A DNA stretch of 35,321 bases from Acidobacteriota bacterium (lineage in GTDB: Bacteria > Acidobacteriota > Terriglobia > UBA7540), in assembly GCA_902812465.1 (NCBI GenBank), contig CADDZE010000039.1, positions 1 to 35,321 on the forward strand, written 5' to 3'. Below the pieces are notes generated by a model. It made no database searches. It was not told where the DNA came from and saw only the letters and a program-made list of their open reading frames with translations. This document shows, in pieces, positions 1-35,321 of the stretch. How positions within the stretch are numbered: the stretch's first letter is position 1; every line of letters begins with the position of its first letter. The translations under genes were made by a program, and so were the position numbers.

Positions 1-154
1 TTACGTTGCCTTTCTGAATGTAGAAGACGCTGTCGGCCGTTTCGCCTTGGGCGAACACGACTCGTTTGTCACTATACTCAAGGGTCGTCTTGCCGCCGTC
101 AATTTTTGCTAACAGAGCTTTCGCGTCAAACCGGAAGATAGGTTTAGCCGCCAT
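1..154 (-). CDS. Cyclic nucleotide-binding (Crp/Fnr-like) protein, N-terminal part
   Basis: Only the first 51 codons lie in the window; the rest is beyond position 1. The start is ATG at 154-152, preceded on the minus strand by GGGGAG about 7 bases upstream, a good ribosome site. The visible end (VFAQGETADSVFYIQKGNV) matches the opening of a cNMP-binding beta-barrel, where 'F..G..A..V.YI..G' is the usual pattern in Crp/Fnr regulators and cNMP-gated proteins. Whether a DNA-binding helix-turn-helix follows cannot be seen, so it could be a transcription factor or another cNMP-domain protein. No clear promoter was found upstream. Confidence 0.7.
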   Translation of the reverse strand, partial: MAAKPIFRFDAKALLAKIDGGKTTLEYSDKRVVFAQGETADSVFYIQKGNV

Positions 155-560
155 ACATATCTCCCCGGTTCTCGGCTGTTTTGGAGGTCATCCTCCCTGG
201 CCCGGCTGCCGTTAACGGAGCGCGTGCGGCTGCGAGTGGAGAACTCCTTTGGGTCCGAAAAAGCAATCAGCTCTGGCCCAGCCTCGCGGTTTTTTTCTTT
301 CAGCGTGCCACGCCGGTGGCGGCAGCGGGATCAGGATTCGCCGATTACTTTTCCTGCTTTCCCAATGTCAAGTTCAACCGGCTCGCCGCGACTCAACCCC
401 GTAGGGAGCACATTTTTATGTGCGAGCCGGGGCACTGGACCATTCCCCGTGGGCACGGGCCCCGTCCCGCCTCCAAAAGCGGTCCGAAAGAGCCAAAGTC
501 ATCCCCCCACGCAGCGTGCCGGTCACAGGCCCGCGTTGGCCCTGGAGACTGAACTGAAAA
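155..560. other. Intergenic stretch without a supported gene
   Basis: About 400 bases between the cNMP-domain gene and the fucosidase remnant. Open frames here are low-complexity Pro/Arg/Ser-rich readings of GC-rich DNA and resemble no family I know. The upstream three quarters of the GH29 fucosidase would lie here if that gene were whole, but no GH29 sequence is recognisable. Confidence 0.5.
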
Positions 561-938
561 GGTCGGTGGCTCGGGGCGAACGGGGAGGCGATTTACGGCA
601 CTCGCTCCTGGAAGGTATATGGCGAAGGCCCGGCTCAGTTTAAGGGCGGCGCCTTCGGCGAAAAGAAGGGGCAAACGTTTACGCCCGAGGACCTCCGATT
701 TACCGCCCGAGGCGATGCGCTCTACGTTATTGCACTTGGCTGGCCGAGCCGGGAGCTGAGGGTCAAGTCGCTGGGTATGAAGGCCGGGTTGCTTGCGGGA
801 AGGATCGCGCGCGTGAGCCTGCTCGGCAGCGACGCGGAACTCGCCTGGAACCGGACGGAGGAAGCCTTAACGGTGAAGACACCCGAGGAAGGTCCCGGGG
901 CGGTTGCCTACGTATTCAAGGTTGTTCTGCAGAGCTGA
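561..938 (+). pseudogene. Remnant of GH29 alpha-L-fucosidase (C-terminal ~125 residues)
   Basis: Reading from 561 to the stop at 936-938 gives about 125 residues that begin GRWLGANGEAIYGTRSWKVYGEGP. This is the signature of the region just after the GH29 catalytic barrel in bacterial alpha-L-fucosidases, and the beta-sandwich tail (RFTARGDALYVIALGWP, then a VSLLGSD segment) follows it. Intact enzymes are usually 450-500 residues or more. Here the frame is closed by TGA at 555-557, just upstream, and no catalytic barrel with its nucleophile Asp is seen before it. A few bases earlier another frame reads ETELK, which fits the residues that normally precede, so a small indel plus loss of the N-terminal part is likely. 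There is no start codon with a ribosome site. I read it as a decayed gene. Confidence 0.75.
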
Positions 939-1422
939 ATGTTTTGACGTAAGGGCGGGCGAGCGAGACGCAGCAGATGGCCGGTCGACCTCGCCAGGTC
1001 CACACGACTTCCGTAAAGTTCTTCGCCGACCTGACGTTCTCGCCTTACCAGGTCGCGACCAGTCCCGGGCATTCAGGAGCTGTTCCACCCGGCGGAAGGG
1101 GCGTTTAGCGCTAACACTCTGAACGCCGTGCCCTTCACGCTTGCCCCCGGGTCACCGGAAGGAAAATTAACCGCAGCTCGGATTAAAAACTCTGCCGCCT
1201 TGCTTGCGGCGCCCCTTTCTCCGCTGGGGCCTTCGGCTCACCATTAACGCTCAATGGCGACCTGCGGTTGGTGGCAGGAGTACCTCGAGGGTTGCAAGCT
1301 TCAGCGCTTCGCCTCCGACCCGAAGAAGCGGTCTGCGATGATCCGTAAGTTTCGAGAGTTTTTACAACTTTGATCTGAATTGGTAGCAGTACCGTAGCGG
1401 AGGCCGAAACGGTTCGACCAGG
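939..1422. other. Gene-poor stretch, possibly decayed coding DNA
   Basis: About 480 bases between the fucosidase remnant and kdsB. Short frames on both strands look like shadows or decayed sequence and none is recognisable. A weak hairpin (GCCGC / GCGGC) lies near 1194-1211. No tRNA, repeat or promoter could be supported. Confidence 0.4.
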
Positions 1423-2214
1423 TTAAGGAAGCGCTACGTTCGTTCGCCGAAAATATGCTTCCACGCGGAGCAGATCATCTTCGGTATCGACGCCGATAGT
1501 GTTCTGGTCTGTCTCGGCGACGGCAATGCGAATGCTGTTCTCCAGAAACCGCAACTGTTCGAGCCGCTCTTGTTGCTCGAGCTCACCGGGTGGCAGGCTG
1601 CTGAACTGCGCCAGGGCGGCGCTGGTGTATGCGTAGACGCCCAGGTGCTTGTAATAGCGCGGAATGTCCGGTGCCTGACGCGGGCCGTCATCCGAGAGGC
1701 CAGCCGGAATTACCGCACGGGAGAAATACAATGCGTATCCCTGCCGGTCTGTAACCACTTTGGTATGGTTGGGATTCCGCGCTTCCTCGAGGCTGATCCG
1801 GACTTTCAGCGTCGCGACCTGCAAGTCGGGAAGACGGTCAAATAGGTCCAGCAGCCGGTCGATGTGCCCAGGCTCAATCATGGGTTCGTCGCCCTGAATG
1901 TTCACGTACACATCCGCGGGACGGGAGCGCATCACCTCGGCGATCCGGTCGGTGCCCGACCGGTGGTGCGACGCTGTCATCTCCACGGGGATGTTGTAGC
2001 TTCGGCAGATGACGGCGACCTCGTTGGAGTCGGTGGCCACCAGTAACTCATCAAGGCCTGGGGCCCGGCGGGCCCGCCTATAGACCCACGCAATCATGGG
2101 GTACCCGCAGATGGCCCGCAACGCCTTACGGGGTAGGCGCGTCGATTCGAGCCGTACGGGGATAACGCCAAGCACTCGAGGCACAGACCTAAAGCTCCGT
2201 TCTAGGAAGGACAA
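1423..2214 (-). CDS. kdsB: 3-deoxy-manno-octulosonate cytidylyltransferase (CMP-KDO synthetase)
   Basis: Activates KDO with CTP to CMP-KDO for lipid A/LPS core assembly in the cytoplasm, so the cell should have an LPS outer membrane. The N-terminal nucleotide-binding motif IPVRLESTRLPRKAL is present, followed by TDSNEV, HRSGTDRIAEV and NIQGDEPMI, all diagnostic of KdsB. Length is 263 residues from the farthest start against about 250 for the family. That farthest start is TTG at 2214-2212 with no clear ribosome site. A GTG at 2184-2182 would give 253 residues with an AGG a few bases before it and is a serious alternative. It follows the TauE/SafE gene by about 35 bases on the same strand and is probably cotranscribed. 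No other KDO or lipid A gene is nearby. Confidence 0.93.
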   Translation of the reverse strand: MSFLERSFRSVPRVLGVIPVRLESTRLPRKALRAICGYPMIAWVYRRARRAPGLDELLVATDSNEVAVICRSYNIPVEMTASHHRSGTDRIAEVMRSRPADVYVNIQGDEPMIEPGHIDRLLDLFDRLPDLQVATLKVRISLEEARNPNHTKVVTDRQGYALYFSRAVIPAGLSDDGPRQAPDIPRYYKHLGVYAYTSAALAQFSSLPPGELEQQERLEQLRFLENSIRIAVAETDQNTIGVDTEDDLLRVEAYFRRTNVALP

Positions 2215-2249
2215 ACTTTTAGAGAAGATTGGCCGAGAGTGTGCCGATG

Positions 2250-3206
2250 CTAAGGTTCGCCCCCGGAGGAAGTCGGCGGCGAAGCAGCCGCCAAGACCGC
2301 GTCTTTTTTCTCGCGGCTGGCAACTTCGCGGATCGCCGAGCGCAGCATCGCAACGCTAGCGTAGACCACCACCGCCACCACCAGCCACCGCACAGCTCGC
2401 AAGGGTAGCGACTTGACGATGAACGCCGCAATCAGCACACCTGGCACGCCCCCCAGCGTCAGCCCCAAGGCAGGGCGCAGGCTGTAGCTATGTTTCTGCA
2501 CAAACTGCAAGCTGGCCACCGGCATCAGGAAAGCGCAGGAGCCCATCATGATAGGGAAGGCTGCCTTGGGGTTCATGCCCAAAAGGCTCACCAGGATCAT
2601 GCAGGGAGCGTAAAGGCCGATCCCGATAGTCATCAAGGCGCCCAGTACAAAGTTGCCGAGCAGGCCCGCCAGGAGCCGTCCGTCGGAAAGGCTGAGCGTA
2701 TCTCCTCCGCCTGGCAGCCAGCCCAGGTTGGTCATCATGAAGATCGCAGCAGCCGCCAGCAGAGCGATTCCCATGCCAACCTGCACTTTGCGGCGCGGCC
2801 ACCCCGCTACTACGCCAGCTCCCAGCCACGCTCCAGCCACCGAGGCCGCGATCATCAATGCTAGAGTGGTAGCGTTCACCTCAACGATAGCGATAAAGAT
2901 AAGGGCCTCGACCAGCGTGGGAATGGTGTGCCCAACGTTCAGGGTGCCAGGTATGCGCTCATCCGGAACCAGGTTGAAGAGCTTGAATAAGGAACACGTG
3001 GGCGCAAAGGAGCCGATACCCAGCGTGTCGAAGAAATTGGTAACAAACCCGATTGCGGACTCGAAAAAGCTGGGAAGTCCGTTCGTGGCCGCCGGATCAG
3101 AGGGCGAGCGCTCACGCCGTGCCCGGCGCGCCCCAGCGATCCAGGCAACGATATGCGCTGCCGCGAAGAGACCGAGACCAACGAATAACGCCGTCTTCGG
3201 ATCCAC
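2250..3206 (-). CDS. TauE/SafE-family membrane permease (putative sulfite/anion exporter)
   Basis: A 318-residue very hydrophobic protein with an N-terminal membrane segment and then about seven further segments (for example LALMIAASVAGAWLGAG and GIALLAAAAIFMMTN). The two-repeat layout, with Gly/Pro-rich turns such as FFDTLGIGSF near residue 58 and LGGVPGVLIAAF near 250, fits TauE/SafE (DUF81) transporters. These move sulfite, sulfonates or related organic anions across the inner membrane; the substrate here is unknown. The start is GTG at 3206-3204 with AGG about 7 bases upstream. The last 30 residues are polar and probably cytoplasmic. It lies upstream of kdsB on the same strand, which looks like an operon of convenience rather than a shared pathway. 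Confidence 0.75.
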   Translation of the reverse strand: MDPKTALFVGLGLFAAAHIVAWIAGARRARRERSPSDPAATNGLPSFFESAIGFVTNFFDTLGIGSFAPTCSLFKLFNLVPDERIPGTLNVGHTIPTLVEALIFIAIVEVNATTLALMIAASVAGAWLGAGVVAGWPRRKVQVGMGIALLAAAAIFMMTNLGWLPGGGDTLSLSDGRLLAGLLGNFVLGALMTIGIGLYAPCMILVSLLGMNPKAAFPIMMGSCAFLMPVASLQFVQKHSYSLRPALGLTLGGVPGVLIAAFIVKSLPLRAVRWLVVAVVVYASVAMLRSAIREVASREKKDAVLAAASPPTSSGGEP

Positions 3207-3340
3207 AGTGACCTACGTATACCATAAGGGCGGGTCCGGCAGATATGAAAGCTTCCAGACGCGGCATGCTGCCCTTCCCAACTCCGAGGGGACCGGTCAA
3301 GCGTCACTCCGTTGGGGACACCCAGACTGCTTGCTGGGAG

Positions 3341-3375
3341 GCTGGCGGGCCAGCCGCGAAAGGTGGCCCGCCAGC
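3341..3375 (-). terminator. Perfect 12-bp hairpin downstream of the ACT-domain gene
   Basis: GCTGGCGGGCCA at 3341-3352 is the exact reverse complement of TGGCCCGCCAGC at 3364-3375, with an 11-base loop. On the minus strand it follows the ACT gene stop (3389) by about 14 bases, a terminator position. No U-tract follows, so it may act as an RNA 3' end stabiliser or a Rho-assisted site rather than a classical intrinsic terminator. Confidence 0.5.
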
Positions 3376-3388
3376 GATTAAGAGAGGG

Positions 3389-3802
3389 TTAGGCGCGCGC
3401 GGCTGCAGCTGCCTGGTCCAAAATGGCAACCGCCTTTCCTACGTCGGCGACGCCGAAGATAACCACCGGGGCGTTGGTGCCAGGCTCCACTCCGCAGTAG
3501 GCGTAATTGATGTTAATGTTTGCCTCGCCGAGTCGCGAAGCCGCCTGTGCTAATTCGCCCGCCCGGTGGGGAAGCTTAACTTGGGCCACCTCAGTCTCGG
3601 TAAAGGTGACGCGTTCGTTTTCTAGGACCGTCTTAGCGGTTGCGGGGTTGTCAACTACGAGGCGCACCATTCCTTTGCCCTCCGAGGGGCCTGCCTGGAA
3701 CGCGATAACGTTAACACCGCGGTCGGCGAGCGCCCGGCAAGTCTTTCCGAGTACGCCCGGACGGTGTTCCAGTTGAAGGGCAAATTCCTTGACTGCAGGC
3801 AT
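3389..3802 (-). CDS. Tandem ACT-domain protein (amino-acid-binding regulator-like)
   Basis: 137 residues made of two ACT modules. Residues 1-65 carry LEHRPGVLGKTCRALADRGVNV and residues 70-130 carry LPHRAGELAQAASRLGEANINI; in both, a Gly sits in the ligand-binding turn before the first helix. ACT domains bind small ligands, usually amino acids, and regulate an enzyme. This one is free-standing with no catalytic domain, so its partner is unknown. The start ATG at 3802 has an excellent AGGAGG site 6 bases upstream on the minus strand. A promoter-like pair lies about 90 bases upstream. It precedes the TauE-kdsB pair, but the hairpin after it suggests separate expression. Confidence 0.85.
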   Translation of the reverse strand: MPAVKEFALQLEHRPGVLGKTCRALADRGVNVIAFQAGPSEGKGMVRLVVDNPATAKTVLENERVTFTETEVAQVKLPHRAGELAQAASRLGEANININYAYCGVEPGTNAPVVIFGVADVGKAVAILDQAAAAARA

Positions 3803-3893
3803 GGGACTCCTCCTTTCTGGACGTGCCAGGGGAATGCGGGACGTTCCCGCCCTGCCTGGATTTCGCGTCGATACTGACTTTGGATCTCATAAA

Positions 3894-3920
3894 ATTATAC
3901 CTCATGAATCCGCGAGTCAA
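3894..3920 (-). promoter_or_regulatory. Putative sigma-70 promoter for the ACT-domain gene
   Basis: On the minus strand TTGACT (3920-3915) is followed after 15 bases by a perfect TATAAT (3899-3894). The spacer is short of the ideal 17, but both hexamers are close to consensus and the region is AT-rich in a GC-rich background. It would give a leader of about 85 bases before the ATG at 3802. Confidence 0.5.
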
Positions 3921-4286
3921 GCTCCTCTTCGAGCTTGGGGTTCACGATTGCCTTCGGGCCTCCGGCTGAGAACTCCCCGAGACCGGAGAAGCGGAGAAGC
4001 CGCAATCCTGAGGGGTGCTGCCGCTGGGCGATTTCCTTGTGCCGAGGTAGTGTGCGCGCGTCGCGGAACAGGAGCATGGCCGCGAATGCGAGAGCTGGTT
4101 CGAAAAGGGGGGTGGTGGCGCTGAAACAAGTGAAAACCCGTAAGCGCGTGCTTCAGCGTATGGATCTCGAAGGTTAAGGTTGCAACTCCCCCGCGCGGAA
4201 CTGAGCTATCGCCGTATGGTCTTAACCTCTTCGGGGGCTGAAGTCTGGTATTCTAAGCGCTAGAGTCATACGGGAATGAGGTTTCC
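3921..4286. other. Intergenic region between divergent ACT gene and acnA
   Basis: With the ACT leader (3803-3893) this makes a 480-base gap. I see no recognisable gene. A 33-codon frame at 4076-4177 is very basic and its AGGAG is only a base or two before the ATG, so I do not call it. The acnA ribosome site (GAGG, about 5 bases before the ATG) is at the right end. No convincing acnA promoter pair was found. Confidence 0.4.
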
Positions 4287-6995
4287 ATGACGGGCCTACT
4301 TGATCCCTTTGGCAGTCGCGCAGAATTCAAGACAAGCGCGGGCACGGCGACGATATTTCGGTTGGAGCGCCTTGAGAGGGAAGGCATCGCCCGCGTCTCG
4401 CGCCTGCCATTCTCCATCCGGATTCTGCTCGAATCGGTGCTGCGTAATTGCGATGGGAAGCTGGTGAAGGAAGAGGACGTACGTTCGCTGGCTGCGTGGA
4501 GCCCGTCGAATCCGGGCTCGCGCGAGATACCCTTCAAGCCGGCGCGCGTCGTACTGCAGGATTTTACCGGTGTCCCTGCCATCGTTGACTTGGCGGCGAT
4601 GCGTTCCGCGCTTCATCGGCTGGGCGGGGACCCTTCGCGCGTCAACCCCCTCGTGCCAGTGGACCTGGTCATCGACCACTCGGTGCAGGTAGACGTCTTC
4701 GGCACTCCCATGGCGCTGCAGCTAAACGCCGAGATCGAATTCCAGCGCAACCGCGAGCGCTACGAATTCCTGCGCTGGGGCCAGAAGGCCTTTAAGAACT
4801 TTCGTGTCGTGCCGCCCGCCACCGGCATCGTTCACCAGGTGAACCTTGAGTTTTTGGCGAAGGTGGTCATGGCCAAGCAGGTGGACGGCGAGTGGCAAGT
4901 CTTTCCTGACACGCTGGTGGGAACCGATTCCCATACAACGATGATCAACGGACTGGGAGTGCTGGGCTGGGGTGTGGGCGGCATTGAAGCCGAGGCTGCG
5001 ATGTTGGGCCAGCCTTATTACATGCTGCCGCCGCCAGTGGTTGGCGTGAAACTCCACGGGCGGCTGCGCGAGGGGGTGAACGCCACGGACCTGGTTCTGG
5101 CCGTCACGGAGATGCTACGCAAAAGGGGCGTGGTGGAGAAATTCGTTGAGTTCTATGGGCCCGGGCTCTCCCAGATCTCATTGCCTGACCGCGCCACCCT
5201 TGCCAACATGGCTCCCGAGTACGGCGCCACGATGGGATTCTTTCCGGTCGACGAAGAGACGTTGCGCTACCTGCGCATGACGGGACGCACTCCGGGAGAA
5301 GTGGAGCGGGTTGAGCGCTACACCAAGGAGCAGGGCCTCTTCCGTACGGACTCGACCCCCGACCCGGAATTCTCCGAGAGCCTGGACCTCGATCTGGGCA
5401 CGGTGGAGGCAAACCTCGCAGGGCCCAAGCGGCCGCAGGACCGCGTCCCGCTTACGGCGATGAAAGAATCTTTCCGAAGGAGCTTAACCGCGCCAGTCAA
5501 GGAGCGAGGCTACGGCTTGTCATCCGAGGAACTCAGCCGGCTGGCACGGATTGCCTTCGACGGGACTACCGTTGACCTGAAGCACGGCGCGGTGGTGATT
5601 GCTGCCATCACGTCCTGCACGAACACCTCGAATCCGTCTGTCATGCTGGGCGCTGGCTTGCTCGCAAAGAAAGCGATCGAGCGCGGGCTCCGGGTCCCGC
5701 CGTACGTGAAGACCAGCCTGGCTCCCGGCTCGAAAGTGGTGACGCAGTACCTGGACGAGGCCGGGCTCCTCTCGGCGCTGGGCCAGCTCGGCTTTCACTT
5801 GGTAGGCTATGGCTGCACCACCTGCATTGGCAACAGCGGGCCCCTTCCTGAGGCTGTCGCCCGAGCCATCACGGAGAACCAGCTTGTGGCGGTGGCGGTC
5901 CTCTCAGGAAATCGCAACTTTGAAGGTCGCATTCACCCTTTGGTGAAAGCGAATTATCTGGCGTCACCGCCGCTGGTGGTCGCTTACGCGCTGGCAGGGA
6001 CGGTGGACACGGACCTGACGCGCGAGCCCTTGGGGCAAGACTCTGGCGGGCGCCCAGTCTACCTGCGTGATATCTGGCCTTCTCAGGAAGAAGTTACCGA
6101 GGTGATGCAGCGCACGTTAAAGCCGGAGATGTTCGCCAGCGTTTACCGCAATGTCTGGGATGGGAATGCTGCCTGGAACGCCATCCCTGTCTCGGGTGGC
6201 GACCTTTACGAGTGGCGACCAGACTCCACGTACATCCAAGAGCCTCCCTTCTTCGACGACTTTTCCCCCGGCGAGCGCGGCATAAAACCGATCCGCGGCG
6301 CCCGCGTTTTGGCCCTGCTCGGTGACTCCGTCACCACCGACCATATTTCTCCGGCCGGAGATATCCCGGTTGACAGCCCGGCGGGCCGCTACCTGCTGGA
6401 GCACGGTGTCCAGAAAAAGGACTTCAATTCCTACGGCTCGCGGCGCGGCAATGATCGCGTGATGGTGCGCGGAACGTTTGCCAACATCCGATTGAAGAAC
6501 CTGCTCGTGCCGGGAACCGAAGGTGGTTTTACGGTCCACTTCCCTGATGGCGAGCGCATGACCATCTACGATGCGGCGATGCGCTACAAATCGGAGGGCG
6601 TGCCCTTAATCGTGATTGCGGGGAAAGAGTACGGAGCCGGCTCGTCGCGCGACTGGGCCGCCAAGGGCACGCTGCTGCTCGGAGTGCGGGCGGTGCTGGC
6701 AGAAAGCTACGAGCGCATTCACCGCAGCAACCTGGTCGGCATGGGCGTCCTGCCGCTGCAGTTCAAGGATGGAGAGAGCGCCTCTTTGCTGGGCTTGAGT
6801 GGGCAGGAGTTGTTTGACATCACTGGCTTCGAGGCAGACGTCCGCCCGCGACGGCTGGTGAGCGTTGTGGCGCGACGCCCAGATGGAACATCGACCACCT
6901 TCCAGGCTATCGCCCGCCTGGATTCGCCAATCGAGATCGAGTACTACCGCAGCGGGGGCATTCTCCAATACGTGCTCAAGAGCTTGATGAACTAA
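4287..6995 (+). CDS. acnA: Aconitate hydratase A
   Basis: Interconverts citrate and isocitrate in the TCA cycle (cytoplasm, [4Fe-4S]). At 902 residues it has the normal length of the AcnA/IRP class. The three cluster cysteines are Cys444 (in [12 protein letters not shown]) and Cys510/Cys513 (CTTC in [14 protein letters not shown]), the same spacing as E. coli AcnA. The swivelling C-terminal domain carries the active-site loop [13 protein letters not shown] around residue 785. [23 protein letters not shown] near 210-235 is the other strong signature. The ATG at 4287 has GAGG about 5 bases upstream. It is monocistronic as far as can be seen. Nothing is odd in the sequence. Confidence 0.97.
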
Positions 6996-7296
6996 CATGC
7001 CCGTGTGCTGTGCCCTTTCTCGCGGCGCACGGCTTCCTAGCGCTCCAGTTGACTGCCAGTCTGCTTCTGTATTCCCCCTTGCGGCCGTGGGGGGTGCAGA
7101 CTTGCAGCCGGCACGCGTGAGATAGTCCGCGGGGCCGACCGTCGCGTTGCCGTTCCTGACGGGCTTCGGCGCCGGGTGTGACTAGCGGTGAGCCTCACGG
7201 AAATGTAGACGCCGGAGCCGAGCGGCAGCCTGGCGGGCGATGCCGATTGCTGTGACGGGCGACCGTTGGCCCAAATCACCCAGGAGGCAAGCCATC
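6996..7296. other. Intergenic region after acnA
   Basis: About 300 GC-rich bases with no supported gene. No hairpin followed by a T-run is visible, so the acnA terminator is not identified. The right end carries the AGGAGG (7282-7287) used by the next gene. Confidence 0.4.
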
Positions 7297-7923
7297 TTGG
7301 AACCCCAACGCTGGTACTACAGAGCCTGGCGGATGGCCATCCGGTTGTGCGCGGTTCTTGGAGCCCTGCTCATCTTGGTTACTGTGACGCCAGTGAACGA
7401 GTGGTGGGCCAGCGCCCTGGCGGGAAGACAGGACGTGTCGTCCGGCGATGTCTTGATCGTTCTGGGAGGTGACGCCCTTTCTGGAGACACGATGGGATGG
7501 AGTTCCTATCTGCGGAGCGTCTATTCCGTGCGCAGCTTCGCGGGATTTCGATTTGTCGTGGTCAGCGGCGGCTCTCGGTCCGGCGAGCCTGTGGCCAGGC
7601 TCATGGTTGATTGGATGCGATGTCACGGCATTCCCGCGGACCGTATCCGCACCGAGAGCGCCTCGCTGAGCACGCGTGAAAATGCCCTCTATGCGCGCGC
7701 ATTGGTCGAGAACCTGCCCGGAACCAAAGTGCTGCTGACCAGCGACTATCACATGTTCCGCGCGCGGCGCGTCTTTGCCAGAGCTGGGATGAATGTGCTT
7801 CCTCATCCCGTGCCGGATGTCACCAAGCGAAGTGGGTTCTGGGCGTGGCGGTGGTGGGCCTTTACCGATCTGGTCACCGAGACAGCCAAGATCGCCTATT
7901 ACAAGCTGCGCGGCTGGATTTGA
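7297..7923 (+). CDS. YdcF/DUF218-family membrane-anchored protein
   Basis: About 208 residues. A single N-terminal membrane segment (AIRLCAVLGALLILVTV) is followed by a DUF218 domain: VLIVLGGD, VVVSGGS, ESASLSTRENA and LLTSDYHMFRARRVF are its characteristic blocks. DUF218 proteins (YdcF, SanA, ElyC) are linked to cell-envelope metabolism, and ElyC affects peptidoglycan precursor supply; the exact reaction is unknown. I choose TTG at 7297 because a perfect AGGAGG sits 9 bases upstream. A longer in-frame reading from 7240 has no ribosome site and adds a non-conserved basic leader. The domain faces the periplasm if the membrane helix is a signal anchor. It ends in TGA, an ordinary stop here. Confidence 0.85.
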   Translation: MEPQRWYYRAWRMAIRLCAVLGALLILVTVTPVNEWWASALAGRQDVSSGDVLIVLGGDALSGDTMGWSSYLRSVYSVRSFAGFRFVVVSGGSRSGEPVARLMVDWMRCHGIPADRIRTESASLSTRENALYARALVENLPGTKVLLTSDYHMFRARRVFARAGMNVLPHPVPDVTKRSGFWAWRWWAFTDLVTETAKIAYYKLRGWI

Positions 7924-8145
7924 GATCGGCGATGCTGAAATGGAAAGACGGAGCGGAAGTTGCGAGCCGCCGGGGGTGTGGCTCTGAGGCTGGCCTGCTT
8001 GCCGATCAAGCCTTGGCATGGCCCCGAATGTTTGTCGTCCGACAGGAGACAGCGCGAACCCCAGCCGTAACCCAAAGGGTTCTCTGGGCGTTGCGGTACA
8101 CTGAAGGACGGGTTGGCCCATCATGCAGGAGGATGCCTGACCACC

Positions 8146-9603
8146 ATGGGAGTATCGCCTGACGTTCGCGCGCAATACGAAGCCGTGATCGGCCTGGAAG
8201 TTCACGTTCAGCTCCTCACGAAGTCGAAGATCTTTTGTTCCTGCTCGACGCGCTTTGGCGATCCGCCCAACCAGAACACGTGTCCCGTCTGCCTGGGTCT
8301 GCCCGGGGCACTGCCGGTACTCAACCGCGAAGCGGTGACGATGGCTATGAAGGCCGCCCTGGCGCTGAACTGCGCCATCAACCCGCGCTCGCGATTCGCG
8401 CGCAAGAACTACTTTTATCCCGATCTTCCCAAGGGTTACCAAATCTCGCAGTATGACGAGCCCCTGGCTGAATCGGGCTGGATCGGACTGGGCACCGACG
8501 GGACCGGCAAGCGCGTCGGCATCACCCGCGTTCATCTCGAGGAGGACGCGGGCAAGTCACTGCACGAGGGCTTTCCTGATTCCGACAGTAAGTCATACAT
8601 TGATCTAAACCGCTCCGGGGTGCCACTCATTGAAATCGTCAGTGAGCCGGACCTTTCCACGCCCGAAGAGGCGCACACGTACCTGACGCGCCTGAGGACG
8701 CTGATGCTTTACCTCGAAATTTCAGACTGCAACATGGAGGAGGGTAGCCTGCGCTGCGACGCCAACGTCAGCGTGCGCCGCAGGGGTGCCACCGGACTAG
8801 GCACCAAGACGGAAGTAAAGAACCTCAACTCCTTCCGCTTCCTGCAGAAAGCCCTAGCTTACGAGATCGACCGCCAAATCGAAGTAATCGAAGGAGGCGG
8901 CGAAATCACGCAGGAGACGCGCCTGTGGGACAGCCGCGAACAGCGAACCTATGGCATGCGCTCGAAGGAGTTCGCTCACGACTACCGTTACTTCCCTGAG
9001 CCGGACCTGCTGCCCCTGGTCATCAGCGAAGCCTGGAAGGACGAAGTGCGCCGCTGCTTGCCGGAACTGCCGCAAGCCCGCGAATCGCGCTTCATCACCC
9101 AGTACGCGATCCCCAACCAGGACGCTTACCTACTCTGCCAGTCACGGGCCGTAGCTGACTATTTCGAAGAGGTGGCCAGGTTGTCGGGCGAGCCCAAGCT
9201 CACGGCCAACTGGATCCTGAACGATCTGGCGTTTCTGCTGCAAGAGAACGCCAAGCCCTTCCCCGGCGTTTCGGCGTCCAACCTGGCGGCCTTGCTGGCG
9301 TTGCTCCAGAAAAGGGAGATTTCCGGGCCGATGGCCAAGGAAATCCTGGCAGAGATGATCCGCACGGAGAAGAGCGCGGCGGAGATTGTCGCTGCCAAAG
9401 GCTTGCGGCAGATTAACGATGCGGAGCAGATCGCTGCTACCGTCCGCGAGGTGGTGGCGGCAAATCCCAAGCAGGTCGAACAGTACCGCAGCGGCAAGAC
9501 AGCTACCCTGGGCTGGTTTGTAGGCCAGGTGATGAAAGCTACGCGTGGTCAGGCCAACCCGCAGTTGGTGCAAGAGGTGCTTAAGAGGGAGCTGGCCGGT
9601 TAA
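8146..9603 (+). CDS. gatB: Asp-tRNA(Asn)/Glu-tRNA(Gln) amidotransferase subunit B
   Basis: Transamidation subunit of GatCAB, which converts Glu-tRNA(Gln) and/or Asp-tRNA(Asn) to the amide form. It has 485 residues, normal for GatB. Opening block: [13 protein letters not shown], then [21 protein letters not shown] with a Cys4 zinc-site pattern. Further blocks are [12 protein letters not shown] near residue 210 and [13 protein letters not shown] near 285; the C-terminal helical YqeY-like tRNA-binding domain ends in [18 protein letters not shown] choose ATG at 8146; AGGAGG lies at 8127-8132, a rather long 13-base spacing. The in-frame ATG at 8113 is upstream of that site and less likely. gatA and gatC are not nearby. 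Confidence 0.96.
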
Positions 9604-9683
9604 TTGAAGCCTGCGGATAGTTGCGGGCGTCTTCGCGGCGCGCATTATCCGCATGGACTTCGTTGCATGAGGAGGCACCCAAC

Positions 9684-10149
9684 GTGCTCAATCCCGGCGA
9701 CCAGGCGCCTGACTTCTCTCTGCCCAGCGATTCAGGTGAGGCGCTCAGCCTAAGGAACTTTCGTGGCAAGAAGCTGGTGCTCTATTTCTTCCCTAAAGCG
9801 CATACTCCCGGTTGAACCAGCGAGGCGAACCAGTTCCGTGACGCCAAAAAAGAACTGGAAAGGTTAGGCGCTCAGGTGGTGGGAGTCAGCGGCGATTCGG
9901 TGGAAGCTCTGCGGAAGTTTCGTGACAAGTACAAGCTGAACTTTCCGCTTCTGGGCGATACCCGGCATACCACGCTCGAGGCCTACGGCGTGTGGCAGGA
10001 AAGAACGATGTACGGTAAGAAGTCGATGGGAATCGTACGGACCACCTATCCTTATTGACCCCACGGGAAGGATAACGCACGTGTTCCCCCGAGTGAAGGT
10101 GGACGGGCACATCCGGGAAGTGCTGGCAGCCCTAAAGTCGCTGGATTAG
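9684..10149 (+). CDS. Bcp-type peroxiredoxin with UGA at the peroxidatic cysteine and a downstream +1 frame shift
   Basis: Thiol peroxidase of the BCP/PrxQ class, reducing H2O2 and organic peroxides. The GTG start at 9684 has GAGGAGG 8 bases upstream. The N-terminus reads PGDQAPDFSLPSDSG, then LVLYFFPKAHTPG, and the next codon (44) is TGA at 9813-9815. Relatives carry the catalytic Cys of TPGCT..E at this place. Coding homology continues at once (TSEANQFRDAKKELERLG, then FPLLGDTRHTTLEAYGVW). The usual resolving Cys five residues on is Asn here. At 10053-10059 the frame meets TAT TGA C, and the family sequence goes on in the +1 frame (DPTGRITHVFPRVKVDGH) to TAG at 10147-10149. The repaired length is about 154 residues, the family norm. 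Either a selenoprotein with a sequencing error or recoding at the second point, or a very recent pseudogene. Confidence 0.8.
9813..9858 (+). promoter_or_regulatory. Candidate bacterial SECIS: UGA plus downstream hairpin
   Basis: After the UGA at 9813-9815, CCAGTTC (9830-9836) pairs perfectly with GAACTGG (9852-9858). The apical loop of 15 bases begins CG, so a G is among its first two bases, and it starts 21 bases after the UGA, inside the spacing known for bacterial SECIS elements read by SelB. The loop is slightly longer than typical and is A-rich. The hairpin lies inside conserved coding sequence, so chance is not excluded. selA, selB, selC and selD are not in this window. Confidence 0.4.
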
Positions 10150-10200
10150 AGTGAGCGGAGTTGGCGAGGCGGCCCTATGCCGCCAGGAGGGACATCGAGA

Positions 10201-11124
10201 ATGCTGAATGGGTGGCGGCGCTCATGGCCCGCAACGCTTTGCCTGCTGGGTTGCCACTTTGGCATGCCCGGTGCAAGCCCTGAGGCGCGGGTTGATCGCC
10301 CCCCACTTGTTGGCATCGCCCACATTGCCCTGAAGACGGACGATTTGGCGAAGGCGGAGGCATTCTATGGCCACGTCTTGGGTTTCGGCATCGAACGCGG
10401 CTCCAATCCAGCGTGGCTGCGCGCCTGGGTGAACGAGCACCAGTACATCGAGGTTCAGCCTCGCCTCGGGAGCCCCACGGCAGACCGGCTGGATCATCTC
10501 GCCTTCGAAACCACTAGCCTTACCCGCTTGCGGGAATACTTGGCATCACGCGGCGTGAAAGCCGAACCCGTACCCACTTCCCCGGGTATCGAGCTGACGC
10601 CGGCTCTGGCTTTGCGAGACCCAGAAGGTCACTCGCTTCAGTTCGTGGAATACGACCCTGGCACGGCGCACGCGCATGCGCGCCTTTCCCAAACTCAGGT
10701 CTCCGACCGCATTATCCACGCCGGCGTCATGGTGAAGGACCGTACCCCAGCCGACCGCTTTTACGGAGACATCCTTGGTTTTCGCGTGACCTGGCAAGGC
10801 GGTATGACCGACGACCGTACCGACTGGGTGGACATGCGCGTCCCTGAGGGCCCTGACTGGCTGGAGTACATGCTCAACGTCCGTAGTCCTTCGCCGCGTC
10901 TACTAGGCGTGATGCACCACTTCGCGCTGGGCGTGCCGGACATTCGAGAAGCCTATCGCGTTGTGACCTTGCGCGGGTACCACGCGGAGACACCGCAAGT
11001 CGGGCGCGACGGGAAATGGCAGCTGAATCTCTACGATCCCAATGGCACCCGCGCCGAGCTGATGGAGCCTAGGCCCGTTCGCCCTCCCTGCTGCTCGCCG
11101 ATGCATGGCTTGGACGGCCAGTAA
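10201..11124 (+). CDS. Secreted/lipoprotein protein with two VOC (glyoxalase-fold) domains
   Basis: About 307 residues. I choose ATG at 10201 because AGGAGG (10185-10190) lies 10 bases before it. The N-terminus MLNGWRRSWPATLCLLGC looks like a lipoprotein signal with Cys18 as the lipidated residue (LLGC). Two vicinal-oxygen-chelate modules follow. The first has VGIAHIALKTDDLAKAEAFY, LDHLAFET and SLQFVEYD; the second has IIHAGVMVKD, WLEYMLN, MHHFALGV and RAELMEP. Each keeps the His and Glu pattern expected for metal ligands. VOC enzymes include glyoxalases, ring-cleaving dioxygenases and epimerases; the substrate here cannot be told. A VOC pair exported to the envelope is unusual. It is convergent with rsmI. 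Confidence 0.8.
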   Translation: MLNGWRRSWPATLCLLGCHFGMPGASPEARVDRPPLVGIAHIALKTDDLAKAEAFYGHVLGFGIERGSNPAWLRAWVNEHQYIEVQPRLGSPTADRLDHLAFETTSLTRLREYLASRGVKAEPVPTSPGIELTPALALRDPEGHSLQFVEYDPGTAHAHARLSQTQVSDRIIHAGVMVKDRTPADRFYGDILGFRVTWQGGMTDDRTDWVDMRVPEGPDWLEYMLNVRSPSPRLLGVMHHFALGVPDIREAYRVVTLRGYHAETPQVGRDGKWQLNLYDPNGTRAELMEPRPVRPPCCSPMHGLDGQ

Positions 11125-11168
11125 GAGATCGCTGGGAGCAGGTGCTCAGCATTCTGGACCCTTACGCC

Positions 11169-11216
11169 GGTTTCAGCTGCCGCTCCCGCACCTCCCGTGC
11201 GGCTGGGCTGAAAACC
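11169..11216. terminator. Compound hairpin between convergent genes
   Basis: An outer stem GGTTTCAGC (11169-11177) / GCTGAAAACC (11207-11216, one extra A) encloses an inner stem CCGCAC (11186-11191) / GTGCGG (11197-11202). It lies between the stops of the double-VOC gene and rsmI, where a two-way terminator is expected. On the minus strand the outer stem provides a short T-run before the inner hairpin rather than after it, so efficiency as an intrinsic terminator is uncertain. Confidence 0.45.
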
Positions 11217-11224
11217 AACCAGGT

Positions 11225-12121
11225 TCAGCTCTCACGCTTGCCCTTCTCCCTCTGCCACAGGCGGTACGCTTCACTTTTAGAGATGCCGCGGGCACGCGCG
11301 ACTGCTTTCAGCGCCGCGCGCTCATCCAGGGCGTTGCCGGCCATGAGAGTCTCGATTTCCTCAGAGATCGAGCGCCTCGTCACAGGGGTGCCCTGGCTCT
11401 CGGGCGCCGGGGGGCCGACCAGAAGGGTGATTTCGCCCTTCACGTTTTTCTGCAGCTGGCTTAGCACTTCCGAAGGCGTCCCGCGCAAAAACTCCTCGTA
11501 CGCTTTGGTCACTTCGCGCGCCACCACCACGGGCCGCGGTCCGAGAATCTCTTCCATTTGAGCCAGGGTCTCGCGAATCCGGTGTGGCGCCTCATAGAAT
11601 ACGTGGGTGAAAGCCTGGTTCTTGATCTCTTCCAGCACCTTCTGACGCGCAGCGGCCTTGGCGGGAAGAAATCCTGAGAAGAAGAATTTATTCACTGGCA
11701 AACCCGCGGCGGCAAGCGCCGCAACAAAGGCGGAGGCGCCCGGCACCGGGATCACGCGAATGCCGTGGCGGATGGCCAGTTTTATCAGTCGAAAACCGGG
11801 GTCGGAGATTACCGGCATTCCCGCGTCCGAAACCAGGGCAATATTGCTTCCCTCCTCCAGCTCGATGATCAGCTCGGGAGCCTTGGTCATCTCGTTGTGC
11901 TCGTGGTAGCTGGTGGTACGAGTACGGATGAGATAGTGGTTCAGCAGGGTTTGCGTTCGCCGCGTGTCCTCGCAGGCGATCACATCTACTTCCTTCAGAA
12001 TGCGAATGGCGCGCAGCGTCATGTCCTCGAGGTTACCGATAGGCGTGCCCACCACGTACAGTCCTCCGGCGACGCGGCGAGTGGGTGGCGCGGTTTGGTT
12101 CGATGCCGGTCGTGTGGCCAT
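11225..12121 (-). CDS. rsmI: 16S rRNA (cytidine-1402 2'-O)-methyltransferase
   Basis: SAM-dependent enzyme that methylates the ribose of C1402 in the ribosomal P site. It is 298 residues, the usual size (about 280-290) plus a short polar N-terminal extension. Tetrapyrrole-methylase fold blocks are GLYVVGTPIGNLEDMTLRA near residue 20, ACEDTRRTQTLL, LVSDAGMPVISDPG near 98, VPGASAFVAAL and FYEAPHRI near 172. The C-terminal helical region ends KSEAYRLWQREKGK, typical for RsmI. The start ATG at 12121 has only a weak GGAT upstream. It is monocistronic on the minus strand. Confidence 0.95.
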   Translation of the reverse strand: MATRPASNQTAPPTRRVAGGLYVVGTPIGNLEDMTLRAIRILKEVDVIACEDTRRTQTLLNHYLIRTRTTSYHEHNEMTKAPELIIELEEGSNIALVSDAGMPVISDPGFRLIKLAIRHGIRVIPVPGASAFVAALAAAGLPVNKFFFSGFLPAKAAARQKVLEEIKNQAFTHVFYEAPHRIRETLAQMEEILGPRPVVVAREVTKAYEEFLRGTPSEVLSQLQKNVKGEITLLVGPPAPESQGTPVTRRSISEEIETLMAGNALDERAALKAVARARGISKSEAYRLWQREKGKRES

Positions 12122-12906
12122 GGCCGGATCCAGACGATGCGAACTCGACTTTCCCGTTGTTCTGCTCGAACTATGCAGAGCGCTCTCCAGTTCTATAGGT
12201 AGCGCCTTGACAATCTACAGTTTAGTCGGTCGGCGTAGCATCGCTGATCCAAAGGGTACGGTTCTAATCTTCTATCAAGATAAGTTTGCGAAGGCAAGGG
12301 GCTCCGACGTCGGGATCGTGCGGGCGCACTGCGGCCCAATACATGCTAGGACAGCGCGGATGCCTCGGGCTCCCCGCGACCAGTGGATCTGCCAAAGCCC
12401 GTGCGAAGACACAGGATTGCTACATTTGACTTTGAGCCTCCGCTGAACCTGGTCTGCTGGGGAGGGGGCCAGCAAGCGAGCCGGCAAGACATCGAGCCAC
12501 CCCGTCGCGTCTGCCCGCCAGGCCTCCTTAATCGCCGTAAGCTGGGAACCCAACCGCGAAGTCCTTGTCGCCTGATCGTGCGGCAACTCTTGGTGTATCC
12601 AGCTCGTTTTCACGGGAGTCCAATAGAGGATGGTAGAAGAGAAACTCTGCTGAGCTTCTGGTGGGGGAATAAAGTGGGTCCTGAGACTCCGAAGGCGAGG
12701 AGGAGAATTTACATTTTCGACAGTATGTTTTGCTCTTCTGGGGGAGGCGGGATGGCCCAAAGTGTCGGCTATCTCATGATTTTTTAGTGGGATACGAGGC
12801 TCCTTCGGTTGGCACGACGCGTGCGGTGACGATGGCCAGCCCCGGCTAACGCCCCTGAAGCGCTAGACGGGCGAAATGGCACGCTAGAAGGGAAGGAGAA
12901 ACGTCC
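12122..12906. other. Long intergenic region (785 bases)
   Basis: Separates divergent rsmI and the first coiled-coil gene. A 161-residue minus-strand frame (12275-12760) and a 134-residue plus-strand frame (12383-12787) exist, but both are Arg/Pro/Ser-rich, lack ribosome sites and match nothing I know, so I leave them out. A T6 run at 12780-12785 has no clear hairpin before it. The only strong signal is the sigma-54-like site at 12810-12824. Confidence 0.45.
12810..12824 (+). promoter_or_regulatory. Putative sigma-54 (-24/-12) promoter
   Basis: TGGCACGACGCGTGC has the TGGCACG -24 element, correct GG-to-GC spacing and GTGC instead of TTGC at -12. Transcription would start near 12836, leaving a leader of about 70 bases before the ATG at 12907. 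Sigma-54 promoters need an enhancer-binding protein; no clear upstream binding repeat was identified. Confidence 0.5.
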
Positions 12907-13746
12907 ATGGCCATGGAACAAGTACCAGCGACCATGACGATGCCGGAGCGAAGGAGCTATACGTCGATATTCATTGCCATTTTCATATTGCTGACTCTTC
13001 TTGGCGCCGGGGAAATCGTCAGCCTGAGCCAGATCCGATCCATGAAGTCCGGGCAGGCCCAACTTCAGAAGCAGCTGAACGAACAACTGGCAAGTAAGAT
13101 CGCCGCGATTGAAAACTCCAGCGCACAGCAACTGAGCGCGCTCAAGGCCGAACTGGATCAGACCGCCGCCAGCATGGGGGCTACTGGCAAACAGTTGAGC
13201 AGCGCCCGTGCCATGGTGGCCCGTCTGGCCAGGCAGCAAAGGCAGGAAGCCGCCGAGCTGGCCAGGAAGGCCGACGAGGAGAAAGTCGGCGCTATCGCCC
13301 AGGACGTAAGCGCCACTAAGACCGACCTCGACACCACCAAGAAGAGTGTGGACGAGCTCTCGAAGGACCTCGGCATGGCCAAGAGCGAATTCGGCACATT
13401 GATCGCCCGCAACCACGATGACATTGAGGCACTGCGCAAGCTAGGCGAGCGGGATTATTTCGAGTTTACCCTCAGCAAAAACCAGAGGCAAACTATCGCC
13501 GGGGTGGGCGTGACGCTGAAGAAGACCAACGTCAAGCACAACCGCTTCGACCTGGTCCTCTTGGCTGACGACATGACGATCGAAAAGAAGGGGCGAACCG
13601 TCAACGAGCCTATATTCTTCTACACGGCTGGCTCGAAGAAGCCCTACGAGCTGGTAGTGAACAAAGTGAGTTCTAACAGCGCTACGGGCTATATCAGCAC
13701 GCCGAAGGGGGCCACGGAGATGGCCTCCCGCGGGAGCGCAAGCTAA
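12907..13746 (+). CDS. Membrane-anchored coiled-coil protein of unknown function (paralogue 1)
   Basis: 279 residues. A short cytoplasmic N-terminus is followed by one membrane segment (SIFIAIFILLTLLGAG, about residues 20-37) and then a conserved E-I-V-S-L-S-Q-I. A long Gln/Ala/Lys/Glu-rich coiled coil with heptad-like spacing covers about residues 45-170, and a compact C-terminal beta-rich domain about 175-275. The C-terminal domain has the blocks GTLIARNHDDIEALRKLGER, VGVTLKKTNVKHNRFDLVLL and EPIFFYTAGSKKPYELVVNK. I do not recognise the family. The membrane helix would place the coiled coil and beta domain in the periplasm. The ATG at 12907 has AAGGAG 8 bases upstream. It is followed after 242 bases by a clear paralogue, so the two arose by tandem duplication. 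Confidence 0.85.
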   Translation: MAMEQVPATMTMPERRSYTSIFIAIFILLTLLGAGEIVSLSQIRSMKSGQAQLQKQLNEQLASKIAAIENSSAQQLSALKAELDQTAASMGATGKQLSSARAMVARLARQQRQEAAELARKADEEKVGAIAQDVSATKTDLDTTKKSVDELSKDLGMAKSEFGTLIARNHDDIEALRKLGERDYFEFTLSKNQRQTIAGVGVTLKKTNVKHNRFDLVLLADDMTIEKKGRTVNEPIFFYTAGSKKPYELVVNKVSSNSATGYISTPKGATEMASRGSAS

Positions 13747-13988
13747 ACTAATCAGTCGTATCGAGGGGAGTGCCCTGGGGGGACGCGGTCAGGTACCCTC
13801 CAGGCGGATAGGTATACAAGCCAGCGCACGGCGGATGGTGCCGCGGCCGCGGTTTAGGCCATTGGCTGATCCTGGAAACCATGGCAGTCTTGCCGCACCC
13901 CCTTGGGGAGATCATCCCGCGCGTCGGCGGCAAACCAGTAAGCTACCTTCCGGGCACTCGGAGGTTCAACGAAAGGGGAGATAAGAAG
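13747..13988. other. Spacer between the coiled-coil paralogues
   Basis: 242 bases without a gene. A TATACA at 13813-13818 could be a -10 box but no -35 hexamer stands at the right distance. The sigma-54-like site seen before the first paralogue is not repeated here. Confidence 0.35.
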
Positions 13989-14888
13989 ATGGCCATCGAT
14001 GACGTTCCGCCTGTCAGAGGCTCCAGCGTAGTACCGGCCGAAGAGCCCCACCCTTACCGCGGTATTCTGATTGGCATTTGCATCGTACTGGCGCTGCTGG
14101 TGATCGGCGAAATTTACAGCCTCAGCCAGATCAGCTCGATGCGCGCATCTCTGGCAGCCGAAAATGCCGCCGCCCAGAAGCAGCTTTTCAGCCGGATCAA
14201 TGATCAGTTCTCAAGCCGCCTTGCGGCGCTCGAAAGTTCCAGCGCCCAGCAAATCTCCGCCTTGAAGGACGAGCTGGACGCGGCCGCCAAGCGCATGGGC
14301 TCGACGGGGAACGAGTTGCGGCGGGCGCGCGTCATGGTTTCCGAGCTACAGGCCGCACAGGAGCAAACTGCAGCCGAGTTGAAACAGGAGCTTGCCCAGA
14401 AGGCCGACGCGCAGCAGGTGGGCACGCTGAGCCAGGACCTCTCAGGCACTAAAACCGATCTTGCCAGCACGAAGAAGCAAGTGTCGACCCTTGCCTCGGA
14501 TTTGGGAATGGCCCGAAGTGAGCTGGGTACGCTGATTGCCCGCAATCACGATGACATTGAGACCCTGCGCAAGCTGGGTGAGCGCAACTACTACGAGTTC
14601 ACGCTAACTCGCAACCAGGAGCAGAAGGTGGCAGGCGTCGGGCTAGTCCTGAAGAAGACCAATGTTAAGCATAACCGCTTCAACCTCAACCTGCTGGTGA
14701 ACGACACGGTGATTCCCAAGGATGGCCGCACCATCGATGAGCCCATCTTCTTCACCACCAGTGGCTCGAAGGGTTTCTACGAGCTGGTGATCAACAAGGT
14801 GGAGCGCGACAAGGTTATCGGCTATCTCAGCACACCGAAATTCAACAGCGAGATGGCTAACGCTGCCAATTCTGAGGCGACGCGTTAG
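13989..14888 (+). CDS. Membrane-anchored coiled-coil protein of unknown function (paralogue 2)
   Basis: 299 residues from ATG 13989, chosen because AGGGGAG sits 8 bases upstream; an in-frame start at 13881 has no such site. The layout is the same as in the preceding gene: membrane segment (GILIGICIVLALLVIG, about residues 25-41), then E-I-Y-S-L-S-Q-I, a coiled coil to about residue 195, and the same C-terminal domain (GTLIARNHDDIETLRKLGER, LVLKKTNVKHNRFNLNLL, EPIFFTTSGSKGFYELVINK). The C-terminal domains of the pair are far more alike than the N-termini and coiled-coil surfaces, which suggests that the terminal domain carries the function. Its stop is only 15 bases from the convergent M42 stop. 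Function is unknown; an envelope scaffold or sensor is a guess. Confidence 0.85.
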   Translation: MAIDDVPPVRGSSVVPAEEPHPYRGILIGICIVLALLVIGEIYSLSQISSMRASLAAENAAAQKQLFSRINDQFSSRLAALESSSAQQISALKDELDAAAKRMGSTGNELRRARVMVSELQAAQEQTAAELKQELAQKADAQQVGTLSQDLSGTKTDLASTKKQVSTLASDLGMARSELGTLIARNHDDIETLRKLGERNYYEFTLTRNQEQKVAGVGLVLKKTNVKHNRFNLNLLVNDTVIPKDGRTIDEPIFFTTSGSKGFYELVINKVERDKVIGYLSTPKFNSEMANAANSEATR

Positions 14889-14903
14889 CTGCGCCCTTCT
14901 GAT

Positions 14904-16049
14904 CTAGAAGCGGGATATCTCGCTGACGGTTCTGGCATCGAGCCGCGTGAGGACGGCCACAAGAAGGTCGACGGCGTGGTCAAAGTCAGCGCGGTCGATG
15001 ATCCCCGTGTGCGAGTGGGTGTAACGCGTGGGAACGGTGAAGTTGATTGCTGGCCGGCCGCCCTCGAACTTTTGCATCACCGCGCCGTCTTCCCCATAGC
15101 CACTCACGACGTCCGTCTGCAGCGGGATCTTCTTTTCTGCGGCGACCTGGCGGAAAAAGTCGAGCAGCTTGAGATTGGGCAGCATCGACGCGTCAAAGGC
15201 GAACACGGCCGGGCCATCACCCAAGCGTTCCTCCGCCCGATCGGGTCCGGTGCCGGGAAAGTCGGCGGCAATCCCAACCTCCAAGGCAATGCCCAGGTCG
15301 GGCTTGACAAGATTGGTCGCCGTCACGGCGCCTCGCAGTCCCACCTCTTCCTGCACGGTGCCGGTAAGGTATAGAGTACCCGGGACCACAGCCCCGCTCT
15401 GCTTGAGACGTTCTAACGCTTTGATCGTCAAGACCAGGCCCACGCGATCGTCCCAGGCCTTGGCAGCGTAACGCCCGTTGGCCATCACTGTGAACGGGCT
15501 GGCAGGGGCCACTGGATCACCGATTTGGATACCGAGGGCTTCCGCTTCGGCACGCGAGCGCGCGCCGACGTCGAGGAAGATGTTACGCCGCTCCAGCATG
15601 GGCTTGAGTTCGTCGTTGGTGGTTACGTGCGCGTCTTGGGTGCCGCTCACGGCAGGCACGGGGCCCTTGCGAGTGTGGATGGTCCATCGCTGATTAAGCA
15701 GGTTGGCATCAAGCCACCCGCCCAGCGTCTGGAACTTGATGAAGCCGTCGGGAGTGATGGCGCGTACGATCAACCCCAGCTCGTCTAGATGCGCATCCAC
15801 CATAATCCTGGGGCAGGCGCTCGCCCCTCGCACCACGCCGATCACCGAACCCAGGCCGTCCGTCGAAACCTCGGCCCCCAGCCTCTTCAGTTCGCGAATG
15901 AAGATCTGACGCACCGGCTCCTCAAAGCCGGAGGGCCCGTCTGCGGTGGTGAGTTCCTTCATCAACTCGAGCGTGGGATCGCTCCCCTGGGCCCCTGCCG
16001 AGATGGTGCACAGCACCAGGCAGGAGACCGCGAATAAGAGACGCACCAT
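14904..16049 (-). CDS. Secreted M42-family metallo-aminopeptidase
   Basis: 381 residues with a signal peptide (MVRLLFAVSCLVLCTISAGA). The M42 fold is a dinuclear-metal aminopeptidase that removes N-terminal residues from peptides. Ligand and catalytic motifs: His87 in VDAHLDELG, Asp200 in AKAWDDRVG, Glu234-Glu235 in QEEVGLRGA, Glu257 in ALEVG (often Asp in relatives) and His345 in RYTHSHTG. M42 enzymes are mostly cytoplasmic, so the signal peptide points to a periplasmic or secreted variant used for peptide scavenging. The ATG at 16049 has GGAGG 5 bases upstream. It lies about 220 bases downstream of the S10 carboxypeptidase on the same strand; the two peptidases may form a protein-degrading set. 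Confidence 0.9.
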   Translation of the reverse strand: MVRLLFAVSCLVLCTISAGAQGSDPTLELMKELTTADGPSGFEEPVRQIFIRELKRLGAEVSTDGLGSVIGVVRGASACPRIMVDAHLDELGLIVRAITPDGFIKFQTLGGWLDANLLNQRWTIHTRKGPVPAVSGTQDAHVTTNDELKPMLERRNIFLDVGARSRAEAEALGIQIGDPVAPASPFTVMANGRYAAKAWDDRVGLVLTIKALERLKQSGAVVPGTLYLTGTVQEEVGLRGAVTATNLVKPDLGIALEVGIAADFPGTGPDRAEERLGDGPAVFAFDASMLPNLKLLDFFRQVAAEKKIPLQTDVVSGYGEDGAVMQKFEGGRPAINFTVPTRYTHSHTGIIDRADFDHAVDLLVAVLTRLDARTVSEISRF

Positions 16050-16272
16050 AAGGTCCTCCGCTGGTAATTACTACTACAATCGGGGCAGCGGGTTCAAACG
16101 TGCTGGAACGCGCCCCTGGCAGCATCGGCACTAGTGAGCTTTGGTTGGACAGCAACGGCAGTTCGCGCTGGTCCCCGCAGCCCAGGACAAGGTCGGGAGG
16201 CGCAGTGCCAGGTGCTGGTTAGGGAGCTTGTTCGGGCCTCCCCGCGCCGGAGCGCCGCCCCCGTGCTGTGCA

Positions 16273-17850
16273 CTAGCGCTGGGCCATGGCCTCGTCGATG
16301 AAACGAGCCACGTTCTGCTTCAGGTCGGCCAGCGACTGTGTGTCGATATAGACCATGTGACCGGAGCGGTAATAGGCCATCGAGACATTCCGGCGCAGGC
16401 TGGGGTCGAGCCCCATGTGGTCGAACGTGTATTCCATGGCGAAGTAAGGTGTGGCCAGGTCGTAGTAGCCCGCATTGACCAGAACGCGCAGGTAAGGGTT
16501 CTTGGCGAAGGCGCTGCGCAGCGCTGCACTCACGTCCGGGTAGCGGCCGGGCGACTGCATGTCCCATCCTGATAGCCCCCCGCCCAGAATGTAGTACTCC
16601 AGGTCGGACTTATAACCCAGTTCACCACGCACGTAGTGGTTAAACATGGCAGTGTAAGGCGGGCGAATCGCAGCCATCGAGGGGTCGAAGTCCGGAAGCT
16701 CGGAGGCGGGAATGTAGTCGACACCTTCGAAGCGGCTATCGAGTCGCCCGACGGTGCGCCGCCGGTCGCGTAGCAGGGCTTTGGTGAAGTGCTCAATCTC
16801 GATGCGCAGGTTGCTCTGGTCGATGTAGGTTGGATCGAGGCCGGTGTAGCGCGCCAGCTGGCCGATCACCCTCTGGCGTTCGTCAGGAGTTAGCCGGTCG
16901 CCCTTGGCCAGGGCTGGTGCGTACTCATTCATCGTCCACTGCTCGGCCTGGTGCAGCACCGGGATGAGGTCTTGCTGCTGCAGGTCGGGAGGCAGCCTCT
17001 TGTGATACCAAGCTGTGGCGGTATAGCTGGGGACGTAGAGGATGCAGGGCAGGTCGTTGTTGGCCGCAAATTCGATGGTGGCAAAATCGATGACCGTTGA
17101 AACCAGGACGATACCGTTGAAGGCGATGCCGTGTTCGATGAGATAGCCGGAGAGTGCGCTGGCGCGCGTCGTGCCGTAGCTCTCGCCCACCAGGAAAAGT
17201 GGCGACGCCCAGCGCTGGTAGCGCGTCAGGTAAAGCCGGATGAATTCGCCAACCGACGCCACGTCACCCTGGCGAGTGAAGAAGTTCTTGGCCAGCTCGG
17301 GCTTGGCAGCGCGGCTGTAACCAGTGCCAACCGGGTCGATGAAAACTAGGTCCGTCTTATCCAGCCACGTATACTCGTTGTCCACCAGGTGGTACGGCGG
17401 CGCGGGCATGAAGCCATTCTCGAGCATCTGGACGCGCTTTGGACCGAGGGCACCGAGGTGGAGCCAGACCGAGGATGATCCGGGCCCGCCGTTGAAGGAG
17501 AACATCAGCGGCCGGCGGTCAACGGGGCCAGCGTTGTCCGCCGTGTAAGCCATGAAGAAGATGTGAGCCTCGGTCTCACCGCTGCGGGCGTTCTTGAGGG
17601 GCATCATCCCGGCCGTCACGGTGTATTTCAACAGCCTTCCGCCGATGCGAATTTCGTGGCGCGTGACGACTGGCGGCTCCTCTGGTTTCTCCTTCTCTGC
17701 CCCCTGTTTCTCACCGGGCTTCGGCGTGGGCGCGGCCGGCTTGGGCGCTTGTGCAGTCTCCGCGGGCTCTTCCGCTTCCGGAGGATTCGGCCGGCGCTGG
17801 GGGAGGGGCGCGAGCAGCAGGGCCGCGAGGACGAGAGCAACGAAGGACAT
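16273..17850 (-). CDS. Secreted S10-family serine carboxypeptidase
   Basis: 525 residues. Hydrophobic signal MSFVALVLAALLLAPL, then a Pro/Glu/Lys-rich low-complexity linker to about residue 60, then the alpha/beta-hydrolase domain. The oxyanion motif is FNGGPGSSSVW near 119. The catalytic triad is Ser224 (LVGESYGTTRAS), Asp464 (NAGYYDLATP) and His498 (YRSGHMVYID). It releases C-terminal residues from peptides outside the cytoplasm, typically at acid pH. S10 peptidases are common in Acidobacteriota and fungi but scarce in many other bacteria. The ATG at 17850 has AGGAG 7 bases upstream. A candidate promoter lies just before it, and it faces away from the AAA+ gene. Confidence 0.93.
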   Translation of the reverse strand: MSFVALVLAALLLAPLPQRRPNPPEAEEPAETAQAPKPAAPTPKPGEKQGAEKEKPEEPPVVTRHEIRIGGRLLKYTVTAGMMPLKNARSGETEAHIFFMAYTADNAGPVDRRPLMFSFNGGPGSSSVWLHLGALGPKRVQMLENGFMPAPPYHLVDNEYTWLDKTDLVFIDPVGTGYSRAAKPELAKNFFTRQGDVASVGEFIRLYLTRYQRWASPLFLVGESYGTTRASALSGYLIEHGIAFNGIVLVSTVIDFATIEFAANNDLPCILYVPSYTATAWYHKRLPPDLQQQDLIPVLHQAEQWTMNEYAPALAKGDRLTPDERQRVIGQLARYTGLDPTYIDQSNLRIEIEHFTKALLRDRRRTVGRLDSRFEGVDYIPASELPDFDPSMAAIRPPYTAMFNHYVRGELGYKSDLEYYILGGGLSGWDMQSPGRYPDVSAALRSAFAKNPYLRVLVNAGYYDLATPYFAMEYTFDHMGLDPSLRRNVSMAYYRSGHMVYIDTQSLADLKQNVARFIDEAMAQR

Positions 17851-17874
17851 GGGATTCTCCTCTCGGAAGCGGCA

Positions 17875-17903
17875 AGCTTAAGAAGGGCGGGGAGCGTTGT
17901 CAA
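17875..17903 (-). promoter_or_regulatory. Possible sigma-70 promoter for the S10 peptidase
   Basis: On the minus strand a perfect TTGACA (17903-17898) is followed after 17 bases by TAAGCT (17880-17875), a weak -10. Transcription would start about 20 bases before the ribosome site of the S10 gene. The -35 and spacing are good but the -10 is poor. Confidence 0.35.
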
Positions 17904-17940
17904 CCGTTTCGCTCATGGTAGGGCGCAGGGCGGTGGGGGC

Positions 17941-18154
17941 GACGAAACGTACGAGGTTGCCGGTTTGGGCACCACTTTTGCCACGCCGGTCTCGATTTTT
18001 GAACAACATATCCGGTTCGTTTCGTCAACTGAACATTTTGTTCCCGGCAATCTGTACGCCCCTTTGATCCGTCGGAGCGCGCTGGTCACGATGTATACAT
18101 TCGTCCCAGGGGTCAAAACCGTAAGGCTTGTTGACAGCTTGCACGTTGTTGACA
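17941..18154. promoter_or_regulatory. Divergent control region with several repeats
   Basis: The 370-base gap between the S10 and AAA+ genes holds three repeat patterns. GACGAAACG (17941-17949) is repeated inverted as CGTTTCGTC (18018-18026). GAACATTTTGTTC (18031-18043) is a perfect 5-3-5 palindrome. TTGTTGACA occurs twice in direct order (18128-18136 and 18146-18154), 18 bases apart. They look like operator sites for one or more regulators of the AAA+/VWA pair, but no regulator is identified. Confidence 0.35.
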
Positions 18155-18187
18155 TGGCGAGCGTGAATCCTGCTCGTGACTCCGTCA

Positions 18188-18216
18188 TTGAGTTCACCGC
18201 GCGGCGGACCTATAAT
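18188..18216 (+). promoter_or_regulatory. Sigma-70 promoter giving a leaderless AAA+ transcript
   Basis: TTGAGT (18188-18193), a 17-base spacer and a perfect TATAAT (18211-18216). The expected start of transcription, 7 bases after the -10, is the A of the first ATG at 18223. No Shine-Dalgarno sequence precedes that ATG. The mRNA would therefore begin with AUG and be read without a leader. Confidence 0.6.
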
Positions 18217-18222
18217 CACGTC

Positions 18223-19692
18223 ATGATGAAAGCGAGAACGCTGGGCGAGCTGAAGCGGTCGAATTACCGGCGGGTCAGCGTGAAGGACGAGATGCGAGCT
18301 AACCTGATCCGCAAGCTGCAGGCCCGTGAGCCGATTTTCCCGGGCATCATCGGCTTTGACGACACGGTGATCCCGCAGATCGCCAACGCCATCCTCTCCA
18401 AGCACAACTTCATCCTGCTGGGGCTGCGCGGCCAGGCCAAGAGTCGCATCCTGCGTTCGCTAGTGGGCCTGCTCGATGAGGAGATCCCGGTCATCGCCGG
18501 CTGCGAGATCAACGACGACCCCCTGGCACCTCTGTGCCGTGCCTGCCACGAAAAGCTGAAGGAAGACGGCGATGCCACGCCCATTGACTACCTGCCGCGC
18601 GACCGCCGTTACGTCGAGAAGCTGGCCACTCCTGACGTTACCATCGCCGACATCATCGGCGACCTGGATCCTATCAAGGCGGCGCGTGGCGGCCACGCCC
18701 TCTCCAGCGAACTGACGATTCACTATGGCCTGCTGCCGCGCGCCAATCGCGGCATCTTCGCCATCAACGAGCTGCCCGACCTGGCGGGCAAGATCCAGGT
18801 CGGCCTCTTCAACATCATGCAGGAAGGCGACGTCCAGATTAAGGGTTACCCGGTGCGCCTAGCCCTGGACGTCGTCATGGTCTTCACCGCCAACCCGGAG
18901 GACTACACGGCGCGCGGTAAGATCATCACGCCCTTGAAGGACCGTCTGGGTTCGGAGATTCGCACCCACTATCCCACCACGCTGGAACACGCCCTGGAGA
19001 TCACGGCGCAGGAAGCCTGGACGGACCGCGGCGGGGACGGTCGCCTGGTGATTCCGCAGTTCGTGCGCGAGATTATCGAAACCATCGCCTTTGAAGCGCG
19101 CCAGGAAAAGAAGATCGACAAGCGGAGCGGCGTGAGCCAGCGCATGCCCATCACCTGCCTGGAAAACGTGGTGTCCAACGCTGAGCGCCGCGCCCTTCTC
19201 AACCAAGAGGCGCTGGCCGTTGCCCGGGTGGCAGACGTCTATGCCGCTTTGCCTTCCTTAACTGGCAAGTTCGAATTGGAATACGAGGGCGAGCTCAAGG
19301 GGGCTGACCAGGTGGCGCGCGAGATCATTCGCCAGGCCACGGCGCGGATCTTCAAAAAATATTTCGACGGCGTGCCGATGCACGGGATCGTCCAGTGGTT
19401 CGAAGCGGGGGGCAACCTCAAGTACGCGGACGGCGCGCCGGCCGAGGAAATCTTTAGCCAGTTGAAGAAGGTGCAAGGGCTGGTGGAAAAGGTGCAGCCC
19501 TTGGGAATCAAGCCCAAGGATGCCGTGCCGCTCGTCGTCGCCGGAGCCGAATTTATCTTGGAAGGGCTCTACGCTCTCAAGCGTATCAGCCGCAACGAGG
19601 AGCTGGGCTATCACGCGGAGCGCCGCAAGGTAGAGTCCACGCCGGCGGAAGAGCCTACCATTCCCGGACCGCGCCGCCGGCCGCTGAACTGA
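18223..19692 (+). CDS. MoxR/Mg-chelatase-like AAA+ ATPase
   Basis: 489 residues from ATG 18223; another ATG follows directly. An upstream in-frame extension to 17563 crosses the promoter and is rejected. AAA+ motifs: Walker A GLRGQAKS (67-74, Ala where Gly is usual), Walker B GIFAINEL (Asn182-Glu183 in place of Asp-Glu), sensor 1 TANPEDY (Asn224) and arginines at 241 and 247 in the arginine-finger region. An insert after Walker A has Cys94, Cys105, Cys108 and His109, a possible metal site. Such ATPases work with a VWA-domain partner as chaperones or metal-insertion machines; chelatase BchI/BchD is the model, but no pigment genes are here. The VWA gene follows after 82 bases. Often annotated as magnesium chelatase or sigma-54 interacting protein; the true client is unknown. 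Confidence 0.88.
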   Translation: MMKARTLGELKRSNYRRVSVKDEMRANLIRKLQAREPIFPGIIGFDDTVIPQIANAILSKHNFILLGLRGQAKSRILRSLVGLLDEEIPVIAGCEINDDPLAPLCRACHEKLKEDGDATPIDYLPRDRRYVEKLATPDVTIADIIGDLDPIKAARGGHALSSELTIHYGLLPRANRGIFAINELPDLAGKIQVGLFNIMQEGDVQIKGYPVRLALDVVMVFTANPEDYTARGKIITPLKDRLGSEIRTHYPTTLEHALEITAQEAWTDRGGDGRLVIPQFVREIIETIAFEARQEKKIDKRSGVSQRMPITCLENVVSNAERRALLNQEALAVARVADVYAALPSLTGKFELEYEGELKGADQVAREIIRQATARIFKKYFDGVPMHGIVQWFEAGGNLKYADGAPAEEIFSQLKKVQGLVEKVQPLGIKPKDAVPLVVAGAEFILEGLYALKRISRNEELGYHAERRKVESTPAEEPTIPGPRRRPLN

Positions 19693-19774
19693 GAGTGGCC
19701 GGGTGCGGGGTTCGCGGCGGGTCCGCACCGGGCGGACGCTCTCCTAGAGGCGCTAGGAACCGCCGATCACGCTC

Positions 19775-21040
19775 ATGAAGTACATCAAATACTCCAAGTA
19801 CGTGGCCAGCCCCTTTGAAGAACTCAGCGCCGAGGATCTGCTGCAACTGCTCGAAGACTATCTACTCGATAGCGGCTTTTACCGTCAGTATTACCACTTC
19901 TATGAAATGGACCCGGAGCAAGCCGAGCGCACCTTGGAACAGCTGCACCAGGCGCTGCTCGAGGCGATGCGCGACCGTGGCATGATCCCGGACGAGCTGT
20001 TGCAGCAGCTGCTGGAGAACGCCGACAGCTATGACCGCTCGAAACTGCGCCAGGCCATTGACCGGCTACTGGAGAAGTTACAAGAGGAAGGCTACGTCAC
20101 CATCGAGCAGCCGCAGCCGCTCTCCGAGCAGCGGACCGAGCCACACCCAGGCGGCTGGGGCGGCCGCGAGGGCAAGGTGAAATTTGAAGTTACCGATAAA
20201 GCGCTCGATTTTCTCGGCTACAAGACGCTGAAGGACCTGCTGGCCTCTCTCGGCAAGGCCAGCTTCGGCCGCCACGACACGCGGGAATGGGCCACCGGCA
20301 TCGAGTCCCATGGTGCGACGCGCCCGTACGAGTTCGGCGACACGATGAATCTGGACGTAAACGCTACGCTGCTCGCTGCGATCCAGCGCGCCGGGCTCAC
20401 CATGCCACTGGATCTGGATTACCCGGACCTCCGGGTGCGCCAGTGCGAATACCAGAGCTCCTGCGCCACCGTGCTGATGCTCGATTGCAGCCACAGCATG
20501 ATCCTCTACGGGGAGGATCGCTTCACCCCAGCCAAGAAGGTGGCCCTGGCGCTCACTCACCTGATCCGCACCCAGTTCCCGGGTGATTCGCTGCACATGG
20601 TGCTGTTCCACGACTCGGCAGAGGAGATTCCGTTCAGTGAACTCGCACGGGTCAAGGTGGGCCCCTACTACACCAATACGCGCGAGGGACTACGCCTGGC
20701 CGAGCGCATTCTGGCGCGGCAGAAGAAGGACATGCGCCAGATCATCATGATCACCGACGGCAAGCCCTCGGCGCTGACCCTGGACGATGGTCGGATTTAC
20801 AAGAATGCCTTCGGGCTCGACCCACTGGTGGTCTCCGAAACGCTGCACGAAGTAGCGCGGTGCCGCCGCAACGGCATCCTGATCAACACCTTCATGCTGG
20901 CCTCGGACTATGGCTTAGTGAACTTCGTGCAGAAGGTCACCGAGATTTGCCGCGGCAAAGCTTACTTCACCACTCCCTACACCCTCGGGCAGTACCTGCT
21001 GATGGACTACATGCAGAAGAAGGTGAAGCACATTCATTGA
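19775..21040 (+). CDS. VWA-domain protein, partner of the AAA+ ATPase
   Basis: 421 residues. An acidic helical N-terminal half (to about residue 200), rich in Leu, Gln and Glu, is followed by a von Willebrand A domain. The metal-ion-dependent adhesion site is intact: Asp237-x-Ser239-x-Ser241 in MLDCSHSM, a Thr in YYTNTREGLRLA, and Asp328 in MITDGKPS. No signal peptide or membrane segment is seen, so it acts in the cytoplasm. By analogy with BchD, NorD, CoxE and ViaA, the VWA protein passes the force of the AAA+ ring to a target that needs assembly or metal insertion. The ATG at 19775 has only weak upstream complementarity (TAGGAA); translation may depend on coupling to the gene before it. Confidence 0.88.
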   Translation: MKYIKYSKYVASPFEELSAEDLLQLLEDYLLDSGFYRQYYHFYEMDPEQAERTLEQLHQALLEAMRDRGMIPDELLQQLLENADSYDRSKLRQAIDRLLEKLQEEGYVTIEQPQPLSEQRTEPHPGGWGGREGKVKFEVTDKALDFLGYKTLKDLLASLGKASFGRHDTREWATGIESHGATRPYEFGDTMNLDVNATLLAAIQRAGLTMPLDLDYPDLRVRQCEYQSSCATVLMLDCSHSMILYGEDRFTPAKKVALALTHLIRTQFPGDSLHMVLFHDSAEEIPFSELARVKVGPYYTNTREGLRLAERILARQKKDMRQIIMITDGKPSALTLDDGRIYKNAFGLDPLVVSETLHEVARCRRNGILINTFMLASDYGLVNFVQKVTEICRGKAYFTTPYTLGQYLLMDYMQKKVKHIH

Positions 21041-21061
21041 CCGCCCCTCGCCCTGCGGTCA
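21038..21061 (+). terminator. Hairpin starting at the VWA stop codon
   Basis: TGACCGC (21038-21044, including the TGA stop) pairs perfectly with GCGGTCA (21055-21061) around a 10-base loop. No U-tract follows, so it may be a 3' stabiliser or a Rho-type end between the VWA gene and dnaE. Confidence 0.35.
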
Positions 21062-21115
21062 CTCGGCTTCGTCGCCGGCTGCTCCTGCCTACCTCGTCTG
21101 CTACAATGAGGGCCG

Positions 21116-24100
21116 ATGGCTTCTCCAAACTTTGTTCACCTGCATCTGCACACCGACTACAGCCTGCTGGACGGCGCTTGCGCCATACCCAAGCTGATGG
21201 ACCGCGCCGCGGCGCTGAAGATGCCCGCCGTGGCCATCACCGATCACGGCAACCTGTTCGGCGCCGTGAAGTTTTATGACGCGGCCGTGAAGCGCGGCGT
21301 GAAGCCCATCATCGGTTGCGAGATGTACGTGGCCCCCGCCAGCCGCTTCGACCGCTCGGCGGACGCCGAACGGTATAACCACCTGGTCGTGCTCTGCGAG
21401 AACGAGCGCGGTTACCGCAATCTGGTGAAGCTGGCCTCGCTGGCTTACACCGAGGGGTTCTATTACAAACCGCGCATCGATAAGGACTTGCTCGCCCGCC
21501 ACACCGAAGGCCTCATCGCGCTTTCTGCCTGTCTCAAGGGCGAGGTGGCTGCAGCGCTGCTGGCCGGCGACTATGAGGCGGCGCGACAATCGGCCTACGA
21601 GCTCCAGGAGCTCTTCGGCAAAGGGCGCTTCTACCTAGAAGTGCAGGACCAGGGGCTGCCCGAGGAGCGGCGCATTAATCCGCAGCTAGCCCAGATTGCC
21701 CGCGAAACCGGCATCCCGCTCGTGGCGACCAACGACTGCCATTACATCCACCGCCAAGACGCGCGCGCCCAGGAAGTGCTGATGTGTATTCAGACCGGTA
21801 AGACCCTGAGCGATTCGACGCGGATGAGGTTTGCCACCGACCAGTTCTATTTTCGATCGCAGGAGGAGATGGCCGCGGTCTTCCGCGAGCTTCCCGAGGC
21901 ACTGACCGCCACGCTGCAGATCGCCGAGCGCTGCAACGTGCACCTCGAGAAGAAGCAGCACGTCTTCCCGCATTTTGAGGTGCCGCCGGGAGAGACGCTG
22001 GAGAGCTTCTTCGCCAAGGTGGCGCGGCAAGGATTCGAAAGCCGCCGGCCCGAACTCGAGCGCCTGCGGGCAGCCGGCCAGCTGAAGCATTCCCTGGCCG
22101 AGTATGAGGAACGGCTCGAGCGCGAAATCGAGCTCATCCAGCGGATGCAATACGCTGGCTACTTTCTGATCGTGTGGGACTTCGTCCGCTTCGCGCGCGA
22201 GCGCTGCATCCCGGTCGGTCCGGGGCGCGGCTCGGCGGCGGGCAGCATGGTGTCCTACGCCATGCATATTACCGATATCGATCCCCTTCAATATGACCTG
22301 CTGTTCGAGCGCTTCCTGAACCCTGAACGTATCACCTTCCCCGACATCGACATCGACTTCTGCATGCGCCGCCGCGGCGAGGTGATCAATTACGTCACCG
22401 AGAAATACGGCCGCGACAACGTCAGCCAGATTATCACCTTCGGCACGATGGGTGCCAAGGCCGTTATCCGCGACGCCGGCCGCGCCTTGGACATGCCGTT
22501 TGCCGAGGTCGATCGCATTGCCAAGCTGGTGCCCAACACGCTGAACATCACCCTGGAGGAAGCCCTGGCGCAGTCGGCGGAGCTGCGACAGTTGAAGGAG
22601 CGCGATCCCAAAGTGGCTGGCCTGCTGGCGGTCGCCGCCAGCCTCGAGGGTTTGGCGCGTCACGCTTCGACCCATGCGGCGGGGGTGGTCATTTCGCCCC
22701 AGCCGCTGCAGGAGATCGTCCCCCTCTACAAGAGCAATAAGGATGAAATCACAACGCAGTACGGGATGGACGATCTGGAAAAGATCGGCCTTTTGAAGAT
22801 GGACTTCCTGGGGCTGACGACCCTCACCGTCCTCGACGACTGCGTGCGCATGATTGAGAACACCCGCGGCGTGAAACTCGATCTCGCCCGCCTGCCGCTC
22901 GATGACGCCCCGACCTACGAGCTGCTCAGCAAGGGCCTGACGGCCGGCATCTTCCAGTTTGAGAGCCGCGGCATGACGGATATCTTGCGCCGTGTCAAGC
23001 CCAGCCGCCTGGCCGACCTCACCGCGCTTAATGCCCTGTACCGCCCCGGTCCCATCCAGGGAGGTATGATTGACGATTTCATTGCCCGCAAGACGGGACG
23101 CCGCCGCGTCACCTACGATTTACCCCAGCTTAAGGACGTTCTGGAGGAGACCTACGGCGTGATCGTCTATCAGGAGCAGGTGATGCAGATTGCCGCGACC
23201 GTGGCGGGCTTCAGCTTGGGCGAGGCCGACGTCCTGCGGCGGGCCATGGGCAAAAAGAAGCACGAGGAGATGGTGGCCATGCGCGAGAAGTTCCTCGCCG
23301 GGGCGGCCCAGAACAACGTTCCCCCAGCCAAGGCGCAAAAGCTCTTCGACCTGATGGCGCAGTTTGCCGGCTACGGCTTCAACAAGTCGCACTCAGCCGC
23401 CTACGCCCTGGTCGCCTACCAGACGGCTTACCTCAAGGCCCACTATCCCGTCGAGTTTATGGCTGCCCTGCTTTCGGCGGAAATCGGTAACCAGGACAAG
23501 CTGACCTTTTACCTCAATGAATGCCGCGATATGGGCATTCCCCTCCTGCCGCCCGACGTGAATTCCAGCGATCACACTTTTACGCCCGCGGGAAACAGCA
23601 TCCGCTTCGGCCTCACGGCCATCAAGAACGTGGGGGAGGCAGCCATTCAGTCGGTCCTGGAAGCACGGCGGCGTCTGGGCCGATTTGATAGCTTGTTCCA
23701 ATTTTGCGAAAACGTGGACTTGCGGCTGCTGAACAAGCGCGTGATCGAGAGCCTGATCAAGGCAGGAGCGATGGATTCCCTAGGTGCGAGCCGGGCGCGT
23801 CTAATGGCTGCCTTGGACCGCGCCATGGAACTCGGCCAAGCGCGCCAGCGCGCGGCTTCAGCCGGTCAGCATGGTCTGTTTGCCGCAGCCGGTGGGGCTG
23901 AGCCACTGGTGCGCGTGGCGCTCCCGGAAGTGCCGGAGTGGGGGGAAACGGAGCGGCTGGCGGGCGAGAAAGAAGTGCTAGGGTTCTACGTCACGGGGCA
24001 TCCTCTCGAAAAGTATCGCGCCCAGCTCGCGAATCTGCCTTACGACAGTTCGGTGCTGGATGAGCTTGAACCGGACACCCCGGTGACCCTGGCAGGCATC

Positions 24101-24571
24101 CTGACGAATTTGCGCGTGAAGCCGAGCAAGAAAGGCGACCTGTGGGCCGCGGCAGTGCTCGAGGACCTGCGCGGCACCGCCGAACTGCTGGTCTTTCCCC
24201 AGACGCTGCAGCAGGTGCAGGACGTGCTGAAGCCGGAGGCGGCGCTGCTGATCAAGGGGCGGGTGCGCAAGGAGGAAAATGCCCGGCCCAAGGTAGTGGT
24301 CAGCGAAGCAAAGCCGCTGGCCGCCGCGGGGGATGGCCGCCAGACGCTCGTGATTCGCGTCAACTTGGCAGAAGCGGGTGACGATCTTCCCGACAGGCTT
24401 GAGCAGCTGCTGATGTCGCATCCAGGTGAGAGCTTGGTCACCTTGGAGTTGACTCGCCCCAACGATTTTGTGGCGCGACTCCGCCCGCGCCGGCCCGCGG
24501 GGGTGAAGATCGAACCCGGGCTTCTTGCCGAGCTGAGGGCGCTGTGCGGCCAAGAAGCGGCGCTGGAATGA
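21116..24571 (+). CDS. dnaE: DNA polymerase III subunit alpha
   Basis: Replicative polymerase, 1151 residues, DnaE1 type. The N-terminal PHP domain opens with FVHLHLHTDYSLLDGA and keeps the His-x-His metal motif (His10, His12). Palm-domain catalytic aspartates are Asp410 and Asp412 (PDIDIDF) and Asp563 (KMDFLGLTTLT), matching E. coli 401, 403 and 555. PGRGSAAGSMVSYAM near 372 is another family block. The C-terminal OB fold lies around residues 985-1035 (VTLAGILTNLRVK), with a short tail domain after it. The ATG at 21116 has GAGGG 3 bases upstream and a TACAAT at 21102-21107 that could be a -10, though no -35 is seen. No intein or frameshift is present. Confidence 0.97.
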   Translation: MASPNFVHLHLHTDYSLLDGACAIPKLMDRAAALKMPAVAITDHGNLFGAVKFYDAAVKRGVKPIIGCEMYVAPASRFDRSADAERYNHLVVLCENERGYRNLVKLASLAYTEGFYYKPRIDKDLLARHTEGLIALSACLKGEVAAALLAGDYEAARQSAYELQELFGKGRFYLEVQDQGLPEERRINPQLAQIARETGIPLVATNDCHYIHRQDARAQEVLMCIQTGKTLSDSTRMRFATDQFYFRSQEEMAAVFRELPEALTATLQIAERCNVHLEKKQHVFPHFEVPPGETLESFFAKVARQGFESRRPELERLRAAGQLKHSLAEYEERLEREIELIQRMQYAGYFLIVWDFVRFARERCIPVGPGRGSAAGSMVSYAMHITDIDPLQYDLLFERFLNPERITFPDIDIDFCMRRRGEVINYVTEKYGRDNVSQIITFGTMGAKAVIRDAGRALDMPFAEVDRIAKLVPNTLNITLEEALAQSAELRQLKERDPKVAGLLAVAASLEGLARHASTHAAGVVISPQPLQEIVPLYKSNKDEITTQYGMDDLEKIGLLKMDFLGLTTLTVLDDCVRMIENTRGVKLDLARLPLDDAPTYELLSKGLTAGIFQFESRGMTDILRRVKPSRLADLTALNALYRPGPIQGGMIDDFIARKTGRRRVTYDLPQLKDVLEETYGVIVYQEQVMQIAATVAGFSLGEADVLRRAMGKKKHEEMVAMREKFLAGAAQNNVPPAKAQKLFDLMAQFAGYGFNKSHSAAYALVAYQTAYLKAHYPVEFMAALLSAEIGNQDKLTFYLNECRDMGIPLLPPDVNSSDHTFTPAGNSIRFGLTAIKNVGEAAIQSVLEARRRLGRFDSLFQFCENVDLRLLNKRVIESLIKAGAMDSLGASRARLMAALDRAMELGQARQRAASAGQHGLFAAAGGAEPLVRVALPEVPEWGETERLAGEKEVLGFYVTGHPLEKYRAQLANLPYDSSVLDELEPDTPVTLAGILTNLRVKPSKKGDLWAAAVLEDLRGTAELLVFPQTLQQVQDVLKPEAALLIKGRVRKEENARPKVVVSEAKPLAAAGDGRQTLVIRVNLAEAGDDLPDRLEQLLMSHPGESLVTLELTRPNDFVARLRPRRPAGVKIEPGLLAELRALCGQEAALE

Positions 24572-24604
24572 CGCAGTCTGAATGCTGAATAGCCCTCTTC
24601 AGGT

Positions 24605-24628
24605 GAGGAAGGCGGCAAGCCTTCCCAC
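24605..24628 (+). terminator. Hairpin between dnaE and accA
   Basis: GGAAGGC (24607-24613) pairs with GCCTTCC (24619-24625) around a GGCAA loop. GTG before it and CAC after it can extend the stem past one bulged base. No U-tract follows. It could end dnaE transcription weakly or be a small dispersed palindrome. Confidence 0.35.
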
Positions 24629-24658
24629 CAGAGTTCAAAGGCGGCAGGCGGTTCTTCT

Positions 24659-25612
24659 ATGAGATCTGAGATCGAAAAGCAGATCGCGGAGCTGGAGCGC
24701 TACGCCGAGTCGGAGGCGGTGCGCGAGGAGATCGAGCGGCTGCGCCAGCAGCTGGCGGCAGGCCGGGACGGCTTTCAGCCTACGGGCCCGGCTACCGATG
24801 CATGGGACCGAGTTTTGCTGGCGCGGCATCCGCAGCGGCCGTACACCCTCGACTACATTTCGGCACTTTTTACCGAATTCACCGAGCTTCACGGCGACCG
24901 CCGCTTCGGCGACGACGGGGCCATCGTCGGGGGGCTGGCACGGTTCGAGGGACGGCCGGTGATGGTGGTCGGACACCAGAAGGGGCGTGACACCAAGCAG
25001 AAACTGCTGCGCAACTTCGGTATGCCGAATCCTGAGGGCTACCGCAAGGCCATGCGGCTGATGCACCTGGCGGCCAAGTTCCGTCTGCCCATCGTGACCT
25101 TTGTCGACACGCCCGGCGCCTACCCGGGTATCGGCGCGGAGGAACGCGGGCAGGCCGAGGCCATTGCCTTGAACCTGCGGGAGATGCCTAAGCTCCGTAC
25201 GCCGGTGGTAGTGGTGATTCACGGCGAAGGGGGTAGCGGCGGGGCGCTGGCCATTGCCGTCGGCGATCGCGTGCTGATGCTGGAGAATGCCATTTACTCC
25301 GTCATCTCGCCGGAAAGCTGTTCCTCCATTCTCTGGCGGGACTGGGACCACAAGCAGGAGGCGGCCCGCATCCTCAAGCTGACGGCGCAGGACCTCCAGG
25401 GCTTCGGCATCATTGACGAAGTGATTCCTGAACCCCCCGGCGGCGCCCACAACGACCTAGGCCAGACGGCCGCTTCCATTCGCTTGCGCCTTTCCGCCGC
25501 ACTGAATGAGCTCTCACGTCTCCCGCTGGAGGAGCTTCTGAAACAGCGTTATGAGCGGCTGCGGCGGCTGGCTACCTTCGTTGAAGAATCGGGGCATCGG
25601 GCGGCTGGGTAA
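24659..25612 (+). CDS. accA: Acetyl-CoA carboxylase carboxyltransferase subunit alpha
   Basis: Transfers the carboxyl group from biotin to acetyl-CoA (with AccD) in the first step of fatty acid synthesis. 317 residues, normal for AccA. Helical N-terminus ([16 protein letters not shown]), then [54 protein letters not shown] near residue 150 and [17 protein letters not shown] near 190, which are the crotonase-fold oxyanion and CoA-binding regions. [13 protein letters not shown] near 217 is also typical. The ATG at 24659 has only a loose AGGCGG upstream. accD is not in the window. It follows dnaE closely, a neighbour pair known from several bacteria. Confidence 0.96.
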
Positions 25613-26055
25613 TGGAGCCACTTGCTTCCACGGTGACCCGCGCGCCCGGCAGGCCAGCCAGGCATGACCCGATGATTCGCTAATGTTTTCAATCGCTTCC
25701 GGTCGCTGCTGAGTTCTGCACTTGGACGGCCTAAAATCCCTGTTCGCTGCAAAATTCCTTGCTTCCCAGGCCTCGAAAGAGGAGAATCATCGGGTCGCTG
25801 AATTCGCGTCAACTCGGGCAGGCATGGCTCCTCCCGCCAGTGCAGGTGGGCGGGCGAGAACAAACTTCTTTACCTGGAATCTACCTTGTGAGTAACCTTG
25901 GGCTCGACCGGGCAGCATTCTGCTGGTCGGCGTTTTCAGGCGAGCCGCGGCGGTGGGCGTCTGCAAAGGCGGAAAGTTGGCGGATGTGCCCGAAGGCAGC
26001 CAGCTCGCCGTTTCCCACGATCGATCCCGAACTGAGACTTCATGTGAGGTGAGCG
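25613..26055. other. Intergenic region with a 13-bp inverted repeat
   Basis: About 440 bases without a supported gene. GACCCGATGATTC (25666-25678) returns as its exact reverse complement at 25784-25796, 105 bases on. A smaller CCCGCC / GGCGGG pair lies near 25831-25855. A 104-residue minus-strand frame (25549-25863) overlaps the end of accA and has no family resemblance, so it is left out. The ribosome site AGGTGA for the next gene is at the right end. Confidence 0.4.
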
Positions 26056-27837
26056 ATGAGTACTGCGCCATTCGCAACGGCGTCCGGGCAGGCGACCGGA
26101 CTCGTTCAAATCTCGTCGAAGGAAGAGTGGGTTCGTCAGCAGCTGGAGGAAGAGCGGAGACGGCTGGAGCAGGAGGCGGGCATCGAGCGGAGGCCTGTTG
26201 CCCACTTCCAGCGTCCCGTTGAAAATCCCTTCACCAAGTCCCAGCGCGGCAGCACGACCATCCTTTTTGGCGGCCTCACCTGGAAGCACGAAAAGCTGGT
26301 CCACGCCGCCCTGGAACGCCTAGGGTACCATTGTGAAGCCGTTCCGGTACCCAACAAGCGGGCCTTTCAGCTTGGGAAGGAATACGGCAACAATGGCCAG
26401 TGCAATCCCACCTATTTCACCGTCGGCAACCTTGTGCAATACCTGCAGGACCTCGAAGCGAAGGGCCTGAGCAAGCCGGAGATCATCAACCGCTACGTCT
26501 TTTTCACGGCGGGCGCCTGCGGCCCCTGTCGCTTTGGCATGTATGAGGCCGAATACCGGCTGGCCTTGCGCAACGCCGGCTTTGACGGCTTCCGCGTGCT
26601 CCTCTTCCAGCAGACGGGCGGCTTGAATCAAGCGGAAGCCGAAGCCGGGCTTGAGATGAACCTCGACTTCTTTCTCGGTATCCTCAACGCCCTCAACATC
26701 GGCGACGTGGTGAACGATGTGGCCTACCAGATTCGTCCCTACGAGGTGAATGCGGGTGAAACAGACCATGTGCTCGAGGACTGCATGGAACTGCTTCACG
26801 AAGTCATGAGTAAGTCGCCGCCTTACACGCTCGAGGGTCGGCTGGGTGCACTGCTGAAGAAGACGCGGTTCGCGGCGACCGCCGAGTACGTCGGCAAGTT
26901 CCTTAACCAGCTCTACGGCGACGATTACACTGCGGCGCTCGAGGAGGTCCGCGACCGCTTTAACGCGATTCCGGTGGACCGCACGCGGGTAAAGCCCATC
27001 GTCAAGATCACCGGCGAATTCTGGGCGCAGACGACGGAAGGCGACGGGAACTTTAACATGTTCAGGTTCCTGGAGCGCGAAGGCGCCCAGGTGCTGGTGG
27101 AGCCCATCGGGACCTGGATCATGTACATGCTCCACCAGGCTAAACAACAGGTGCGCGACCGTCGCGGCATCGACCTGATCCAGAACAACGTCTCGCGCTG
27201 GAACTTCGCCAAGGTGTTCGGCAGCCATGTCGATACCCAGCAGAAAGTGCTGAAGCTCTCGGTGGCCGAGGCCGTCTTCCGCCGCGAGTATCACAAGCTG
27301 GTGGAGGCCTTAGGTGGCATCGCCCATCACCTCACGGACCAGTATGAGTTGCAGCGTATGGGTCATCCCTTCTACAACTCCCGCGCCGGTGGAGGCGAAG
27401 GGCATCTTGAGGTGGCGAAAAACATCTATTACTCGAACAAGGATCTGTGCCATATGGTGCTGTCCCTTAAGCCCTTTGGCTGCATGCCCAGCACGCAGTC
27501 GGACGGCGCTCAAAGTGCAGTCGTCTCCTTGTACAAGGACATGATTTACCTGCCAGTTGAGACGTCCGGCGAAGGAGACGTGAACGCTCACAGCCGCGTC
27601 CAGATGGCGTTGGGCGAGGCCAAGGTGCGCGCCAAGAACGAAATGAAGGCGGCCCTTGAAGAGGCTGGCGTGGCGCTCGAAGAGGTGCGCGAGTTCGTGC
27701 GCGATCACCCAGAGATGCAGAGGCCGATGTACAAGTACCAGCGCCGCAAAGGCGTGGTCGGGGTGGCCGCCAACTTCGTCCTGCATGCCGCGGAGCGGAT
27801 GAAGGCCGAGCGGCGGGCGATGGTAGCGGTCCATTAG
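26056..27837 (+). CDS. 2-hydroxyacyl-CoA dehydratase-like / double-cubane-type Fe-S reductase component
   Basis: 593 residues. After a charged helical leader (about 1-60) the protein has the fold signals of the HgdA/HgdB/BcrB superfamily, in the group that partners large BadFG-type activases. Six Cys sit in likely cluster positions: Cys116 (GQCNPTYF), Cys155 and Cys158 (GACGPCRFG), Cys243, Cys465 and Cys476 (KPFGCMPSTQSDGAQS). Such proteins take electrons from an ATP-driven activase at very low potential and reduce a substrate; the substrate cannot be read from the sequence. It could be a true dehydratase or a reductase like the double-cubane cluster protein. The ATG at 26056 has AGGTGA just upstream. 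The activase lies downstream after a small VOC gene. Confidence 0.8.
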   Translation: MSTAPFATASGQATGLVQISSKEEWVRQQLEEERRRLEQEAGIERRPVAHFQRPVENPFTKSQRGSTTILFGGLTWKHEKLVHAALERLGYHCEAVPVPNKRAFQLGKEYGNNGQCNPTYFTVGNLVQYLQDLEAKGLSKPEIINRYVFFTAGACGPCRFGMYEAEYRLALRNAGFDGFRVLLFQQTGGLNQAEAEAGLEMNLDFFLGILNALNIGDVVNDVAYQIRPYEVNAGETDHVLEDCMELLHEVMSKSPPYTLEGRLGALLKKTRFAATAEYVGKFLNQLYGDDYTAALEEVRDRFNAIPVDRTRVKPIVKITGEFWAQTTEGDGNFNMFRFLEREGAQVLVEPIGTWIMYMLHQAKQQVRDRRGIDLIQNNVSRWNFAKVFGSHVDTQQKVLKLSVAEAVFRREYHKLVEALGGIAHHLTDQYELQRMGHPFYNSRAGGGEGHLEVAKNIYYSNKDLCHMVLSLKPFGCMPSTQSDGAQSAVVSLYKDMIYLPVETSGEGDVNAHSRVQMALGEAKVRAKNEMKAALEEAGVALEEVREFVRDHPEMQRPMYKYQRRKGVVGVAANFVLHAAERMKAERRAMVAVH

Positions 27838-28040
27838 AGGCTTTTGCCAGGATGGCGTCGGTCGCTGCGGCTCAGCGGAAGTAGTTGGGCTATTACAGTT
27901 TGCCTGAGTGCCGGTTCGAGGACCGAAGGTTGTGCAGGATTCAGAGACCCCGATGCCCGTGTTGCACCTTAAATGTTGGATCGGGGTAGACGCTTAAGGA
28001 CCTTGGCCCCACGACCGTCAATCGGCAAAGCGCCAGGCTT

Positions 28041-28529
28041 ATGACTCCCCCTGGCTTCCATTCGCTGACGCCTTGTCTCTCCGTGCGCGAGGCAGCGAAG
28101 GCGATCGAGTTTTACCAGCGGGTCTTCAACGCGGAAGTCCGGGGTGTGCATTACACGCCGGATGGAAAGGTCATGAGCGCCGTGCTGAAAATCGGGGATT
28201 CCGTGCTGGTTGTTCACGATGAGTTTCCAGGCATGGGTGCACCCTCTCCCCGAACGGTGGGGGGTACGCCCGTCACTATTCACCTTTACGTCGAGGACGT
28301 CGACAACGTTTTCAATCAGGCGGTTGCCGCCGGGGCACAAGTGATTATGCCGGTGATGGACTGCTTCTGGGGCGATCGTTACGGGCAGCTCAGCGACCCG
28401 TTTGGCCATCGCTGGTCGGTGGGAACCCGCAAACAGACCGTTGCGCCGGAGGAGATCGAGCGTCGCAGCCGGGAAGTGTTCGCGAAGATGGCCCGGGGCA
28501 TCAGTGCAGCCCAATCGGCGGACCGCTGA
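28041..28529 (+). CDS. Small VOC-family protein (PhnB-like)
   Basis: 162 residues, one glyoxalase/bleomycin-resistance-like domain: TPCLSVREAAKAIEFYQRVF at the start, VTIHLYVEDVDNVFNQAVAAGA near residue 80, and WGDRYGQLSDPFGHRWSVGT near 115-130. This is the pattern of the PhnB-like subgroup, whose members are metal-dependent or simply ligand-binding. The C-terminal 25 residues are helical and charged. The ATG at 28041 has no strong ribosome site. It stands between the two components of the dehydratase-like system in the same direction, with gaps of about 200 and 100 bases, so a role on the same CoA-thioester or ketone substrate is possible but unproven. Confidence 0.85.
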   Translation: MTPPGFHSLTPCLSVREAAKAIEFYQRVFNAEVRGVHYTPDGKVMSAVLKIGDSVLVVHDEFPGMGAPSPRTVGGTPVTIHLYVEDVDNVFNQAVAAGAQVIMPVMDCFWGDRYGQLSDPFGHRWSVGTRKQTVAPEEIERRSREVFAKMARGISAAQSADR

Positions 28530-28630
28530 AGCTGAGAATGCTTCGCGGGCCCCAGACCAGAATATGGGTGCAAGCAGGCAATCGCCGGTTTCTTGGCCCA
28601 GCCCCTCGAGCTTAGGCACAGGGAGGCAAA

Positions 28631-32143
<3,513 letters not shown>

Positions 32144-32156
32144 CGGCACGACAGGC

Positions 32157-32185
32157 TTGTAATCAGGTCCAGGCGGCGGTACAAT
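32157..32185 (+). promoter_or_regulatory. Sigma-70 promoter of the rimP-nusA-infB operon
   Basis: TTGTAA (32157-32162), a 17-base spacer and TACAAT (32180-32185). The transcription start is expected near 32192, just upstream of the terminator-like hairpin, so most of the leader is the attenuator. Confidence 0.6.
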
Positions 32186-32205
32186 TACATCGGGGCGGCA
32201 GACGG

Positions 32206-32228
32206 AGTGGGCGCAAGCCCACTTTTTT
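32206..32228 (+). terminator. Intrinsic terminator/attenuator in the rimP leader
   Basis: AGTGGGC (32206-32212), a GCAA tetraloop and GCCCACT (32217-32223) form a perfect 7-bp stem that runs straight into six T (32223-32228). This is a textbook Rho-independent terminator. It lies after the promoter at 32157-32185 and 65 bases before rimP, so it probably acts as an attenuator of the operon. It could also end the activase transcript, whose stop is 62 bases upstream. Leader terminators before rimP are known in other bacteria. Confidence 0.75.
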
Positions 32229-32293
32229 GTTGCGGCGGCCACGCCCGGCTGGCGGCTAAGGCGTGCTTAGACGCTTGAGGCGTTGCGGTTGGG

Positions 32294-32758
32294 ATGCCGG
32301 TTAACCTGGAAAAGATTCGCGCTATTGCCGAGCGAGTGGCCACCTCCGAGGGGTTTTTTCTGGTGGATGTCGAACTGAAGGGTGGACGCTCCAACCCCCT
32401 GTTACGCATCTCTATCGACAAGCCAGGCGGCATCTCGCATGCTGACTGTTCCTTGGTAAGCGAGCAGGTGAGCGCCCTTTTGGATGTCGAGGATCCTTTT
32501 CCAGGTCCGTACACCCTGGAGGTTTCGTCCCCAGGGCTGAATCGCCAGCTGGTCCGGCCGCGCGATTTCGAGCATTTTGCAGGCCGGCTGGCACGCTTGG
32601 TGCTTCGCGAGCCCGTGCAAAACCAAAAGGTATTGGAGGGACGCTTAGCCGGGTTTGAAGCGGGCCGTGTCCGGCTGGAGATCGGCGGCGGAAGGATCGA
32701 GGAGATCGAGCTTGGAAATATCTCGAAGGCGAAGCTAATCATCGAATTTGATCGGTAG
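32294..32758 (+). CDS. rimP: Ribosome maturation factor RimP
   Basis: Assembly factor for the 30S subunit, 154 residues, standard length. N-terminal alpha/beta domain (LEKIRAIAERVATSEGFFLVDVE), the hallmark LLRISIDKPGGISHADCSLVSEQV near residue 36, EVSSPGLNRQLVRPRDFEHF near 75, and a C-terminal SH3-like domain ending NISKAKLIIEFDR. The ATG at 32294 has a poor ribosome site (GGTTGGG). It is the first gene of the conserved rimP-nusA-infB operon; nusA follows after 52 bases. Regulation is probably by the leader terminator. Confidence 0.96.
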   Translation: MPVNLEKIRAIAERVATSEGFFLVDVELKGGRSNPLLRISIDKPGGISHADCSLVSEQVSALLDVEDPFPGPYTLEVSSPGLNRQLVRPRDFEHFAGRLARLVLREPVQNQKVLEGRLAGFEAGRVRLEIGGGRIEEIELGNISKAKLIIEFDR

Positions 32759-32810
32759 GATGCGGCGAGCGGCTCGGCCAAAGGGCCCGTGGAAGTGAGG
32801 GAATAAGACG

Positions 32811-34319
32811 GTGAGCACTAGTTTGCTTTATCAAACGATCGACCAGTTGAGCCGCGAGAAGGGTATCGACCCACAAATCATCATCTCGGCGGTTGAGGAC
32901 GCCATCCTGGTGGCGACGCGCAAGTACTATAAGTCGGCCGAGGACCTCGAGTCGCGCTTCAACCGGGAGACGGGAACGGTTGAGGTGTTTGCCGTGAAGA
33001 AAGTGGTCGAGGAGGTGACGGATCCGGATCACGAGCTGACCCTCGAGGAGGCGCGTCGCTATGACCCGGCGGCGACGCTGGATAGCCAAGTTCGTGTTCC
33101 CAAGGCTACGGACGTGTTGGGCCGAATTGCGGCACAAACCGCCAAGCAGGTGATTTTTCAGAAGGTGCGGGAGGCGGAGCGCGACACGGTTTACGCTGAA
33201 TACAGCCAGCGGGTGGGAGAACTGGTAAACTGCACCGTGAAGCGCATCGAGGGACCGGACGTCATCGTCGACCTGGGGCGCACCGAGGGGCGCATGCCGC
33301 GGCGCGAGCAATCAAGGCTCGAGAGCTACCAAGTCGGTGACCGCCTCCGGGCAGTGATCACCATGGTGGACCGTGCCGCGCGCGGGCCGCAGGTGATTGT
33401 GTCGCGCGCCGATGCTTCGCTGGTGCAGAAGCTCTTCGAGATGGAAGTGCCAGAGATCTATGACGGCACGGTGGTGATCCGAGCGATTGCCCGGGAAGCC
33501 GGTGAGCGTACCAAGGTGGCTGTCTTCTCCAAGGACCCGGACGTGGACTGCGTGGGCGCCTGCGTGGGGATGAAGGGCATGCGTGTGCAGTCTATTATCC
33601 GGGAGCTGCGCGGGGAAAAGATCGATATTATCGAGTACCACGAGGACCCTGTCAGCTTTGCGGCGGCTGCCCTCAGTCCGGCGAAGATCAATCACGTTTC
33701 CATCGTCGACCCGGAAGCGAAGCATCTGGAGGTGATAGTTGATGACAGCCAGCTTTCCTTAGCGATCGGCAAGCGGGGCCAGAATGTCCGGCTGGCCGCT
33801 AAGTTGCTCGGCTGGCACATCGACATCAAGAGCGAAGAGGAGAAGCGGCAGGAGATTGAATCGCAGATGGCCGCAATGGCCCGGCGCGGTGCCTCGATTG
33901 ACCGTTTGCAAGGCCTGGGGGAGAAGACGGTGCAGAAGCTCCGTGAGCGTGGCATCGAGACGGTCGAGCAGCTTGCCAGCATGACCCCCGCCCAGTTGAC
34001 CGAGATCCCGGGGATCGGCGAGAAGACCGTCGAGCGAATTCGCCGCGTGGTGACCGACTACTTTGAGCAAGGGGAGGCTACACCTCAGGAGTCCGCTGCC
34101 GTGGAGGGTGAAGAGGTAGTGAACCCTACCGACTCGGCGATAAGCGAAGCCGAGGCCCCGCCCGAGCCAGCCCAGGCCGCGGAAGCGACGCCGCTTCAGC
34201 AGCCGAAGGAGCAAGAGCTGGCTCAGAGTAGTGACGTGAAACCGGGAGAAGCTCTGCCGCTCGCATCCGGAGAAATTGTGGCTGAAGGCGGAACGGCACC
34301 GGAAGACAAGAAGGAATAG
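32811..34319 (+). CDS. nusA: Transcription termination/antitermination protein NusA
   Basis: Binds RNA polymerase and nascent RNA to control pausing, termination and antitermination. 502 residues. N-terminal RNAP-binding domain (about 1-130), S1 domain (about 135-200, VGELVNCTVKRIEGPDVIVDLG), KH1 (about 230-290, with CVGACVGMKGMRVQSI) and KH2 (about 300-345, SLAIGKRGQNVRLAAKLLG). Then comes a helix-hairpin-helix pair (LQGLGEKTVQKL and IPGIGEKTVERI, about 365-415) and an acidic, Pro/Ala-rich tail of about 75 residues. The start is GTG at 32811 with GAGG about 11 bases upstream. The gene that usually stands next, ylxR/rnpM, is missing before infB. Confidence 0.97.
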   Translation: MSTSLLYQTIDQLSREKGIDPQIIISAVEDAILVATRKYYKSAEDLESRFNRETGTVEVFAVKKVVEEVTDPDHELTLEEARRYDPAATLDSQVRVPKATDVLGRIAAQTAKQVIFQKVREAERDTVYAEYSQRVGELVNCTVKRIEGPDVIVDLGRTEGRMPRREQSRLESYQVGDRLRAVITMVDRAARGPQVIVSRADASLVQKLFEMEVPEIYDGTVVIRAIAREAGERTKVAVFSKDPDVDCVGACVGMKGMRVQSIIRELRGEKIDIIEYHEDPVSFAAAALSPAKINHVSIVDPEAKHLEVIVDDSQLSLAIGKRGQNVRLAAKLLGWHIDIKSEEEKRQEIESQMAAMARRGASIDRLQGLGEKTVQKLRERGIETVEQLASMTPAQLTEIPGIGEKTVERIRRVVTDYFEQGEATPQESAAVEGEEVVNPTDSAISEAEAPPEPAQAAEATPLQQPKEQELAQSSDVKPGEALPLASGEIVAEGGTAPEDKKE

Positions 34320-34450
34320 CTGTTGTTTAACTCAATCCTGATGATGATCCAGGACTATACGAGGCGGGCTCCGGTTCTTTCGGCAGCGGCAAGCCTCAAT
34401 GGTTAGAACAGCGAGGCGGCGAGTTGAATGGTCCTGCCTCCCGGAGGACG

Positions 34451-35321
34451 ATGCCGACAGTGAGTGGAAAGATTCGCATCAACGATCTGGCGCGCGAGCT
34501 CGAGGTCAAAAGCAAAGCGATTTTGGAGTATCTCCCCGAGCTCGGCATTGCGGACAAGAGATCGCACTCGAGCGCCATCGAGGACGAAGTTGCGGAAAAG
34601 GTGCGCGCTCACTTTCGCCAGACCGCTCCGCCGGCCCCCACGGAGGTTCAGCCGACGCCTACCCTTTCGGAGACCACCGCCAAGGCGTCGCCGGCGACAG
34701 CGCCTCGAGTAACGCATCCCACTGCGGCCGAGCCCGTCCCGATGACCCGGACCCTCGAGCAAATCAAGCTGGAGGCCCGTCGCACGGTACAGCATGCTCG
34801 CCCGGCGACGGCGGAGAAGCCAGCAGTGGCTCCCGCAGCCGGACCCGTGAGTGGCGCGCCCACTCAGCCGGTGCGTCGTACGCCTGGGGAGGCGGCGATC
34901 CCCACGCCTTTGGCACCCAAGCCCCCGGCACCGGCTGCGCCGCAGCCTCCTGCCCACGCGGCGGGGCCGCGCGTGGCATCTTCAGCGGTGGGACAGAGCT
35001 TCACGCAAACGGGCACCGCGCCGGCAGGGGCGCGGGAGACTATCGTTGCCAAAGCAGTGCCTGCGGTAGAAGCAACTGCACCTGCCAAGGCCCAGGAGAC
35101 TCCACCCGCCCCCGCGAGGCATGGTCGTGGCGTGCTCAAGTCTCCCGATTCCAATCAACCTATCTACCCGGGCGTCAGCGCGACCAAGCCATTTCCGGGC
35201 CGTAGCACCCTGCCGCGGCGGCCGGGCGAACACCGGCCCATGCACCCCACGTCGGCGCGTCCGGTTCCGGGTGCGGGCGCAGCGTTACCCAGCCGTGTCC
35301 CCCGACCGTCGACGCCTCGCC
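34451..35321 (+). CDS. infB: Translation initiation factor IF-2, N-terminal part
   Basis: 290 codons are in the window, open to the last base; the GTPase part lies beyond. The first domain KIRINDLARELEVKSKAILEY is the IF-2 N-terminal signature. A second block (TLEQIKLEARRTVQHA) and a long Pro/Ala/Thr-rich low-complexity linker follow, as is usual for IF-2 of GC-rich bacteria. The ATG at 34451 has GGAGG 3 bases before it, which is short; the in-frame GTG at 34460 would have 12 bases and is possible. It follows nusA by 131 bases in the same operon. Enough of the N-terminus is present for a confident name. Confidence 0.93.
   Translation, partial: MPTVSGKIRINDLARELEVKSKAILEYLPELGIADKRSHSSAIEDEVAEKVRAHFRQTAPPAPTEVQPTPTLSETTAKASPATAPRVTHPTAAEPVPMTRTLEQIKLEARRTVQHARPATAEKPAVAPAAGPVSGAPTQPVRRTPGEAAIPTPLAPKPPAPAAPQPPAHAAGPRVASSAVGQSFTQTGTAPAGARETIVAKAVPAVEATAPAKAQETPPAPARHGRGVLKSPDSNQPIYPGVSATKPFPGRSTLPRRPGEHRPMHPTSARPVPGAGAALPSRVPRPSTPR

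What the first reader, a model, noticed from the sequence alone, without database searches (positions are those of the whole stretch)
12907..14888. Tandem pair of uncharacterised membrane-anchored coiled-coil proteins with a shared C-terminal domain
Both proteins have one membrane helix, a conserved E-I-x-S-L-S-Q-I just after it, a long coiled coil, and a strongly conserved terminal domain (LIARNHDDIE.LRKLGER; LKKTNVKHNRF; EPIFF.T.GSK). I recognise no family. The conserved end and variable stalk suggest a periplasmic binding head on a stalk; the duplicated pair might form heteromers.
Basis: partly seen in the sequence, partly recalled or inferred. Interest (0 to 1): 0.6.

Follow-up and report, generated by a model that had tools for sequence, protein, structure and literature searches.

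The report
Acidobacterial stalked envelope protein pair
Two neighbouring genes encode related proteins that appear to be anchored in the inner membrane, carry a long rod (probably three-stranded) across the space between the membranes, and end in a small beta-sheet head; they belong to a widespread, unnamed protein family of Acidobacteriota whose task is still unknown.

Summary
The two genes (12907-13746 and, with a corrected start, 13989-14888) are 56% identical. Each has one N-terminal membrane helix, a long coiled coil and a confidently predicted all-beta head (residues 182-267 of gene 1, pLDDT mostly 91-98). No Pfam or NCBIfam family matches. The family was found only in Acidobacteriota: 91 of 396 sampled genomes, often 2-7 copies.

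New here:
(1) An invariant [IV]-A-x-[NT]-x-x-x-[LIV]-x-x-L core just below the head, the Asn-at-d pattern of parallel trimers.
(2) Cysteine is nearly absent, which fits a periplasmic location.
(3) Stalk length is narrow, 141-167 residues, about 21-25 nm if fully helical.
(4) The head's nearest fold is the periplasmic "beta cap" of CcsB/CcmF haem lyases. The structural match (Z 8.3) and profile match (E 0.009) agree, but each is near background.

Best reading: an inner-membrane-anchored, periplasm-reaching trimeric stalk with a docking head, working like SadB or an envelope spacer. Trimer, topology, partner and task are inferred. The duplication is not very recent (dS about 1.7); heteromers are untested.

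The parts
12907..13746 (+). gene 1, 279 aa, membrane-anchored coiled-coil protein with C-terminal beta head
   Evidence: ORF with AAGGAGA before ATG; family profile E 2.6e-112
12967..13023 (+). gene 1 transmembrane helix, residues 21-39, ending in GEIVS
   Evidence: mean hydropathy 2.38; helix in model
13054..13449 (+). gene 1 stalk, predicted helices within residues 50-181
   Evidence: AlphaFold model; heptad periodicity 3.5 in the distal stalk
13402..13434 (+). gene 1 trimer-type core I166-A-R-N169-...-I173-..-L176 just below the head
   Evidence: position-wise conservation in 91 family members
13450..13707 (+). gene 1 head domain, residues 182-267, eight strands
   Evidence: pLDDT mostly 91-98; head-only model pTM 0.75
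13989..14888 (+). gene 2, 299 aa, corrected start; paralogue of gene 1
   Evidence: GGGGAGA upstream; start agrees with relatives; family profile E 2.4e-119
14061..14117 (+). gene 2 transmembrane helix, residues 25-43, ending in GEIY
   Evidence: mean hydropathy 2.57
14118..14582 (+). gene 2 stalk, residues 44-198
   Evidence: by alignment to gene 1
14535..14567 (+). gene 2 trimer-type core I183-A-R-N186-...-L193
14583..14840 (+). gene 2 head domain, residues 199-284
   Evidence: 67% identical to the gene 1 head

Best explanation
Each protein is a signal-anchor protein of the inner membrane: a short cytoplasmic tail, one membrane helix, then a mostly helical coiled-coil rod of about 140-155 residues that forms a parallel trimer and reaches across much of the periplasm, carrying three copies of a small all-beta head at its far end. 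The head presents conserved residues (Arg182, Glu186, Glu248, Asn252, Gly261-Tyr262, Pro266-Lys267 in gene 1) that most likely dock a partner towards the peptidoglycan or outer membrane, so the trimer acts as a stalked periplasmic docking protein or spacer, in the manner of the inner-membrane trimer SadB. Shown here: gene structure, family, conservation, a confident head model, the conserved core pattern. Inferred: trimer, topology, reach and docking role.
For: One hydrophobic helix and a stalk of 141-167 residues (mean 154, sd 7) in 59 measurable members, i.e. about 21-25 nm at 0.1485 nm per residue if helical throughout. Core pattern below the head: I/V, Ala, Asn (79) or Thr (11), L/I/V and Leu in all 90 sequences that reach it; Asn at d beside branched hydrophobic residues is a recurring trimer feature (PMC12933892). 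Head folds confidently. Cysteine 12 of 8,584 head residues and 0 of 12,278 stalk residues against 1.04% in neighbouring proteins. Structural neighbours CcsBA, CcmF, an S-layer protein and a viral ectodomain are extracytoplasmic. In 12 loci of the closest relatives a gene of about 225-257 aa with a signal-peptide-like start follows directly on the same strand. Precedent: SadB, an inner-membrane trimer with coiled coil and beta head (PMC3953254).
Against: Lys/Arg counts flanking the helix (2.1 on the N side, 2.7 on the C side per 20 residues; C higher in 34 and N higher in 12 of 59) do not support N-in and lean mildly to C-in. No oligomer could be modelled, so the trimer rests on a sequence pattern. 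The model stalk has low-confidence breaks (around residues 91-94 and 125-135) and a distant clade has a Pro/Ala/Lys-rich interruption, so full helical length is an upper bound. Shared ancestry alone may explain the narrow length range. Gene neighbourhoods differ between lineages and give no functional hint.
Confidence: 0.5

Rival explanations
1. The head is a detached relative of the CcsB/ResB 'beta cap', the periplasmic domain over the haem site of cytochrome c synthases, and the stalked trimer serves cytochrome c or haem handling, or reuses the cap to hold extended polypeptides.
For: CcsBA is the first structural match of the head (7s9y Z 8.3, 80 aligned, rmsd 2.4; 7s9z Z 7.1), with CcmF fifth (6zmq Z 6.2). 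The head profile aligns to the ResB beta region with E 0.009, pairing DD..VNEP with DG..VN.P; the best of 44 unrelated families gives E 0.06, and 2 of 300 column shuffles reach the score. The ResB beta region maps to residues 233-303 of 7s9y, inside the structurally aligned range 100-306. Beta cap described in PMC10663686.
Against: Z of 7-8 is the usual best value for unrelated models (note). Foldseek alone finds no significant match and does not list CcsBA in its first 50. No Pfam ResB match. No invariant His or Met in the head that could hold haem, and no evident counterpart of the cap's conserved Phe240/Tyr245. The family does not go with strong ResB hits (5 genomes share both, 4.7 expected).
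Confidence: 0.2
2. Cytoplasmic protein: N-terminus outside, coiled coil and head inside the cell, as in membrane-anchored cytoplasmic coiled-coil proteins.
For: More Lys/Arg after the membrane helix than before it in 34 of 59 members, and an acidic N-tail (net -0.85 against +0.61).
Against: Strong cysteine depletion, head neighbours mostly extracytoplasmic, Pro/Ala/Lys-rich stalk linkers in a distant clade. Charges intrinsic to a coiled coil blur the rule.
Confidence: 0.2
3. Pure mechanical spacer or tether that fixes the distance between inner membrane and outer envelope.
For: Stalk length of 141-167 residues kept across strongly diverged members; several paralogues per genome would suit a structural role. 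Trimeric coils with such a role are known: SlpA, about 28 nm (PMC9388160).
Against: No SLH, OmpA-like or other recognised peptidoglycan-binding or outer-membrane part in the protein. Length may be conserved by descent alone.
Confidence: 0.2
4. The tandem pair forms a dedicated heteromer with divided roles (an addition to, not a replacement of, the best explanation).
For: The distal 70 or so residues of the stalk align without gaps between the two genes and the cores match. A second tandem pair exists in L020.
Against: Stalks differ by about 13 residues, 8 of them near the membrane and 4 mid-stalk. Most genomes carry dispersed genes. The pair is not recovered as sisters, but sisterhood is not rejected (p-AU 0.14).
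Confidence: 0.15

Closest known systems
SadB / YajI (inner-membrane trimeric lipoprotein, Enterobacteria; PMC3953254)
   Same: Anchored in the inner membrane, N-terminal coiled coil, C-terminal beta-sandwich head in the periplasm, trimer (trimer inferred for ours)
   Different: Anchored by lipid, much shorter coil, MATH-like head; no sequence match of the heads (hhalign E 0.41 against YajI) and no DUF3251 match
Beta cap of CcsB/ResB and CcmF (cytochrome c synthases; PMC10663686)
   Same: Nearest fold of the head; same order of the DG/DD and VN-x-P segments in the profile alignment
   Different: Ours stands alone on a stalk, without the multi-span membrane part, WWD site, haem-ligand histidines or the Phe/Tyr plug
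SlpA / OmpM outer-membrane tethers (PMC9388160, PMC10628300)
   Same: SlpA has a trimeric coil of periplasm-spanning length, as ours probably does
   Different: They are anchored by an outer-membrane barrel and bind the cell wall by SLH domains; ours is anchored in the inner membrane and ends in a beta head
Trimeric autotransporter stalks and phage fibres
   Same: [IV]xxN core motif and a coil joined to a beta head
   Different: No outer-membrane barrel anchor and no phage context; no phage, plasmid or viral-contig match

Membership tests
SadB/YajI (DUF3251) | Lipoprotein signal with lipobox Cys | tested here: not met
   Both window proteins have a plain membrane helix and no cysteine at its end
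SadB/YajI (DUF3251) | DUF3251 sequence match | tested here: not met
   No match among 37 heads at E up to 10; hhalign to E. coli YajI E 0.41
SadB/YajI (DUF3251) | MATH-type strand topology of the head | tested here: inconclusive
   MATH and SadB chains not among the listed structural rows; coordinates not available for tracing topology
SadB/YajI (DUF3251) | Trimer through coiled coil | tested here: inconclusive
   Asn/Thr-at-d core conserved in all members; no oligomer model or experiment
CcsB/ResB or CcmF | Multi-span membrane protein matching PF05140 or PF16327 | tested here: not met
   Single membrane helix; no Pfam match
CcsB/ResB or CcmF | Periplasmic beta-cap fold | tested here: inconclusive
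   Best structural hit Z 8.3 and profile E 0.009, both near background
CcsB/ResB or CcmF | Haem-site plug residues and histidine ligands | tested here: not met
   No invariant His in the head and no evident counterpart of Phe240/Tyr245
SlpA/OmpM tethers | SLH domain and outer-membrane barrel | tested here: not met
   Neither found
Trimeric autotransporter | C-terminal outer-membrane barrel anchor | tested here: not met
   Protein ends 12-15 residues after the head

The most novel reading that the evidence does not exclude
Acidobacteriota have built a family of inner-membrane-anchored, periplasm-spanning trimers tipped by a domain that descends from the beta cap of the haem-lyase proteins, cut loose from haem chemistry and reused as a docking head; its several paralogues per genome would make it an envelope system of this phylum with no known counterpart.
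Probability: 0.15. Interest if true: 0.65.

Novelty: new variant of a known kind. Interest (0 to 1): 0.4.

Why it matters
Little is known of how the envelope of Acidobacteriota, among the commonest soil bacteria, is held together. A family present in nearly every sampled genome of one class and absent from Pfam is a direct handle on that. The predicted trimer core, the stalk length and the possible haem-lyase-cap ancestry of the head each give a specific, testable claim. If none holds, it is still a clean undescribed family worth a Pfam entry.

Tried and rejected
Pfam, NCBIfam and PDB sequence searches with single proteins and profiles found only chance matches, mostly coiled coils. Foldseek against PDB gave no significant match; the 7s9y row at Z 9.9 for the full-length model has rmsd 14.7 and is not used. 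The viral structure library gave one hit under 0.001, His1 virus ORF23 (E 3.6e-5, rmsd 6.3), not pursued. Gene neighbourhoods: GlmU and a glycine-oxidase-like protein (both named by reading the sequence), HSP20-ClpB-M48, UDG/EVE, thioredoxin and others, all lineage-specific. Phages, plasmids and viral contigs: none. Co-occurrence with ResB: none. Promoter and terminator scan: not above chance. Rfam: none. A search centred outside Acidobacteriota could not be set up; the scan of 84,980 species used exact short peptides and returned only Acidobacteriota, so distant relatives elsewhere are not excluded. A first attempt to cut the ResB region used a wrong pattern and was redone; one search contained some wrong-frame sequences and is superseded.

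Full report
What is there. Two genes lie head to tail on the + strand. Gene 1 is 12907-13746 (279 aa). Gene 2 was given as starting at 13881, but the start at 13989 (299 aa) has the better ribosome-binding site and matches the starts of its relatives, many of which begin M[AP]ID[DE]. The proteins are 56% identical, with dN 0.37 and dS 1.70, so both are real, constrained genes and the duplication is not very recent. No sigma-70-like promoter or terminator stands out.

The family. No Pfam or NCBIfam model reaches its cut-off with either protein, and scans of 37 head domains at E up to 10 give nothing shared by more than two members. A third copy lies elsewhere in the same genome (contig C76). 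A scan of one genome for each of 84,980 species returned 34 loci, all Acidobacteriota (the method finds close relatives only). A profile search found the family in 91 of 396 Acidobacteriota genomes (three of them, G052, G110 and G332, by the stalk alone), including 46 of the 47 sampled genomes of the window's own class, itself counted. Most of 33 genomes carrying near relatives hold two to seven matches, some of them fragments. A tree of 91 members puts the window pair in one clade, the C76 copy in another, and shows a third, distant clade, with several genomes holding all three. The pair is not recovered as sisters, but sisterhood is not rejected (p-AU 0.14). Nothing was found in phages, plasmids or viral contigs.

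Anatomy. One hydrophobic helix follows a variable, mostly acidic tail. The stretch from helix to head is 141-167 residues in 59 members, mean 154. AlphaFold gives helices at 50-90, 95-124 and 130-181 and an eight-stranded head at 182-267 with pLDDT mostly 91-98; the head alone folds the same way. Hydrophobic periodicity of the distal stalk peaks at 3.5. Invariant residues in gene 1 numbering include R182, Y184, E186, F187, P235, F238, E248, N252, G261, Y262, P266 and K267.

Oligomer. Counting back from the head, positions -16, -13, -9 and -6 are I/V, N/T, L/I/V and L in every one of the 90 sequences that reach them. Spacing 3-4-3 puts the Asn/Thr at heptad position d. Asn triads at d with branched hydrophobic neighbours recur in parallel trimers, where they can hold a chloride ion (PMC12933892). 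The weak profile matches to PDB chains include fibritin, a short tail fibre, Lpp and UspA1, all trimers to my knowledge, but also dimers, and all have E above 0.01. The trimer is therefore a good inference, not a result.

Side of the membrane. Cysteine is 0.14% in heads, 0 of 12,278 residues in stalks and 1.04% in neighbouring proteins, as expected outside the cytoplasm, though coiled coils are cysteine-poor anyway. The head's structural neighbours are mostly extracytoplasmic. The charge rule does not help: flanking Lys/Arg lean slightly to a cytoplasmic stalk. I put periplasmic at about 0.8.

What the head resembles. With the head-only model, VIA-align ranks the CcsBA beta cap first (7s9y, Z 8.3, 80 aligned, rmsd 2.4), then dengue E domain I (7.4), an S-layer domain (7.3), CcsBA closed (7.1) and CcmF (6.2). 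Z of 7-8 is the usual best for unrelated models, and Foldseek alone is not significant. Separately, a profile of 93 heads aligned to the ResB beta region gives E 0.009, with VNEP on VN.P; 44 unrelated families do no better than 0.06, and 2 of 300 column shuffles reach the score. The ResB region falls at 233-303 of 7s9y, inside the structurally aligned range. The cap is proposed to close over the haem site in CcsB, and CcmF has a similar structure (PMC10663686). The head lacks the cap's Phe/Tyr plug and any invariant His, and the family does not co-occur with ResB (5 shared, 4.7 expected). A shared fold is plausible; a haem role is not supported.

Neighbourhood. Contexts differ by lineage: GlmU (read from the sequence) upstream and an exported-looking protein downstream in the nearest relatives, HSP20-ClpB-M48 in another group, thiolase or UbiD genes elsewhere. 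In the window the flanking genes are RsmI-like (PF00590), an M42 peptidase and others. None points to a pathway.

How it works. Most likely an inner-membrane-anchored trimeric rod carrying three beta heads toward the outer envelope and docking a partner there, comparable in architecture to SadB, which is thought to act on a trimeric autotransporter near the inner membrane (PMC3953254), with a possible spacer role like that of SlpA (PMC9388160). The family and anatomy are shown; trimer, side and reach are inferred; partner and task are unknown.

Noticed in passing
L005:1717-2487, and the same place in 11 other loci: A gene of about 225-257 aa with a signal-peptide-like start and a Gly-rich segment follows the family gene on the same strand in 12 loci; it has no Pfam match at 1e-5 and is the best candidate partner.
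   Followed up: partly
L008:3291-5183: GlmU-like protein with a C-terminal STAS-like extension encoded upstream of the family gene (read from the sequence, not searched); relatives near the family gene in 14 loci.
   Followed up: no
L131-L137: A distant clade of the family has a Pro/Ala/Lys-rich interruption in mid-stalk and a long Pro/Thr/Ser-rich tail after the head.
   Followed up: partly
window:17563-19689 and 16276-17850: Two long ORFs on opposite strands overlap by about 290 bases; the minus one matches Peptidase_S10, the plus one (709 aa) has no Pfam match at 1e-10.
   Followed up: no
head model against BFVD: His1 virus ORF23, a putative transmembrane protein, is the only viral structure match under E 0.001 (3.6e-5, TM 0.64, rmsd 6.3).
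   Followed up: no
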